Shown one piece after another: positions 1-64,000 of a stretch of DNA of 64,000 nucleotides; within the stretch, counting starts at the first letter, position 1; each line of letters opens with the position of its first letter. The position numbers and the translations under genes were made by a program. The notes beneath the pieces are model-generated. The model had not been told where the DNA came from, did no database searches, and worked only from the letters and a program-made list of their open reading frames with translations. This DNA comes from Tianweitania aestuarii (GTDB lineage Bacteria; Pseudomonadota; Alphaproteobacteria; Rhizobiales; Rhizobiaceae). The DNA is taken from contig NZ_JAFMNX010000003.1 in the NCBI RefSeq assembly GCF_018457165.1, forward strand, positions 186,001-250,000. Reading direction: 5' to 3'.

Positions 1-458
<458 letters not shown>

Positions 459-532
459 TCAAGCGCCGTCATGTAGCGCAAACGCCACCAAAGCGCGAGA
501 GGCAGGATGAATCGAGGCGGTCCAGGCTATCC

Positions 533-639
533 GATCGCTGTGAGATAATCCGTTCGCCTGCTAGGCGCGAAACCGATGGAAGCCTTATGGCTTTCGAGGC
601 TTCGCAACAACGCAGGCGAACGGATTAGCCTCAGCGATC
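533..639. repeat. Nested long inverted repeat between purH and obgE
   Basis: Outer arms GATCGCTG (533-540) and CAGCGATC (632-639) pair perfectly. The next arms, AATCCGTTCGCCTGC (547-561) and GCAGGCGAACGGATT (612-626), give 15 perfect pairs. Inside, 567-584 pairs imperfectly with 589-605 around a TTAT loop. The whole could fold as one hairpin of about 107 nt. The outer right arm runs into the purH stop codon. There is no T tract, so it is not a standard intrinsic terminator. It resembles the palindromic intergenic elements of rhizobia in general form, but I cannot assign a named family. It could also be an RNA-processing element between purH and obgE. Confidence 0.85.
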
Positions 640-2254
640 AGTGGCGGAAGTGGCGCATGCCCGTGAACACCATCGCGAGGCCATGCTCGTCGGCGGCGGC
701 GATCACCTCGTCGTCGCGCATGGAACCGCCCGGCTGGATCACCGCCGTCGCACCGGCTTCCACCGCAGCCAGCAACCCGTCGGCAAAGGGGAAGAAGGCG
801 TCGGACGCAACAACCGTGCCCTTGGCAAGCGACACATCGAGCCCGGCCGCGTTGGTCGCGTCCTGAGCCTTGGAGGCAGCGATGCGCGACGAATCCACAC
901 GGCTCATCTGGCCAGCGCCGATGCCAACCGTTGCGCCATCCTTGACGTAAACGATGGCATTCGACTTCACATGCTTGGCGACGCGGAAGGCAAAGCGGAG
1001 ATCGGCCAGTTCCTGTTCCGAAGGCGCGCGCTTGGTGACGGTCTTGAGATCGAGATCATCAACGACGCCGTTGTCGCGCGACTGCGCAAGAAAGCCGCCA
1101 GCAACCGTCTTCACGGCCATGCCCGGCGCACGCGGATCCGGCAGACCGCCGGTGACGAGCAGACGCAGGTTCTTCTTGGCGGCAATGATCGCAATCGCTT
1201 CTTCGGTGGCATCCGGCGCGATGATGACTTCTGTAAAGACCTTGACGATCTCTTCGGCTGTCGCCCCGTCGATCGTGTTGTTCAACGCAACGATGCCGCC
1301 GAAGGCCGAGACCGGATCGCAGGCCAGCGCCTTCTTGTAGGCGTCCACCAGGGTTGCGCCGGTTGCGACGCCACACGGATTGGCATGCTTGATGATGGCG
1401 ACAGCAGCACCCTTGGCCGGGTCGAACTCGCCGACCAGCTCGAAGGCCGCATCCGTGTCGTTGATGTTGTTGTAGGACAAGACCTTGCCCTGCAGCTGCC
1501 GCGCGGTGGCGACACCCGGACGGTTTTCGCCGGTCTTGTAGAAGCCGGCCGTCTGGTGCGGGTTCTCGCCGTAACGAAGCTCGGAGGCCAGCGTGCCGCC
1601 AAGGCTGCCGTAGGTCGTGGCCACGCCTTCCACGGCGCTGGCAAACCACGAAGCGATACCGGCATCATAAGCAGCCGTGCGCGAAAAAGCCTTTGCCGCC
1701 AGGCGCTGACGGAAAGCCAGACTGACGCCACCATCGCCCGCCTTCATCTCGTCCAGCACGGACTGGTAATCTGAAGGGTCAACCACGACGCTGACATATG
1801 CGTGGTTCTTGGCCGCCGCACGCAGCATGGCCGGACCGCCGATGTCGATATTTTCCACGATCGAAGCATAGTTCGCGCCCGACGCGCGCACGCTTTCGAA
1901 TGGATAAAGGTTCACCACCAGCAGGTCGATCGGCTCGATGCCGTGCTCGGCCATGGCCGCCTTGTGCTCGGCATCGTCACGGATCGAAAGCAGCGCGCCA
2001 TGAACGCTCGGATGCAGCGTCTTGACGCGGCCGTCCATGATCTCGGGAAAGCCGGTGATGTCGGAGACGTCCGTGACCGGCAGACCGGCTTCGGCAATCG
2101 CCTTGGACGTGCCGCCGGTCGAAAGAAGCGTCACGCCGGCTTCGTGCAAGGCGCGGGCGAAATCCACCACACCGGCCTTGTCGGACACGGACAACAGTGC
2201 ACGCTTGATATGAACGCGGTCAGGTGCCGGAATGTTCTTTGAAGGGACGGCCAT
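638..2254 (-). CDS. purH: Bifunctional AICAR transformylase / IMP cyclohydrolase PurH
   Basis: PurH catalyses the last two steps of de novo IMP synthesis: formylation of AICAR with 10-formyl-THF, then ring closure. The 538-residue length is standard for rhizobial PurH. The N-terminal cyclohydrolase domain has [24 protein letters not shown] and [16 protein letters not shown]. The transformylase domain has [18 protein letters not shown] with the catalytic Lys-His, [13 protein letters not shown] and IQPGGSMRD, and ends in FTGMRHFRH. It follows the heparinase-family gene by 77 bp on the same strand, a pairing common in Rhizobiales. Its stop codon lies inside the outer arm of the 533-639 inverted repeat. 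Confidence 0.98.
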
Positions 2255-2331
2255 GGCAAGAGATCTCGGGCTTCGCTGGGGAAAGGCGGACCTAGGCCAA
2301 GGGCGCGGTCAAATGCAAGCGCTGAAGGCGC

Positions 2332-4029
2332 TCAAACCGCGATTCTTGTAAAACGCCAAGCCAGCGTCGGATGTTCGGCGGCATCGTAATGCAGCACGAT
2401 CTGCTTGGTACGCGCCGGTCCTGCCAGTCCTGCAAAGAAGATGGAATCCTCGATCTCGGCCCGCACCTCGCCACAGCGGAAGATCCAGCCTTCGCCGTCG
2501 CGCCCCTGGATGGTGAGGCTGTCGCCGTCGCGCTCGAGCTCGGCGTCCGGATGCACATGAAAGCGGATGGCGACATGGCCGCTGCGCGGCAAGCCGTTTT
2601 GGGCTGCATGGAAGCGGTCGATGCCCTCCAGCATCTGGCCGCCATCCGAAAGAACGAGCTGACGTTCGTGGAACAGGCCGAAGCGCTGGAGATAACCGTC
2701 ATGGCTGGCGATGAAGCCCTGCAAGGTTGACCCGTTGCGTCCTTCATCCAGCCGGCGCGAGCGCACGGCGCGCGGGCCCGCCACCAGCGGCGTTCCGAGC
2801 AAGCCGTTCATGCCTGCCAGGTTGAAGCGCGCCGAGGACGCATCGTTGAACACGGCGGTGGAATGGGCGGCCGTTGCACGCGCCAGCGGGCGGAAATCGC
2901 GCGCGCCGAACGTGTCCACGCCGGCGTTGACGATAAACGAGCGCCGTGACGACGACAGTTCAAACGACAGGCAACCGGCATGCGCCTGCGCCGAATGGTC
3001 GACGGCCGGCGCAGCGCCCGTGTCGGCAATAACCGTCGTGCCGCCCATGGAAAGGCGCTCATAGCCGGAATGCGGCGCATGAAGCAGCGGCGCGGCACCG
3101 GCGTCGTCATGGCGCAGGATCGCCGCGACACGGTCATGCACGGTAACGCCCATGCCGTTGAAGCGGGCCAGCGAGCCATCCTGATGGCGAAAGAAGCGCA
3201 AGGCTGGAAGCATCCGGTCCACCGCGCCCAACAGCGCCTGCGGCGGCGTCGCGGACTGATTGGCGTAGGTTTGGCGCAGCGGCAAAAGATCGGCGAGCAG
3301 TTCCAGAACGGCAAGCGGGCTGCGCGAGATATGTCCACCATCCGGCAGGATCTGGCGGTCGAGTTCTTCCGCAAGGCATCGTGTGGCGGTGCGCAAGCTC
3401 GCGGCCGACACAGGCAAGGACAAAGAAGCGAAGGCCAGCGCGATGCGAACGCGCAACCGATCCTCGCCCATCGGCATCTCGGCAACCACGGCGCGCAGAT
3501 ATCGAACCTGCACGCTCAGCGCCTTCAGGAACTGGCGATAGAAAGCGAAGTCGGCACCCTGCAAGACGATGGAGGAATGCTGCAACCAGCTGATCACACG
3601 ACTGGCAGTAATCCCCGCATCCCAGGCGGGATGGCTGATGCGCTTGCCATGCAGGCCGATCCACTCGCCCACCAGGGCGCGAGCGTTGACGGCGGCCAGC
3701 TCGGTCTGTGCGGCGCGCAGATGGCGCAGCCAGTGGAAGTTCTGCAGCGCCTCGACCCATTCAGGCGAAGCAACCTTGATATGGAAGGGCGAGCGGCCGC
3801 TGGTTTCCACCACCTTGCCGGCGAAGGGAAAGCGCCCGTAATAGATGTCCTGCGCGATCTGCGGATCGGCAACACGCAGATCCGGCGGTGCGATCAGCAG
3901 CCGGTCAGGCGTGCGGCCGGCATAGCGGAAGCGCCAGCCCGGACCGGCACGCAAGCGCCGGCGCGTCTTGCGCCACAGCGCCTTTGCCACCAAGCCCCAC
4001 AGCTCCGGCGCTTCTACGGCAGCACTCAC
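2332..4029 (-). CDS. Heparinase II/III family protein
   Basis: This 565-residue protein has an alpha-helical toroid in the N-terminal half (HPAWDAGITASRVISWLQH, then EMPMGEDRLRVRIALA) and a beta-sandwich C-terminal half typical of heparinase II/III proteins (DTGAAP, FIVNAGVDTFG, STAVFNDASSARF, HDGYLQRFGLFHERQL). The family cleaves acidic polysaccharides, but this chromosomal rhizobial branch next to purH has no well-defined substrate that I know of. No clear signal peptide is seen. The start is GTG at 4029, preceded on the coding strand by GGGATGG. Two TCAA-N7-TTAACC sites lie just upstream. Enzymatic activity is inferred from the family only. Confidence 0.85.
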   Translation of the reverse strand: MSAAVEAPELWGLVAKALWRKTRRRLRAGPGWRFRYAGRTPDRLLIAPPDLRVADPQIAQDIYYGRFPFAGKVVETSGRSPFHIKVASPEWVEALQNFHWLRHLRAAQTELAAVNARALVGEWIGLHGKRISHPAWDAGITASRVISWLQHSSIVLQGADFAFYRQFLKALSVQVRYLRAVVAEMPMGEDRLRVRIALAFASLSLPVSAASLRTATRCLAEELDRQILPDGGHISRSPLAVLELLADLLPLRQTYANQSATPPQALLGAVDRMLPALRFFRHQDGSLARFNGMGVTVHDRVAAILRHDDAGAAPLLHAPHSGYERLSMGGTTVIADTGAAPAVDHSAQAHAGCLSFELSSSRRSFIVNAGVDTFGARDFRPLARATAAHSTAVFNDASSARFNLAGMNGLLGTPLVAGPRAVRSRRLDEGRNGSTLQGFIASHDGYLQRFGLFHERQLVLSDGGQMLEGIDRFHAAQNGLPRSGHVAIRFHVHPDAELERDGDSLTIQGRDGEGWIFRCGEVRAEIEDSIFFAGLAGPARTKQIVLHYDAAEHPTLAWRFTRIAV

Positions 4030-4077
4030 CCGACCATCCCATCAATCCATTGCTCGGCGGCAACCTAGCCGCCGGAT

Positions 4078-4125
4078 GGTTAATGGAGATTTGACGAGGT
4101 CACAGAGATCAACCTGATATTAACC
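4078..4125. promoter_or_regulatory. Two facing CtrA-like sites (TCAA-N7-TTAACC) upstream of heparinase gene
   Basis: On the minus strand 4094-4078 reads TCAAATCTCCATTAACC. On the plus strand 4109-4125 reads TCAACCTGATATTAACC. Each differs by one base in the first half from the alphaproteobacterial CtrA consensus TTAA-N7-TTAAC. They lie 49 to 96 bp upstream of the heparinase-family start, and the second touches the rsmB stop codon. Function is inferred from the motif only. Confidence 0.35.
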
Positions 4126-5487
4126 ACGCCGCCGCAGGCGAGCGGCAAAAAAGCCGTCCATGCCGGCCAGTGCAGGATTGTCATGCGGCAGATCGGCAGG
4201 CGTCGTCCGCACAGTCCCAGCCGGCGTCAGGAACGCATCCACGACAGGAATTTCGCCTGCAACGATCGGCTTGAGTTCCAGCTCCGGCTGTTCAAGGAGA
4301 ATGCGCTCCACCATCTGCTCACCTTCAAATGGATCGAGCGAACAGTTGGAGAAGACGATGCGCCCGCCAGGCTTCACCAAACCAACCGCCGCCTTCAACA
4401 AGCGGAACTGAACGGCCGCCAGCTTCTCGATTTCTTCCGGCGATTTCGTCCAAAGCACATCGGGATGCCGGCGCACGGTTCCGGTGGAAGAACAGGGCGC
4501 ATCGAGCAGAACGGCGTCGAACAGCTCAGCCGGTTCGTAAGATGAAAGATCCGCTTCAACGACCTCGGCGGGAAGATCCAACCGTTCGAGATTGGTGCGC
4601 AAGCGTTTCAAGCGGCTGCGCGAGATATCGAGTGCCGTAACCTTTGCGCCGGCCTGGATCAGCTGCGCCGTTTTACCACCCGGTGCTGCACAAAGATCCG
4701 CAACGTGCTTGCCCGCGACATCGCCCATGATCAGCGCCGGCAGAGCCGCTGCCGCATCCTGCACCCACCAAGCGCCGTCTTCGTAACCGGGCAGACCTGA
4801 AATCGCGCCTTCCGGCCGTGCCACGCGCACGGTGCCGGTCGGCAACACGATGCCGCCGAGCTTTTCCGCCCATCCAGCCGCATCGTTCTTCACGGTGAAA
4901 TCCACCGGCGCTTCCGTCAGATGCGCGAACAGGATCGCCTTGGCGCGCTCTTCCCCGTAAGCCTCGTTCAGCCGGCTCACGAACCAGTCAGGCGCATTGG
5001 CGATCGGGGTCCTGTTGAGGATCTGCGCCTTGCGTCGAACGATCGAGCGTAGCACGCCATTGACCAGCCCATCGAAACGCCGCGTGCGGGGATCGGCCTT
5101 CGCCTGTTCCACCGCGATATCCACGGCTGCGCGATCCGGAACGTCGAGATAAAGGATCTGTGCGATGGCGACATGCAGCACATGGCTGAGCGTCAGCGCA
5201 TTGCCTGGCAGTGGTCGATCGAGCTGGTTCGAGATTGCCGCCTGGATCGTGCCGCGGAAGCGCAAGGCCGAGATCAGAATGGCCCGCACCAGCGCCCTGT
5301 CACGGTTATCCAACGCGCGATAACCGGGATGCCCATGCTCTTCATCGGTCAAACCGTCCAGCGAGGTTCGTGCATCCACCACGGCCGCCAAAAGCTTGGC
5401 CGCAGCTTGGCGCGCAGGAAGGCCCGGAACGTCGGAGCTTGCATTGGAAAACGACGATGACCAGCGATTGGCGTTGCCGTTACGCAT
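4120..5487 (-). CDS. rsmB: RsmB/NOP-family 16S rRNA m5C methyltransferase
   Basis: This protein is predicted to methylate a 16S rRNA cytosine (C967 in E. coli numbering) with SAM. A NusB-like RNA-binding domain fills about the first 150 residues (LPARQAAAKLLAAVVDA onward). The Rossmann methyltransferase domain follows, with DLCAAPGGKTAQL near residue 260, DAPCSSTGTVRRHPD near 327, and the second catalytic cysteine in FSNCSLDPFEGE near 381. The frame stays open upstream into htpX. I chose the ATG at 5487 (MRNGNANRW), which lies 11 bp past the htpX stop and has GAGCGAGG ahead of it, giving 455 residues. It is probably co-transcribed with htpX. Confidence 0.92.
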   Translation of the reverse strand: MRNGNANRWSSSFSNASSDVPGLPARQAAAKLLAAVVDARTSLDGLTDEEHGHPGYRALDNRDRALVRAILISALRFRGTIQAAISNQLDRPLPGNALTLSHVLHVAIAQILYLDVPDRAAVDIAVEQAKADPRTRRFDGLVNGVLRSIVRRKAQILNRTPIANAPDWFVSRLNEAYGEERAKAILFAHLTEAPVDFTVKNDAAGWAEKLGGIVLPTGTVRVARPEGAISGLPGYEDGAWWVQDAAAALPALIMGDVAGKHVADLCAAPGGKTAQLIQAGAKVTALDISRSRLKRLRTNLERLDLPAEVVEADLSSYEPAELFDAVLLDAPCSSTGTVRRHPDVLWTKSPEEIEKLAAVQFRLLKAAVGLVKPGGRIVFSNCSLDPFEGEQMVERILLEQPELELKPIVAGEIPVVDAFLTPAGTVRTTPADLPHDNPALAGMDGFFAARLRRRG

Positions 5488-5498
5488 GCGAGCCTCGC

Positions 5499-6506
5499 TC
5501 AAGACCAGGGTCCCCGGCGGCTGGAAGACGGATTGCGCGAACGGCTCCACGGTCCGGGAGCGGCCTGGTTGCCGGATCGCTGCGACCCGCCCCACGGCCC
5601 GGATGCACTCTCAGGCTCGATAGCTTCTTCGTGCTGGAACCCGCCGCCATAGCGCTGGCCGGGCTGAATGTCGGTCATCGCCTGAAGTGCTGCGATCCGG
5701 TTTTCTGTTGCCGGGTGGGTCGAAAACAGATTGTCCATGCGCTGGCCCGACAGAGGGTTGATGATGAACATATGGGCCGCTGCCGGATTGCGCTCGGCAC
5801 CCTCGTTGACGATCTGATGCGCGCCTCGCGCAATCTTGTTCAGGGCCGACGCCAATGCGTTCGGGTTGCCGCAGATTTCCGCGCCGCGCCGGTCGGCCGA
5901 ATATTCGCGCGTCCGGCTGATCGCCATCTGCACGACCATCGCAGCTAGGGGTGCGACGATCATCGCAACCAGCACGCCGATGAAGCCAAGCGGATTGTTG
6001 TTCTCGCGGTTGCCGCCAAAAAAGAAGGCGAAGTTGCCGAGCATGGAGATCGCACCGGCGAGCGTCGCGGTGATCGTCATGGTCAGCGTGTCGCGGTTCT
6101 GCACATGCGCCAGCTCATGCGCCATCACGCCGGCCACTTCGTCGGCATTGAGGCGGCGCAGCAGGCCCGTGGTTGCAGCAACGGCAGCGTTTTGGGGGTT
6201 ACGCCCGGTGGCAAATGCGTTCGGCTGGTCCTCGTTGATGAGATAAACGCGCGGCATCGGCAGGTCCGCGCGCCGCGCCAGATCTTCCACGATCGCGTAA
6301 TATTCTGGCGCCGAACCGCGATCGACTTCCATCGCATTGTTCATGCGAAGAACCATCTTGTCGGCATTCCAATAAGAAAACAGGTTCATGCCGGCGGCGA
6401 ACAAGAAGGCGATGCCCATGCCACCCGTGCCGCCGATAAGATAGCCAACGCCCATGAAGAGCGCGGTCATGAAGGCGAGCAACATCGCGGTTCGGATCAT
6501 GTTCAT
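5499..6506 (-). CDS. htpX: Protease HtpX homolog (M48 membrane zinc metalloprotease)
   Basis: HtpX is an inner-membrane zinc endopeptidase that clears misfolded membrane proteins. Two N-terminal membrane segments ([19 protein letters not shown] and [15 protein letters not shown]) are followed by the zinc motif HELAH near residues 129-133, two more hydrophobic segments ([17 protein letters not shown] and [17 protein letters not shown]), and the M48 motif [11 protein letters not shown]. The ATG at 6506 (MNMIRTAM) is preceded by AAAAAGGAGG 10 bp upstream, so the ATG ten codons earlier is unlikely. This gives 335 residues. The Ser/Pro/Trp-rich C-terminal tail is typical of rhizobial HtpX. It is divergent from the DUF1674 gene and leads the minus-strand cluster to rsmB. 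Confidence 0.95.
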
Positions 6507-6610
6507 CGTCGAGGCGCCTCCTTTTTGCGCGGGCAACAGTTGAGAACGCGGGCCCTTTCAGGCCGCATGCGTGACGCCTATTATCATGGGAAGCGCAGAA
6601 AGGGACTTCA

Positions 6611-6838
6611 ATGATGGATGACAACACCGCCAACACCCAGCATCCACCGGAAACCGGCGAAGCGGCACGCAAATCGCTATCGCCGGCGGCCGAACGCGCC
6701 CTGGCCGAAGCGCGAGCGCGCCGTGCCGAATACGAGGAAGCGGAAGCCGCCATGCCCAAGGAACGCGGCGGACGCGGCGGTCATGACCCGGTTCGCTATG
6801 GCGACTGGGAGAAGAAGGGCATCGCCATCGATTTTTAG
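6611..6838 (+). CDS. DUF1674 / SDHAF4-like succinate dehydrogenase assembly protein
   Basis: This 75-residue soluble protein is Ala/Glu-rich in its first half and ends in GGHDPVRYGDWEKKGIAIDF, the hallmark of DUF1674. The eukaryotic homolog, SDHAF4, binds flavinated succinate dehydrogenase subunit A during complex II assembly. That role is likely but not shown for bacterial members. It is transcribed divergently from htpX, a neighbourhood usual in Rhizobiales. Two adjacent ATG codons are present; the first was kept. Confidence 0.9.
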   Translation: MMDDNTANTQHPPETGEAARKSLSPAAERALAEARARRAEYEEAEAAMPKERGGRGGHDPVRYGDWEKKGIAIDF

Positions 6839-6937
6839 GCAGGGCTTCCTTGCTCGATCCATTAGAACTTTAGGAGAGCCGGAACAAAGCCGACTGACGC
6901 GGCGTTATGTTGCATTCTCTCTAAAGTGGAACGAGTC

Positions 6938-7801
6938 ATGCTGATCCGCATAGGCTATGAACTGGGCGTTCAATGCCCCGCGCCGACCCCCATCATCGCC
7001 GCGCTGGAAGTTCGGCCCGAGCGGCGCGTCGATCTTGTGCGCGAAGAAACGGCACAGCTCACGCCGCATGTTCCGTCATCCATCTACACCGACCAGTTCG
7101 GCAACCGCTGTCGCCGATTCATCGCTCCTGCCGGCGACACGACGATCCGCTACGATGCGATCATCGCCGATAGTGGCGAATATGATCCGGTGAATCCGAT
7201 GATCGGCGAAGTGCCGATTGCCGACCTTCCCGATGACGCGCTGGTCTACATGCTGGGCAGCCGCTACTGCGACACCGACCTGATGATGGACACGGCATGG
7301 AACCTGTTCGGTCATATCGCGCCCGGTTGGCAGCGCGTGCAGGCGATCTGCGACTACGTCCACAATCGCATCTCCTTCGGCTATTCCTATGCGCGCTCCA
7401 CGCGCACTGCTGGACAGGCCTATGAAGAGCGTGTTGGCGTGTGCCGCGATTTCGCGCATCTCGCCATCACGATGTGCCGCTGCATGAACATTCCGGCCCG
7501 CTATACCAACGGCTTTCTCGGCGACATCGGCGTGCCGAAAGATCCGGCGCCGATGGATTTCTCGGCCTGGTTCGAAGCCTACCTGGAAGGCGGCTGGTAT
7601 ACGTTCGACGCCCGCCACAACAAGCCGCGTATGGGCCGCGTGGTCGTTGCTTATGGCCGCGATGCCACCGACGTGCCGCTGATCCACACCTTTGGCCCGC
7701 ATCGCCTCACGACGTTCAAGGTCTTCACCGACGAACTCGAGCCGGAAGAAGCGCGTCGCATCCTTGCCCAAAGCGAGATGCGTGTACGCGAAGCGGCTTA
7801 A
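6938..7801 (+). CDS. Transglutaminase-like (cysteine protease fold) family protein
   Basis: An N-terminal beta domain (LIRIGYELGVQCP through IADLPDDALVYML) is followed by a transglutaminase core: helix AICDYVHNRISFGYSYA, the nucleophile in ERVGVCRDFAHLAI (Cys about residue 169) and EAYLEGGWYTFDARHN. The family includes bacterial proteases and peptide ligases; no substrate can be inferred here. The usual HAW of the core is SAW in this protein (MDFSAWFEAYL), so either another His, for instance that in DARHN, serves or chemistry differs. The ATG at 6938 was chosen; an in-frame GTG at 6926 would add four residues. A hairpin follows the stop by about 30 bp. Confidence 0.88.
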   Translation: MLIRIGYELGVQCPAPTPIIAALEVRPERRVDLVREETAQLTPHVPSSIYTDQFGNRCRRFIAPAGDTTIRYDAIIADSGEYDPVNPMIGEVPIADLPDDALVYMLGSRYCDTDLMMDTAWNLFGHIAPGWQRVQAICDYVHNRISFGYSYARSTRTAGQAYEERVGVCRDFAHLAITMCRCMNIPARYTNGFLGDIGVPKDPAPMDFSAWFEAYLEGGWYTFDARHNKPRMGRVVVAYGRDATDVPLIHTFGPHRLTTFKVFTDELEPEEARRILAQSEMRVREAA

Positions 7802-7827
7802 CCTCCGCAACCTGACCTGCTCCCAAG

Positions 7828-7862
7828 AAAAAAGCCGCCTCGCTGATGCGAAGCGGCTTTCC
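7828..7862. terminator. Terminator hairpin after transglutaminase-like gene
   Basis: AAAGCCGCCTCGC (7831-7843) pairs with GCGAAGCGGCTTT (7848-7860) around TGAT with one mismatch. A run of A before the stem gives the minus strand a T tract, while the plus strand ends in CTTTCC, so it may act in both directions. Confidence 0.7.
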
Positions 7863-8070
7863 GTGTATTCGTCCGTGGCGCGGTCTTGTTCCCCGGGCGC
7901 TATCCAAAGCGCTCGTCCGCGCGTCACATCCTAGCGGGAAGGCTGCTCCCCACAGAGACGATCCATCGAGACCACGCAACGAGAAACGAAATCACTCGAC
8001 ATTCGATCACCTCCTTCCAATCTGTTGAACACAAATGGAATGTGGGACCGTTTTGCCGGACACACAAGCA

Positions 8071-8102
8071 AAAACCGGCTGACTATACGTCAACCGGTCT
8101 TT
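8071..8102 (-). terminator. Intrinsic terminator of typA
   Basis: Just past the typA stop, ACCGGTTGAC and GTCAGCCGGT pair on the minus strand (8098-8089 with 8083-8074) around a five-base loop, with one mismatch. They are followed by TTTTT on that strand. This is a normal rho-independent terminator. Confidence 0.85.
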
Positions 8103-8117
8103 AGTCGTTCATGGGGA

Positions 8118-9938
8118 TCAGGCAGTCTTTGCCGACTTTTCGAAGCGCTTGCGCTCATTCGGGTCGAGGTAGAGCTTGCGCAGGCGGATCGACTTCGGCG
8201 TCACTTCCACCAGTTCGTCGTCCTGAATCCAGGACAAAGCGCGCTCCAGCGTCATGCGGATCGGCGGCGTCAGCTTCACGGCCTCATCCTTGCCAGCGGC
8301 GCGGATGTTGGTGAGCTTCTTGCCCTTCAGCACGTTCACTTCGAGATCGTTGTCGCGCGAATGGATGCCGATCAGCATGCCCTGGTAAACCTTGACGCCG
8401 GCATCGATGATCATCGGGCCGCGATCTTCCAGGTTCCACATCGCAAAGGCGACCGATTCACCCTGATCGTTGGAGATCAGCACGCCGTTGTTACGTCCGG
8501 CGATCTCGCCCTTGTAGGGCTGATAAGCGTGGAACAGGCGGTTCATGATCGCCGTGCCGCGCGTATCCGTCAGAAGCTCGGACTGGTAGCCGATCAAACC
8601 ACGGGTCGGCGCATAGAACACCATGCGCACGCGGTTACCACCGGACGGACGCAGCTCGACCATCTCGGCCTTGCGCTCCGACATCTTCTGCACGACCGTG
8701 CCCGAATATTCCTCATCGACGTCGATGACGACTTCTTCGATCGGCTCAAGCTTTTCGCCGTTCTCGCCGTCCTTCATCACGACGCGCGGACGCGAGATCG
8801 AAAGCTCGAAGCCCTCGCGGCGCATGTTTTCGATCAGAACGGCCAGCTGCAGTTCGCCGCGGCCGGACACGAAGAAGGAGTCCTTTTCGGTCGATTCTTC
8901 GATCTTGAGCGCAACGTTGCCTTCGGCTTCCTTCAGGAGGCGGTCGCGGATCACGCGGCTCGTCACCTTGTCGCCTTCGGTGCCAGCATACGGACTGTCA
9001 TTGACGATGAAGGACATGGTCACTGTCGGCGGATCGATCGGCTGGGCTTCAAGCGGTGCGCTGACCGACGGATCGCAGAACGTGTCGGCAACCGTGCCCT
9101 TCTGAAGACCGGCAATGGCGATGATGTCGCCAGCCTGGGCTTCTTCGATCGGCTGACGCTCGATGCCGCGGAAAGCGAGGATCTTCGACAGGCGGCCGTT
9201 TTCCAGAACGGTGCCATCCTGCGCCAGAACCTTCACGGCCTGGTTTGGCTTGATCGTGCCGGAATGAATGCGGCCCGTGATGATGCGGCCAAGGAACGGA
9301 TCGGCTTCAAGGATCGTGCCGATCATGCGGAACGGACCTTCGCCAACCGTCGGCGCCGGTACGTGTTCAAGCACGAGGTCGAACAACGGAGCGAGACCCT
9401 GGTCCTTCGGGCCTTCCGGGCTCAGCGCCATCCAGCCATTGCGGCCCGAACCGTAGAGGATCGGGAAGTCGAGCTGCTCGTCGGTCGCGTCGAGATTGGC
9501 GAACAGGTCGAACACCTCGTTCACCACTTCTTCATGGCGGCCATCCGGACGGTCGATCTTGTTGATCGCAACGATCGGCTTCAAGCCGACCTTGAGCGCC
9601 TTGCCGACCACGAACTTGGTCTGCGGCATCGGGCCTTCGGCAGCATCAACCAGCACGATCGCGCCGTCCACCATGGACAGGATGCGCTCGACTTCGCCGC
9701 CGAAGTCGGCGTGGCCTGGCGTATCGACGATGTTGATGCGCGTGTCTTTCCAGACAACCGACGTCGCCTTGGCAAGAATGGTGATGCCGCGTTCTTTCTC
9801 GATGTCGTTGGAGTCCATCATGCGCTCGGCAACGCGCTGGTTCTCGCGGAAGGAGCCGGACTGCTTCAGAAGCTCGTCGACAAGCGTGGTTTTGCCATGG
9901 TCAACGTGCGCGATGATCGCGATATTACGAAGGTTCAT
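8118..9938 (-). CDS. typA: Ribosome-associated translational GTPase TypA/BipA
   Basis: This 606-residue protein is a full-length TypA/BipA, an EF-G-like GTPase that binds 70S ribosomes and is needed for 50S assembly at low temperature and under stress. G1 is AHVDHGKT (10-17), switch II DTPGH (72-76) and G4 NKID (126-129). The EF-G-like domains III/V and the TypA-specific C-terminal domain follow ([73 protein letters not shown]). The gene stands alone on the minus strand with its own terminator at 8071-8102. Confidence 0.98.
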
Positions 9939-10089
9939 ACGGGGCTCTCGGAGGTTGGCGCGCGCGAAAAGCGCCCGAAAAACGGATATGCGCTCGGATT
10001 TGCCGCGCTCTTACAGGTTTTTTCGCAGATGCGAAAGGGGTTTGCAACAACAGGAGGGAACCACAACCCACTCCAGCCGTTTTTCTGCC

Positions 10090-10350
10090 ATGAAAACGCT
10101 CACGCTCTCCGCACTGATTCTCGCAGCCGCCATCCCTGCCACCGCTATGCAGGCCTACGCTGGCGCGGCCTCCCCCAACCTTTCCGCTGCCAAGGAGGTT
10201 TCCGGCAGCATGGAGCCCATTCGCGTCGTTCGCAGCGCCTCGGCGCCCAAGAGCACCGACTGCGAAAAGGCGACGTGGCCGTATATTCCCGCCTCGTGCT
10301 TGCAGCGCGAAGCGAAGCCGCAGACCTCGACCATCTCCCTCAACAACTAA
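10090..10350 (+). CDS. Small secreted protein with C-x4-WPYIPxxCL motif
   Basis: This 86-residue protein begins with a signal peptide ([20 protein letters not shown], probable cut after QAYA). The short mature part contains [15 protein letters not shown], with two cysteines likely to form a disulfide in the periplasm. Small Rhizobiales exported proteins with a similar Cys/Trp-Pro-Tyr/Cys pattern are common but of unknown function. The ATG was chosen because it opens the signal peptide; the nearest AGGAGGG (10053-10059) is too far upstream to serve it, so translation signals look weak. It ends three bases before the stop of the convergent Rsm22-like gene. Confidence 0.7.
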
Positions 10351-10353
10351 CGC

Positions 10354-11313
10354 CTAAAGCGCGTCGCCCCAATCCGCACGGCGTGCTCGTTTGTAGACCT
10401 CGCCTTCGCGTCGGGTAACAAGCCGCTCACGCGCGGCACCATCCGCACAACAGAGCTTCAGCTCGACCTTGCCAGAGCTTTCGCGCGGCGGCAGCAGGAC
10501 ACGTGCTTGTGCCTGATCCGCGCCTAAGCGACTCGCTGCGAGATAGATGTACTTCTCGTCTTCCCACGGTACCGCACCGCGTTTGGTCATGCGATGCATG
10601 GTGGAACGCGCTACGCGCCGTGAGAAATGGCACCAATCCGGTTCGAGCAAGGGGCACGCCGCATGGTGCGGGCATGGTGCGACGAGTGTCGCCCCCGCCT
10701 CGATCAAGCGATCCCTTACCGCCAGTATGCGCCTCCACCCGGCGGGCGTACCCGGCTCCACCACAACCAGCATACCGGTCGTGCGCGCCCATGCCTGATC
10801 GATCAGCGCCAGCTGAACGACTGGCGTGAGTTCATCGAGCACATAAGCCAGCGTGACGAGGTCGGCGCTGGTTTGGGGCAGGGTATCGCGTGCAATATCG
10901 AACGCGCGCCAGTCCGTTGTGACGCGGCTTTCCGTGCTGAACCTCGAACCCAGCGCGCGGATGGAAGGACTGGCATCCAGCAACAAAGCCTGATCCAGGC
11001 TCGGCCAGCAATCGGCCGAAGCCCACATGGCCGTGCCCGGTCCTGAACCGATATCCATCAAGGTCGATGGTCGGAATTGGGGCGTGAGCTCCGCCGTATG
11101 CTCCAGCGCCGCGCGGACCGCCGCATAGGTCGCCGGCAATCGCGCCGTGACATAAGCAAGCGCGGCCACTTCGTTGCCAAGATGCAGCTGCCCATCCAGC
11201 ACCTCGCCGCGATAGCGCTGCGTCAGGCGCTCTGACGCGCGTTGGAGATCAGCGAGCGGAACGCCTGCCAGGGCAGCATCCACCGCCTGACGCAGGCGAG
11301 CCGGAAGCTCCAT
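10354..11313 (-). CDS. Rsm22-family (mitoribosome small-subunit type) methyltransferase-like protein
   Basis: This is a 319-residue member of the Rsm22 family (COG5459), homologous to mitochondrial METTL17/Rsm22. The SAM-binding motif is STLMDIGSGPGTAMWA near residues 82-97. The family's cysteine cluster is present in PCPHHAACPLLEPDWCHF, consistent with the iron-sulfur site described in METTL17. SRRVARSTMHRMTKRG and WEDEKYIYLAASR follow. A role in ribosome small-subunit maturation is inferred from the eukaryotic homologs. Its start lies 3 bp after the stop of the M3 peptidase gene upstream, so the two are probably one transcript. Confidence 0.88.
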   Translation of the reverse strand: MELPARLRQAVDAALAGVPLADLQRASERLTQRYRGEVLDGQLHLGNEVAALAYVTARLPATYAAVRAALEHTAELTPQFRPSTLMDIGSGPGTAMWASADCWPSLDQALLLDASPSIRALGSRFSTESRVTTDWRAFDIARDTLPQTSADLVTLAYVLDELTPVVQLALIDQAWARTTGMLVVVEPGTPAGWRRILAVRDRLIEAGATLVAPCPHHAACPLLEPDWCHFSRRVARSTMHRMTKRGAVPWEDEKYIYLAASRLGADQAQARVLLPPRESSGKVELKLCCADGAARERLVTRREGEVYKRARRADWGDAL

Positions 11314-11316
11314 CGC

Positions 11317-13359
11317 TCAGGCGATACCGCGCTTGGCCATCATCGCATCAGCGGACGGCATGCGCCCACGGAACGCGGTATAAAGCGCTTCGGGATCCTG
11401 CGTACCGCCGGCCGAATAGATGAACTGGCGCAGCTTGGCGGCCGTTTCGGGATCGAACGGGTTGCCCGTTTCCTCAAACGCCGCGAATGCGTCGGCATCC
11501 AGCACTTCCGACCACATGTACGAGTAGTACCCAGCCGAATAGCCGTCGCCGGCAAACACGTGCTGGAAGTGCAGCGTGCGGTGACGCATGGCGATCGCAT
11601 CCGGCTTGTTGAGCGCCTTCAGCGTGTCGGCTTCAAACGCGAGCGGGTCTTCCGGTGCCTGGGACAGCTGGTGATAGGCCATGTCGATCAGCGCCGAGGA
11701 GGTGAACTCGACGGTCGCGAAACCGGCATTGAAGGTCTTGGCCGCTTCCATTTTCTCGATCAGCTTTGCCGGAATCGGCTCGCCGGTTTCCTTATGCCGC
11801 GCATGCTTTTCCAGCACTTCAGGGACAGTCAGCCAGTGTTCGTAGAGCTGCGACGGCAGTTCCACGAAGTCGCGGCTGACCGCCGTGCCGGCGACCGATG
11901 GCCAGGTTACATCGGTCAGCAGTCCGTGCAATGCATGGCCGAATTCATGGAACAGGGTGCGCGCTTCATCCAGCGAAAGCAGCGCCGCCTCGCCTTCCGG
12001 CGGACGCGCGAAGTTCATGACGTTGTAGATGATGGGCTTGGAGCCTTCACCGAGCTTGTAGCCGCTTTGCAGCGCACTCATCCAGGCGCCGGAGCGCTTG
12101 GTCGGGCGGTTGAAGTAGTCGGCGAGGAACGTGCCGCGCTGTGAGCCATCTGCGTCCAGAACCACAAACGTTCGCACATCGGGATGCCAGGCGGTGACGC
12201 CTTTTTCCTCGCGAAAACCGATGCCGAACAACCGTGTTGCCACGTCGAAACATGCGGCAATGACGTTTTCCAGCTGAAGATAAGGCTTGAGCTCGGCTTC
12301 ATCGAAAGCAAAGCGCTGTGCACGCAGCTTTTCGGCGTAATGGCGCCAATCCCAGGCGCCGATCGGATGATTGTGACCTTCGCCCGAAGCGATCGCCTGA
12401 AGGCCTTCCTGGTCGATTGCAGCCTTTTCCAGCGCCTTCTGCCAGACGGGCTCGAGCAGGCCCTGAACGGCAGCCGGCGTTTTGGCCATGCTTTCTTCGA
12501 GTTTCAGCGCGGCATAGCTTTGATAACCCAGCAGTTCAGCCTTTTTGGCGCGGAGTTCCAGAGTCCGACGCACGACTTCGCCATTGTCGGTTTCGCCGCC
12601 GTTCTGGCCGCGCATGGTGAAGGCGCGGAAGGCTTTTTCTCTGAGGTCGCGGCGTTCGGAGAAGGTGGTGAAGGGCTCGTAGATCGAGCGCGACAGGGTG
12701 ACAGCATACCGGCCGGGCTCGCCGCGCGAGGCTGCAGCCTCGGCCATGGCGGCCTTGAGAAAGTCCGGCAAGCCCTTGAGATCATTGGCATCCAGCATCA
12801 TGACCCAGCTTGATTCATCGGCCAGAACGTTCTGCCCAAACGTCGCGCCGAGGCCTGCCAGCTCCTCGTTGATCTTGCCCAAAGCGGCCTTGGCTTCGGC
12901 CGGCAGCTTGGCGCCGGAGCGGACATAACGGCGCCAGGTCTTTTCGAGAACGCGGCGTGCTTCCGGATCGAGATCGAGGTCGTCGCGGCGGTTGAAGAGG
13001 TCGTCAATTCGCGAAAACAGCTGGTCGTTCATGGCTATTTTGGAGAAATGGCGCGCCATTTTTGGCGATATTGCGCGTTCTACAGCCTGAATTCGCGCGT
13101 TGGTATGTGCACCTGCAAGCATCCAGAACACCGCCGACACACGATCGAGAGGATCGCCGCTCAGCTCCAGGGCCTGCAGCGTATTTTCGATCGTCGGCGT
13201 GTCGCTGTTGCCGGCGATGGCTTCGATTTCGGCATCATGCGCCGCGAGCGCTGCGTCGAACACGGGCTCGAAGTCACCGTCGTCGATGCTGCCGAAGGCC
13301 GGCAGGTCGAACGGGCCGGTCCAGCGGGTAAGCGGATGGGTGCCGAGATCGATGGTCAT
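11317..13359 (-). CDS. M3 family zinc metallopeptidase (Dcp/OpdA-like)
   Basis: This 680-residue cytoplasmic oligopeptidase belongs to the thimet family (M3A), which trims short peptides. The zinc motif HEFGH in DEARTLFHEFGHALHGLL lies near residues 471-475. The long helical N-terminal region and the C-terminal FQHVFAGDGYSAGYYSYMWSEVLD, which lines the substrate channel, are intact. Whether it cleaves dipeptides (Dcp) or internal bonds (OpdA) cannot be told. The frame is open 35 codons upstream, but I chose the ATG at 13359 (MTIDLGTHPLTRW), where similarity starts; no strong ribosome-binding site is seen there. Confidence 0.93.
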   Translation of the reverse strand: MTIDLGTHPLTRWTGPFDLPAFGSIDDGDFEPVFDAALAAHDAEIEAIAGNSDTPTIENTLQALELSGDPLDRVSAVFWMLAGAHTNARIQAVERAISPKMARHFSKIAMNDQLFSRIDDLFNRRDDLDLDPEARRVLEKTWRRYVRSGAKLPAEAKAALGKINEELAGLGATFGQNVLADESSWVMMLDANDLKGLPDFLKAAMAEAAASRGEPGRYAVTLSRSIYEPFTTFSERRDLREKAFRAFTMRGQNGGETDNGEVVRRTLELRAKKAELLGYQSYAALKLEESMAKTPAAVQGLLEPVWQKALEKAAIDQEGLQAIASGEGHNHPIGAWDWRHYAEKLRAQRFAFDEAELKPYLQLENVIAACFDVATRLFGIGFREEKGVTAWHPDVRTFVVLDADGSQRGTFLADYFNRPTKRSGAWMSALQSGYKLGEGSKPIIYNVMNFARPPEGEAALLSLDEARTLFHEFGHALHGLLTDVTWPSVAGTAVSRDFVELPSQLYEHWLTVPEVLEKHARHKETGEPIPAKLIEKMEAAKTFNAGFATVEFTSSALIDMAYHQLSQAPEDPLAFEADTLKALNKPDAIAMRHRTLHFQHVFAGDGYSAGYYSYMWSEVLDADAFAAFEETGNPFDPETAAKLRQFIYSAGGTQDPEALYTAFRGRMPSADAMMAKRGIA

Positions 13360-13487
13360 GGAACAAACCTGTGCTTGGAAACCGCGCAGCGCCGATCGGT
13401 CGACCGGTGCCTTGGGTCTTCGATGTAACCCCGTCGATGTAAGGGGACGGAGACACAGCTGCAACCGCTTGACGATAATGCCGGTAG

Positions 13488-13508
13488 ATAATAAGTCGCC
13501 CTTATTAT
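13488..13508. promoter_or_regulatory. Palindromic operator upstream of marR-efflux pair
   Basis: ATAATAAG (13488-13495) and CTTATTAT (13501-13508) form a perfect 8-bp inverted repeat with spacer TCGCC. A TTGACG element at 13469-13474 could be the -35 box, placing the palindrome over the -10/start region. MarR proteins usually bind such AT-rich palindromes and repress their own operon, so this is most likely the autoregulatory operator. Confidence 0.7.
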
Positions 13509-13531
13509 ATTTCGGATTTCAGATTTTCGTC

Positions 13532-13999
13532 ATGCCACGCACACTTGATCCAGACTCGTTTGGGTTCCTCGTCACCGATTTTTCTCGCCTTCTGCGCAAC
13601 GAAGCCGACCAACGGTTCAAAGAGGCCGGATGCGACATGACCCATGGCGAAGGCCGTGTTCTGGCGCATGCGTCACGCGCCGGCACGGTTCGCCAGAATG
13701 TGCTGGCAGAGCGCATGGGTATTGAAGCCATGACGCTGTCGGGCCATCTCGACCGCTTAGAACGACGGGGTCTGGTGAAGCGCATTCCCGATCCCGTTGA
13801 TCGCCGCGCCAAGCTGATTTCGGTGACGGAAGCAGCCGATGTTCTGCTGGATGCCGTGCGGGACGTGTCGATTGGCATTCGCACCGATCTCGCCGCCGAG
13901 TTTCCCGAAGAAGACTGGCAGCACTTCACGGCCATGCTGAAAGCCGTTCGAGACAAGCTTCTGGCCATGCGCTCGGATGGGCAGGCCAACGCGGCATGA
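13532..13999 (+). CDS. MarR-family transcriptional regulator
   Basis: This 155-residue winged-helix regulator has the recognition region in NVLAERMGIEAMTLSGHLDRLERRGLVKR followed by the wing DPVDRRAKLISVTEAA, a classic MarR layout. The ATG at 13532 follows the palindromic operator; an in-frame ATG at 13478 would put the operator inside the gene and is less likely. No clear ribosome-binding site is visible, so the transcript may be leaderless. Its stop overlaps the efflux pump start (ATGA at 13996-13999). This coupling says it most likely controls that pump in response to a small-molecule ligand. Confidence 0.92.
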   Translation: MPRTLDPDSFGFLVTDFSRLLRNEADQRFKEAGCDMTHGEGRVLAHASRAGTVRQNVLAERMGIEAMTLSGHLDRLERRGLVKRIPDPVDRRAKLISVTEAADVLLDAVRDVSIGIRTDLAAEFPEEDWQHFTAMLKAVRDKLLAMRSDGQANAA

Positions 14000-15261
14000 A
14001 TATCCAGCCGCAGTTCACCACCGCAAAACAGCCCTTGATGAGCGAGCGCCGGGTGGCGCTGATCGGTGCGATCCTGGTTGCGATCGGTCCGGCTTCCATG
14101 GCGCTGTTTACGCCGGCCATGCCGGAGATCGTACGTGCCTTCGGCACAACCGAGCAGATGGTGAAGCTGACGCTGACGCTGTATTTCGCGGGCTTCGCCT
14201 TTGCCCAGCTGATCTGCGGCCCTCTCTCCGACGGCTGGGGTCGCCGCCCCGTCACCATCGCCTTCATGGGCATTTATTGCGTGGCGAGCGCGGTCGCCTT
14301 GTTTGCCCCGAGCGTAGAAGTGCTGATCGTCTCGCGCTTCATACAGGGTGTGGGTGCTGCCGTTGGCGTGGCGATCTCGCGCGCTGTGGTGCGCGATCTG
14401 TTTACGCGCGACCAGTCGGCCCGCATCATGAACCTGATCGGTTTGATCCTTGGCGTGGCGCCCGCCGCCGCACCGACGATCGGCGGTCTGACAATGGAAG
14501 CGTTCGGCTGGCACGCAATCTTCATTCTGATGTTTGCAGCCGGTGCCGGCATCGCGATCATCGTTTACACCTCCCTGCGCGAAACGGTGGTGCGCGACCT
14601 GTCCCGCGTGCAGCCGAAAGCGCTGGTCGGCTCCTATGCAACGCTACTGAAAAGCCGCTACTTCCTGTTTTCCGCAATCGTGGTCGGCGGCACAACCGGC
14701 GCGGTTTATGCGCAGGCGACCGCCCTGCCCTTTATCCTGATGACCCGCGTTGGTTTGACGCCCAGTCAGTTCGGCGTCGGCATGCTGATGCAGTCCGGCT
14801 TCTACTTCGTTGGCAATCTTGTTGTGCGCCAGCTGATGCGGCGCATGCATGCCGCAGCGCTCGTTCCGATCGGACTGTGTTTCACGACGATCGGCATCAC
14901 CACGCTGTTTTGTTTTCTCAACCTGTCCGACCCGACATTCCTGAAGGTGATGGGGCCGATCGCCTTCGCGTCCTTCGGCCTCGCCTTCATCATGCCGGCC
15001 ATGACCACGGCATCCCTTGCGCCCTTCCCCCATATTGCCGGGGCGGCATCAGCCTTGGCCGGCTTTTTCCAGATGGGCTCGGGCATGGTGGGCGGTTTGC
15101 TGATCGCAACCTTTTCCGACCCGGTTATGGGCCTCGCCACCGTCGTGCCGGTGATGGGTGTCACCAGCATCATCTCCTGGTTCTTGTGGCGGCGATTGCC
15201 CGAACCGGCGCTGGCCAGCGTGAAAACCAATGCCGTCGTGCCGGATAGTCCCCAGTCCTGA
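13996..15261 (+). CDS. Bcr/CflA-family multidrug efflux MFS transporter
   Basis: This 421-residue, 12-helix major facilitator protein belongs to the drug:H+ antiporter-1 Bcr/CflA branch. MALFTPAMPEIVRAFG in helix 1, the loop 2-3 motif GPLSDGWGRRP, and FIQGVGAAVGVAISRAVVRD (motif C region) are all diagnostic. It likely expels chloramphenicol- or bicyclomycin-type compounds or a metabolite; the substrate cannot be read. It is translationally coupled to the MarR regulator. The frame from 13996 starts with MNIQPQFTTAKQPLMSERR, and the internal ATG at 14038 is an alternative start. Confidence 0.92.
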   Translation: MNIQPQFTTAKQPLMSERRVALIGAILVAIGPASMALFTPAMPEIVRAFGTTEQMVKLTLTLYFAGFAFAQLICGPLSDGWGRRPVTIAFMGIYCVASAVALFAPSVEVLIVSRFIQGVGAAVGVAISRAVVRDLFTRDQSARIMNLIGLILGVAPAAAPTIGGLTMEAFGWHAIFILMFAAGAGIAIIVYTSLRETVVRDLSRVQPKALVGSYATLLKSRYFLFSAIVVGGTTGAVYAQATALPFILMTRVGLTPSQFGVGMLMQSGFYFVGNLVVRQLMRRMHAAALVPIGLCFTTIGITTLFCFLNLSDPTFLKVMGPIAFASFGLAFIMPAMTTASLAPFPHIAGAASALAGFFQMGSGMVGGLLIATFSDPVMGLATVVPVMGVTSIISWFLWRRLPEPALASVKTNAVVPDSPQS

Positions 15262-15279
15262 AACGCTGCGGAACGTCGA

Positions 15280-15528
15280 TCAGCCCTGCAACACGAGCCA
15301 GCCGAGATAAGCCACCACCGCAAGCAGCAGGATGATGCTGATCATGCGACCGATGCGCGTGCCCCACACCTCGATCCGGTCGCTTTCATCCGCATCCACG
15401 GCGCTGAAATGATCGCGCCCGCGTGCAGCCGTGCGGCTGACGACCTCCATGGGAGAACCTTCGCTCTCACCGTTCATCCGCTCGAGAATGCGCTGGGCTT
15501 CGCGTGTGCGCTCGTCGTCCCTCGTCAT
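15280..15528 (-). CDS. Small single-pass membrane protein of unknown function
   Basis: This 82-residue protein has a charged N-terminal half (MTRDDERTREAQRILERM), a linker (VVSRTAARGRDHFSAVDAD) and a C-terminal membrane helix (MISIILLLAVVAYLGWLVL). Proteins of this build, with the DRIEVWGTRIGR segment just before the helix, recur in Rhizobiales as conserved hypotheticals. The ATG at 15528 was preferred over the longer open frame because conservation of this type begins there. It is convergent with the efflux gene and divergent from lemA. Confidence 0.75.
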   Translation of the reverse strand: MTRDDERTREAQRILERMNGESEGSPMEVVSRTAARGRDHFSAVDADESDRIEVWGTRIGRMISIILLLAVVAYLGWLVLQG

Positions 15529-15666
15529 CGCTTCCAACCTTCCACGCTGCACCATCCGCCAGCATAACAAGGCCTGCGCAGGAACCAAGCGTATCCGACG
15601 CCTCTTGTCTCGCGATCGCAAGGGAGCATGTAAGAAGCGCTATCATACGTTTTTGCGAGGCTTTCG

Positions 15667-16305
15667 ATGATCCGCGCCTTTTCCTTGCCCCGCCCGAGCG
15701 TTTCCGTTCCGGCGCTGCTGCTTCTTCTCCTTATGCCGCTGCTGGCCGGTTGCGGCATCAACACGATCCCGACCGAGGAAGAACAGGCCAAGGCCGCCTG
15801 GAGCGAAGTACAGAACCAGTACCAGCGCCGCGCCGATCTGATCCCGAACCTCGTGGAAACCGTGAAAGGTTATGCGCAGCAGGAACGCGAAGTGCTGGAA
15901 GGCGTAATCAATGCTCGTGCCCGCGCCACGCAGGTTCAGGTTTCGCCCGAAATGCTGCAGGATCCGGCAGCCGTAAAGGCGTTCCAGGACAGCCAGGCCA
16001 ACCTGACCGGCGCCCTGTCGCGCTTGCTGGCCGTGGTCGAAAATTATCCCGACCTGAAGTCGAACCAGAACTTCCTGGCGCTGCAGGCGCAGCTCGAAGG
16101 CACGGAAAACCGCATCGCCGTGGCGCGCCGCGATTATATCGAAGCCGTGCGCGTTTATAACACGACGCTGCGCACCTTCCCGAACATCCTGTGGGCCAAG
16201 ATCTGGTACACGGATGCCAAGCCATTCCAGGCTTTCACCACCACGGAAGAAAACCAGTCGCCGCCGAGCGTCAACTTCGGCACCGGCGCCCAGCCGGCCA
16301 ACTGA
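15667..16305 (+). CDS. lemA: LemA family lipoprotein
   Basis: This 212-residue protein carries a lipoprotein signal with the lipobox LLAGC (Cys 29), so it should be anchored to a membrane facing the periplasm. The LemA coiled helices follow: VQNQYQRRADLIPNLVETVK, QEREVLEGVINARARATQ, LSRLLAVVENYPDLKSNQNF and IAVARRDYIEAVRVYN. The family's biochemical role is unclear; it co-occurs with TPM-domain proteins, as here. Fourteen bases separate it from the next gene, so lemA and the two TPM genes form one operon. Confidence 0.93.
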   Translation: MIRAFSLPRPSVSVPALLLLLLMPLLAGCGINTIPTEEEQAKAAWSEVQNQYQRRADLIPNLVETVKGYAQQEREVLEGVINARARATQVQVSPEMLQDPAAVKAFQDSQANLTGALSRLLAVVENYPDLKSNQNFLALQAQLEGTENRIAVARRDYIEAVRVYNTTLRTFPNILWAKIWYTDAKPFQAFTTTEENQSPPSVNFGTGAQPAN

Positions 16306-16319
16306 ACCGCTGACGCGCC

Positions 16320-17192
16320 ATGACCGCTGCTCTGCGCATCCTCCTGACCCGCCTGTTTGCCACGCTTTGTTTCGTGGCAATCACAGGCTTGGGCGTCGCG
16401 GGTGCAGCGCAGGCGGCCGAACTCCCGGCGCTGAGTGGGCGGGTGGTGGACCAGGCAGGCATCATCGATCCCGCCATTCGGACGCAGATTACGGAAGCGC
16501 TCGCTGCTTTCGAAGCGCGGTCCAGCGACCAGATCGTGGTGGCAACGATCGCCAGCCTCGATGGCGAAGCGATCGAGCCCTATGCCAACCGCCTGTTTCG
16601 CGCCTGGAACTTAGGCCAGGCCGGTGAAAACAACGGCGTCCTCCTTCTGGTCGCACCCAACGATCGCAAGATGCGCATCGAAGTGGGCTATGGGCTTGAA
16701 GGCACGCTGACCGATCTGCATTCCAAGCTGATCATCGAAAACGTTCTCGTTCCCGCATTCCGCGCAGGCGATTACGGCCAGGGGATCCAGGCTGCGACCA
16801 ACGACATCATCGGTGTTCTGAGCGGCAACGCCGCCGAACTGGAAGCGCGTTACAAGCGCAATGCGCCGGCGCAAAGCGGCAACAATTCGGGCATGGGCAT
16901 CGACCTGTTTGCCTTGATCTGGTTCGGCATCATTTTCTCCTCCTTCATTCTGCCCTTCATGGCGCGTCGTTTCGGCCGCAAGATCGGGCCGGGCCGGTAT
17001 CGCTGGCTCGGCATGACCTTCGGCGGGTCCAGCGGCCGGCGGAGCGGTCGCGGCGGGTTTGGCGGCGGCTTCGCGGGCGGGCTGGGAGGCGGGTTCGGCC
17101 GTGGCGGCAGTGGCGGCGGTTGGTCGGGCGGCGGTGGCTTTTCCGGCGGTGGCGGATCGTCGGGCGGCGGCGGCGCATCGGGGAGTTGGTAG
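16320..17192 (+). CDS. TPM-domain protein with Gly-rich tail (YgcG-like)
   Basis: This 290-residue exported protein has a signal peptide (cut near AQA-AEL), then a TPM domain: LSGRVVDQAGIIDP, ALAAFEARSSDQIVVATI, NNGVLLLVAPNDRKMRIEVGYGLEG. A membrane helix follows (LFALIWFGIIFSSFILPFM near residues 200-218), with a long Gly/Ser-rich tail (nearly all G, S, F and W from about residue 240). TPM domains have been linked to phosphatase activity and, in plants, photosystem II repair; the bacterial role is not settled. The tail is a low-complexity region of the kind seen in YgcG proteins. The stop abuts the start of the second TPM gene. Confidence 0.9.
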   Translation: MTAALRILLTRLFATLCFVAITGLGVAGAAQAAELPALSGRVVDQAGIIDPAIRTQITEALAAFEARSSDQIVVATIASLDGEAIEPYANRLFRAWNLGQAGENNGVLLLVAPNDRKMRIEVGYGLEGTLTDLHSKLIIENVLVPAFRAGDYGQGIQAATNDIIGVLSGNAAELEARYKRNAPAQSGNNSGMGIDLFALIWFGIIFSSFILPFMARRFGRKIGPGRYRWLGMTFGGSSGRRSGRGGFGGGFAGGLGGGFGRGGSGGGWSGGGGFSGGGGSSGGGGASGSW

Positions 17193-17828
17193 ATGACTGC
17201 GCTGATCACTTCTCCCGATCACGAGCGGGTCACCAACGCGATCCGCGAAGCCGAAGCGCGCACTTCCGGCGAGATCTATTGCGTGCTCGCGCACCAAAGC
17301 GGCGATTACTTCTATGCCGCCGGCTTTTCCGTTCTGTGCGCGATGGTTGTTGCAGACGTGGCGGTCGCCTTTCTCCTCGATCATCTCTGGTTTTCGCTGC
17401 GCCTGCCTTTGTTTGCCGCACTCGAAGCGGCTGCGGTGATTTCCGTGCTGGGTCTGCTCTGGGTGTTTCCGGCAATGCGGCTGCATCTCGTGCCGCGGCG
17501 CGTGCTTTACCGCACGGCGCATGACAACGCGCTGCGCCAGTTCCTGGCCCGCAACGTGCATCGCACGCAAAACCGCACCGGCATCCTGATCTTCGTGTCG
17601 CTGGCCGAACACTACGCCACCGTTCTGGCCGATGAGGGCATTGCGGAAAAGGTGCCGCAGGAGAACTGGAACGCCATCATTGCCGATCTTGTTGAAGCGG
17701 CGAGAACCAACCGGCTCGCCGATGGCTATGTGCAGGCGGTCACGGCATCGGGGCTTCTGCTTGCCGAACATTTTCCGGTCGGTCTCGCCGACCGCAACGA
17801 ACTCGACGATCATCTGGCCGAGATCTGA
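17193..17828 (+). CDS. Second TPM-domain membrane protein
   Basis: The 211-residue protein starts with half of a TPM domain (HERVTNAIREAEARTSGEIYCVLA), carries two membrane helices (FSVLCAMVVADVAVAFLL and LFAALEAAAVISVLGLLWVF), and resumes the domain (RTQNRTGILIFVSLAEHYATVLADEGI, then DLVEAARTNRLADGYVQAV). The domain is thus interrupted by a hairpin of two helices, the usual build of this second TPM type found after LemA. Its ATG directly follows the stop of the previous gene with no spacer, which suggests coupled translation. Confidence 0.9.
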   Translation: MTALITSPDHERVTNAIREAEARTSGEIYCVLAHQSGDYFYAAGFSVLCAMVVADVAVAFLLDHLWFSLRLPLFAALEAAAVISVLGLLWVFPAMRLHLVPRRVLYRTAHDNALRQFLARNVHRTQNRTGILIFVSLAEHYATVLADEGIAEKVPQENWNAIIADLVEAARTNRLADGYVQAVTASGLLLAEHFPVGLADRNELDDHLAEI

Positions 17829-17958
17829 CGGCGCCTGCGGCCCGGAACCGCTGCTGAGTCCTCCACGCCACAGCTGATCGGTTTCGTTTCGACTATTCGT
17901 TGAGCCAGGCAGAAGCCTGCTTGGCGAGATGCATCGCTGTGTTTATGGTTAAGCAATC

Positions 17959-18465
17959 ATGAAGACGGTGACGATCGACATCCGCCGCGCAGAACCTCGC
18001 GATGCCAATGCAATCGCGGAGGTGCATCGCGCCGCGTGGCAGGGTGCTTATTCCGGCATCATCCCCCATACGGCCCTGAACGCGATGATCAGCCGCCGCG
18101 GCGGCAACTGGTGGGCCAATGCCATTCGTCGCGCCGCGTCCGTTCTGGTGATCGAGATCGGCGGCGACATTGCCGGCTATGCCACGCTTGGACGCAACCG
18201 GGCCCGCGACCTGCCGCAAGGCGGCGAGATCTACGAACTTTATCTTCGTCCGGAATGCCAGGGCATCGGCCTTGGCAGCCGCTTGTTCACGGCCGCGCGC
18301 CAGAAGCTTGCCGATCACGGCCTCGATGGCATGGTGGTCTGGGCGCTGGAAGAAAACACCGGCGCGCTGTCCTTTTATCGCGGCATCGGCGGACGCGACA
18401 TTGCCGAAGGTGTCGAAGTGTTCGACCAGAAGGCACTGCGCAAGCTCGCCTTCATCTGGGATTAA
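17959..18465 (+). CDS. GNAT-family N-acetyltransferase
   Basis: This 168-residue GNAT protein has the acetyl-CoA pyrophosphate-binding motif RPECQGIGLGSRLF (residues 97-110) and motif B in VVWALEENTGALSFYRGIGG. The start DIRRAEPRDANAIAEVHRAAW is a common opening for acetyltransferases acting on amines or protein N-termini. The substrate is unknown. It stands alone, 130 bp after the TPM gene and 119 bp before ppa. Confidence 0.9.
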   Translation: MKTVTIDIRRAEPRDANAIAEVHRAAWQGAYSGIIPHTALNAMISRRGGNWWANAIRRAASVLVIEIGGDIAGYATLGRNRARDLPQGGEIYELYLRPECQGIGLGSRLFTAARQKLADHGLDGMVVWALEENTGALSFYRGIGGRDIAEGVEVFDQKALRKLAFIWD

Positions 18466-18584
18466 CGACGCTGATCAATCCTGGCGAGAGCAGCCAAGAC
18501 GACCTGGCCCTTTGTTATCACTCGCTTATACCCTGTTAACCGGCTCCGCGCTAAGCGCGTTGCGATCAATCGGAGAACGACCCC

Positions 18585-19121
18585 TTGCGTATCGATGCCA
18601 TCCCCGTGGGCAACAACCCGCCGGAAGACGTCAACGTCATCATCGAAGTGCCGATCGGTGGCCAGCCAATCAAGTACGAGATGGACAAGGAAGCCGGCGT
18701 CTTGTTCGTCGACCGCTTCCTGTACACGCCCATGAGCTATCCCGGAAACTACGGCTTCGTGCCGCATACGCTGTCGGGTGACGGCGATCCGGTGGACGTT
18801 CTGGTTTGCAACACGCGCGGTCTGCATCCCGGCAGCGTGATCAATGTGCGCCCGATCGGCGTGCTGATCATGGAAGACAATGCCGGCGAAGACGAAAAGA
18901 TCATCGCGGTTCCCTCGCCCAAGGTCACCCGCCGCTACGAGAACGTGCACGACTACACCGACCTGCCGGAAATCACCCGCCAGCAGATCGAGCACTTCTT
19001 CACGCATTACAAGGATCTGGAGCCCGGCAAGTGGGTCAAGATCGGCGGCTGGCACGATGCGGCCCGCGCGCGCCAGATGATCGTTCAGGCGATCGACCGC
19101 GCCAAGACAACGGAAGCCTGA
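18585..19121 (+). CDS. ppa: Inorganic pyrophosphatase (family I)
   Basis: This cytoplasmic enzyme hydrolyses pyrophosphate to phosphate and pulls biosynthetic reactions forward. The 178 residues hold the family signature DGDPVD (66-71) with its metal-binding aspartates, plus [29 protein letters not shown] and KWVKIGGW. The start is TTG at 18585: it has GGAGA eight bases upstream and gives the standard MRIDAI opening, whereas no ATG lies near. A small CGCGC-TAA-GCGCG hairpin (18547-18559) sits in the leader. It ends at the shared terminator 19144-19175. Confidence 0.97.
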
Positions 19122-19143
19122 TCGGCTTCAGCTTCAAGCATTC

Positions 19144-19175
19144 AAAAGGGGTCGGCTCGCGCCGGCCCCTTTTTT
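19144..19175. terminator. Terminator between ppa and yggT
   Basis: AAAAGGGGTCGGC (19144-19156) and GCCGGCCCCTTTT (19161-19173) pair around TCGC with one G-U pair, followed by T. The A-rich left side lets it also serve yggT on the minus strand. Confidence 0.9.
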
Positions 19176-19183
19176 GTTGCCGC

Positions 19184-19474
19184 TTAAAGAATCGCCGGTG
19201 CAACCGTGGTGAGCAGGAAGGTGCGCACGAAGAAGATGATGATCAACACGATGATCGGCGAAAGGTCGATGCCGCCGAGATCGGGCATGAAGCGCCGGAT
19301 CGGGCGATAAAGCGGTTCGGTCACGCGAAACAGCATGGTGCCGATCGTGTCGACCACCTGGTTGCGCGAGTTGATGACGTTGAAGGCGTAGAGCCAAGAA
19401 AACACCGCCGACAGGATAATGACCCACCACAGAAGATCGAGCACGAGAACGAGGGTCTGGATCAAAGCGAGCAT
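19184..19474 (-). CDS. YggT family membrane protein
   Basis: This 96-residue protein has two hydrophobic blocks ([20 protein letters not shown] and [15 protein letters not shown]) flanking the YggT motif [22 protein letters not shown], then [20 protein letters not shown]. YggT proteins have been linked to osmotic tolerance and, in chloroplasts, to cytochrome b6f maturation; the bacterial function is poorly known. It is transcribed toward ppa and shares its terminator. Confidence 0.93.
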
Positions 19475-19598
19475 GCCGGTCTCCTTTTAGGCAGGCCAGA
19501 TGTAGCCATTGCGATCCAAACGAACAAGCCTCGCAAACCGCTCTCCCGTGCTGCCCGCATCATCGTGATCGCGACCCGAGCGCCGTCCCGCTGCTTGC

Positions 19599-19627
19599 TT
19601 GACAGGTGATCTAGCGCGGATCAAGAT
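19599..19627 (+). promoter_or_regulatory. Promoter of the tRNA-Ala gene
   Basis: TTGACA (19599-19604) matches the -35 consensus exactly. A weaker -10, CAAGAT (19622-19627), lies 17 bp downstream. The mature tRNA begins 17 nt later, a sensible leader length. Confidence 0.65.
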
Positions 19628-19644
19628 TTCGGTAGAGGTGGAAC

Positions 19645-19720
<76 letters not shown>

Positions 19721-19793
19721 ACACTCTTCGCTCAAAAGACATGATGACCGTCCGCACCCGCTTGTCGCCCGACTGCGCCGAGCCGTGCGCGTT

Positions 19794-19807
19794 TTGATCC
19801 AGATCAA
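19794..19807. promoter_or_regulatory. FNR/FixK anaerobox 1
   Basis: TTGATCCAGATCAA is a perfect match to the FNR/FixK consensus TTGAT-N4-ATCAA. It lies 56 bp upstream of the 72-residue membrane protein gene that is coupled to the FNR-type regulator, suggesting oxygen control and possible auto- or cross-regulation of that regulator. Confidence 0.9.
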
Positions 19808-19863
19808 GGCGAGCGGGCATCGGGGGCGCTAGGCATTCGGGCAGACAAAGCTCGGGGGCTTTC

Positions 19864-20082
19864 ATGACAACGAACACGCGTATCGCCTTGATTATCTACG
19901 GCCTGGTCAATGCCGTGGTGTTTGGAACGGGTGCGATCATCATCCTGTCCGTTGCATCGCTGCAGGAACACTGGCCGATCCTGCTGCCCGTCATCGTTGT
20001 GGTGAGCCTGGTTGTGGCTTGGCCGATCGCCCAGGCGATCGCGCCGAGGCTGCGTTCGCGCTATGGAAGGCGCGGGCGGTGA
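19864..20082 (+). CDS. Small two-helix membrane protein coupled to FNR-type regulator
   Basis: This 72-residue protein has two predicted membrane helices (IALIIYGLVNAVVFGTGAIIIL and ILLPVIVVVSLVVAWPIAQAI) and a basic C-terminus (RLRSRYGRRGR). I do not recognise a named family. A perfect anaerobox precedes it, and its TGA overlaps the GTG start of the regulator (GTGA at 20079-20082), so both proteins come from one oxygen-regulated message. A role in the same response, for example at the membrane with the cbb3 oxidase, is inference from position only. Confidence 0.75.
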   Translation: MTTNTRIALIIYGLVNAVVFGTGAIIILSVASLQEHWPILLPVIVVVSLVVAWPIAQAIAPRLRSRYGRRGR

Positions 20083-20837
20083 AACAGCCTGACCCGGAAG
20101 ATGCCGCCGTTGCCGGCACGTCGTCCCTTTGCCCCACCTGCGTGGAATGGCGCTGCGGCGTGGGCAGCCTGCTCACACCCGATGAAGCGCGCCAGATCGC
20201 GGCCGTTTCGGTTCGCAGACAGGTGCCTGCCGGAACCGAACTGATGGCGACGCCGAACCTGCGCGACAGCTGCATTGCGCTGCTGCGCGGCGTGGTGAAG
20301 GTCTCGCGCCTCCTGACGGATGGCCGCCAGCAGATCGTGTCCCTGAAATCCGCGCCCGATCTTCTCGGCGCGCCGTTTGCACCGCCCGGCGAGGTTTCGG
20401 TGCGCGCCGTGACCGAAGCCGACATCTACTGCGTGCCGCGCCATGCTTTCGAAGCCGTGGTTCGGCAGAACCGCGGGCTCGAACATCGTTTGCATCTGCG
20501 TGCGCTGGAGGATCTCAGCGAAGCGGAAGCCCTTTTGCTGACGCTTGGCCGCAAAACGGCGCGCGAACGCCTCGCGACCTTTCTGCTCGACATGGCCGGG
20601 CGTTTCCGTCCTGCGGAAATCGGCAAGCGCTGTGACACGCTGGATCCCGCTTACGATCACGACACGCTCGACCTGCCGCTGACCCGCGCCGAAATCGGCG
20701 ATTTCCTGGGCCTGACCTTCGAAACCGTCAGCCGCCAGTTCGCCGCCCTGCGCCGCGACGGTTTGATCGACTTTTCCGATGCACGTCGCGTGTCGGTCAA
20801 GGACAGGAAGCGGCTGCGAAGCGCTGCCGGCACCTGA
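20079..20837 (+). CDS. Crp/Fnr-family oxygen-responsive regulator with shortened Cys cluster
   Basis: This 252-residue FNR-type activator has an N-terminal cysteine cluster CPTCVEWRC (Cys 18, 21, 26), a cyclic-nucleotide-like sensor barrel, the fourth cysteine in DIYCVP (118), a dimer helix, and HTH recognition helix FETVSRQF with the E-x2-SR pattern that reads TTGAT. Cysteine spacing is C-X2-C-X4-C, shorter than C-X2-C-X7-C of the other FNR protein here (35343-36065). The start is GTG at 20079, with GGAAGG eight bases upstream and a 4-base overlap with the small membrane gene; the upstream extension would run through that gene. It sits between two anaeroboxes and just ahead of ccoN, so it probably controls the oxidase operon. 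Confidence 0.9.
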   Translation: MKQPDPEDAAVAGTSSLCPTCVEWRCGVGSLLTPDEARQIAAVSVRRQVPAGTELMATPNLRDSCIALLRGVVKVSRLLTDGRQQIVSLKSAPDLLGAPFAPPGEVSVRAVTEADIYCVPRHAFEAVVRQNRGLEHRLHLRALEDLSEAEALLLTLGRKTARERLATFLLDMAGRFRPAEIGKRCDTLDPAYDHDTLDLPLTRAEIGDFLGLTFETVSRQFAALRRDGLIDFSDARRVSVKDRKRLRSAAGT

Positions 20838-20861
20838 CCCCAGGCAATTGGCGCCCGCAGC

Positions 20862-20875
20862 TTGATCCAGATCAA
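20862..20875. promoter_or_regulatory. FNR/FixK anaerobox 2 (ccoN promoter)
   Basis: TTGATCCAGATCAA lies 55 bp upstream of the ccoN start, a position usual for class II FNR/FixK activation (centred near -41.5 of the inferred start site). The core equals boxes 1 and 3. Confidence 0.93.
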
Positions 20876-20930
20876 AGCGGCGCCTGCAGCAGGTTGCTAA
20901 GCAGCCTCATACCTATCGGAGAGCCTCAAA

Positions 20931-22553
<1,623 letters not shown>

Positions 22554-22576
22554 GCCGGGCAGTTCAGGATAAAATC

Positions 22577-23332
22577 ATGCTCGATCCGATTTCCAAGTTC
22601 CTGTTCCGTCACCACCACAAGGTGGAGCGCAACGTCTCGATCCTCCTGATCTTCTCGTTTCTGATCGTCACCATCGGTGGCATCGTCGAGATCGTGCCGT
22701 TGTTCTATGTCGACAACACGATCGAGAAGGTGCAGGGCGTCCGGCCCTATACGCCGCTCGAACTGGCCGGCCGCAACATCTACGTCCGCGAAGGCTGTTA
22801 CACCTGCCATTCGCAGCAGATCCGTCCGATGCGCGACGAGGTCGAACGCTACGGCCATTACAGCCTTGCCGCGGAATCGATGTACGATCATCCGTTCCAG
22901 TGGGGTTCCAAACGCACGGGCCCCGATCTCGCCCGCGTCGGCAACCGTTATTCGGATGAATGGCATGTGCGCCATCTCGTGGATCCGCGCTCGGTTGTGC
23001 GCGAATCGATCATGCCGCGCTACAGCCATCTGGCTTCCACCGACCTGCGCACGGACGACATCGCCGACCATCTCAAGACCAACCGCCTCATCGGTGTTCC
23101 CTACACCGACGAGATGATCGCCGACGCCAAGGCCGACCTCCTCGCTCAGGCATCATCCGACGCCGATACGACGGCGCTCGGCGAGCGCTACCCGAAGATG
23201 CAGGCGCGCGATTTCGACGGCAATCCGCAGAGGCTGACCGAGATGGACGCGCTGGTCGCCTATCTTCAATCGCTCGGCACAATGGTGGACTTCACCCAGT
23301 ACGAGCCCCTCAGCCACGAAAACTTGAGGTGA
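22577..23332 (+). CDS. ccoO: cbb3 oxidase subunit II CcoO (mono-haem cytochrome c)
   Basis: This 251-residue subunit carries electrons from CcoP to CcoN. An N-terminal membrane anchor ([22 protein letters not shown]) is followed by the periplasmic haem c site CYTCH (residues 74-78) in [25 protein letters not shown], and an axial methionine candidate in ESIMPRYSH. The length and order fit the family. It lies between ccoN and ccoQ, with 5 bp to the next start. Confidence 0.98.
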
Positions 23333-23337
23333 TCGAC

Positions 23338-23514
23338 ATGGGCGACACACCAAACCTCTATGAAGCGCTTCGTCATTTCGCCGACAGCTGGGCACTGGCC
23401 GCGCTGACCCTGATCTTTGCGGCCATTCTCGTCTGGGTGTTCCGCCCGGGCTCGCGCAAGTCCTACCGCGACCAGGCCGACATTCCCTTCAAGTACGACC
23501 GTGAGAACCGTTGA
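23338..23514 (+). CDS. ccoQ: cbb3 oxidase small subunit CcoQ
   Basis: This 58-residue single-helix protein (LAALTLIFAAILVWVFRPGS) has a short charged tail YRDQADIPFKYD. CcoQ stabilises the CcoNOP complex. The ATG at 23338 follows the ccoO stop by 5 bp; its stop precedes the ccoP ATG by one base, so all four oxidase genes are closely packed. Confidence 0.92.
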   Translation: MGDTPNLYEALRHFADSWALAALTLIFAAILVWVFRPGSRKSYRDQADIPFKYDRENR

Positions 23515-23515
23515 G

Positions 23516-24457
23516 ATGACTGACATCGGTGCAGACAAGGGTTTCCCCCGCGTTCCCGGATCCGAGCCTTCCCGAGGCGAGGTCGACCAGCCGACGGGCA
23601 CCGCGACCACTGGCCATGAATGGGACGGCATCAAGGAACTGAATACGCCGATGCCGCGCTGGTGGCTGTGGGTGTTCTACGCCACGCATGTCTTCGCGCT
23701 GGCCTATATCATCCTGTATCCATCGATCCCGCTTCTGCGCGACAGCACCACCGGCCTGCTTGGCTGGCATTCACGCTCCGAAGTGGCGCAGGAGATCGAC
23801 ACTGCCGAAACGGCGCGTGCGACACTCTACGCCCAGATCCGCGATCTGCCGGTGGAAGAGATCGTTCGCAATGACGAGCTACGCGAAACCGCGTTTCGCG
23901 GCGGCGCTTCGGCCTTCAAGGTCAACTGCGTGCAGTGCCACGGCGCGGATGCGTCCGGCAGCCCGGGCTTTGCCAACCTGCAGGACGACGACTGGATCTG
24001 GGGCGGCACGCTGGCCGACATCCAGACCACCATTACCCATGGCGTGCGCTTTGCCGGTGACGACGACACACGCTACTCGGAAATGCCCGCATTCGGCCGT
24101 GACGGCATTCTCGAGCCTCAGCAGATCCGTGCGGTTGCCCGCCACGTTCTGGCGCTGAGCCAGTCTGGCGAGGACAATGCGGAAGGCGCCGAGATCTATG
24201 CCCAGAACTGTGCGTCCTGCCATGGCGAACGCGGCGAAGGCAGCCGCGACATGGGTGCGCCGAAGCTGAACGACCAGATCTGGCTTTATTCCTCGGCTTT
24301 GCCGGATATCGAACGCCAGATCACCGCGCCGCGCCATGGCGCGATGCCGGCATGGGGCCAGCGCCTCGACCCCGCCACCATCAAGCAGCTGACCATCTAT
24401 GTTCATGCGCTCGGCGGCGGCGAGGCTTCGACGCAAGACGACGCGGCAACGCAGTAG
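23516..24457 (+). CDS. ccoP: cbb3 oxidase subunit III CcoP (di-haem cytochrome c)
   Basis: CcoP accepts electrons from cytochrome c or a copper protein and passes them to CcoO. The 313 residues start with a cytoplasmic segment, then a membrane helix (RWWLWVFYATHVFALAYIILY) and two cytochrome c domains with haem sites CVQCH near residue 138 and CASCH near 232. Tyr/Met ligand contexts GVRFAGDDDTRYSEMPAFG and ITAPRHGAMPAWG fit axial ligation. The ATG at 23516 is one base past the ccoQ stop. A strong hairpin follows the gene. Confidence 0.97.
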   Translation: MTDIGADKGFPRVPGSEPSRGEVDQPTGTATTGHEWDGIKELNTPMPRWWLWVFYATHVFALAYIILYPSIPLLRDSTTGLLGWHSRSEVAQEIDTAETARATLYAQIRDLPVEEIVRNDELRETAFRGGASAFKVNCVQCHGADASGSPGFANLQDDDWIWGGTLADIQTTITHGVRFAGDDDTRYSEMPAFGRDGILEPQQIRAVARHVLALSQSGEDNAEGAEIYAQNCASCHGERGEGSRDMGAPKLNDQIWLYSSALPDIERQITAPRHGAMPAWGQRLDPATIKQLTIYVHALGGGEASTQDDAATQ

Positions 24458-24465
24458 AGACCGAG

Positions 24466-24504
24466 CACTGCCGGGACGCGACGCAAGGTCGCTGCCCGGC
24501 AGTG
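24466..24504 (+). terminator. Hairpin after ccoP
   Basis: CACTGCCGGG (24466-24475) pairs perfectly with CCCGGCAGTG (24495-24504), and an inner GCGAC/GTCGC (24478-24482, 24488-24492) extends it around GCAAG. There is no T run, so it may attenuate or protect the ccoNOQP message rather than terminate fully. It separates the oxidase operon from the assembly operon. Confidence 0.65.
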
Positions 24505-24521
24505 TCCTACCGGGCTCGACC

Positions 24522-24535
24522 TTGATCCAGATCAA
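24522..24535. promoter_or_regulatory. FNR/FixK anaerobox 3 (ccoG promoter)
   Basis: TTGATCCAGATCAA lies 34 bp upstream of the ccoG ATG, giving the assembly operon its own oxygen-regulated promoter, as known for fixGHIS in rhizobia. Confidence 0.92.
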
Positions 24536-24569
24536 AGTCGGTTCGCTTGCCGAGGCGTAAAACGCCGAC

Positions 24570-26105
24570 ATGGCCACCTTGCTCGACACCATCCAAAGCG
24601 ACCCGCGCGGCACCCAAGTGCCCGCCGAGAACGCCACCCCCGTCAACAATCACGAGTTTCGCGCCGATTACGAAGCGCGGCGCAAGATCTTCCCCTCGCG
24701 CGTGCAGGGTTTCTACCGCCGCCTGAAGTGGATCCTGGTGGCGGTTCTGCTCGGCATTTATTGGCTGACGCCCTGGATCCGCTGGGATCGTGGACCGCAC
24801 GCGCCGGATCAGGCGGTTCTGCTCGATCTCGCCCACCGCCGCTTCTATTTCTTTGCGATCGAAATCTGGCCGCAGGAATTCTATTACGTCGCCGGCCTGC
24901 TGATCATGGCGGGCCTCGGCCTGTTCCTCGTCACGTCGGTGGCCGGCCGCGCCTGGTGCGGCTATGCCTGCCCGCAAACGGTGTGGACCGACCTGTTCAT
25001 CCAGGTGGAGCGCTGGGTGGAAGGCGACCGCAACGCCCGCATGAAGCTCGACGCGGCGCCATGGACTTTCAACAAATGGCGCAAGCGGCTGACGGTCTGG
25101 GCCTCTTGGATCCTGATCTCGGTGGCAACGGGCGGCGCCTGGGTGTTCTACTTCGCCGATGCGCCGACGCTCGCCCGCGAGATCGTGACGCTGCAGGCTG
25201 CTCCCACCGCTTACTTCACCATCCTGACGCTGGCTGCGACCACCTTCTGGCTCGCCGGCTTCATGCGCGAACAGGTCTGCACCTATATGTGCCCCTGGCC
25301 GCGCATTCAGGGCACGATGCTCGACGAGAACTCGCTGATCGTCACCTATAATGACTGGCGCGGCGAACCCCGCTCGCGCCACGCCAAGAAGGCGGCGGCG
25401 CAAGGGCTCGATGTCGGCGATTGCGTGGATTGTAACGCCTGCGTAGCCGCCTGCCCGATGGGCATCGACATTCGCGACGGCCAGCAGCTCGAATGCATCA
25501 CCTGCGCGCTGTGCATCGACGCCTGCGATACGGTGATGGACAAGATCGGCAAGCCGCTCGGGCTGATCTCCTATTCCACGCTGGTTGATTTCGAGCACCA
25601 TACGCAGACAACGAAGGCGCAAGGGCGCGAAGCGGCCAAGAGCGAGCAGAAGCGCGTGTCGTTCGCCCGCTTGGCCAGGCCGCGTACGATCCTTTACCTC
25701 ACGCTGTGGACGGCAATCGGGCTCGGCATGCTGTTCGTGCTGTTCACACGCGGCCATCTCGACGTCACCGTGCTGCACGACCGCGCGCCGCTTTACACCA
25801 CCCTGTCCGATGGCTCGGTGCGCAATGGCTACACGCTGAAACTCGCCAGCAAGACGCTGGAAGATCGGCCGCTCCAGCTTCAGCTCGAAGGACTTGACGA
25901 TGCGGTGATGTGGACGCCCGAAACGGAAACGCGGGCGCGGTCCCTGACGGTGATCGTTCCCCCCGATGCGGTGCGCGATCTGCGCGTTTTCGTCAGCCGT
26001 CCGCGCGGTGCCGCGCCCGACAGGTTCACCTTCGTTCTGACCGATCCCCAAAGCGGCGAAACGGTTTCGAGCACGGCGCAATTCGAGGCAGGAGCCAGGC
26101 CATGA
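24570..26105 (+). CDS. ccoG: cbb3 oxidase accessory protein CcoG/FixG (polyferredoxin)
   Basis: CcoG is a membrane ferredoxin-like protein that reduces Cu(II) for delivery to the cbb3 oxidase. The 511 residues have several membrane helices, early cysteine motifs (GRAWCGYACPQTVWTD and EQVCTYMCPWPR), then two 4Fe-4S sites in CVDCNACVAACP and CITCALCIDACD near residues 286-320. A C-terminal periplasmic Ig-like domain follows the last helix. The stop overlaps ccoH (ATGA). It opens the ccoGHIS operon. Confidence 0.97.
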   Translation: MATLLDTIQSDPRGTQVPAENATPVNNHEFRADYEARRKIFPSRVQGFYRRLKWILVAVLLGIYWLTPWIRWDRGPHAPDQAVLLDLAHRRFYFFAIEIWPQEFYYVAGLLIMAGLGLFLVTSVAGRAWCGYACPQTVWTDLFIQVERWVEGDRNARMKLDAAPWTFNKWRKRLTVWASWILISVATGGAWVFYFADAPTLAREIVTLQAAPTAYFTILTLAATTFWLAGFMREQVCTYMCPWPRIQGTMLDENSLIVTYNDWRGEPRSRHAKKAAAQGLDVGDCVDCNACVAACPMGIDIRDGQQLECITCALCIDACDTVMDKIGKPLGLISYSTLVDFEHHTQTTKAQGREAAKSEQKRVSFARLARPRTILYLTLWTAIGLGMLFVLFTRGHLDVTVLHDRAPLYTTLSDGSVRNGYTLKLASKTLEDRPLQLQLEGLDDAVMWTPETETRARSLTVIVPPDAVRDLRVFVSRPRGAAPDRFTFVLTDPQSGETVSSTAQFEAGARP

Positions 26106-26581
26106 GCATCATTCCACGCGACGGACATCCGTTCACCGGCTGGCATATGCTGGGTGTGGTGTTCCTGTTTTTCGGCACCATCATCTCGGTCAATATCGCG
26201 ATGGCCTATTGGGCGGTCAGCACCTTTCCCGGCCTCAATGCGCATAATTCCTATGTCGCGAGCCAGAACTACAACCTCCTCCTGAAAGACGCCGCCGCGC
26301 AGGAGAAACGCGGCTGGCAGGGCAGGCTGACTGTCGATGACGGGCGTCCGATGCTGACGCTGCGTGACCGCGAAGGCTCGGCGATCCATGGCCTCGACGT
26401 GGCGGTTCTGGCTGGGCGCCCGTCCAATGCCTCCACCGATCGCGAGCTGACGCTGGCGCCAGTGCCCAACGGCTACCGCGCCGACCAGGCGCTCGAACGC
26501 GGTCGCTGGCTGGTGGAGATCGAAGCGCGCCGAAACAACGAGCTTCTTTGGCGCCAAACCAAGTCCATCACCGTCGAGTGA
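26102..26581 (+). CDS. ccoH: cbb3 oxidase assembly protein CcoH/FixH
   Basis: This 159-residue FixH-family protein has one N-terminal membrane helix (GWHMLGVVFLFFGTIISVNIAMAYWAV) and a periplasmic domain with SYVASQNYN and the C-terminal W-x-V-E-I pattern (GRWLVEIEARRNNELLWRQ). It interacts with oxidase subunits during assembly. Start overlaps the ccoG stop. The ccoI start is 14 bp downstream. Confidence 0.95.
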   Translation: MSIIPRDGHPFTGWHMLGVVFLFFGTIISVNIAMAYWAVSTFPGLNAHNSYVASQNYNLLLKDAAAQEKRGWQGRLTVDDGRPMLTLRDREGSAIHGLDVAVLAGRPSNASTDRELTLAPVPNGYRADQALERGRWLVEIEARRNNELLWRQTKSITVE

Positions 26582-26595
26582 AAAAGCAGCCCATC

Positions 26596-28827
26596 ATGAG
26601 CGCCACCACCACCCTGTCTTCCCCCATCCGGCTGATCGATCCGGCCTTTATCCGTACGGCGAAGGACGGCACGCGCAGCCTCGACCTGCTCGTCGACGAC
26701 ATGCATTGCGCCGGCTGTCTTGCCAAGGTCGAGCGCACGGCATCAGCCGTGCCGGGCGTCGCGCATGCCCGCGCCAATCTCACAACCAAGCGCCTGGCGG
26801 TGGATCTCGATCCCAGTGGCTCGCCGGAAGCGGTGCTTGAAGCGCTGCACAAGGTCGGTCGCTCCGCGCGGCCCTTCGATCCCGGCGTTGCAAGCGACAC
26901 CAAGAACGAAGCGAGCGAGTTGATGCGCTGCATGGCTGTGGCCGGTTTTGCATCCATGAACGTGATGCTCTTGTCGGTTTCCGTCTGGTCGGGTGCGGAT
27001 GGCACGACGCGCGACCTGTTCTACTGGCTGTCGGCGATGATCGCGATCCCGACCGTAATCTATTCCGGCCGTCCCTTCTTTCGCTCGGCCTGGAACGCGT
27101 TGCGCTACGGCCGCACCAACATGGACGTGCCGATCGCCATCGGCGTTCTCGGCGCCACCGCCTTGTCGCTCTACGAAACCATCACCAGCGGTGAACATGC
27201 CTGGTTCGACGGTTCGGTCGCGCTTTTGTTCTTTCTTCTTGTCGGCCGTGTGCTCGACAACCGCATGCGCGATGTCGCGCGCGGCGCCGCAGCCCGGCTG
27301 CTGACGCTGGCGCCGACGGTGGCGAGCCTTGTGCTTCCCGATGGCCGCGCCCGCGACATTCCGATCAGCTCGGTGCGGATCGGCGACACCTTGCGCGTTC
27401 TTCCCGGCGAGCGCGTGCCGGTGGATGGGATCGTCACATCGGGCGCCAGCGATCTCGATCGCGCGTTGCTCACCGGCGAATCCGTGCCGGAAGCGGTTGG
27501 GGAAGGCGCGGCGATCCATGCCGGCGCCAACAACCTGACCGGCCCGCTCGAAATGCGCGCCACCGCACCTGCCAACGAAACGGTGCTCGCCGGCATCATC
27601 CGGCTGATGGAAAAGGTCGAACGCCCCGACGGCCGCTTCGTGCGCCTGGCCGATCGCGCCTCGCGCCTTTATGCGCCGGCCGTTCATTCGGCGGCCTTCC
27701 TGACGCTGATCGGCTGGCTCGTGCTGGGCTTCGGCGTGCATGCGGCCGTGACCGCTGCGGTTGCCGTTCTCATCATCACCTGCCCCTGTGCGCTCGGCCT
27801 CGCCGTTCCCGCCGTGCAGGTCGTGGCCGCCGGACGGCTTCTGTCTGCCGGTATCATCCTCAAGGATGGCGCAGCGCTCGAAAAGCTGTCGGAAGTGGAC
27901 ACGGTGGTGTTCGACAAGACGGGCACGCTGACTTTGGGCACCCCGCGTCTGGTGCAAGGACCTGAAGCGGGCGACGCCTGGGCGGTCTCCGCCGCCTTGG
28001 CTGGAGGCAGCCGCCATCCCCTGTCACGCGCTTTGGCTGAAGCAGCGGACGCGCAAAATATCCGCGCTGCTCCGGTGACCGATCTCGCAGAGCGCCCCGG
28101 CTTCGGTGTCGAGGCCCGATGGAACGGCCTGCCCGTGCGGCTTGGCCGCGCTCAGTGGGTCGACGCACCCACCGATAGACGATCGGGCCTGTCGGAGGTC
28201 TGGCTACGGATTGGTGATGATGAACCGCAGGCTTTTCTGTTCAGCGACGAGTTGCGTTCGGATGCCAAGGCAACGATTGCCGAACTGGAAGCGCTCGGCC
28301 TCGATATCCGTTTGGTTTCCGGCGATGCCCAGGGCGCGGTCGAACGGATCGCGGCGCAGGCCGGTATCAGCCAAAGCCTCAGCAACTGCCTGCCGGGCGG
28401 CAAGGTCGAAGCGCTGGAGGTTCTTGCGAAGGAAGGCCGCAAGGTGCTGATGGTGGGTGACGGCCTGAACGATGCTCCGGCGCTCGCTGCCGCGCATGTG
28501 TCGATGTCGCCGGCATCCGGTGCCGATATCGCACAGGCCGCCGCCGGGATCGTGTTCACCGGCGAACAGCTCGGGCCTGTACTGCAAAGCATCGTTACGG
28601 CCCGCAAGGCGCGCCGCAAGATCTCGGGCAATTTCGCTTTGGCGGTGGGCTACAACATCATCGCCGTGCCGATCGCCGTGCTCGGCTTCGCCACGCCGCT
28701 GATCGCCGCCGTGTCGATGTCGGCGTCCTCGATCCTGGTGATCGCCAATGCGCTGACGCTCGGGCTTTCCCTGCGCCGGATCGGGACACGCCACCCCACG
28801 AAGCCTGTTGCCGGGAGCGTTTCATGA
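26596..28827 (+). CDS. ccoI: Copper P1B-type ATPase CcoI/FixI
   Basis: CcoI exports Cu(I) across the inner membrane for the CuB centre of cbb3 oxidase. The 743 residues carry a heavy-metal-associated domain with MHCAGC (Cys 38 and 41), the transmembrane metal site CPC near residue 396 (TCPCALGLAVP), the phosphorylated Asp in DKTGTLT near 440, and GDGLNDAPAL in the hinge. The ATG at 26596 was preferred to an upstream in-frame start lying within ccoH. Its stop overlaps ccoS by 4 bp. Confidence 0.97.
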   Translation: MSATTTLSSPIRLIDPAFIRTAKDGTRSLDLLVDDMHCAGCLAKVERTASAVPGVAHARANLTTKRLAVDLDPSGSPEAVLEALHKVGRSARPFDPGVASDTKNEASELMRCMAVAGFASMNVMLLSVSVWSGADGTTRDLFYWLSAMIAIPTVIYSGRPFFRSAWNALRYGRTNMDVPIAIGVLGATALSLYETITSGEHAWFDGSVALLFFLLVGRVLDNRMRDVARGAAARLLTLAPTVASLVLPDGRARDIPISSVRIGDTLRVLPGERVPVDGIVTSGASDLDRALLTGESVPEAVGEGAAIHAGANNLTGPLEMRATAPANETVLAGIIRLMEKVERPDGRFVRLADRASRLYAPAVHSAAFLTLIGWLVLGFGVHAAVTAAVAVLIITCPCALGLAVPAVQVVAAGRLLSAGIILKDGAALEKLSEVDTVVFDKTGTLTLGTPRLVQGPEAGDAWAVSAALAGGSRHPLSRALAEAADAQNIRAAPVTDLAERPGFGVEARWNGLPVRLGRAQWVDAPTDRRSGLSEVWLRIGDDEPQAFLFSDELRSDAKATIAELEALGLDIRLVSGDAQGAVERIAAQAGISQSLSNCLPGGKVEALEVLAKEGRKVLMVGDGLNDAPALAAAHVSMSPASGADIAQAAAGIVFTGEQLGPVLQSIVTARKARRKISGNFALAVGYNIIAVPIAVLGFATPLIAAVSMSASSILVIANALTLGLSLRRIGTRHPTKPVAGSVS

Positions 28828-29009
28828 GTGCCCTGCTCGGCCTGATCCCGATCGCGCTCGGCTTCGGCATTCTGGCGCTTCTCGTCTTCCTGTGGTCGCT
28901 GAAGAACGGCCAATATGACGATCTCGACGGCGCCGCCGCCCGCATCCTGATCGACGACGAACAGCCGGCCGACACCAATCCGGACAAAAAGGAACAGCGC
29001 CATGTTTGA
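28824..29009 (+). CDS. ccoS: cbb3 oxidase maturation protein CcoS
   Basis: CcoS is a 61-residue single-helix protein (LLGLIPIALGFGILALLVFLWSL) followed by the family motif KNGQYDDLDGAAARIL. It is needed for cofactor insertion into the oxidase. It overlaps ccoI (ATGA) and, by 8 bp, the next membrane gene. Confidence 0.95.
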   Translation: MSALLGLIPIALGFGILALLVFLWSLKNGQYDDLDGAAARILIDDEQPADTNPDKKEQRHV

Positions 29010-29424
29010 ACTTCTGAAGATGGCGCATCTCATCACGATCGCGATGGTGTCCGGCCTGCTTCTCGCCCATTACGTCGCCTTGCGCGCGAGTGCCGGACGC
29101 GAAGGGGAAGCCGCGCTGGCGCTGACACGCCGCACGCTGGCCGACATCACCAGCTTCGGCGTCGCCTTCGCCTGGATCAGCGGATTGACCTTGCTGTGGA
29201 GCCGCTATGGCGGCGGCGACCGCGCGCTCAGTGCCTGGTTTACCGCCAAGTTCCTGCTGGTCTGCGTTTTGACGATCGCGCACATCATGCAGCGCGTGCG
29301 CGCCGCCCAACTGCGCCGCAGCGGCGATTTCGTTGGGGGCCGTCGCGTGGCGGAACGCTGGGTGTCGTTTGCCTGGATCTCCGCGCTGTTCGCGATCTGC
29401 TTTGCCGTGATTGCCTTCAAATAA
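29002..29424 (+). CDS. Four-helix membrane protein (CopD/HemJ-like), extra gene of the cco operon
   Basis: This 140-residue protein has four hydrophobic segments (ELLKMAHLITIAMVSGLLLAH, FGVAFAWISGLTLLW, FTAKFLLVCVLTIAHI, WVSFAWISALFAICFAVIAF). The conserved His in KMAHL, Lys in FTAKF and His in TIAHI, with an R-rich loop, resemble the CopD/DUF2269/HemJ class, some of which bind haem or copper. It overlaps ccoS by 8 bp and is followed by a terminator, so it is the last gene of the ccoGHIS operon. A role in copper or haem handling for the oxidase is inference. Family assignment is tentative. Confidence 0.7.
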   Translation: MFELLKMAHLITIAMVSGLLLAHYVALRASAGREGEAALALTRRTLADITSFGVAFAWISGLTLLWSRYGGGDRALSAWFTAKFLLVCVLTIAHIMQRVRAAQLRRSGDFVGGRRVAERWVSFAWISALFAICFAVIAFK

Positions 29425-29450
29425 GCGCGCCTCTTCCAGCAGCAGCCAAC

Positions 29451-29480
29451 AAAATAGGCCGGATCGCTCCGGCCTTTTTT
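29451..29480 (+). terminator. Terminator of the ccoGHIS operon
   Basis: AGGCCGGA (29456-29463) pairs with TCCGGCCT (29468-29475) around TCGC and is followed by TTTTTTGTTTT. The A run before the stem may also serve pseudoazurin on the other strand. Confidence 0.93.
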
Positions 29481-29501
29481 GTTTTGAGATTGGAGAAAGG
29501 C

Positions 29502-29942
29502 TTACTTCGCTCGGGCGAGCAGCTCGCTCATCTTTGCCTTGGCCTTGCCCGGAAGCTTCACGGCGGCGACCGCGTCGGCATTTGTCGGTGCGCCGACCTT
29601 GATCAGCGCCACCATGCCCATGCCGAAATGCGGTGTGCACTTCACGCCGTAGAGACCTTCCTTGTCGAGCGTGACGGTCACTTCTTGGTTGATCTTGCCC
29701 TTGAACGGCTCGGCGCCCGCCGGGATCATGGCCTTGATGGATTCGGCATCATGACCCTTGTCGGTCGGGATAAAGGTCACTGTGTCGCCGGGTGCGGCCT
29801 CGATGTAATCCGGCTGGAAAACCATCGCGCCCTTCTCACCCTTGTTCAGCATCTGAACTTGGTGATCAGCTGCGAGCACCGGGCCGGCAAAGACAATGGC
29901 GGCGACCGCAGCCAGAAGAGAAGATACTGTGGAACGCTTCAT
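29502..29942 (-). CDS. Pseudoazurin (type 1 copper protein)
   Basis: This 146-residue periplasmic blue copper protein has a signal peptide (cut after VLA-ADHQ). The copper ligands are His 64 (DKGHD), Cys 102, His 105 and Met 110 in KCTPHFGMGM. Pseudoazurins donate electrons to copper nitrite reductase or to terminal oxidases. The ATG at 29942 has AAGGAG upstream; longer frames are not needed. Anaerobox 4 lies 57 bp upstream, so it is made at low oxygen with the oxidase. No nitrite or nitric oxide reductase is in this window, so CcoP is the nearest possible partner. Confidence 0.95.
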   Translation of the reverse strand: MKRSTVSSLLAAVAAIVFAGPVLAADHQVQMLNKGEKGAMVFQPDYIEAAPGDTVTFIPTDKGHDAESIKAMIPAGAEPFKGKINQEVTVTLDKEGLYGVKCTPHFGMGMVALIKVGAPTNADAVAAVKLPGKAKAKMSELLARAK

Positions 29943-29999
29943 GTCTCGTCTCCTTGACGTTTGATGGGCTGCGTTTACGCCGGCGCGTTTCGTCCTCCG

Positions 30000-30013
30000 T
30001 TGATCTGGATCAA
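30000..30013. promoter_or_regulatory. FNR/FixK anaerobox 4 (pseudoazurin promoter)
   Basis: TTGATCTGGATCAA is the exact reverse complement of boxes 1-3. It lies 57 bp upstream of the pseudoazurin ATG on the minus strand and 140 bp from the divergent iron transporter start, so it mainly fits the pseudoazurin promoter. Confidence 0.9.
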
Positions 30014-30153
30014 CACGCGCGCAAAGATCGGCGTCGGCGAGTGGCTGCGACCCCTTCGGGAGATGCGCGGAAAAGTTGACCACCCAACTCAGCTTCCTCT
30101 AGACTGAAAACAACCGGCGCGGATCGATCGCGTCGTTTGGAGGTGGCTTCACC

Positions 30154-31158
30154 ATGATGATTTCGCGCATCGCAGCGCTTTCGCTGCTGGCCTTCAGCCT
30201 GCTTTCGCCTCAAGCACAGGCGCAGGAAGCCGGCTCGCTCATCGTTTATAATGCGCAGCACGAGAACCTCGCGCGCGAATGGGCGCAGAAGTTCACGGCC
30301 GAAACCGGCATCCGCATCACCATGCGCCAGGGTGCCGATCTCGAAATGGCCAACCAGATCCTTCAGGAAGGCGAGGCATCACCCGCCGACGTGTTTCTGA
30401 CCGAGAATTCGCCGGGCATGGTGCTAGTGGACAAGGCCGGCCTGTTTGCGCCACTGTCGCAGGACACGCTCGCCAATGTGCCCGACACATTCCGCCCATC
30501 GAGCGGCAACTGGATCGGCATTGCCGCGCGCAGCACCGTGTTCGCCTATGACAAAACCAAGCTGACCGAAAACCAGCTTCCGAAATCCGTGATGGATCTC
30601 GCCGACCCCGCCTGGAACAACCGCTGGGCCGCATCGGCCGGCGGCGCTGATTTCCAGGCCATCGTCGGCGCCATTCTTGCCTTGAAGGGTGAGGAAGCCA
30701 CCCGGACATGGCTGGAAGCGATGAAACAAGGCGTCAAACCCTATCGCGGCAACAGCGCGGCGATGAAGGGCGTCAATATCGGCGAGGTCGAAGGCGCGCT
30801 GATCTATCATTACTATTATTTCGGCGATCAGGCGCGCACGGGAGAAAACAGCGGCAACGTGGCCCTGCATTATTTCCGCAACGAGGATCCCGGCGCGTTC
30901 GTCAGCATTTCGGGCGCGGGCGTTCTGGCTTCAAGCAAGCACAAGCCGGAAGCCGAGCGCTTCGTGCAGTGGATCACGGCCAAGACCGGCCAGGCAGTTC
31001 TGCGCGACGGAACGTCCTTCGAGTACCCCGTCGGCAAGAATGAAGCCGCCAATCCCGTCCTGGTGCCGCTGGCCGATCTGCAAGCGCCCAAGCTCGATCC
31101 CGACAAGCTCGACAGCCAGAAGGTCACCGAGATGATGACCGACGCAGGGCTGCTTTAA
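30154..31158 (+). CDS. Ferric iron ABC transporter substrate-binding protein (FbpA/AfuA-like)
   Basis: This 334-residue periplasmic binding protein has a signal peptide (cut after AQA-QEAG), the SBP family 1 opening GSLIVYNAQHENLAREWAQKF, and the tyrosine-rich segment LIYHYYYFGDQ that supplies iron ligands in FbpA proteins. GGAGGT precedes the ATG. A TTGACC element at 30076-30081 may be its -35 box. It begins a three-gene operon for Fe(III) uptake and is divergent from pseudoazurin. Confidence 0.9.
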   Translation: MMISRIAALSLLAFSLLSPQAQAQEAGSLIVYNAQHENLAREWAQKFTAETGIRITMRQGADLEMANQILQEGEASPADVFLTENSPGMVLVDKAGLFAPLSQDTLANVPDTFRPSSGNWIGIAARSTVFAYDKTKLTENQLPKSVMDLADPAWNNRWAASAGGADFQAIVGAILALKGEEATRTWLEAMKQGVKPYRGNSAAMKGVNIGEVEGALIYHYYYFGDQARTGENSGNVALHYFRNEDPGAFVSISGAGVLASSKHKPEAERFVQWITAKTGQAVLRDGTSFEYPVGKNEAANPVLVPLADLQAPKLDPDKLDSQKVTEMMTDAGLL

Positions 31159-31203
31159 CGCCCGAACGCGATCCACGTTCAGCAAGGTCATGGAACAGCC
31201 AGC

Positions 31204-32799
31204 GTGACGCAAGCGCAGCTCAGTGCAGCTTCTCTTCTCCACGACCCTGTCGGCCGGGCACCCCTGCGCCTGCGCCCGCAGCGCCGGCTGTTTTCGCCCG
31301 TTGTGATGGCGGCCCTTCTCGTGTCGCTGGTCAGCCTGGTGCCGCTCGGCTTCGTGATGTGGGTCGCCGTGGATGCGGGCTGGGACACGGTTGTCCGGCT
31401 GGTGTTTCGCGCCCGTGTCGGCGAATTCCTCCTTAACACGCTGCTGCTCGAATTGCTTGCCGTGCCGCTCTGCATCGCACTGGCCGTGACGCTGGCCTGG
31501 ATCACCGAGCGCAGCGATCTGCCGGGCACAGCTCTTTGGCGCGCGGTTGCTGTGGCGCCGCTGGCGATCCCCGCTTTCGTGCATTCCTATGGCTGGATCA
31601 GCGCCGTGCCTTCCTTGCATGGCTTGCCGGGAGCGGTGCTGGTGTCGGTTCTGGCTTATTCACCGTTTCTGTATCTGCCGGTCGCCGCACAACTGCGCCG
31701 CCTCGATCCCGCGCTGGAAAACGCTGCCGCCTCGCTCGGCAAGACACCTGCTGCCATTTTCGCTCTCGTGGTTCTGCCCCAGCTTCGCCTGGCGATCTGC
31801 GGCGGTGCGCTGCTGGTCGGGCTGCATCTCCTGGCGGAATACGGCCTGTTCGCGATGATCCGTTTCGATACGTTTGCGACCGCGATCGTCGATCAGTTCC
31901 AGTCTTCCTACAACAGCCCTGTCGCCAACCTGCTCGGCGGCGTGCTTGTCCTGTGCTGCATTGGCCTGCTGGCTTTGGAAGCGATCATCCGTGGCCGCGA
32001 ACGCTATGCGCGGGTCGGCAGCGGGGCGGCGAAAACGGCCTCGCGCCATCGCCTCGGCCGGGGAATGCCGATGGCGCTTGGCTTTGTGATCCTGTTTGCC
32101 GCTCTGGCGCTCGGCGTCCCGCTTCTCACCGTTGTGCGCTGGCTGTGGTCCGGGGGGCTGGCGGTCTGGCCGGTGGCGGAAGTGGGTACGGCCTTCGGAC
32201 AAACGCTGGCGCTGGCATTCGGCGGCGGCATACTGGCGGCGGTGATTGCAGCCCCTGCCGCCTGGCTGGCTGTGCGTGCGCCGGGGCGTTTGCAGCGCGT
32301 CATCGAAGCCTGCCACTTCTATGTCGGCTCGCTTCCGGGCGTCGTGGTGGCGCTGGCACTGGTGACGATCACCGTGCGCATCATGCTGCCGCTGTATCAG
32401 ACTTATGCGACGCTGCTCATCGCCTATGTCCTCCTGTTCCTGCCGCGTGCGGTGACGGCGCTGCGCGCCAGCCTTGCACAAGCGCCGGTGGAATTGGAAT
32501 GGGCGGCCATGGCGCTCGGCCGTTCGCCATGGCAGACGATCTGGCAGGTAACCGCACGGTTGGCGGCGCCCGGCATTGCTGCCGGTATCGCGCTGGTTGC
32601 GCTCGGCATCACCAACGAACTCACCGCCACGCTGATGCTGTCGCCCAACGGCACGCGCACGCTTGCCACCCAGTTCTGGATCAAGACCAGCGAGCTCGAT
32701 TATGCCGCAGCAGCCCCTTACGCGCTGATGATGATCGTGCTTTCCCTGCCGCTGAGCCTGCTTCTTTACACCCGCGCACAAAGAGCATCCGTGCGATGA
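31204..32799 (+). CDS. Ferric iron ABC transporter permease (FbpB-like, fused double permease)
   Basis: This 531-residue inner-membrane protein carries two binding-protein-dependent permease modules, as in FbpB. The EAA loops are [17 protein letters not shown] in the first half and [17 protein letters not shown] in the second. About twelve hydrophobic helices are present. The start is GTG at 31204. The stop overlaps the ATPase start (ATGA at 32796-32799). Confidence 0.92.
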
Positions 32800-33851
32800 G
32801 CTTCCTGTCGGTTCGCGCGCTTTCCAAGCATTATGGCCCGGTCACCGCGCTCGATGCCGTCAGCCTGGACGTCCGGCAAAACAGCCGCACGGCGATCGTC
32901 GGTCCATCCGGCTCCGGCAAATCCACCCTGCTGCGCATCATCGCGGGCTTCGAGCCTGCCGCTTCGGGCACGGTTCAACTCAACGACGAGGTCCTGGTGG
33001 ACGGACCCAATGCAGTGCCGGCGCATCAGCGTGGCATCGGCATCGTTTCACAGGACGGAGCGCTGTTTCCCCATCTCAGCATCGCCGACAACATCGCCTT
33101 TGGCCTTCATCGCCGTTTGCCCGATCGAGACAAGCGTGTTCGCGACCTCATGGCGCTGATCGGCCTCGACCACGCGATGCTGGATCGGCGGCCGCATCAA
33201 CTGTCGGGCGGCCAGCAGCAACGCGTGGCGCTGGCCCGTGCGCTCGCCCGCCAGCCGCGCTTGATGCTTCTCGACGAGCCGTTCTCGTCGCTCGATACCG
33301 GTTTGCGCGAACAGATGCGCCAGGCGGTGACGCAGATCCTCGGGACGGCCGGCATCACCTCCGTTCTGGTGACCCACGATCAAGCGGAAGCCCTGTCCTT
33401 TGCCGATCAGGTGGCGCTGATCCGAAACGGACGATTGGTGCAGCGAGGAACGCCGGAAGAGGTGTATTTCCGCCCTGCCGACCGCCAAACCGCGCTGTTT
33501 CTCGGCGAAGCGGTGATTTTGCCAGCAAGGCTCAACAACGGCACGGCCACCACGGCACTCGGGGTTTTCCCGACCAACCAGCGGGCCTCATCGGGTGCCG
33601 CTGAAATCCTGCTGCGGCCGGAGCAGATCACGCTTTGCGCGCCCGTTGCAGGTCAGCCGCAGCTCGAGATCGAACACGCCGCCTTTAGCGGGGCCAACTG
33701 GACGCTTCAGCTCAGATTGATCGACCAGCCGAACCATCCGCCGCTGCATCTGCGCGTCAGCGGCATCGACATGCCACCGGCGGGAAGCCGCGTCGGTTTG
33801 GCGATCAACGGCTTTGCGCATGTGCTCGGACAAGACCAGGTGGCCGCCTGA
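32796..33851 (+). CDS. Ferric iron ABC transporter ATPase (FbpC-like)
   Basis: The 351-residue ATPase has Walker [10 protein letters not shown], the Q-loop ([13 protein letters not shown]), signature [15 protein letters not shown], Walker [13 protein letters not shown], and switch His in LVTHDQ. The C-terminal third is a TOBE-like regulatory domain ([12 protein letters not shown]). It overlaps the permease by 4 bp. The end is 12 bp from the convergent ArsR-type gene. Confidence 0.93.
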
Positions 33852-33863
33852 TCCGAAGCCGGT

Positions 33864-34169
33864 TTAGTGATCGGCCTGATGTGCGGAATAATAGGTGTCC
33901 AGCACACCGAGTAGGCGGCGGGCAATCTCGGACTGGCTGGAATAATAGATGGTCTGCCGGTTGCGCCGGGTTTCCACCAGCCCGGCGTCCCGTAAACGGG
34001 CCAGATGCTGGGAAATGGCGGATTGGCTGAGATTGACGCGTTTGGCCAGTTCGTTGACGGCCAGTTCGCCCTGCAGCAGGTGGTGCATCACCAGAAGGCG
34101 CTTGGCATTGCCCAGCACCGCAAGAAGCGCGGCCGATCGTTCGGCGTTGTCAATCACGACCTCAGACAA
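33864..34169 (-). CDS. ArsR-family HTH regulator, NolR-like, without cysteines
   Basis: This 101-residue winged-helix protein has LLAVLGNAKRLLVMHHLLQG, recognition helix LSQSAISQHLARLRDAGLVETRR and wing RQTIYYS. It contains no cysteine and no ELCVC metal site, so it is not a typical ArsR/SmtB metal sensor. The N-K-R-LL and QTIYYSS stretches look like rhizobial NolR. The frame starts with TTG at 34169 with GAGG upstream; a GTG at 34157 is the alternative. It is convergent with the iron transporter. Ligand and targets are unknown. Confidence 0.85.
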   Translation of the reverse strand: MSEVVIDNAERSAALLAVLGNAKRLLVMHHLLQGELAVNELAKRVNLSQSAISQHLARLRDAGLVETRRNRQTIYYSSQSEIARRLLGVLDTYYSAHQADH

Positions 34170-34278
34170 CCTGCCCTCGCAAACCTGATGTCATCCGAAA
34201 ACGACAGAGCCAGCAAAGGGTTGCATGGTTTGTAAAGATCAAAACCCTGGGATGCGGCGCAAATTAGAGGGTGCAGCC

Positions 34279-34581
34279 TTAGTCGGTTGAGCGATCCTCG
34301 TCGCCATCGTCGGACCCGTTTTCGGCCATCGCCATTTGAACCAGCTCGATCTTTTCCAGCCACATCTCGCAGGCCAGCGCCTTCGTGGGAAGCGATGAGC
34401 TGGTGCTGCCCAGCCCCTGCTCGAGCGTGTCCGCATAGTCCTGCAGATCGCGCACGAAGGCTTCGCCCTGAAAGCCGGGAACGTCGACGATGAGGCGGCG
34501 CACCAGGCGCTTCAGAAATTCGTTGTTGAGATCCTGCTGAAGCGCAAACATCAGCATACGCAGATTTTCGGCGCGCGGCAT
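34279..34581 (-). CDS. Conserved hypothetical acidic protein
   Basis: This 100-residue protein of unknown function has helical segments LRMLMFALQQDLNNEFLKRLVRRLI, FVRDLQDYADTLEQGL and ALACEMWLEKIELVQMAMAENG, with an acidic end (GSDDGDEDRSTD). There is no signal peptide. The ATG at 34581 was chosen because the frame further upstream is low in coding character and runs over the degenerate anaerobox. I recognise no family. It lies upstream of the NolR-like gene on the same strand. Confidence 0.55.
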   Translation of the reverse strand: MPRAENLRMLMFALQQDLNNEFLKRLVRRLIVDVPGFQGEAFVRDLQDYADTLEQGLGSTSSSLPTKALACEMWLEKIELVQMAMAENGSDDGDEDRSTD

Positions 34582-34744
34582 TGCGTGTTTCCAGTGCTTC
34601 TTGTCGGCTGATCCAGCGAAGCCTCGACCAGCCGCTGGCGATCGACTGCAGGTGCTGTGAACTCCTAGCGCGGCTGGCATAAGCGAACCGTTAAGGTTCG
34701 AAACCACGCCGACCGCTATGCCTGTGGTTTCGGCTGCCGGGTGT

Positions 34745-34758
34745 CTGATCCAGATCAA
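34745..34758. promoter_or_regulatory. Degenerate FNR/FixK anaerobox 5
   Basis: CTGATCCAGATCAA differs from boxes 1-3 in the first base only. It lies 100 bp upstream of the hemerythrin gene and is the only regulatory motif seen there. Confidence 0.7.
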
Positions 34759-34858
34759 AGTGCAGCCTTCGCCCGAGCGATAGATCTCCCATCATGAAGA
34801 TCCTGCCGCCGCACCGTCCAGAACGCCACTCATTCAACGCTCCGGGGAGGAGTTCGTG

Positions 34859-35338
34859 ATGCCCAGCCCTTCGCTTCAGCTTGCTTTATCCAGTCTTGGC
34901 ACCAGCCATGACGACATGCTGCAACTTTGCAACCAGCTCGAAACGATCGCCGACAGTCTGCCGTCGAATGTGGATCGACAACACTGCCTTCATGTCGCGC
35001 GTGCCGTGTGCCGCACGGTTGTCGACGCCCATCGCCTGGAAGAAGCCGTGCTGTTTCCGGCGCTCGAACCCTTGTCCGCCACGCTGAAAACCATGCCGGC
35101 GACTTTGGAGCGGCTGCGCTACGAGCATTACGAGGATCTATGCTTTGCCGAAGAGGTGGCCGACACGCTGCTTGGACTGGGCAAGGGTGAAAACCGCCTG
35201 TCGAGCGATGCCGCCGGCTATATGCTGCGCGGCTTCTTTGAAAGCGTGCGGCGGCACATCGCCTTCGAGCGCGAACTGCTGACGCCGCTCCTCCAAATGT
35301 CCTGGAGCACGGCACCGGAACCGCGCGCCGTCGCCTGA
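34859..35338 (+). CDS. Hemerythrin HHE-domain protein
   Basis: This 159-residue four-helix protein has the di-iron pattern: His 17 (SHDDM), His 58-x3-Glu 62 (DAHRLEE), His 90 (YEHYED) and His 133-x3-Glu 137 (RRHIAFERE). Hemerythrin domains bind O2 or NO or help iron homeostasis. The ATG at 34859 has GGGGAGGAG upstream; a GTG directly before it could also serve. The degenerate anaerobox and the neighbouring fnrN suggest a part in low-oxygen or NO physiology. It is convergent with fnrN, 4 bp apart. Confidence 0.88.
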   Translation: MPSPSLQLALSSLGTSHDDMLQLCNQLETIADSLPSNVDRQHCLHVARAVCRTVVDAHRLEEAVLFPALEPLSATLKTMPATLERLRYEHYEDLCFAEEVADTLLGLGKGENRLSSDAAGYMLRGFFESVRRHIAFERELLTPLLQMSWSTAPEPRAVA

Positions 35339-35342
35339 GCGA

Positions 35343-36065
35343 TCAGCCGCAGCGGTTCTTCAAGCGCGCCATGTCGATTACATCGACATGGCGGTTGCCA
35401 GTAATGGCGATCACCTTGTCGGCCCGCAGTTTGGAAAGCTGGCGCGACACGGTTTCCAGCGTCAGTCCGAGAAAATCGGCAATGTCGCCGCGGGTCAGCG
35501 GAAGATCGAAATGGCGGACCGCTTCGCCTTCGTGGCTCGGATCGAGATGCGTGGCGATCAGGTAAAGAAAGCTCGCGACCTTTTCCGCCGCCGTTTTGCG
35601 GCCAAGCGTTACCATCCAGTCGCGCGCTTCATCGAGCTCACGAAGGGTCTGCTGCATCAAGCGATGTTCGAGCGCAGGATTGTCCGCCATCAGGCGCTCA
35701 AGTGCGGTGCGCGGAACGCGGCACAGATCGACATCGGACGCTGCTTCGGCCGTGACCGCGCTTTCCTTCGTATAAAGACGGCCGAGGAAATCGGGTGCAA
35801 ACTGCAGGCCGACGATCTGCTGGCGTCCGTCTTCCAGCGTCTTGGTCAGCTTCACCACGCCACGCATGACATTGGCGTAGGACTCGATCGGCTGGGCTTC
35901 GGCCGCGAGTTCCGCTCCCGCATCATGCTTCACCATGCGCGTGATCTTCGACAAGGCCATGAGCTCGTCGGGCTGCAGAACGCCACACATTCCCTTGTGC
36001 CGCGCTTCGCAGCTTTGACACAGCACCGGTACATCCGAGTTGTGGATGTCTTTTCGATCCGTCAT
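35343..36065 (-). CDS. fnrN: FnrN-type oxygen-sensing transcriptional regulator
   Basis: This 240-residue FNR-family regulator should hold a 4Fe-4S cluster through Cys 16, 19, 27 (CQSCEARHKGMC, the C-X2-C-X7-C of rhizobial FnrN) and Cys 115 (DVDLCRVP). The HTH recognition helix LETVSRQLSKL carries the E-x2-SR pattern that reads TTGAT. It should activate anaeroboxes at low oxygen. The ATG at 36065 has GGAAAG upstream; an in-frame ATG at 36107 is possible. Anaerobox 6 lies between it and hemN, consistent with FnrN autoregulation known in Rhizobium. Confidence 0.94.
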   Translation of the reverse strand: MTDRKDIHNSDVPVLCQSCEARHKGMCGVLQPDELMALSKITRMVKHDAGAELAAEAQPIESYANVMRGVVKLTKTLEDGRQQIVGLQFAPDFLGRLYTKESAVTAEAASDVDLCRVPRTALERLMADNPALEHRLMQQTLRELDEARDWMVTLGRKTAAEKVASFLYLIATHLDPSHEGEAVRHFDLPLTRGDIADFLGLTLETVSRQLSKLRADKVIAITGNRHVDVIDMARLKNRCG

Positions 36066-36161
36066 CGCACTTTCCGTTTCCTGCGCAGCACCTTGTTTCG
36101 CCGGCATGATCTGCCTGAACCGGTTTCTGGCCGCGCATTTCCCCGATGAAAGCGGGCGGCC

Positions 36162-36175
36162 TTGATCGAGATCAA
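36162..36175. promoter_or_regulatory. FNR/FixK anaerobox 6 (fnrN/hemN intergenic)
   Basis: TTGATCGAGATCAA matches TTGAT-N4-ATCAA with a different centre (CGAG). It lies 96 bp from the fnrN start and 85 bp from the hemN start, so it could serve both divergent promoters. Confidence 0.9.
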
Positions 36176-36260
36176 ACAGCCGCCGAGCCTTCGGGGATAA
36201 GAACGGGGCAGCCGGAACACTTCCGAACGAGATCCCCGAAACAGATCGGCGAGAGATCCC

Positions 36261-37610
36261 ATGACTGCGAACCTGATCGCCCGCTATGCGGGCCCCGTCC
36301 CCCGCTACACCAGCTATCCGACAGCGCCCCATTTCCATGATGGGATAACCCAACAGACCTATGCGCGCTGGCTCGGCGCCATTGATCCGAACGAACCTAT
36401 ATCACTTTATCTGCATCTACCGTTCTGCGACAGATTGTGCTGGTTCTGCGGCTGCAACACCAAGCAGGTCCGGCGCTACGACCCGATTGCCGCCTACCTT
36501 GATGCCTTGAACATGGAGATAGCAACCGTTGCGCGCCATCTTGGCCGTGCGCAGCCGGTTGTCGCGATCCATTTCGGCGGCGGTTCGCCGACGATGATCG
36601 AGCCGGCCGATCTTGCCCGCCTGCGCGCCACGCTCGATGCGCATTTCACGGTGTTGCCCGGTTGCGAGATCAGCGTCGAGGTCGACCCCAACGACATCAC
36701 GCAAGCCCGGCTCGATGCCTGGGGCGCGTTCGGCGCGACACGTGCGAGCTTCGGCGTGCAGGATTTCGATTTGAAGGTTCAGCAAAGCATCAATCGCCTG
36801 CAAAGCTTCGAGCAAACGCGCGAGGCGCTGGACGGTTTTCGCCAGCGTGGCGTTCAATCGGCCAATCTCGACGTGCTCTACGGTCTGCCGCATCAGACGG
36901 AAGAAACGCTGGCCGCCACGATCCGACAGGTGATCAGCCTCCATCCGGACCGCATCGCTTTGTTCGGCTATGCGCATGTGCCCTGGATGAAAAAGCACCA
37001 GACGATGATCGACGAAGCGGCGCTGCCGAATAAGACCGAACGCTTTGCTCAGGCAGCACTGGGTGCGCGACTGCTGACGGAGGCCGGTTACGTCCAAGTC
37101 GGGATCGACCATTTTGCCTTACCCGGTGACCGGATGGCGAAAGCTGCCCTCGATGGCACGTTGCGCCGCAACTTTCAGGGTTACACGACCGACACCGCCA
37201 ATGTGCTGATCGGCCTTGGCGCGTCGGCGATCGGCTCGCTAGAACAAGGCTATATCCAGTCGATTACCGCAACCGCGCAATACAGCCAGCTAGCCTTGGC
37301 GGGCGAACTGCCGGTGGCGCGCGGCTTTGCCTTGAGCGACAGCGACAAAGCGCGGCGCTGGATCATCGAATTCCTGATGTGCGGCTTTGCCTTTGACGTT
37401 GCAGAGTTGCGGAAACTTTTCCCGCAACACGCCGAGCCACTGCTGCGGCAAGCCGCGAGCTTTGTTGCGGCCGATCCCGACGACCTCGTTCGAATGGACG
37501 GCGAGCGTTTCACCGTCACGCAGCAGGGCCGCCCCTTCGTGCGCGTCGTTGCATCCTGGTTCGACGATTATCTCGCCAGAGGTGCGGCCCGCCATTCGGC
37601 CGCCGTATAG
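36261..37610 (+). CDS. hemN: Oxygen-independent coproporphyrinogen III oxidase HemN
   Basis: HemN is a radical-SAM enzyme that converts coproporphyrinogen III to protoporphyrinogen IX without oxygen, supplying haem for the cbb3 oxidase at low O2. The 449 residues have the radical-SAM cluster site C56-x3-C60-x2-C63 plus Cys 65 in HLPFCDRLCWFCGCNT, the GGGSPT segment, and the C-terminal HemN domain (GYTTDTANVLIGLGASAIGS). The length is that of true HemN, not of HemW. It shares anaerobox 6 with fnrN. Confidence 0.97.
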   Translation: MTANLIARYAGPVPRYTSYPTAPHFHDGITQQTYARWLGAIDPNEPISLYLHLPFCDRLCWFCGCNTKQVRRYDPIAAYLDALNMEIATVARHLGRAQPVVAIHFGGGSPTMIEPADLARLRATLDAHFTVLPGCEISVEVDPNDITQARLDAWGAFGATRASFGVQDFDLKVQQSINRLQSFEQTREALDGFRQRGVQSANLDVLYGLPHQTEETLAATIRQVISLHPDRIALFGYAHVPWMKKHQTMIDEAALPNKTERFAQAALGARLLTEAGYVQVGIDHFALPGDRMAKAALDGTLRRNFQGYTTDTANVLIGLGASAIGSLEQGYIQSITATAQYSQLALAGELPVARGFALSDSDKARRWIIEFLMCGFAFDVAELRKLFPQHAEPLLRQAASFVAADPDDLVRMDGERFTVTQQGRPFVRVVASWFDDYLARGAARHSAAV

Positions 37611-37621
37611 GCAAAACTTGA

Positions 37622-37652
37622 GAAGGCTGGATGCTTTGCGCCTCCAGCCTTC
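37622..37652. terminator. Hairpin between convergent hemN and lpdA
   Basis: GAAGGCTGGA (37622-37631) and TCCAGCCTTC (37643-37652) are perfectly complementary across an 11-base loop. T runs are short on both sides, so it is a weak bidirectional terminator. Confidence 0.65.
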
Positions 37653-37655
37653 GCG

Positions 37656-39047
37656 TCACATATGCAGGGCGTGACCGAGCGCCTTGAAGGCCGCTTCCTG
37701 CAAGGCTTCCCCGCGCGTGGGATGCGAATGGATCGTGCCGGCGATGTCTTCCAGGCAGGCGCCCATCTCGATCGCCAGGCCGAAGCCTGCCGCCATCTCC
37801 GAAATACCGGCACCGACCGCCTGAATGCCGAGAACGAGATGATTGTCCTTGCGCGCGACGATGCGGATGAAGCCGTCTTCGCGCTCCATCGTCATGGCAC
37901 GGCCATTGGCGCGGAACGGGAAGTTGGCCACGATCGTCTCGAACCCGGCCGCCTTCGCGTCTTCCGGCAGCAAACCGGCCGACACGATTTCCGGATCGGT
38001 GAAGCAGATCGCGGGAATGCAGCGCTTGTCCCAGCTCTCGTTCTTGCCGGCCAAGACGCCCGCCACGATCTCGCCCTGCGCCATCGCGCGATGCGCCAGC
38101 ATCGGTTCGCCGGTGACATCGCCGATGGCATACACACCGCGCATGGAAGTCTGGCAGCGATCGTCAACCTTGATGAAGGCGCGATCCATGTCGAGCGCGA
38201 GGTTTTCGAGACCGAGGCCGCGGGTGAAAGGACGCCGGCCGACCGTGACCAGGATCTTGTCGGCAGCGATCCGCTGATTGGCACCGGCGGCATCCCCCAC
38301 CTCGACCGAACCATCCCTGGCGCCAGTCACCTTGGCGCCGGTCAGAACGGTGATGCCGAGCTCGTCGAGCCGCTTTGTCACCGGTCCGGTGAGTTCGGCG
38401 TCGTAAAGCGGAAGGACGCGATCGGCCATTTCCACGATGGTGACGGCACTTCCGAGCTTGGAATAAGCGATGCCGAGCTCAAGCCCGATATAGCCGCCGC
38501 CCACCACGCAAAGCTTTCCCGGCACAGCGTCCAACGCCAGCGCGCCGGTCGAGGATATCACGTCATCGCCGAACGGCAGGAACGGCAGCTCGACCGACTC
38601 CGAACCGGTCGCGATGATAATGTTTTCGGCCGTAATCGTGTCGCTTTCGCCATCCGACCTCGCGACCTGAACGGTCTTGCCGTCCTTGAACGTCGCCGTG
38701 CCCTCGACCACCCGCACCTTGGCCTTGCGCAAAAGACCGGAAACGCCGCCGGTGAGCTTGTCGACCACGCCATCTTTCCAGGCCATCGCGGTCGGCAGAT
38801 CGACTTTGGGCGAGGACACGGAAATGCCGAGCGCATTGTTTCCCGTGAAACGATGCGCCAGTTCGAATTGTTCGGCGACATGGATCATCGCCTTGGAGGG
38901 GATGCAGCCGACATTGAGGCAGGTGCCGCCGACGCGTGCCGCTTCCACCAGGATCGTGTCGAGGCCGAGCTGGCCGGCGCGGATGCCCGCGACATAGCCA
39001 CCGGGACCGCCGCCGATCACCAGAACTTTGCAACGATGGTCGGTCAT
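37656..39047 (-). CDS. lpdA: Dihydrolipoamide dehydrogenase (E3)
   Basis: E3 reoxidises dihydrolipoamide with FAD and NAD in 2-oxoacid dehydrogenase complexes. The 463 residues have FAD motif [15 protein letters not shown], the redox disulfide [14 protein letters not shown], the NAD motif [12 protein letters not shown], and the active-site His/Glu in [14 protein letters not shown]. The ATG at 39047 ([10 protein letters not shown]) lies 2 bp after the bkdB stop, so it is translated with that E2 and probably belongs to the branched-chain complex. Confidence 0.96.
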
Positions 39048-39049
39048 GA

Positions 39050-40384
39050 TCAGCCCTCCATGAACAACAATGCGGGCTCTTCGAGCAGCTGCTTGATGCG
39101 CTGCACGAAGGTGGCCGCGTTCCAGCCATCGACGATGCGATGGTCGAAGGATGAGGACAGGTTCATCATCTGGCGCGGGATGAACTCGCGCCCGTCCCAC
39201 ATCGGGCGGATCTGCATCTTGTTGACACCGACGATGGCGACTTCCGGATGGTTGATGATCGGCGTGTGGACGAGACCGCCCAGCGCACCCAGCGAGGTGA
39301 TGGTGATGGTGGAACCGCGCAGTTCGTCGCGCGTGATCGAACCCTTGCGCGCCGCGTCCGCCAGCCGGTTCACTTCCGCCGCCGTGTCCCACAGATCGCG
39401 CGCTTCGCAATGCTTGACGTTGGCGACCATCAGACCGGTCGGCGTTTGCACGGCCATGCCGACATGCACGCCGCCATACTGATGCACGACGCCGGCTTCA
39501 TCGTCGAAGATCGCGTTCACCACCGGCTCGTCGCGGACAGCCAGCACCAGCGCCTTGATCAAGAAGGGCAGCAGGGTGAGCTTGGGCTGGTCGTCGCGCT
39601 TGGTCTTGTTCAGCGTTGCGCGCAGTTCCTCGACCTTGGTGACGTCGACTTCCTCGACATAGGTGATGTGCGGGATGTGCTTCTTCGAGGTCGACATCTT
39701 GTCGGCGATCATGCGGCGCAGGCCGACGACCTTGATATCCTTGACCGAAGTGTCCGCCGCCAGACCGCGCTTGGCGGAACCACCGCCGGGCCTTGCGCCC
39801 CTTTCGAAAACGGCATCGAGATCGGCATGGCTGATGCGGCCGGCGGGGCCAGTGCCCTGCACCTGGCGCAGATCGATGCCGGCATCTCTTGCCCGAGCGC
39901 GAACGGCTGGCGACGCCAGCGGCTTCTCGCCTTCCGCACGCGGAGCCGTCGCCGCGCCGGTCGAACCCGTCGAGGCCGGTTTCGCGGCAGGTGCCGGTGC
40001 TGGCTTTGCCGCCGCCTGCGCAACAGGCTCTGCCTTCGGCTCCGGCTTGGGCGCTTCATCAGCGGGAACGGCCGCATGCGCGCCGACCGGTTCGGACGCA
40101 ACCGGTTCCAACACAACCTCTTCTTCCGAAACATTGCCGGCGCCCGCCACTTCCAGACGAACCAGCTCGCTGCCGATCGCCATCTTGGAGCCGACTTCAC
40201 CGCCGAGCGACACCACCGTGCCATGCACGCTGGAGGGAATTTCCACCGTCGCCTTGTCGGTCATCACGGAAGCGATGACCTGATCCTCCTGCACCGCGTC
40301 ATCAACCGCGACGTGCCATTCAACGAGTTCCGCTTCCGCGATCCCCTCGCCGATATCCGGCATCTTGATCCTGAGAATACCCAT
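39050..40384 (-). CDS. bkdB: Branched-chain 2-oxoacid dehydrogenase E2 (lipoamide acyltransferase)
   Basis: This 444-residue E2 has a lipoyl domain with Lys 44 in [11 protein letters not shown], an Ala/Pro-rich linker, an E3-binding domain ([15 protein letters not shown]...[14 protein letters not shown]), and a catalytic domain ending in [14 protein letters not shown] with the active-site His-Asp. [18 protein letters not shown] is characteristic of branched-chain E2. GGAG precedes the ATG at 40384. Upstream on the same strand is a TRAP transporter gene rather than the E1 genes that usually precede bkdB. Confidence 0.93.
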
Positions 40385-40523
40385 GCGCTCCACCCTTCCC
40401 AAGGCCACTCGATCAAACGAGCTTCCCTTGCATCCTATCCCGATGCAAGCCGGAAAGACTTTCTTTTGATGCGGCTAGGCGGTCACGCAGCAGAAGGATC
40501 TTTGCTGCAAAGATCGATCAACA

Positions 40524-40566
40524 GAAGAAAACCACTGCGCCTGCGGGCAATGCAGCAGGCGCAGTT
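40524..40566 (-). terminator. Terminator after TRAP substrate-binding gene
   Basis: ACTGCGCCTGC (40534-40544) and GCAGGCGCAGT (40555-40565) pair perfectly around a 10-base loop. On the minus strand it is followed by GGTTTTCTTCTG. A second small hairpin (GGGATGCC 40575-40582 with GGCATCCC 40591-40598) precedes it. Together they insulate bkdB-lpdA from the gene upstream. Confidence 0.8.
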
Positions 40567-40604
40567 GTGTCGAGGGGATGCCGATCGCGCGGCATCCCTT
40601 CTGC

Positions 40605-41717
40605 TTACTTGGCCGGCTGCTGCGCCTGAGCCTGTGACGATGCGAACGTGTCGAACGGAATTTCCGCGACGCGTGCCCAAACGCCCTGCTTCTGCGAGTA
40701 AGGCAGCCAGTTGTCGTAGAACTTCTTGAACTTCGGATTGCTCGCCGCATACTCCGTGTAGAGCTTGCGCGACTCTTCAAGGGCCGCCTTCAACACGTCC
40801 TGCGGGAACGGGCGAAGCTGCGCGCCGGCGCCGACCAGACGATAAAGCGCATCGGGATTGTTGGCGTCGTATTTGGCCAGGCAGTGCGACATGGCTTCGG
40901 ACGCAGCCGCTTCGAGGGCTGCCTGATAAGGCTTCGGCAGCTCGTTCCACTTGTCGAGGTTGATGGCCAGCATGACGTTGGCCGTGCCTTCCCACCAGCC
41001 GGGATAATAATAGAACGGCGCGACCTTCTGCAGACCGAGCTTTTCGTCGTCGTAAGGACCAGAGAACTCGGCCGCATCGATCGTGCCACGTTCGAGCGAC
41101 GGATAGATGTCGCCGCCGCCGATCACCTGCGGCACGACGCCAAGACGCGACAGGATCGTGCCGCCGAGGCCCGCGATGCGCATCTTGAGACCCTTGAGAT
41201 CTTCGAGCGACTTGATCTCCTTGCGATACCAGCCACCCATCTGAGCGCCGGTATTGCCCGACGGGATTGCATGAATGTTGTAGTCCTTCATGAACTCGTT
41301 CACGAGCTCGCGGCCGCCGCCGTAATAAAGCCAGCTGATATGCTGGCGCGTGTTGAGGCCGAATGGCAGCGAGGTGTCGAAGGCGAAGGTCGGATCCTTG
41401 CCGATCGAAAAGGACGACAGCGTGTGGGCGCATTCCACCGTGCCGGCCGTGACGGCGTCGGTTGCCTGCAGCGCCGGCACGATTTCGCCGGCGGCAAAAG
41501 GCTGAATGGTGAAGTTGCCTTCGGTCAGTTCCGAAACGCGCTTCGAGACATCCGTGCTGATGCCGTACAGCGTATCGAGGCTCTTCGGATAAGCGGATGT
41601 CAGGCGCCAGCTGACCTTCGGCATCGACTGCGCGATGGCCGGTGCCGCCAAAACGGAAGCAGTTGCGGCCGCAGCACCTGCGCTGCCGGCTTTGCGGAAA
41701 AATGAACGACGATCCAT
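40605..41717 (-). CDS. TRAP transporter substrate-binding protein (DctP family)
   Basis: This 370-residue periplasmic binding protein has a Tat-type signal (DRRSFFRKAGSAGAAAATAS, ending in APAIAQS). Family features include WRLTSAYPKSLDTLYG, GEIVPALQATDAV, EIKSLEDLKGLKMRIAGLGG and YPSLERGTIDAAEFSGPYDD. The last resembles the DctP subfamily that binds 2-oxoacids (TakP-like), but that is tentative. GGGAGGAC precedes the ATG. No membrane subunits (dctQ/dctM) lie beside it in this window. Confidence 0.92.
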   Translation of the reverse strand: MDRRSFFRKAGSAGAAAATASVLAAPAIAQSMPKVSWRLTSAYPKSLDTLYGISTDVSKRVSELTEGNFTIQPFAAGEIVPALQATDAVTAGTVECAHTLSSFSIGKDPTFAFDTSLPFGLNTRQHISWLYYGGGRELVNEFMKDYNIHAIPSGNTGAQMGGWYRKEIKSLEDLKGLKMRIAGLGGTILSRLGVVPQVIGGGDIYPSLERGTIDAAEFSGPYDDEKLGLQKVAPFYYYPGWWEGTANVMLAINLDKWNELPKPYQAALEAAASEAMSHCLAKYDANNPDALYRLVGAGAQLRPFPQDVLKAALEESRKLYTEYAASNPKFKKFYDNWLPYSQKQGVWARVAEIPFDTFASSQAQAQQPAK

Positions 41718-41880
41718 AGTGTCCTCCCCTGGGTGACGATGAATGATCAAACCAGCGGTGCCGGGTTCCTCCCGCACCTGCTCCCTTCTTGATTACGCCG
41801 CCGCCGGGAGCCTGCCTAGGCTGAAACAACAAAAACCCGTTCGGCCAGGCTGCTCCCAGTTCTCGGCGCGATTCCTGGCC

Positions 41881-43065
41881 TCAACCCGGCTGGCGCTGTG
41901 CCCAGAGCGGATCGCCGGCAACCTCCGCCGCGTGTTCGCCGAGACGTGGGCTTGGCCGCGGATCGGCCATCGGCTGGCCGTTGATCAGAAGCGGCGTGCG
42001 CACGCCCGGAATGCTGCCGCTTGCCGCCGCGTCGCTCGGCAGATCGAGCCGCAAACCGCGATGCTGGACCTGCGGATCATCGAATACGTCGCCGATCGTG
42101 TTGATCGGGCCGCCCGGTACGGTCGCGCCTTCCAAACGCTTGAGCAGCGTGTCGCGATCAAAGCGCAGCGTGGCGGCGGTCAGCGCCGGCACCAGCTCGC
42201 CCCGGTTCTTTACCCGCAAAGCGTTGGTTTGGTACTCCGCTGCTTCAGCCAGATCCGGCCGGTCGAGTGCCCCGCAAAGGCGGCGAAACTGCCCGTCATT
42301 GCCAACCGCGATGATGACATGGCCGTCTGCAACGGGGAAAACCTCATAAGGCGTGATGTTGGGATGGGCGTTGCCCAGCCGCTGCGGCGACTTGCCGGAC
42401 ACCAGATAGTTCATCGCCTGATTGGCGAGCACGGCCACCTGGCTGTCCATCAAGGCGCAGTCGATATAAGCGCCCTCGCCGGTTTCATCGCGCTTGCGCA
42501 AGGAAGCCAGAATGCCGATTGTGGCGTACAGACCCGAAAACAGATCGGCCATCGCATAACCGGTCTTGGTCGGCTGTCCTTCCGGATCGCCGGTGATCGA
42601 CATGGCGCCTGCCATGCCCTGGATCAGGAAGTCATAACCGGCGCGGCTGGCATAAGGACCGTCCTGCCCAAAGCCGGTGATGGAGCAATAGATCAGGCGC
42701 GGATTGACCTCTTTCAGGCTGGCGTGATCCAGCCCGTATTTCTTCAACCCACCGACCTTGAAGTTCTCGATCACCACATCGGCCTGGGATGCGAGCTGGC
42801 GCACGGTGGCCTGGCCTTCCGGCGTCGTGAAATCGGCCGTGATCGAGCGCTTGCCGCGGTTGCAGGCATGAAAATAGGCCGCCGACAGATTGCCGCCGTC
42901 TGCCGCTTCCACGAAGGGCGGCCCCCAGGTGCGGGTGTCGTCGCCTTCCGGGCTTTCCACCTTCACGACATCGGCGCCGAGATCGGCCAGCGTTTGTCCG
43001 GCCCAAGGCCCGGCGAGAATGCGGGCAAGTTCAAGAACCTTGAGACCTTCAAGCGGACGCGACAT
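41881..43065 (-). CDS. CaiB/BaiF family III CoA-transferase
   Basis: This 394-residue enzyme moves CoA between carboxylic acids. It has the family opening RPLEGLKVLELARILAGPWAGQTLADLGADVVKVE, CNRGKRSI, the catalytic Asp region GYAMADLFSGLYATIGILASL, and NAHPNITPYEVFPVADG. The donor and acceptor acids cannot be inferred; succinyl-CoA with a dicarboxylate is common. The ATG at 43065 has GGAG eight bases upstream; the frame also opens with TTG one codon earlier. It lies 18 bp after glpD, so the two are probably one transcript. Confidence 0.92.
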   Translation of the reverse strand: MSRPLEGLKVLELARILAGPWAGQTLADLGADVVKVESPEGDDTRTWGPPFVEAADGGNLSAAYFHACNRGKRSITADFTTPEGQATVRQLASQADVVIENFKVGGLKKYGLDHASLKEVNPRLIYCSITGFGQDGPYASRAGYDFLIQGMAGAMSITGDPEGQPTKTGYAMADLFSGLYATIGILASLRKRDETGEGAYIDCALMDSQVAVLANQAMNYLVSGKSPQRLGNAHPNITPYEVFPVADGHVIIAVGNDGQFRRLCGALDRPDLAEAAEYQTNALRVKNRGELVPALTAATLRFDRDTLLKRLEGATVPGGPINTIGDVFDDPQVQHRGLRLDLPSDAAASGSIPGVRTPLLINGQPMADPRPSPRLGEHAAEVAGDPLWAQRQPG

Positions 43066-43083
43066 CAAACAAACTCCAGAAAT

Positions 43084-44796
43084 TCAGTCAGGCAGGCCGG
43101 CATGAACCGGCATGCGGTGGCGGGTGTGCAGCAGCGCGACGGTGGATGCAATCTCCGCGTCGCGGAACGCTGCATCCCAGCCCAATGCTTGTTGAAGCAC
43201 TTCAGCCACTTCCCGCACCGCGGCTTCATCGGCCACACCTTCGAAGCCCATCAGCGAGCGGCGCAGAACCACATCTTCGAGCCGCACGACACGCTCGTTT
43301 TTGGCGATCCAGGCGATTTCCTGGCGCGAATACAGCGGCGCATGGACCAGTGGCGTGTCGCCTTCCTGCTTGAGCCAGGCGGCGACGATCTTGGCGGTCG
43401 TGCCGTAACGCTCAACCAGAACACCGACCCGCTCGCGCGACACACCGCTGCTTTGGGCGATGCTGGTTTCGAGAAGCGCAAGGCCCTTTTCGTCGCGCGG
43501 ATATCCGACGCCGCCGCCGATCGGGATGGATTCGGTCTTGGTTTTGCGTGGCAGCTTCAGCCGGGTCAGAACCGCATCCGCGATCTGCTCGGCGCAGGCG
43601 CGATAGGTCGTCCATTTGCCGCCAATCAGGGTCAGCACCGGAGCATCGCGCTCGCCTGCCGGTTCATAGACCTTGAGCACATGGTCGCGGCTGATCGCGC
43701 CCGATGCGCCGCCCGATGTATGCGGCAACGGCCGCACGCCGGCATAAGCGAAGGTGATGTCCTCACGCTTGCAGTTGGACTGCGGCATCACGGAACGCAG
43801 CACATCGAACAGATAATCGATCTCGGCATCCGTGGTGTCGCGATCATCGGGCTTGTCGGTGCGCAGATCGGTTGTACCGAGCAGAACGTGGTCCACATCC
43901 AGCGCGTAGATCAAACAGGCGCGGTGATCCGGCGTTTCGAAATACAGCATGGTTTCGCCGAGCGAGGCCGCGAGATCGGGCCGCGCCAGAACGAGGTGCG
44001 AACCACGCGTGCCGCCAACCAGCCCTTCATTGATGCCGAGATTGGCATCGACGCTGTCGATCCAGGCACCGGCGCAGTTCACGATCAGCCTGAACCGCCG
44101 CTTGATCGTGCTGTTATCGGTTTCGTCGCGCAGAATGGCTTCACCATCGGCGAACCCGGCAAGCTTCATGTAGTTGATGCCGACCGAGCCGGCGCAATCC
44201 TTTTCCGCGTCGGCCACGAGCTCCAGCGTCAGCCGCTCCGGGCTCTCGATCTTGGCGTCGTAATATTCGGCGACGATGCGCGTTTCTTCCGTCAAACCCG
44301 GCATCGTCTTCAGCGCCTCATCGCGGCGGATCAGCCGGTGCTTGGGCATGGAACGGTGCTGCCAGGAGAAGCTGTCGAAGAAGGCGAGACCGAATTTCAG
44401 GATCAGCGCGCCCTTCGGTCCCGGATCCTTCACCAGCCGCATGAAGCGCAGGGCTGCCTGCACCGTGCCGCCGGCCCAGGACAAGGCGGGCACCCAGACC
44501 TTCAACGGCTTTACCTGATGCGGCGCGTTGAGAAGAAGGCGGTCGCGCTCTTCCACTGATTCGCGCACCAGCTTGAACTCGCCCTGTTCCAGATAACGGA
44601 TGCCGCCATGGATCAATCGCGAGGGTGCTGCACTCGTGCCGCTGGAAAAATCGGCCATGTCGACCAGCGTCGCGGCCACGCCCTGCGCTGCAAGATCGCG
44701 CAACACGCCGACGCCATTGATGCCACCGCCGACGATCAGGATATCGCCCGTGTCACCGGATCTCAGTTTCTGGAGCACATCCGCTCTGCTTTGCAT
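43084..44796 (-). CDS. glpD: Glycerol-3-phosphate dehydrogenase (FAD-dependent) GlpD
   Basis: GlpD oxidises glycerol-3-phosphate to dihydroxyacetone phosphate at the inner membrane and feeds quinone. The 570 residues have the FAD motif GDILIVGGGINGVGVLRDLA, SSGTSAAPSRLIHGGIRYLEQ, LLGTTDLRTDKPDDRDTT, PLIGGKWTTYR-like TLIGGKWTTYR, and the C-terminal DAO accessory domain. The usual glpF/glpK neighbours are absent. It heads a minus-strand group with the CoA-transferase and possibly the TRAP gene. Confidence 0.96.
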   Translation of the reverse strand: MQSRADVLQKLRSGDTGDILIVGGGINGVGVLRDLAAQGVAATLVDMADFSSGTSAAPSRLIHGGIRYLEQGEFKLVRESVEERDRLLLNAPHQVKPLKVWVPALSWAGGTVQAALRFMRLVKDPGPKGALILKFGLAFFDSFSWQHRSMPKHRLIRRDEALKTMPGLTEETRIVAEYYDAKIESPERLTLELVADAEKDCAGSVGINYMKLAGFADGEAILRDETDNSTIKRRFRLIVNCAGAWIDSVDANLGINEGLVGGTRGSHLVLARPDLAASLGETMLYFETPDHRACLIYALDVDHVLLGTTDLRTDKPDDRDTTDAEIDYLFDVLRSVMPQSNCKREDITFAYAGVRPLPHTSGGASGAISRDHVLKVYEPAGERDAPVLTLIGGKWTTYRACAEQIADAVLTRLKLPRKTKTESIPIGGGVGYPRDEKGLALLETSIAQSSGVSRERVGVLVERYGTTAKIVAAWLKQEGDTPLVHAPLYSRQEIAWIAKNERVVRLEDVVLRRSLMGFEGVADEAAVREVAEVLQQALGWDAAFRDAEIASTVALLHTRHRMPVHAGLPD

Positions 44797-45006
44797 GGCA
44801 CCACCGTTCGCCGCTTTGTTGCAGTTCTATAAAGGGCTTCGGCGCGGGAAAGAAGCGCTTCGCTGGTTCAGCCTTCAGCCGAAACGTTCTTCCAGATCGG
44901 CCAAGCCGATGGGCCTGTGCGACAAATTGGCTTCCCCCTTCAACGCAATGGCTTTAAGGGCTTGGCTCGCGCAGCTTCCGCGCCGTTCTTGCGAGCTTGT
45001 TTTCCC

Positions 45007-46245
45007 ATGCAGATTGATCAGACCGCACCAGAAGCGCGCTTCGCTGCGTTTCATCACGGCGCTTTTCTTCGCTACTGGGCAGCGCGCTTCCTCACCACCT
45101 TCGCAACACAGATCGTTTCCGTGTCGGTCGGCTGGCAGATCTATGATCTGACCCGCGACCCGTTCGATCTGGGTCTGGTCGGCATCATCCAGTTCCTGCC
45201 CTCGCTGCTGCTCGTCCTGGTGACCGGTGCGGTTGCCGATCGCTTCGGCCGCCGCTTGGTGATGGGCTTGGCCGCGCTGCTTGAAGCCTTCTGCGCGCTC
45301 GCCCTTTTGTTGCTGACCTGGCATGGCCTCACGGGTCCTGCCGGCATTTTCGTGCTGCTGGCCGTGTTCGGCATTGCCCGCGCCTTTTTCGGCCCGGCTT
45401 CCGCCTCGCTCGTTGCCAACCTCGTGCCGGCCGAGACATTCGCAAATGCGGTCGCCTGGAACTCCTCAGCCTGGCAAACGGCGACGATCGTCGGGCCTGT
45501 CGCCGGCGGTCTGCTTTATGGCTTCAACCCCGAAGTCGCCTACGCCACCGCCGCCGTTCTGATGCTGGCTGCGACCTTCCTGGTGTTTTCGATTCCCAAG
45601 CCGGCGCAAAAGATCACGGGCGAAAAGCCCACCACAGAAACGCTGTTTGCCGGCTTCCGCTATATCTGGGGTGAAAAGGTCGTGCTCGGCGCGATCTCGC
45701 TCGATCTGTTCGCCGTGCTGCTCAGCGGCGCGGTGGCGCTGCTGCCGGTTTATGCCCGCGACATTCTCGATCTCGGGCCATGGGGCCTCGGTCTGCTGCG
45801 CGCTGCGCCCGGCGTTGGTGCGATCCTCGTTGCCGTATGGCTCGCCGGCCATCCGATCCGCGACCATGCCGGCATCATCATGTTCGTCTTCGTGGCCCTG
45901 TTCGGTCTGGTGACGATCGTGTTCGGCGTGTCGACCACCACCTGGGTGTCGATCGTCGCGCTCGCCCTGCTCGGCGCCACCGACATGGTGAGTGTGTATA
46001 TTCGCGAAACGCTGATCCAGCTTTGGACGCCCGATCAGGTGCGTGGTCGCGTCAATGCGGTGAACAATGTCTTTGTGGGCGCGTCCAACGAGCTCGGAGA
46101 ATTCCGCGCCGGCACGATGGCGGCGCTGATCGGCACGATGCCGGCTGTCGTGTTCGGCGGTGTCGGTGCGATCGCAGTGGCGGGTATCTGGGCCTGGACC
46201 TTCCCGCAGCTACGCAAGACGCGCCACCTAAACGGGCGCGTTTAA
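45007..46245 (+). CDS. MFS transporter, EntS/DHA3-like
   Basis: This 412-residue, 12-helix transporter has FLTTFATQIVSVSVGWQIYDLTRDPFDLGLVGIIQFLPSL and VADRFGRRLVMG, the pattern of the EntS/DHA3 class of exporters (siderophores, macrolides). RGRVNAVNNVFVGASNELGEFRAG in the second half is also typical. The ATG at 45007 was chosen because the first helix follows it; the frame is open 30 codons upstream. It stands alone, divergent from glpD. Substrate unknown. Confidence 0.88.
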   Translation: MQIDQTAPEARFAAFHHGAFLRYWAARFLTTFATQIVSVSVGWQIYDLTRDPFDLGLVGIIQFLPSLLLVLVTGAVADRFGRRLVMGLAALLEAFCALALLLLTWHGLTGPAGIFVLLAVFGIARAFFGPASASLVANLVPAETFANAVAWNSSAWQTATIVGPVAGGLLYGFNPEVAYATAAVLMLAATFLVFSIPKPAQKITGEKPTTETLFAGFRYIWGEKVVLGAISLDLFAVLLSGAVALLPVYARDILDLGPWGLGLLRAAPGVGAILVAVWLAGHPIRDHAGIIMFVFVALFGLVTIVFGVSTTTWVSIVALALLGATDMVSVYIRETLIQLWTPDQVRGRVNAVNNVFVGASNELGEFRAGTMAALIGTMPAVVFGGVGAIAVAGIWAWTFPQLRKTRHLNGRV

Positions 46246-46253
46246 ACCCCAGA

Positions 46254-46739
46254 TTAGCTGTCGTCGCGCTCAGCCATCGCATCCAACGTCGGCGTTTTTC
46301 CGCCGGCGCGGGTGCGCGCTTCGGTGCGGGTGCGGCTGTCAACGCCCATCAGTTCGGCAACACGCCACACCGTGTTGTCTTCCAGCTCATGCACTTCGCC
46401 ATCGGCGAACACGACCTGCCACATCAACTCGATGAAACGCACGCGCTGCTCTTCGTCGAGCTGACGCATCAACACGCTGGTAAAGCCGTAGAGATCGACG
46501 GCTTCGCGTTCGGCTTCCTCGCCGGCCGCCAAAATCGCGTCGAGCTCACTGCCTTGGAGGCCGAAGCGCTTGCTCAGCGCCTGATGCAGAACGCTGTGCT
46601 CGTCTTCGCTGCGCACGCCATCGGCATCCATCACATGCAGAAGAAGTGCCGTCGCGGCGACACGCGGATCGTCTTCCGTGATGCCCTTTTCAGCACCGCC
46701 GCCAAGGCCTTGAAGGAAGGAAACCAGCCGTTCGAACAT
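46254..46739 (-). CDS. TerB-like protein
   Basis: This 161-residue helical protein belongs to the tellurite-resistance TerB/DjlA-N family: DPRVAATALLLHVMDADGVRSEDEHSVLHQALSKRFG, and RFIELMWQVVFADGEVHELEDNTVWRVAELMGV with the acidic D-x-D/E turns that bind metal. Members without ter genes nearby, such as this one, have no assigned role. The ATG at 46739 has AAGGGG upstream. It is convergent with the MFS gene and 137 bp from the hemY stop. Confidence 0.85.
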   Translation of the reverse strand: MFERLVSFLQGLGGGAEKGITEDDPRVAATALLLHVMDADGVRSEDEHSVLHQALSKRFGLQGSELDAILAAGEEAEREAVDLYGFTSVLMRQLDEEQRVRFIELMWQVVFADGEVHELEDNTVWRVAELMGVDSRTRTEARTRAGGKTPTLDAMAERDDS

Positions 46740-46796
46740 CCGTGCACCCCTTGGGAGCTTAAGCTCTTCGTTGTTCAAACAACCTAGGAACGCAAA

Positions 46797-46820
46797 GGAG
46801 GGGCGACAATGCGCCCCTCC
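46797..46820. terminator. Hairpin between hemY and terB-like gene
   Basis: GGAGGGGCG (46797-46805) pairs with CGCCCCTCC (46812-46820) around a six-base loop. Only three T follow on the minus strand, so termination of the hemY operon here is likely but weakly supported. Confidence 0.55.
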
Positions 46821-46876
46821 CAACAAAGATCAGCCTGCGGCCTGGAAGCCACAAGGAAGGTTAACGGCGTTTGCCC

Positions 46877-48559
46877 TCAGAATAGGCGAAACCGTGCCGG
46901 TTCCTTCTTCTCGTCATCCGACACGCCCGGATCGTCGGGCAGGCGCGTCAGCTCGAGCGGCTTTTTCTTCTCGTCATCAACCGGCTGCGCCTCGTCCACG
47001 CTGCGATCGGCTTCAGAAGCCGCAAAGGCTTCTTCAGCGGATGTGTCGTCCTGATCGGCGTCCGTCTTGGCCGCGGTCTGAACCGGCGCGGTGTCTTCAA
47101 CCACGGCGGGCTCGACCTCGGCTTCCGGTTCCGGCTGCACGACTTCCAGCACGGTTGGCGGCGGCGCGCCGACGGCAACGGGAAGGCTGACGATCGTCGG
47201 ATGGGTCTCGGCCTGTTCCGGCTCGGGCTCCTGCGCAGGCTCGTCACGATGATCTTCGATCACGGGTGCGGCGCGCTCAACCGGCGTTTTCCATTCAAAC
47301 ACATCGAAGCGGCCGCTGATCGGCGACACGGGAGCCCAGGTGTCGAAGATCATGCCATCGGCCGTCCAGGCGGGATCACGCTGAGCGCGCACGGCCTTGG
47401 ACAGATATTCGCGGATCTTGCCCTGGTTGCGGACATCGGCTTCCTCGATATCGGCAAGCAGCAGGTAAACGCTTTCGCGCGGCTCGAGACGCAAGGCAGC
47501 CTCGGCCTGTTCGCGCGCCAGATGGAACTCACGCGCATCCAGTGCGGCACGCGCCACAACAAGCGCGGATTCCACATTGTTGTTGCGCAAGGACTGCAGC
47601 TTCTGCGCGCGCGGCAAACGATCCTGCGTGGAATTGCCGGGGCGAGCAAACACATAGGCCTGCGCCACTTCCGGATGCGGCTTGCGCTTCCAGACATGTT
47701 CCAGGATCTTGGAACCACGGCGCAACTCGTCGCCTCGGAAATAGGCGCGTGCTGCAATCACCGCAGCCGGCACGAATTCGGGCTGCAGGCGATTGGCCTC
47801 GATGGCCGCAGCCTTTGCCTGATCGAACTGGCTTTCAAACAGCGTCATCGCCTTGCCGGTCAGCATCACCGCCTTGCGGCGGTTCAGAACGTCGCGATCG
47901 ATCTGCTTGGTGGATTTCTGCGCATCGACGATCCTGAGCGCCGAATCCCAGTCGCCCTGTGCGACCTTGTCTTCCAGCGTGGCATCGGATGCCCAGGCAA
48001 GCTGCGGGGCAACGGCTGAAGCGCGGCCAGCATAATGGCGGGCAGCGGCATGGTCGCCGTGGCGTTCGGCTTCGAGATACAAACCGCGCAGGCCGAGAAG
48101 CCGCGTTTCGGGATCGTCGAGCATCGCCTCGAACTTCTTGCGCGCGCCGTCATGGTCGCCTTCCAGCATCGCTGTCTGCGCATCGAGAAGATGAACCAGC
48201 GGTTCGCGGTCGGCATTGATCAGCTTGGCCGCCTGCTTGCGCATCGACTTGGCCTTGGCCGCATCGCCCGCACCCGCCGCAATCAAGCCGGTGGACAGCG
48301 CTTGGTAACCGCGATCACGCCGACGCGTGCGGAAATAACGCGTCACGGTGTAAGGGCTTCTCCAAAGGCCCTTGAGCACCCACCAAAGCAGCATCACGCC
48401 AGCAACAATGGCCACAACCGTGACGATCGCGACCATCAACGACACGCGATACTGATAACCGCCGAAGGTCATCATCATTTCGCCGGGACGGTCGGCCAGC
48501 CAGGTGAAGCCTAGACCAAAGGCGAAGACGGCGAGAAGAAAGACAAGAAGACGGATCAT
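46877..48559 (-). CDS. hemY: HemY-type TPR membrane protein
   Basis: This 560-residue inner-membrane protein has two N-terminal helices (LLVFLLAVFAFGLGFTWLA and LMVAIVTVVAIVAGVMLLWWVL), the HemY_N region (LKGLWRSPYTVTRYFRTRRRDRGYQALSTGLIAAGAGD) and tetratricopeptide-like repeats. A disordered, acidic Glu/Pro-rich tail follows from about residue 440. HemY helps late haem synthesis in an undefined way. It is the last gene of hemC-hemD-Mic60-hemY, 11 bp after Mic60. Confidence 0.93.
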   Translation of the reverse strand: MIRLLVFLLAVFAFGLGFTWLADRPGEMMMTFGGYQYRVSLMVAIVTVVAIVAGVMLLWWVLKGLWRSPYTVTRYFRTRRRDRGYQALSTGLIAAGAGDAAKAKSMRKQAAKLINADREPLVHLLDAQTAMLEGDHDGARKKFEAMLDDPETRLLGLRGLYLEAERHGDHAAARHYAGRASAVAPQLAWASDATLEDKVAQGDWDSALRIVDAQKSTKQIDRDVLNRRKAVMLTGKAMTLFESQFDQAKAAAIEANRLQPEFVPAAVIAARAYFRGDELRRGSKILEHVWKRKPHPEVAQAYVFARPGNSTQDRLPRAQKLQSLRNNNVESALVVARAALDAREFHLAREQAEAALRLEPRESVYLLLADIEEADVRNQGKIREYLSKAVRAQRDPAWTADGMIFDTWAPVSPISGRFDVFEWKTPVERAAPVIEDHRDEPAQEPEPEQAETHPTIVSLPVAVGAPPPTVLEVVQPEPEAEVEPAVVEDTAPVQTAAKTDADQDDTSAEEAFAASEADRSVDEAQPVDDEKKKPLELTRLPDDPGVSDDEKKEPARFRLF

Positions 48560-48570
48560 GTAGGGCGTCC

Positions 48571-50103
48571 TCAGGCCTTGAGTGCTTCGGAAAGCGCCTT
48601 GCCAACCAGATCATCCGCGGCCTGTCGAGCACGGACCTTGGCGATGAAATCGGCGCCGGCATTCTTGGAAGCGGCCGGCAGCGTGTCGTATTCGGCAAGC
48701 GCTCTTTCGTAGTCGCCGGCCTGCACCGCCGCTTCCAGGCGGGCCACGATCGCGCCGGGCTCGTTGCCCTGCACGTTGGCACCGACCGGACGCACTTCCA
48801 CGAGATCGGTGGCACTCGACCACAGACGCGAGATCACGCCGGCATTGTCTGGTTCGCTTCTGCCGGCCGCGATCATCGCGCTGGTGGCTTCGGGCAGTTC
48901 AGCCGAGATTTCAGCCCGCGTGGGCACGCCCGTTGCGGCCATGTCGCGCAGCGTGTCGGCTTCGGGCGCATTCGGTGCGGCCGCGACATAAGCGTCGAAC
49001 TCGGTCTGGAATGGCTGACCGCGATCGATCGCCGCCTTCAAGGCCGAAGCCGTGATCGCCAAGGCAAGACGCGGATCGTTGATCCGCTCGTCCACCTTCT
49101 GGCTCAAGGCATCGAGCGACTGCTGCAGCTCGTTCAAACGCTGTTCGCTGGTGCTGCCAGCCTGATCAGCGGCCTGGCTGGCGGCCTGCACGGACTGCTC
49201 CAGCGCATCGATGCGCTGGTTCACCGGCTGAAGATCAACCGTCTGCGCTTCGCCACCATTCTGGCTCAGCTGCTGCACCTGGTTGGTCAACTCTTCGACC
49301 CGGCTCGACAGCGCCTGCGTATCGGCACCGTCACCGCCGTTGTTCTGCTGCAAGTCCGCAATCTGCGTGCGCAGCTGCTCGATCTCGCCCGAAACATCGG
49401 CACCGCCGTTTGCCGCTGGCGCATTCTCCTGCGCGGCCTGAAGCTCGCCGACCTGCGTGCGCAAGGCTTCGATATCCGCCGTCGATGCACCGCCGCTCGC
49501 CGACATATCGCCGTCGCGCAAGCTGCTATCGAGCAGCATAGAGCCACCCAGCGCCAGCGCACCGCCAATCAAACCGGCAGCCAGCAGCGATCCGAACCCG
49601 GCACCGCGACGAACAGGCTTTTCGGTGTCCGGCGTCACTGTGGACGCTGCCGTTGTTGGATGCACCGGCGGCTTTTCGTATTGGGGATCGTCATAAGCGG
49701 CAGGGGTCTCATAGGGATTGGAGGTTTCAGCAGCGCCGGCATCCACCGGTGCATCGCCGACCTTTTCGGCGTCGCCCGCGTCTGATGGCCGATCGGCATG
49801 CAGCATGTCGCTGGTGGATTGCGCCGGCTGGTCCGTCTTGTCGTCGTCCCCATGCAGGATAGGTGAATCCGCATGCGTATCGACCAGCGTTTCATCGGCA
49901 AGCGAGGGTTCCGATTGCAGCGGCGCGGTGCCGGCGGCAGCCTCGCCTTTTGCATCCGAATACACATCGCCCGCGCGGGTCGCAGGTCCGCGCTGCCCCT
50001 TATCGCCAGCCGAAGCCGCTGTCTGGGGTTCCGAGGCGTCCAGATCGATGGTGACGGGCTCTCGGCTGCTCTTCGAGTGCCGTGTGCTCGGCTTTTTCAC
50101 CAT
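48571..50103 (-). CDS. Mitofilin/Mic60-like inner-membrane protein
   Basis: This 510-residue protein has a disordered Asp/Thr/Ala-rich N-terminus, one membrane helix (LLAAGLIGGALALGGSMLL, near 168-188), a long Gln/Glu-rich coiled coil (190-345), and a mitofilin C-terminal domain (LALAITASALKAAIDRGQPF, ARLEAAVQAGDYERALAEYDTLP). The bacterial Mic60 of alphaproteobacteria is the relative of the mitochondrial crista-junction protein and shapes intracytoplasmic membrane. The position between hemD and hemY is the family's typical context. Confidence 0.9.
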   Translation of the reverse strand: MVKKPSTRHSKSSREPVTIDLDASEPQTAASAGDKGQRGPATRAGDVYSDAKGEAAAGTAPLQSEPSLADETLVDTHADSPILHGDDDKTDQPAQSTSDMLHADRPSDAGDAEKVGDAPVDAGAAETSNPYETPAAYDDPQYEKPPVHPTTAASTVTPDTEKPVRRGAGFGSLLAAGLIGGALALGGSMLLDSSLRDGDMSASGGASTADIEALRTQVGELQAAQENAPAANGGADVSGEIEQLRTQIADLQQNNGGDGADTQALSSRVEELTNQVQQLSQNGGEAQTVDLQPVNQRIDALEQSVQAASQAADQAGSTSEQRLNELQQSLDALSQKVDERINDPRLALAITASALKAAIDRGQPFQTEFDAYVAAAPNAPEADTLRDMAATGVPTRAEISAELPEATSAMIAAGRSEPDNAGVISRLWSSATDLVEVRPVGANVQGNEPGAIVARLEAAVQAGDYERALAEYDTLPAASKNAGADFIAKVRARQAADDLVGKALSEALKA

Positions 50104-50229
50104 GCTTCGTCTCCGCTCTGGTTATCGGCGCGCATGCTGCCGGACGAAAAAACGATCTCCTATGACGATCTAGCACAGGAGGGGCCCCTGAAAAGGGGTG
50201 TCGCGCCAAGCCGGGCGTTGCAAATGCTC

Positions 50230-50958
50230 TCAGCGTGAGCTGGACGAGTGAGAAAACCGACCTTCAAGCGTAGCGAACAAGCTCGTTTCATCCGGTGTTT
50301 CGGCGATCGCGATGCGCAGGTCTGCAGGTAAAGCCTGTGCGACATCGGCGGACAAGCAGATAAACACCGCGCTTTGCCAGATGCTGTGTTCCAGTTGGCC
50401 GAGCATATCCATCAGCGCCGCAGCGCTTTCGGCTGAATACACAAGCGCGGCATCGAAGCCTTGCTGCGCCAGATCGGCCAGGTTTGAAGCGTCGGGAGCG
50501 AGGCGAAGCATCGCATAGGTTTCGATCACCGCGACCTGCCGTCCGGCATCTTGCAAGGTTGCTTCCAGGATCGGCTTGCGCGGCGTTCCACAGAGATAGG
50601 CGATCCGCGCGTCGGCTTTCCTGCGCGCAATGATCGTGTCAGCCAGCAGGACAGCCGACCCGCCTGCATCCTCCACTTGGCTGAAGCCAGCGTTGCGCGC
50701 AGCATCGGCGGTACGCGCGCCGACAGCAAACACCGAGCACCCTTGCAGCGCGGCGATCAGCTCCGCCGAAGCATGGCGCACCGCATTGGCACTGGTGATC
50801 GCGACAGTGTCGATCGCTGTCGGGATAGCCGTAGCCACAACCGCCCGCACTTGCGTCAGCGGCATCACGATCGGTTCAAAATCGTGCTGGAACAGCGCTT
50901 TTGCCGTGCGGGACGCACCCGGCTCGGGCCGTGTCAGAAGAACACGTGCCCTTCTCAT
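50230..50958 (-). CDS. hemD: Uroporphyrinogen-III synthase
   Basis: HemD closes hydroxymethylbilane into uroporphyrinogen III. The 242-residue protein begins RRARVLLTRPEPGASRTAKAL and has VAITSANAVRHASAELI, VFAVGARTADAARNAGF, LCGTPRKP and YSAESAAALMDML, the weakly conserved HemD pattern. It starts 6 bp after the hemC stop. The call rests on pattern plus context. Confidence 0.93.
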   Translation of the reverse strand: MRRARVLLTRPEPGASRTAKALFQHDFEPIVMPLTQVRAVVATAIPTAIDTVAITSANAVRHASAELIAALQGCSVFAVGARTADAARNAGFSQVEDAGGSAVLLADTIIARRKADARIAYLCGTPRKPILEATLQDAGRQVAVIETYAMLRLAPDASNLADLAQQGFDAALVYSAESAAALMDMLGQLEHSIWQSAVFICLSADVAQALPADLRIAIAETPDETSLFATLEGRFSHSSSSR

Positions 50959-50964
50959 TGCCGG

Positions 50965-51891
50965 TTACCAGGTCGTGAAGAAGTGCGGCCCGGCGCGCTC
51001 GCGCAGGATCCGCGCCACTTCAACGCCGATCGCCACGACATCGCCGACGGAGCCATCCACGCGCGTTTCATGCGCTTGCGTGCCATCGGGCGTCAGGATC
51101 ATGCCGTGCAAGGTGATCGTGTCGCCATCGATCGTGGCGTGGCCGGCGATCGGGGTCTTGCACGAACCATCCAGCGCGCCGAGAAAAGCGCGTTCGCAGG
51201 TCAGCGCAAGGCCGGTTTCGCGGTGATGGATCGGCGCCAGGATCGCATTGATCCGCTCGTCGCCGCGCCGCGATTCGATGGTGATCGCACCCTGACCGGG
51301 AGCCGGCGGGAAGGTGTCGAGCGGCAAAAGCTCGGTTGTTGCTGCTTCCAGCCCGAGCCGCTTCAAGCCGGCCTGGGCCAGAAGCGTCGCATCCACTTTG
51401 CCCGCTTCCAGCTTGGCCAGACGGCTCGGCACATTGCCGCGAAACAGCACCACATGAAGATCGGGCCGCATGCGACGCAAAAGCGCCTGGCGCCGCAGGG
51501 AAGCCGAACCGATCACCGCCCCTTGCGGCAGGCCGGCAATGGTAGGCGCCGTTTTGCCGATAAACGCATCGCGCGGATCTTCGCGCGGCAAGAAGGCGGA
51601 CAGCTCCAGCCCTTCGGGCAAAACGGTCGGCATGTCCTTGGAGGAATGCACGGCGATGTCGAGCCGGCCTTCGGTGAGGCCTTCCTCGATTTCCAGCGTG
51701 AACAGACCCTTGCCGCCCACTTCCGACAGGGGGCGATTGGTGATGCGGTCGCCGGTGGTGGTGATCACCACGATCTCGAAGGCGTCTTCGGCCAGGCCAT
51801 GTGCCGCCATCAAGCGCGCCCGCGTTTCGCGCGCCTGCGCCAAAGCGAGATCGCTGCCGCGTGTGCCGATGCGGATGGGCTGTGTTTGCAT
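50965..51891 (-). CDS. hemC: Porphobilinogen deaminase (hydroxymethylbilane synthase)
   Basis: HemC joins four porphobilinogens into hydroxymethylbilane. The 308 residues include [27 protein letters not shown] with the catalytic Asp region, [11 protein letters not shown], and the cofactor-binding Cys near 243 in [13 protein letters not shown]. It opens the minus-strand haem operon and is divergent from tsaD across about 106 bp. Confidence 0.98.
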
Positions 51892-51997
51892 GAAGAACTC
51901 GGTCCGTGATACGCGCGCTCAAGCAATGCCCGAGCCTTTGTTTGTGCGCTTCTCCTATCGGGGAACGCCGCCAGCGGCAATGATGGAGCCCATAGCC

Positions 51998-53089
51998 GTG
52001 ACAATCCGCGTCTTAGGTATCGAAACAAGCTGCGACGAAACCGCCGCATCCGTCGTGCTGCGCGATGAGAACGGTCAGGGCACAATCCTGAGCAACGTCG
52101 TTCTCAGCCAGGTCACCGAACATGCGGCCTTTGGCGGCGTGGTGCCGGAGATCGCCGCGCGCGCCCATGTGGAAGCGCTTGATGACATCGTTGCTGCAGC
52201 ACTCGACGAAGCCGGCCTGACGCTCGGCGACATCGACGCCGTTGCCGCGACCGCCGGTCCCGGTCTTGTCGGCGGGCTCATCGTCGGCCTGATGACGGCC
52301 AAGGCGCTGGCTGCAGCAGCCGACAAGCCGCTTTTGCCAGTCAACCATCTCGAAGGCCACGCGCTCACAGCACGGCTCACCGATGGAGTTGCCTTTCCCT
52401 ATCTGCTGCTGCTCGTTTCCGGCGGCCATACCCAGCTCGTTCTGGTGAAGGGCGTCGGACAGTACGAGCGCTGGGGCACCACGATCGACGACGCACTTGG
52501 CGAAGCCTTCGACAAAACAGCCAAGCTGATCGGCCTGCCGTTTCCCGGCGGCCCCAATGTCGAGATCGCCGCGCGCGACGGTGACGAAACACGCTTCGTG
52601 TTCCCGAGGCCACTGAAAGGCGAAAAGCGTCTCGATTTCTCTTTTTCAGGCCTGAAAACCGCCGTGCGGCAGGCGGCTACGGCCATCGCGCCGCTGTCGG
52701 CAAAGGATCGCGCCGATATTTCCGCTTCCTTCCAACGCGCCATCGTGGATACGCTGGACGACCGCGTTCGGCGCGCGCTGACCCGCTTTCGCGAAACCTT
52801 TCCCGATGCCGCCGAACCCGCCCTTGTGGTGGCCGGTGGTGTTGCCGCCAATCAGGCCGTGAGGGGTGGTTTGACAGCGCTTTGCGCCCGCCATGGCTTT
52901 CGCTTCGTTGCGCCGCCGATCAAGCTGTGCGGCGACAATGCCGCTATGATCGCCTGGGCGGGTGCCGAACGCATGGCGCTTGGGCTTTCCCACGAAGACC
53001 CGATGCACTTCGCCCCCCGTTCGCGCTGGCCGCTCGACGCCCAATCCGCTCCGGTGGTGGGTTCGGGCCGAAGGGGAGCCAAGGCATGA
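51998..53089 (+). CDS. tsaD: tRNA N6-adenosine threonylcarbamoyltransferase TsaD
   Basis: TsaD, with TsaB/TsaE, adds threonylcarbamoyl to A37 of ANN-reading tRNAs. The 363 residues have [32 protein letters not shown], the metal-binding histidines in NHLEGH near 117-121, and [11 protein letters not shown]. The GTG at 51998 is favoured by TGGAG nine bases upstream; ATGs at 51980 and 51983 are alternatives without good signals. The stop overlaps gpsA (ATGA). Confidence 0.96.
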
Positions 53090-54084
53090 GCGTAAACACC
53101 TCAAACGGGCGCATTGCGGTTCTCGGCGGTGGCGCCTGGGGCACAGCACTTGCCAACACCTTTGCCGCCGCCGGCCGCCCGACGCTGCTTTGGGCCCGCG
53201 ACGCCGAAACGGTAGCCGCCATCAACGGCCAGGCGGCAAACCCGCGCTATCTGCCGGGCATCGCGCTCGATCCAGCGTTGCGCGCCACGACGGATGCAGC
53301 ACAGGCCCTGCAAGGGGCTGGAGCGATCCTGTCCGTTGTGCCCGCGCAGATCTTCGGCTCCGTTCTGCAATCCCTGGCTGACCATATCCCGGCTGGCCTG
53401 CCGATCGTGATCTGCGCCAAGGGGATCGAGCGCGCCACAGGTCTCCTGCCCTCCGCCGTGCTTCAAGCCACGCTGCCGGACAATCCGCCTGCCGCTTTGT
53501 CCGGCCCGAGCTTCGCTACCGATCTCGCACGCGGTCTGCCTACCGCCGTCACCGTTGCTGCGCGCGATCGTGAGCTGGCCGCAGAGCTCGCCGCCAACCT
53601 GTCGACGCCGCGCCTGCGCTGTTATTCCGCCGATGATCTCACCGGCGTGGAGATCGGCGGTGCGCTGAAAAACGTGCTGGCGCTTGCCGCCGGTGCCGCT
53701 GCAGGAGCAGGCCTCGGTGCCAGTGCGCAGGCAGCGCTGATCACGCGTGGCTTCGTGGAACTGCGTCGCATCGGGGCAGCCCTTGGCGCGCAGGGCGAAA
53801 CGCTGATGGGCCTGTCGGGCCTCGGCGATCTCATGCTGACCTGCGGCTCCGGCCAGTCGCGCAATTTCGCTTATGGCGAAGCGCTGGGACGCGGCGAACC
53901 GCTCGAAAACCGGCCGCTCGCCGAAGGTGTGGCCACCGCGTCGATTGCCGCCCGGATCGCCCGGGAACACGCGATCGCCGCGCCCATCATCACGGCCGTC
54001 GATGCCATCCTGAAGGGTGAAAGCACCATCGCGCAAACGGTGGAAGCGCTGATGACCCGCCCGCTCAAGCACGAAGCCGATTGA
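53086..54084 (+). CDS. gpsA: NAD(P)H-dependent glycerol-3-phosphate dehydrogenase GpsA
   Basis: GpsA makes sn-glycerol-3-phosphate from dihydroxyacetone phosphate for phospholipid synthesis. The 332 residues have the nucleotide motif [55 protein letters not shown] with the catalytic Lys, and GLGDLMLTC. It overlaps tsaD by 4 bp, the standard rhizobial arrangement. Confidence 0.97.
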
Positions 54085-54133
54085 CCGCTTTCGCCTTCTC
54101 CCGCAGGAAAGCGCCAGTGAAGGAGACCCGTCC

Positions 54134-54436
54134 ATGAACTACGCCATCTACTGCACCGACAAGCCAGACCATCTTTCCGTCCGCATGGACAACCGCCCGG
54201 CTCATGTGGATTACCTCAACGGCCTGAATGCCGAAGGCAAGCTGGTTCTGGCCGGCCCGACGCTCGGAGAAGACAACAAGCCCACCGGCTCCATCGTGAT
54301 CGTGGAAGCCGACAGCATGGAAGCTGCGCAGACAATCGCCGCCAACGATCCTTACGCCAAGGCCGGCCTGTTCGCTTCCGTCGAGATCCGCGGCTGGAAC
54401 TGGGTGTTCAACAAGCCGGAAACCACGACCGCCTGA
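54134..54436 (+). CDS. YciI-like protein
   Basis: The 100-residue protein has a YciI ferredoxin-like fold: YAIYCTDKPD, RPAHVDYLNGLNAEGKLVLAGPTL with the conserved His-Asp dyad region, and EADSMEAAQTIAANDPYAKAGLF. YciI proteins may be small dimeric enzymes or stress proteins; the reaction is unknown. GGAGACC precedes the ATG. The stop overlaps the EVE gene start by one base (TGATG). Confidence 0.93.
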   Translation: MNYAIYCTDKPDHLSVRMDNRPAHVDYLNGLNAEGKLVLAGPTLGEDNKPTGSIVIVEADSMEAAQTIAANDPYAKAGLFASVEIRGWNWVFNKPETTTA

Positions 54437-54855
54437 TGCAATACTGGTTGTTCAAATCCGAACCCAAGGCGTGGTCCTGGGAGCAACAGAAAGCCAAGGG
54501 CGAAGCCGGCGAGACCTGGACCGGCGTGCGCAACTATCTGGCGCGCAACAATATGCGCGCCATGCAGATCGGCGACCGCGGCTTCTATTATCATTCCAAC
54601 GAGGGCCTCGAGGTCGTCGGCATCGTTGAAGTCTGCAAGCTGTCGCATCCCGATCCCACCACGGAAGATCCGCGCTGGGATTGCGTCGACATCCGCGCGG
54701 TCCGTGACATGCCCAAACCCGTGACGCTGAAGGCCATCAAGGCCAACCCGAACCTGTCAGACATGTCGCTGGTCACCTCCATGCGCCTGTCGGTGCAGCC
54801 GGTGAAGCCGGAAGAATGGGCGGAAGTCTGCCGCATGGGCGAGCTCAAGGACTGA
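54436..54855 (+). CDS. EVE-domain protein
   Basis: This 139-residue PUA-like EVE protein has the hallmark QYWLFKSEP, TWTGVRNYLARNNMRAMQIGDRGFYYHSNEG and VGIVEVCKL. EVE/YTH-related domains bind modified bases in DNA or RNA. Here it is embedded with tsaD, gpsA and YciI, the usual alphaproteobacterial position, and not next to a restriction system, so a housekeeping RNA role is more likely than defence. Confidence 0.94.
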   Translation: MQYWLFKSEPKAWSWEQQKAKGEAGETWTGVRNYLARNNMRAMQIGDRGFYYHSNEGLEVVGIVEVCKLSHPDPTTEDPRWDCVDIRAVRDMPKPVTLKAIKANPNLSDMSLVTSMRLSVQPVKPEEWAEVCRMGELKD

Positions 54856-54860
54856 TCGGC

Positions 54861-55514
54861 ATGGCGCTGACGCCTGAAGGCGCCCGCGCCTTTATTCTCG
54901 CCAACACGACCCTGCTGACGCCGCCGCATGTGCCGGAACTGCAACTGCATCTGGCTACCGAAGCGCATGATCTCTGGCTGAAAACCGAAGATGAGCTTGC
55001 CGAGATCGGCCTGCCGCCGCCCTTCTGGGCCTTTGCCTGGGCGGGCGGGCAGGGTCTGGCACGCTATATCCTCGATCATCCGGAAACAGTGCGCGGCAAA
55101 ACGGTGCTCGATTTCGCGTCCGGCTCCGGCCTTGTCGGTATCGCTGCCGGACAAGCCGGCGCACGCCATGTTCTTGCCGCCGACATAGACCCGTTCTGCG
55201 CCGCAGCGATCGCGCTGAATGCGCAAGCCAACGATGCCCTGATCGACACAACCATCACCGACCTGATCGACCATGACGACAGGTGGGATGTCGTTCTGGC
55301 CGGCGACGTGTTCTACGACCAGGCCTTTGCCGAGCGCCTCCTGCCCTGGTTCGAGCGCCTGTCCGCGCGCGGGGCCATCGTTCTCGTCGGCGATCCCGGC
55401 CGCTCCTATCTGCCGAAGGAGCGCCTGGTAGCTCGTGCGATATATGAGGTCCCCGTCACCCGCGCACTGGAGGATGCCGAGGTCAAGCGCACGACGGTCT
55501 GGGCGCTGCAATAG
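54861..55514 (+). CDS. Class I SAM-dependent methyltransferase (ETFB-lysine-methyltransferase-like)
   Basis: The 217-residue protein has FWAFAWAGGQGLARYILDHP ahead of SAM motif I VLDFASGSGLVGIAA (near residue 82), acidic loop ADIDPF, and VVLAGDVFYDQAFAERLLPWFE. It resembles the COG3897 group that includes human ETFBKMT, so a protein lysine may be the target; this is inferred. The ATG at 54861 lies 5 bp after the EVE stop, ending the tsaD operon. Confidence 0.87.
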   Translation: MALTPEGARAFILANTTLLTPPHVPELQLHLATEAHDLWLKTEDELAEIGLPPPFWAFAWAGGQGLARYILDHPETVRGKTVLDFASGSGLVGIAAGQAGARHVLAADIDPFCAAAIALNAQANDALIDTTITDLIDHDDRWDVVLAGDVFYDQAFAERLLPWFERLSARGAIVLVGDPGRSYLPKERLVARAIYEVPVTRALEDAEVKRTTVWALQ

Positions 55515-55598
55515 AGTTCATGCCGGGCGGAGGTGCGCTTCGAGCCTCGCGTTGGTCACCCCTACTGCCTTATTGCCCTACTCACCTATTCCCCTCCT

Positions 55599-56147
55599 TC
55601 AACCCCTCCTCACCTCCAGCACCGTGTTGCGCGACAAGCGTGGCAACAACCGCGCCATCACCTGATGCGTTACCGCTACGCAGCCTTCGGTCGGCGGGAA
55701 ACCTGGCCGTGCCAGGTGGAAGAAGATGGCGCTGCCGCGTCCGCGCTTTCGTGGCCGGATGTTCCAGTCCATGACGATGCAGGCATCATAGAGCGTATCG
55801 TCGCGCTTCATGCGCTCATGGCTGGCGCCATAAGGGATGCGCACGGGGCGGTTGTAGTTGCGGTCATCCGGCACTTCGCACCAGCCGAGATCGGCGGTGA
55901 TGGGTGCCAGCGGCAAGCGGCTGCTGTGAGCAAAGCGCCTTTCCCGGATATAGCCGTTCAGGAGGCGCATCGAACCGAGCGGCGTTCCGCCGTCGCCTTC
56001 GCGCTTGTTGGCCGTGATGCCGCCGCGGCCGAGCGCGCACGGAAATGCAATTCCATCGATAACCAGCAGCCCTTGTGTCGGCTTGCCGGGACGTGGCCGC
56101 ACCGTGATGCGCTTGATGACGCGGTTCTTTTTTCTGGATCCCTGCAC
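55599..56147 (-). CDS. L,D-transpeptidase (YkuD) family protein
   Basis: This 182-residue protein has the YkuD core: GGITANKREGDGGTPLGSMRL, RIPYGASHERMKRDDTLYDACIVMDWN, and the active site FHLARPGFPPTEGCVAVT with catalytic His and Cys. Such enzymes crosslink peptidoglycan or anchor proteins. There is no clear signal peptide, unusual for an enzyme of the periplasm but typical of this short subgroup. The start is GTG at 56147 with GTGAAGAA upstream. It is divergent from cenR. Confidence 0.9.
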   Translation of the reverse strand: MQGSRKKNRVIKRITVRPRPGKPTQGLLVIDGIAFPCALGRGGITANKREGDGGTPLGSMRLLNGYIRERRFAHSSRLPLAPITADLGWCEVPDDRNYNRPVRIPYGASHERMKRDDTLYDACIVMDWNIRPRKRGRGSAIFFHLARPGFPPTEGCVAVTHQVMARLLPRLSRNTVLEVRRG

Positions 56148-56265
56148 GCGAATTCTTCACCATCGGACACTTCGCCGTGATCGGCCTATCGAAGATGGCG
56201 AGGTTCAGCATATTGCCAAAATCGTCAAGCTTCTCATTTGACCATATGAAACAATGGATTGATCG

Positions 56266-56949
56266 ATGACTTCTCGCACCATCCTCATTGTCGACGACGA
56301 CGACGACCTGCGCAGCACGCTGGCAGAACAGCTCGGGCTCTATGAGGAGTTTGAGGTGATCGAGGAGCCGACGGCCACAAAGGGCGTGAACACCGCGCGC
56401 AGCCGCACGGTCGACTTGCTCATCATGGATGTCGGCCTGCCCGATATGGACGGGCGCGAAGCCGTGAAGCTTCTGCGCAAGGGCGGCTACAAGGCGCCGA
56501 TCATCATGCTGACCGGGCAGGACACCGATTCGGACACGATCCTCGGTCTCGAAGCCGGCGCCAACGATTACGTCACCAAGCCCTTCCGCTTCGCCGTGCT
56601 TCTGGCCCGCATCCGCGCTCAGCTGCGCCAGCACGAGCAAAGCGAAGACGCGACCTTCACCGTCGGCCCCTACACGTTCAAGCCGAGCCAGAAGCTCCTG
56701 CTCGACGCCAAGGGCGGCAAGATCCGGCTGACCGAAAAAGAAGCGTCGATCATCAAATACCTGTACCGCGCCGAGCAGAAGGTCGTGACCCGCGACATCC
56801 TGCTGGAAGAGGTCTGGGGCTACAATTCCGGCGTCACCACCCACACGTTGGAAACGCATGTCTATCGTCTGCGCCAGAAGATCGAGCGTGATCCTTCCAA
56901 TGCCGAAATTCTTGTGACAGAAAGCGGTGGGTACAAGCTCGTTCCGTGA
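56266..56949 (+). CDS. cenR: OmpR-family response regulator, CenR-like
   Basis: The 227-residue regulator has a receiver domain with acidic triad (DDDDD, residues 10-14), phospho-acceptor Asp 55 (MDVGLPDMDG) and Lys in TKPFRF, then an OmpR winged helix (IRLTEKEASIIKYLYRA, LLEEVWGYNSGVTTHTLETHVYRLRQKIE). It closely follows Caulobacter CenR, the essential cell-envelope regulator paired with CenK. No histidine kinase gene is adjacent, as expected for cenR. Confidence 0.88.
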   Translation: MTSRTILIVDDDDDLRSTLAEQLGLYEEFEVIEEPTATKGVNTARSRTVDLLIMDVGLPDMDGREAVKLLRKGGYKAPIIMLTGQDTDSDTILGLEAGANDYVTKPFRFAVLLARIRAQLRQHEQSEDATFTVGPYTFKPSQKLLLDAKGGKIRLTEKEASIIKYLYRAEQKVVTRDILLEEVWGYNSGVTTHTLETHVYRLRQKIERDPSNAEILVTESGGYKLVP

Positions 56950-57042
56950 TTGCCCTGGTTTAAAAAACCGGGATCACGAGGAGGAAGGCGCACCGGGATT
57001 GATGTGTGCCTGAGATGACGGGTGCCGGGGATTGACGTGTGA

Positions 57043-57498
57043 ATGGCGCTGGATGACGATATCCGGGTTCTGGCCGGCATTGCGCTGTTTGAGGGCTTCG
57101 CCCAGGAACAGCTCCGCCTGCTGGCATTCGGCGCCGAAAACATCTCCGTAGCTAGCGGCCGCCTGATCTACGCAGAAGGTGATTCGGCCGACTGCGCCTT
57201 CGTGGTGACATCCGGCACGGTCAAACTCGTGCATGGCAGCGGCGACACGGCCGTCGAGCTGCAAACACTTGGGGCCAACACCCTGCTCGGCGAACTCGCG
57301 CTGATCGCCGACACATCGCGGCCCACCAGCGCGATCGCTGCAACCGATGTCGAGCTGATCCGGCTCAACCGGCGATTGTTTCGCCGCATCCTCGAAGAAT
57401 ATCCGCAGCTCGCCGCGCTGCTGCACCACCGCATTTCAGCTGATCTTCAGGAGCTGGTTGCCCGCATCGCCCAGCTCGCCGGCCGCTTCGAGGACTAG
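57043..57498 (+). CDS. Stand-alone cyclic nucleotide-binding domain protein
   Basis: This 151-residue protein is a Crp-like beta barrel (LAGIALFEGFAQEQLRLLAFGAE, AEGDSADCAFVVTSGTVKLV, TLLGELALIADTSRPTSAIAATD) plus a C-terminal helix, but has no DNA-binding domain. The phosphate-binding cassette keeps GELAL and an Arg-Pro-Thr-Ser, so nucleotide binding is plausible. It sits 93 bp after cenR on the same strand; a role as a ligand-sensing partner is inference. Confidence 0.88.
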   Translation: MALDDDIRVLAGIALFEGFAQEQLRLLAFGAENISVASGRLIYAEGDSADCAFVVTSGTVKLVHGSGDTAVELQTLGANTLLGELALIADTSRPTSAIAATDVELIRLNRRLFRRILEEYPQLAALLHHRISADLQELVARIAQLAGRFED

Positions 57499-57501
57499 GC
57501 C

Positions 57502-57963
57502 TCAGGCATCGAGCACGAAGATGTCGTTGCCGTCCACATCCGCCTCGATCTGCCGCCAGCCCAGCGCGGCATAGAACGGCCCCTTGGACGGTTCGCAATA
57601 GAGATAAAGCCGGGCAATGCCGGCCGCGAAGGCAAGAGCGGAGATGTGGCGCACGAGCTGCGAACCGATCCCGCTGCCGCGATGATCCGCTTCCACCCAG
57701 ACGGCGGCCACCCAAGGCGAATAATGCGGCCGAGCATCCATGTCATGGGCGATGAGTGAGGCCGTTCCGGCAAACTGGCCGTCGCGATGGGCCACGAAAG
57801 TCGACGGCACGATCGAAGGGCCGAGACTTTCGCGCACCAACCCCGTCAGTTCCTCGAGCGAAACACCCCCATCGCGCCACCACGCGGTCCAAAGCCGGTC
57901 CGCCACATCATCGATGCGCTCGGGACGATCGCGCAGATCATCGATACGGATCTGCTCAGGCAT
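57502..57963 (-). CDS. GNAT-family N-acetyltransferase
   Basis: The 153-residue GNAT protein has VWVEADHRGSGIGSQLVRHI (acetyl-CoA motif) and the C-terminal ARLYLYCEPSKGPFYAALGWRQIE. The substrate is unknown. Its start overlaps the xthA stop by 8 bp, so it is translated with xthA. Confidence 0.9.
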   Translation of the reverse strand: MPEQIRIDDLRDRPERIDDVADRLWTAWWRDGGVSLEELTGLVRESLGPSIVPSTFVAHRDGQFAGTASLIAHDMDARPHYSPWVAAVWVEADHRGSGIGSQLVRHISALAFAAGIARLYLYCEPSKGPFYAALGWRQIEADVDGNDIFVLDA

Positions 57964-58765
57964 CGAGGTTGAAGCGTGCGATCACCGGCACATGGTCGGA
58001 CGGCCGATCCCAGCCACGGGCATCCCGCACCACTTCGATATCGGTCAGCAGCGGCGCCAGATTGGCCGAGCCCCAGACATGGTCGAGCCGCCGGCCGCGA
58101 TTGGACGCTGCCCAATCGGCCGCGCGATAGCTCCACCAGGTGAAAAGCTTCTCGTCGGCCGGAACATGGTGGCGCATCAGGTCTTCCCATTCACCGGCGC
58201 GGCGCATGGCTTCCAGCCCTTCCGTTTCCACCGGCGTGTGGCTGACGATCTTCAGCATCTGCTTGTGCGACCAGACATCGTTTTCGCCAGGCGCGATGTT
58301 GAGATCGCCCACCAGGATCGACGCGGTGTTGTCGCCCGACAGCGCCTTGAAGCAGCGCATTTCCTCGATGAAATCGAGCTTGTGGCGGAACTTCGGGTTC
58401 TTGACGGGATCGGGCTCGTCGCCGCCGGCCGGAACATAGAAATTGTGCAGAAGGATCGACTTGCCGGCGATTTCGATGCGCGTCGACATATGGCGGGTGT
58501 CACCCATGTCGCAGAAATTGCGCTTCTCCTCGATGTCGATGCGGTGCTTCGCGACGGTTGCGACACCATGATAGCCCTTCTGCCCGTGGAAGGTCACATG
58601 CTCATAGCCGATGGCGTGGAAGGCCTCGGTTGGAAACAGCTCGTCGGGAACCTTGATCTCCTGCAGGCACAGCACGTCCGGCTGATAGGTTTGCAGGAAA
58701 CGCTCGACGATCGGCATGCGCAGCCGCACGGAGTTGATGTTCCAGGTGGCGACTGTGAAGGGCAT
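57956..58765 (-). CDS. xthA: Exodeoxyribonuclease III (AP endonuclease)
   Basis: XthA repairs abasic and 3'-blocked DNA. The 269 residues have ATWNINSVR, LCLQEIKVPDELFP with the metal Glu, GYHGVATVAKH, VGDLNIAPGENDVW and SDHVPVIARF with the catalytic Asp-His. The ATG at 58765 (MPFTVATWN) was chosen over the longer open frame. No strong ribosome-binding site is seen. Confidence 0.96.
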   Translation of the reverse strand: MPFTVATWNINSVRLRMPIVERFLQTYQPDVLCLQEIKVPDELFPTEAFHAIGYEHVTFHGQKGYHGVATVAKHRIDIEEKRNFCDMGDTRHMSTRIEIAGKSILLHNFYVPAGGDEPDPVKNPKFRHKLDFIEEMRCFKALSGDNTASILVGDLNIAPGENDVWSHKQMLKIVSHTPVETEGLEAMRRAGEWEDLMRHHVPADEKLFTWWSYRAADWAASNRGRRLDHVWGSANLAPLLTDIEVVRDARGWDRPSDHVPVIARFNLDA

Positions 58766-58862
58766 GAAAACAATCAGACTGTTGGTGAAAAAAGCTGTGC
58801 GACCCTGCCAGCCCCTATCAGAGGAGACAAGCCCGGTGGCTTGATCGACAGAGCGCACCAAC

Positions 58863-58890
58863 AAAAAAGGCCGCCGCAGCGACCTTTTCC
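58863..58890 (-). terminator. Intrinsic terminator of lolA
   Basis: AAAAGGCCGC (58865-58874) pairs with GCGACCTTTT (58879-58888) around CGCA with one mismatch. Reading the minus strand, the stem ends in TTTTTT, so it terminates lolA before xthA. Confidence 0.85.
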
Positions 58891-58909
58891 GTGAGACCGG
58901 GATGCGGGA

Positions 58910-59578
58910 TCAGCGACCGCCAGGACCCTTCACGTTCATCTGGTTGACGCGGTTGTAATCGATCGCAAACACGCTGGGATCGAAGCTCACGCCTTCCTTC
59001 GTGTTGAAGATCATGACCGTGGTGTCCTTGTTCTGCGCATCCGTGATCGTCCACTGCTTCAGCGTATAGGACGTCGGATCGAACATCATGGTGATGGTCG
59101 AATTGCCGAATACGCTGCGATCGGCAAGCTTGATCGTGGTCATGTCCGGTTCCTGCTTCACCTGCTGAACCTTGTTGCCGGACAGGTCGATGCGGCTGTC
59201 GAGAAGAAGCTTCAGCGGCGTCTTCGACAGCGGATAAAGATCGGCCGTGCGCAGCTTCTTGTTGTCGATCACGACGGAGGTGCCGTCGGCCGTCACGCGA
59301 TAGCCGTTCTTGCCTTCGTAATCGAAGCGGATCTTGCCGGGGCGCTGCAGATAGAACTTGCCGCCGGTTTGTTCGCCACGCGGTCCGAACTGCACGAACT
59401 CGCCGGTCATGGTCTTGACCCGGCTGAAATGGTCGGCGACCTGCTGCGCGACCGCAGCGTCCTGGGCAACAGCATGGCTGATCCCGAGAGAACCCAGCAG
59501 TGTCACGGAAAGAGCGGCGCCGCCCATCAGGCGCAGCACGCCGCGACGATCAAAACGGTTCGGAAGATGCTTCATCAT
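58910..59578 (-). CDS. lolA: Outer-membrane lipoprotein carrier protein LolA-like
   Basis: This 222-residue periplasmic protein has a long signal with twin arginine (RFDRRGVLRLMGGAALSVTLL, cut after AVAQ), then the LolA fold: VADHFSRVKTMTGEFVQFGPRGEQTGGKFYLQRPGKIRFDY, and the SPLKLLL-like TPLKLLLDSRIDL region. It carries lipoproteins across the periplasm to the outer membrane. Alphaproteobacterial LolA often follows ftsK, as here. Confidence 0.93.
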   Translation of the reverse strand: MMKHLPNRFDRRGVLRLMGGAALSVTLLGSLGISHAVAQDAAVAQQVADHFSRVKTMTGEFVQFGPRGEQTGGKFYLQRPGKIRFDYEGKNGYRVTADGTSVVIDNKKLRTADLYPLSKTPLKLLLDSRIDLSGNKVQQVKQEPDMTTIKLADRSVFGNSTITMMFDPTSYTLKQWTITDAQNKDTTVMIFNTKEGVSFDPSVFAIDYNRVNQMNVKGPGGR

Positions 59579-59672
59579 TCCTGGTTCCTTATTCTTTGGC
59601 GCACCGGGTAGCGGACCAGTGCGGCTCTATTTTGGCTCAATGTGCGCGTGAGTATGGCCATCAGGTATGGCG

Positions 59673-59702
59673 AAAAGGGCGCGTCGCCAAGACACGCCCT
59701 TT
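59673..59702 (-). terminator. Terminator-like hairpin after ftsK
   Basis: AAAGGGCGCGT (59674-59684) and ACACGCCCTTT (59692-59702) pair with one mismatch around a seven-base loop. TTTTCG follows on the minus strand. Confidence 0.75.
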
Positions 59703-59738
59703 CAAACTCGCTGCAACGTGTTCGCTTCAAGCGGCCGA

Positions 59739-62700
59739 TCAGAACTTGTCGTCCTCGGTCGGCACCAGAATCTCGCGCTTGCCGGCATGGTTGGCGGGGC
59801 CGACGATACCCTCGTTTTCCATCCGCTCGATGATCGATGCGGCGCGGTTATAGCCAATGCCCAGACGCCGCTGGATATAGCTGGTGGACGCCTTTCCATC
59901 GCGCAGCACCACGGCAACCGCCTGGTCATACGGATCCTCGGAGTCTTCGAGGTTGCTTGTGCCCGACGACCCGTTCTTGCCCGACGGTGTATCATCGCCC
60001 TCTTCCTCGTCATCTTCGGTGATCGCGTCGAGATAATCCGGCACACCCTGAAGCTTGAGATGGGCGACGACCTTCTCGACCTCGTCATCCGAAACGAAGG
60101 GTCCGTGGACGCGCTGGATGCGGCCACCACCAGCCATGTAAAGCATGTCGCCCATGCCGAGCAGCTGCTCGGCGCCCATCTCGCCCAGGATCGTGCGGCT
60201 GTCGATCTTCGACGTCACCTGGAACGACATGCGGGTCGGGAAGTTGGCCTTGATCGTACCGGTGATGACGTCCACCGACGGACGTTGCGTCGCCATCACG
60301 ACGTGGATACCGGCGGCACGCGCCATTTGGCCGAGACGCTGAACCGCGCCTTCGATCTCCTTGCCGGCCACCATCATCAGATCGGCCACTTCGTCGATGA
60401 TCACCACGATGAACGGGAAGGGCTGCAGATCGAGCTCTTCGCTTTCATAGATCGCCTCGCCCGTTTCGCGGTCAAAGCCGGTCTGAACGGTACGCGTGAT
60501 CGTTTCGCCCTTGGCGGCAGCCTGCGCCACGCGCTGGTTGAAGCCGTCGATGTTGCGCACGCCGACCTTGGCCATCTTGCGGTAGCGGTCTTCCATTTCC
60601 CGCACGAGCCACTTGAGGGCGACAACCGCCTTCTTCGGGTCGGTCACGACGGGGGTCAGAAGATGCGGGATGCCGTCATAGACCGAAAGCTCGACCATCT
60701 TCGGATCGATCATGATCAAGCGGCACTGTTCCGGCTTCATGCGATAAAGCAGCGACAGAACCATCGTGTTGATGGCAACCGACTTACCCGAGCCGGTGGT
60801 GCCGGCAACGAGAACGTGCGGCATCTTGGCGATATCAACCACGACCGGATCACCGTTGATCGTCTTGCCGAGCGCCAGCGCAAGCTTGGCCGAAGAGTCG
60901 TCAAAGGCCTGCGATGCCAGCATCTCGCGCAGATACACCGTTTCGCGGCGGGCATTCGGCAGTTCGATGCCGATCGCATTGCGACCGGGAACCACGGCGA
61001 CGCGGGCAGCGATCGCGCTCATGGAGCGGGCGATGTCATCCGCCAGGCCGATCACGCGGCTCGACTTGATGCCGGGCGCTGGCTCCAGTTCGTAGAGCGT
61101 AACGACGGGGCCTGGACGAACATGGATGATCTCGCCCTTAACGCCGAAGTCTTCCAGCACGCCTTCAAGCAGCCGCGCATTCTGTTCCAGAGCGTCCTTC
61201 GACAGCGTCGGATCGCGGCCGATATTCTTCGGCTCGGCCAGGAATTCGAGCGCCGGCATGATGAAGCCGTCATCATAAGGCGAAGCGGCCATCGCTGCCG
61301 AAGCACGGGGCGCAACGCTTGCAGGGGCAGGACGAGGTGCCGGCGATTCGATCTTGGCGCGGCTCGGCATCGGCGCTTCGATCACGCGTGACGAGGCAGC
61401 CGCATCGGTGCGCTGAATGCCGCGAGCCTGCGCTTCACCGCGCGACATGGCAGGCGCATCGAACAACTGGTCCGGCGTTTCGGTTGAGCGCGCGACCGGC
61501 TGGCGTGCAGCCGGCTGGCTCATTGCGGCAGCTGGCGCTACCGGCTGCGGTGCTGCAGCAGGCTCGGCATAGTCGTCGGCAAACGGTGCATCGAACGGCA
61601 TGTCGAACGGCGCTTCGTCTTCGCCGATTTCCGGCGTCAGATCTGCCAAAGGCGCGAAGTCCGGCTCCACCTGCATGTCGACGGGCTGCGTCATTTCAGG
61701 CTCGGGGCGGCGCACACCGCGCACCATACCGGGCATGGAGCGGAAGGCCTGCACGTGACCGTTCGGGCGTTCCTGAACCGGTGTCCAGTTCGACCAATCG
61801 GGTTCCACGCGCTCGACACGCTGCGGCACGGGCTGCGCTGGCGGCTCCACCACGATCGGGCGGCGCGCCGGCGCTTCGACAACAGGCATTTCGGGATTCG
61901 TGCGCAGGGCAGCAGGAGCCGCAGCCGGCGCGGGATTGGCAACGCCCACGACGCGGTCGAGGTCGAACAGCTCGTCCCGCTCGTCCTGGGCATAGGCGCT
62001 TCCGAAGCCCGGCTCGACGCGCTGGGCCGGTGCGCGATATTCGGTTTCCATGTCCATGTCGCGGTCGATCCGCACCATGGCCTGACGCAGCTTGCTTCTT
62101 TGCGGCGCCTGGCGCTCGCCGCCACCCTTCAAACGGCGCAGCATGGCCCGGCCCGACAAGAACCAGTGGGTCATCAAGCCCATCAGAACGGACTCGCGCT
62201 CGTCCTCTTCGTCGTCTCGGTGCACGGACACGGCAAGATCGTCTTCATCCTCGAAGTCGTCTTCAACCGGCGCACGACGACCGAGGAGGCCCGCACCGAA
62301 GGCGAGCAGCGCGACGGCTGGGATCGCCAGAATGACGCTGAGAACAATGGCCACAAAGCCCTGGGGATAAGCACCAAGCAGAAGCGAGGGAAGCTTCAGC
62401 ATGATGTCGCCGAACACGCCGCCGAAACCAGTCGGCAGAGGCCAAGTGGCGTTGGGCGCGAAACAGCCGGCGACGCCTGCGGCAAACAGGCCGCCGAGGA
62501 ACCACACGGCCCCGCGCGTCGGCTTGCGATCGATCCGGTGGCCGGTCATCAGGAGCACGCCCCAGATCGCCAGAGGCACCAGAACGGCCAGCGCCGCCAA
62601 ACCGAAGAACTGGGTCGCCAGATCGGAAAACACCGCGCCGGGATAGCCGATGGCGTTGGTGACCGGATTGTCGGTGGCATGGCTGAAGCTTGGATCGGCA

Positions 62701-62849
62701 ACGTTCCAGGTTGCCAGCGACGCGACGCCGAGCGCGGTCAGGCCCAGCAGGGAAACCCCAACCAGACGCGCAACCTGACGCCGGGCAAAACCGCGCAAGC
62801 CATACCCTGCATCAGCCACATTCATGGGTGCCGAAAGGCCAGTGCGCAT
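59739..62849 (-). CDS. ftsK: DNA translocase FtsK
   Basis: FtsK couples septum formation with chromosome dimer resolution by pumping DNA at the closing septum. The 1036 residues have four N-terminal membrane helices (about 30-200), a Pro/Ala/Glu-rich linker (220-520), the motor with Walker [11 protein letters not shown] near 683-692, Walker [15 protein letters not shown], and [18 protein letters not shown]. The C-terminal gamma winged helix ([25 protein letters not shown]) reads KOPS. GAGGAC precedes the ATG. A CtrA-type box is 76 bp upstream. Confidence 0.97.
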
Positions 62850-62924
62850 TGAACAGTCCTCGATCGTGCGAAAAAGGGCCGGGTTCTACCCGACTGATCC
62901 GAAGCGACCGTAACGACAGGACAG

Positions 62925-62941
62925 TTAAAGCGGCATTAACC
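62925..62941. promoter_or_regulatory. CtrA-type box upstream of ftsK
   Basis: TTAAAGCGGCATTAACC matches the alphaproteobacterial CtrA consensus TTAA-N7-TTAAC exactly. It lies 76 bp upstream of ftsK and inside the ftsK-crp spacer, so it fits cell-cycle control of ftsK. Binding is not shown. Confidence 0.7.
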
Positions 62942-63009
62942 ATGGGTATGCAGTCAGCTTACCCAACGGTGACCTTACCGACTTTCTTACCCGAAGAACG
63001 AAAGATCGC

Positions 63010-63741
63010 TCAGCGCGCCCGCTTGTTGAGGTTGAGATAGGCGTCTTCGAACTGCGCAAGCTCGCGTAAGCCGTCCCAATCCTTGATGCTGACGGTCGAT
63101 CCGACCCAGCTCACCATGCCCGTTGCGCGCAGATCCTGCAGGGTGCGGTTCACATGCACCACGGAAAGGCCAAGCATATCCGCGAGATCGATCTGCGTGA
63201 TCGCCAGGCGGTAGCTGTAATCCTTGGCAAGCCCGACGATATCGAGCCGGATATACATTTCGCACAGGAAGTGGGCCATGTGGCTGAGCGGAGACATGCG
63301 CCCGAGCGCAACGATCCAGGCGCGGTGCATGGCGGCATCGATCGTGGTGGCCAGCCACAGCAGGCGTCCGAGATGCGGCAGACGCTCGGTCACGCGCCGC
63401 ACTTCGGGATGGGCCGTCAGCGCCACACGGCAATCGGTCAGCGCCGTGACGTCGTGATCCATCTGGTCGAGCAGCAGAGAATGCAGATCAACATAATCGC
63501 CCGGAACATGCAGGGCGCTGATCATGCGCTTTCCGTCGGCTAGATAATGCGCACGTGCCGCCAGACCTTCGAGAACGAGGATGCTGGAAGTCGGCCGGTC
63601 GCCTTGCCGGATCATCGCCGTGCCTGCGGCATAATCCTGGCTGTTGAGCGTCAGCGCGTCGAGGGCAGCAATTTCGTCGGTGGACAGGTCATCCCGCCGC
63701 GACAAAAACATCACCAGGGGATTGGTCACGGGGAGACTCAC
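63010..63741 (-). CDS. Crp/Fnr-family regulator without Fe-S cysteines
   Basis: The 243-residue protein has a Crp-type sensor barrel (TAMIRQGDRPTSSILVLEGLAARAHYLADGKRMISALHVPGDYVDLHSLLL), a dimer helix, and an HTH (ITQIDLADMLGLSVVHVNRTLQDLRATGMV). N-terminal cysteines are absent and the recognition helix has VVHVNRTL in place of E-x2-SR, so it will not read anaeroboxes. This branch is common in Rhizobiales with unknown ligand. The start is GTG at 63741; no ribosome-binding site is clear. Confidence 0.9.
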   Translation of the reverse strand: MSLPVTNPLVMFLSRRDDLSTDEIAALDALTLNSQDYAAGTAMIRQGDRPTSSILVLEGLAARAHYLADGKRMISALHVPGDYVDLHSLLLDQMDHDVTALTDCRVALTAHPEVRRVTERLPHLGRLLWLATTIDAAMHRAWIVALGRMSPLSHMAHFLCEMYIRLDIVGLAKDYSYRLAITQIDLADMLGLSVVHVNRTLQDLRATGMVSWVGSTVSIKDWDGLRELAQFEDAYLNLNKRAR

Positions 63742-63831
63742 ACGAACGAAGGAAAGATCTCAGGTAAATACAAGAGCTTAGATACACTGCCAAGCCCAGC
63801 CCCGATTGCTTTTTGTTAATTGGGTCCAACA

Positions 63832-63860
63832 AAAAAGCCCGCTCGATCGGCGGGCTTTTT
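63832..63860. terminator. Bidirectional terminator between amtB and crp-like gene
   Basis: AAAAAGCCCGC (63832-63842) pairs with GCGGGCTTTTT (63850-63860) around a seven-base loop, with A and T runs on both sides. It ends the amtB transcript on the minus strand. Confidence 0.93.
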
Positions 63861-63911
63861 CCTTTCGCGTCCGGTCGAAGAAGCGGGCCGTTATAGCCCG
63901 CTTCGGAACGA

Positions 63912-64000
63912 TCAGGAATGATACGCCACTTCGCCATGCGAGGTGATGTCGAGGCCCTGCGTTTCGGCTTCGGTGGTTGGACGCAGACCGATCACGACAT
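63912..64000 (-). CDS. amtB: Ammonium transporter AmtB, C-terminal end, cut by window edge
   Basis: The last 28 codons read VVIGLRPTTEAETQGLDITSHGEVAYHS before the stop, in two parts: IGLRPTTEAETQGLD and ITSHGEVAY. This is the cytoplasmic C-terminal tail of Amt proteins (GLR-x-E-x2-E-GLD-x3-HGE-x-AY), the part that contacts GlnK. The rest lies beyond the window. The terminator at 63832-63860 follows. Confidence 0.85.
   Translation of the reverse strand, partial: VVIGLRPTTEAETQGLDITSHGEVAYHS

Follow-up and report, generated by a model that had tools for sequence, protein, structure and literature searches.

The window, by which we mean the whole stretch of DNA that was analysed, comprises 64,000 nucleotides (G000:C3:186001-250000) of a 3.83 Mb genome from the Tianweitania group of the Phyllobacteriaceae, order Hyphomicrobiales. 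The genus Tianweitania is included in the Mesorhizobium complex in the available text of PMC11057113. The gene of interest, referred to here as fnrX, lies between a small ORF and ccoN, and the window also has a canonical fnrN on the opposite strand. The relevant features are as follows:

19794-19807 (+): perfect FNR box, TTGATCCAGATCAA, centre about 63 bp 5' of the small ORF ATG (pattern search)
19864-20082 (+): small ORF for a hydrophobic 72-aa product, with two membrane spans as judged by eye (ORF)
20079-20837 (+): fnrX, FNR-type regulator with displaced cysteines, 252 aa (ORF, GTG start)
20130-20156 (+): C-X2-C-X4-C, formed by Cys18 (20130), Cys21 (20139) and Cys26 (20154) (sequence)
20163-20165 (+): Gly29 codon, GGC, on the column that is Cys in X7 proteins (alignment)
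20427-20432 (+): Tyr117-Cys118, with Tyr on the canonical fourth-Cys column and Cys one residue on (alignment)
20715-20747 (+): recognition helix region TFETVSRQFAA, with Glu215, Ser218 and Arg219 (sequence; PF00325 at residues 199-230)
20862-20875 (+): perfect FNR box, centre about 62 bp 5' of the ccoN ATG (pattern search)
20931-22553 (+): ccoN, which opens the cbb3 oxidase operon and is probably what the boxes control (translation; synteny conserved in L045, L046, L075 and L076)
24522-24535 (+): perfect FNR box 5' of ccoG (pattern search)
35343-36065 (-): canonical FnrN, C-X2-C-X7-C, Cys at column 117, divergent from hemN (sequence, alignment)
36162-36175 (+): perfect FNR box between fnrN and hemN (pattern search)

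The TGA of the small ORF and the GTG start of fnrX overlap as GTGA, and this overlap is kept in all three Tianweitania-group genomes (the window, T. populi and T. sediminis). Its presence in the two other species supports the GTG start of fnrX, and the arrangement suggests that the small ORF and fnrX are translationally coupled. The small ORF had no match in Pfam or NCBIfam, or among the plasmid records, and its homologs were identified in 11 of 56 related genomes, three of these being the genus itself. At four other small-ORF loci (L268-L271) an FNR gene was not found by eye. On the 3' side of fnrX the genes identified by eye were ccoN, ccoO, ccoQ, ccoP, ccoG, ccoH and ccoI.

With up to one mismatch allowed, the window contains eight matches to the FNR box pattern TTGATNNNNATCAA, five of them perfect, versus a mean of 1.28 in 100 shuffles, none of which reached eight. 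FNR-type activation occurs from about -41.5, and the spacings of the boxes ahead of the small ORF-fnrX unit and of ccoN would fit this. Using a looser pattern, boxes were also located 5' of the unit in T. populi (L034:9714), T. sediminis (L035:9665) and g126 (L076:8277), whose counterpart of the unit is described below, and boxes 5' of both the unit and ccoN recur in all four (looser pattern outside the window). From the boxes we infer, as the simplest circuit, that FnrN would activate fnrX under low oxygen and that both regulators would act at the cco promoter.

FNR boxes also stand near other genes of the window, which were named by eye. A perfect box at 30000-30013 is flanked by a pseudoazurin-like gene (-) and by a gene for the binding protein of an iron ABC transporter (+, 30154). 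A gene for a hemerythrin-like HHE protein (34856-35338, +) adjoins fnrN, and an FNR box with one mismatch is found there at 34745-34758.

The first-pass annotation had regarded the product of fnrX as a true FNR-type paralog that kept the TTGAT-reading helix. Both points are upheld: the protein has CRP/FNR domain matches and a place in the trees among cysteine-bearing FNRs, and its helix reads TFETVSRQF, with E..SR, and is invariant in three orthologs. The Glu, Ser and Arg of the recognition helix are the residues named for TTGAT half-sites in the accessible part of PMC7713065. The domain matches were PF00027 (33.5 bits, cut-off 27.5), PF13545 (65.3, cut-off 27) and PF00325 (48, cut-off 21). 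Against the FnrL equivalog NF045989 (cut-off 300 bits) FnrX scored 142.8, and the canonical FnrN of the window, at 223.7, also fell below the cut-off. This FnrN is the second FNR protein that had been described as C-X2-C-X7-C, correctly so, as the minus strand at about 35343-36065 reads CQSCEARHKGMC. The genome (G000) has 16 PF13545 and 3 PF00325 matches among its CRP/FNR-type genes, and a search with the FnrX protein (E 1e-10) matched just two proteins in it, FnrX and FnrN, which are also the only cysteine-bearing FNRs read in that genome. A third CRP/FNR-type regulator in the window (63010-63741, -) is without the N-terminal cysteine motif.

An AlphaFold model of FnrX (9 sequences, mean pLDDT 78.6) has the CRP/FNR fold, with the cysteine loop poorly modelled (pLDDT block means of 52 for residues 11-20 and 67 for residues 21-30). 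In VIA-align comparisons, the holo-FNR of A. fischeri (5e44; Z 22.2, rmsd 2.9, 218 residues, 22% identity) was tied with other CRP/FNR chains, among them the holo-L28H variant 8qto (Z 22.1), and these tied top rows show the common fold only. By sequence, the best PDB match of FnrX was FixK2 (E 9.2e-24).

Positions of the third and fourth cysteines

To place the cysteines of FnrX we used a census of 224 distinct FNR-like rows, mostly best-match loci and not a random sample, from which eight rows without an assignable motif were set aside and kept outside the column counts. The remaining 216 proteins comprised 195 with C-X2-C-X7-C (third Cys eight residues after the second, or +8), 18 with C-X2-C-X5-C (+6) and three with C-X2-C-X4-C (+5). 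The +5 type consisted of the window protein and its orthologs in T. populi and T. sediminis, and was seen in none of the 213 others. One of the eight rows set aside, L025 (genome G036), is FnrN-like by eye, with the third cluster Cys replaced by Arg (CRSCEARHRGIRSAL) and the fourth Cys present; the Arg could be either a sequence error or a cluster loss. Another FNR, L102 (genome G805), has an extra Cys within the loop (CESCHARCHSVC), giving candidate ligands at +4 and +8.

Translation of 20079-20837 bears out the earlier reading of Cys18, Cys21 and Cys26 as C-X2-C-X4-C. The accompanying description of the cluster as compressed or tighter does not stand, as the length from Cys21 to the PDE anchor is unchanged and the third Cys simply occupies +5, not +8, in an ungapped alignment. 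In the three orthologs the loop reads C-P-[ST]-C-V-E-W-x-C-G-[VL]-G-[SG]-L-L-T. The commonest residues of the X7 proteins after the second Cys are Gly at +6 (104/195), Val at +7 (108/195), Cys at +8 (195/195), Leu at +11 (170/195), Pro at +13 (88/195), Asp at +14 (69/195) and Glu at +15 (88/195), and the window FnrX has Cys at +5, Gly at +6, Val at +7, Gly at +8, Leu at +11, Pro at +13, Asp at +14 and Glu at +15. Aligned without gaps, the window FnrX carries the commonest X7 residue (n=195) at columns 27, 28, 32, 34, 35 and 36, and the second commonest at column 33. This agreement supports the ungapped alignment, which MAFFT likewise produced, and with it a third Cys at +5 instead of +8. A deletion as the source of the short spacing was considered and rejected, as the MAFFT alignment was ungapped and a gapped version needs two compensating 3-residue indels.

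The column of the third ligand (29) is Gly in all three FnrX orthologs. The column that the third Cys has moved to (26, or +5) is Leu in 18/18 X5 proteins and corresponds to Leu28 of E. coli FNR, beside the ligand Cys29 (Leu28 by count along C23-S24-I25-S26-Q27-L28-C29, with ligand numbers from the available text of PMC4214427 and the residue string as in L233). At +5 and +8 the g126 protein has Arg (CGG) and Cys (TGC) and the window fnrX has TGC and GGC, so that few base changes would be enough for the relocation. The loop also appears to tolerate relocation, because the third Cys varies in position (+8, n=195; +6, n=18; +5, n=3) at equal loop length. Column 24 counts against our best reading of FnrX, set out in the last section: it is Arg in 189/195 X7 proteins and Trp in the window protein.

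The fourth cysteine gave a different result from that of the first-pass annotation, in which Cys118 was taken to be kept. Across the ungapped alignment of the 216 proteins, the fourth Cys lies at column 117 in 213/213 other FNRs (195/195 X7 and 18/18 X5), and the window protein has Tyr117 followed by Cys118. Since the X7 and X5 rows were picked by their N-terminal motif, this column-117 count is the only one that does not depend on how they were picked by motif. The T. populi protein is also Tyr117-Cys118, and that of T. sediminis (L035/L046) has both Cys117 and Cys118 (CC). Such a CC pair is also found at 117-118 in 16/195 X7 FNRs. The CC state is therefore fairly widespread, and a protein that first gained Cys118 could easily go on to lose Cys117; the T. 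sediminis pair is a possible intermediate. Judged on the alignment, two of the four presumed ligands are displaced together, from column 29 to 26 and from column 117 to 118, so the change may go deeper than a threshold shift.

FnrX was compared with the marks of the usual classes. Alphaproteobacterial FnrN has its third Cys at +8, and in FnrX it is at +5 in 3/3; the fourth Cys, at the column of E. coli Cys122 in FnrN, is at that column in T. sediminis alone of the three; and FixK has no N-terminal cluster cysteines, whereas Cys18, Cys21 and Cys26 are invariant in 3/3. The first-pass version, an ordinary FNR site with shorter spacing to the third Cys and the usual fourth Cys, had the residue numbers 18, 21, 26 and 118 right, but with both sites ungapped, and column 117 being C in all 213 others and Tyr in the window and T. 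populi, we regard it as barely credible.

The Tyr on the canonical fourth-ligand column in two of the three FnrX proteins also counts against our best reading. In the available text of PMC4214427, the ligands of E. coli FNR are Cys20, 23, 29 and 122, and the C122A variant had anaerobic activity near the vector control and did not acquire its cluster to any significant extent in vivo; reconstitution in vitro did yield one, with unusual spectra. In our model residues 114-120 are a predicted strand, and because columns 117 and 118 are adjacent in it, Cys118 may face away from the cluster.

Ancestry and constraint of fnrX

The first-pass annotation had proposed a phylogeny as a means of distinguishing a clade feature from random variation in spacing. 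The trees, made with motif columns excluded, place FnrX inside the Hyphomicrobiales FnrN group and recover one X4 clade, with SH-aLRT support of 99 in the 91-row tree and 100/98 in the 44-row tree, so that the spacing is a clade feature, so far of three proteins from one genus. The sister of this clade was the g126 FNR (93 in the 91-row tree, 100/94 in the 44-row tree), and the whole is nested in the X7 group of the order. The next branches out were L255, the other FnrN of g126, and L072 of G576; the g126 proteins L047 and L255 have long branches. A recent duplication of the genus's own FnrN was tried as the origin of fnrX. Constraining the tree accordingly costs 27.3 log-likelihood units (p-AU 0.048), a borderline rejection, for a grouping of FnrX with its own FnrN that was chosen for the test after the first tree had been seen.

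The g126 unit consists of a small-ORF homolog (61.6% identical), the FNR gene and then ccoN (86% identical over the 450 residues compared), and its FNR is identical over 248 residues in genomes G127 and G198. This FNR, 46% identical to FnrX, shares with it the unit small ORF-fnr-ccoN, Cys65 and, at column 24, an aromatic side chain, and is unlike it in retaining C-X2-C-X7-C (Cys29) and Cys117. By pairwise score the g126 protein is not nearer to FnrX (E 1.3e-56 to the window protein versus 8.5e-57 and 1.9e-56 to the FnrN of two other genera), and the case for a sister relation therefore draws additionally on the common gene unit, on Cys65 and on the aromatic residue of column 24. If the tree is correct, the retention of Cys29 and Cys117 in g126 makes the displaced set of the Tianweitania group the derived one.

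Close FnrX orthologs outside the three genus genomes were found in none of four overlapping samples searched at strict E limits: relatives (61 genomes, E 1e-10), family (394, E 1e-46), order (397, E 1e-50) and class (385, E 1e-49). A distant protein with X4 spacing could be missed at such limits because they are strict. A further X4 search applied two tight peptide patterns to genome contigs (11 loci), and there too the three genus genomes were the sole source of close orthologs. Among 149 plasmid records the best listed identity to FnrX was 42.9%, scored by identity with motif spacing aside. We read fnrX as a diverged paralog within the FnrN clade, and its position suggests a role at the cbb3 oxidase operon.

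The two orthologs are 80% and 65% identical to the window FnrX, and Cys18, 21, 26, 65, 118 and 185 are invariant in the three, with no invariant column before Cys18. The dN/dS values of fnrX, computed with a Nei-Gojobori script on the sequence from the first motif Cys onwards, were 0.135, 0.181 and 0.182, versus 0.072, 0.086 and 0.063 for fnrN in the matching species pairs; all are rough because dS is high (0.66-1.47). The reading frame of fnrX is intact, values of 0.135-0.182 indicate that it is under purifying selection, and the gene evolves faster than, and is less constrained than, fnrN.

These data bear on the main rival explanation, namely that FnrX has lost its cluster and is a FixK-like, oxygen-insensitive activator set by transcription, through FnrN at the FNR box, its cysteines being a thiol switch or nothing. 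We consider this unlikely, yet several observations lend themselves to it. The fourth-ligand column is Tyr in two of three proteins and the third-ligand column Gly in all three, FixK2 is the best PDB sequence match, dN/dS of fnrX is about twice that of fnrN and dN two to three times, and FixK and FixKf are cluster-loss cases within the order in the available text of PMC4999443. The cysteines speak against it. FixK proteins are without N-terminal cysteines, as far as the accessible parts of PMC7713065 and PMC4999443 go, but C18, C21, C26 and C118 of FnrX are invariant in 3/3, and conservation extends through CP[ST]CVEWxCG[VL]G but not to the residues ahead of this segment.

The additional invariant cysteine, Cys65, is also present in the g126 protein; the alignment of Cys185 with g126 falls in a variable stretch and was given no weight. 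Cys65 favors a second rival, which we hold to be improbable, whereby the displaced cysteines hold either a cluster whose fourth ligand is not a cysteine or a different metal, for example zinc, and FnrX senses NO, redox or metal rather than oxygen. The cluster of B. subtilis Fnr is reportedly held by three cysteines, going by the title of a study of that protein, which also counts for this possibility. Against it, both the neighbours read (the cco operon and hemN) and the boxes are those expected of an ordinary FNR.

Proposed mechanism and significance

In the mechanism that we propose, FnrN would switch on the small ORF-fnrX unit at low oxygen, and FnrX would then assemble an Fe-S cluster on Cys18, Cys21, Cys26 and Cys118 with a changed geometry. 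That geometry may lower the oxygen reactivity of FnrX or shift it towards NO, and FnrX would as a result sustain ccoNOQP expression across a broader span of oxygen levels than FnrN could by itself. Our best reading, on which our confidence is evenly divided, is that FnrX is an FnrN-clade paralog, probably FnrN-induced and acting at the same boxes, with a rewired putative Fe-S site that is probably less oxygen-reactive.

The boxes 5' of its own unit and of ccoN would also suit a protein with a miscoordinated cluster that binds them and activates poorly, and that dampens its own promoter and those of cco by competing with FnrN. The title of a 2002 study by Scott and Green on E. coli is said to be that miscoordinated clusters permit simple repression and not activation, which counts for such a damper. 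However, the DGRQQ loop, the one activating contact compared, is retained at the same place as in FnrN, and we think this role highly improbable.

The proposed change in reactivity draws on precedents among better-known FNR proteins. The FnrP of P. denitrificans, an X7 protein (Cys14, 17, 25 and 113), reacts with oxygen at 29 versus 180-200 per M per s for E. coli FNR, and its slower reaction is linked by the authors, at least partly, to residues beside the ligands (PMC4771820, available text). Pseudomonas putida has three FNR paralogs of differing oxygen sensitivity (PMC4505428), and the L28H variant of FNR is oxygen-tolerant and NO-sensitive (PMC12343034), each according to the accessible portion of the paper. 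By analogy with FnrP, P. putida and L28H, a Cys at the Leu28 column together with a moved fourth Cys could therefore change oxygen reactivity, and an altered Fe-S stability or oxygen threshold of the putative FnrX cluster is plausible. With somewhat less confidence, we suggest that the [4Fe-4S] ligand set of an FNR has been rewired at two of its four positions, perhaps via a CC state, with a cysteine now at the Leu28 position that bears on oxygen resistance, to give a second-tier regulator that is active at higher oxygen or prefers NO and is wired to the cbb3 oxidase.

Comparison with known systems helps to define what is distinctive in FnrX. It shares with the alphaproteobacterial FnrN/FnrL/FnrP proteins (C-X2-C-X7-C) the fold, the reading helix, the FNR boxes and the cco/hemN neighbourhood, and is unlike them in having Cys at +5 and not +8, the fourth Cys shifted by +1, Trp for the conserved Arg, the small hydrophobic ORF and a site 5' of ccoN. 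The FNRs of E. coli and Aliivibrio fischeri (C-X2-C-X5-C; 5e44) have the same overall fold, but the third Cys of FnrX is one residue earlier than theirs, at the Leu28 column, and the fourth one later. With rhizobial FixK and FixKf it has in common the box type, the targets and an FNR-derived origin, although the FixK types are without the N-terminal cysteines that FnrX has. ANR, PP_3233 and PP_3287 of P. putida resemble FnrX and FnrN in being several FNR paralogs in one cell, theirs being cluster-bearing with oxygen sensitivities that differ; unlike FnrX, all three have the four canonical cysteines and vary in near-cluster residues (PMC4505428, available text). An altered position of the third Cys is itself a known theme, as the accessible part of PMC7713065 describes a two-residue displacement in alphaproteobacteria and an altered spacing in AadR. 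In the open-access literature, key subscription papers aside, the text available to us described no FNR with X4 spacing or a displaced fourth cysteine. If the present reading is true, FnrX would be, to the extent of the literature searched, the first FNR reported to have its fourth ligand relocated.

The finding touches on how freely the ligands of sensory Fe-S clusters move in evolution and on how an oxygen threshold is set. To our knowledge, ligand movement in such clusters in relation to oxygen threshold has been studied mainly in engineered E. coli FNR variants. The loci described here offer a natural series, with the same gene unit at the same operon, that runs from g126 (C29, C117) through T. 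sediminis (C26, C117 and C118) to the window and T. populi (C26 and C118 only), and makes ligand migration in an oxygen sensor directly testable with environmental bacteria. Within the Tianweitania group itself, the response of FnrX to oxygen or nitric oxide may differ from that of the nearby canonical FnrN.
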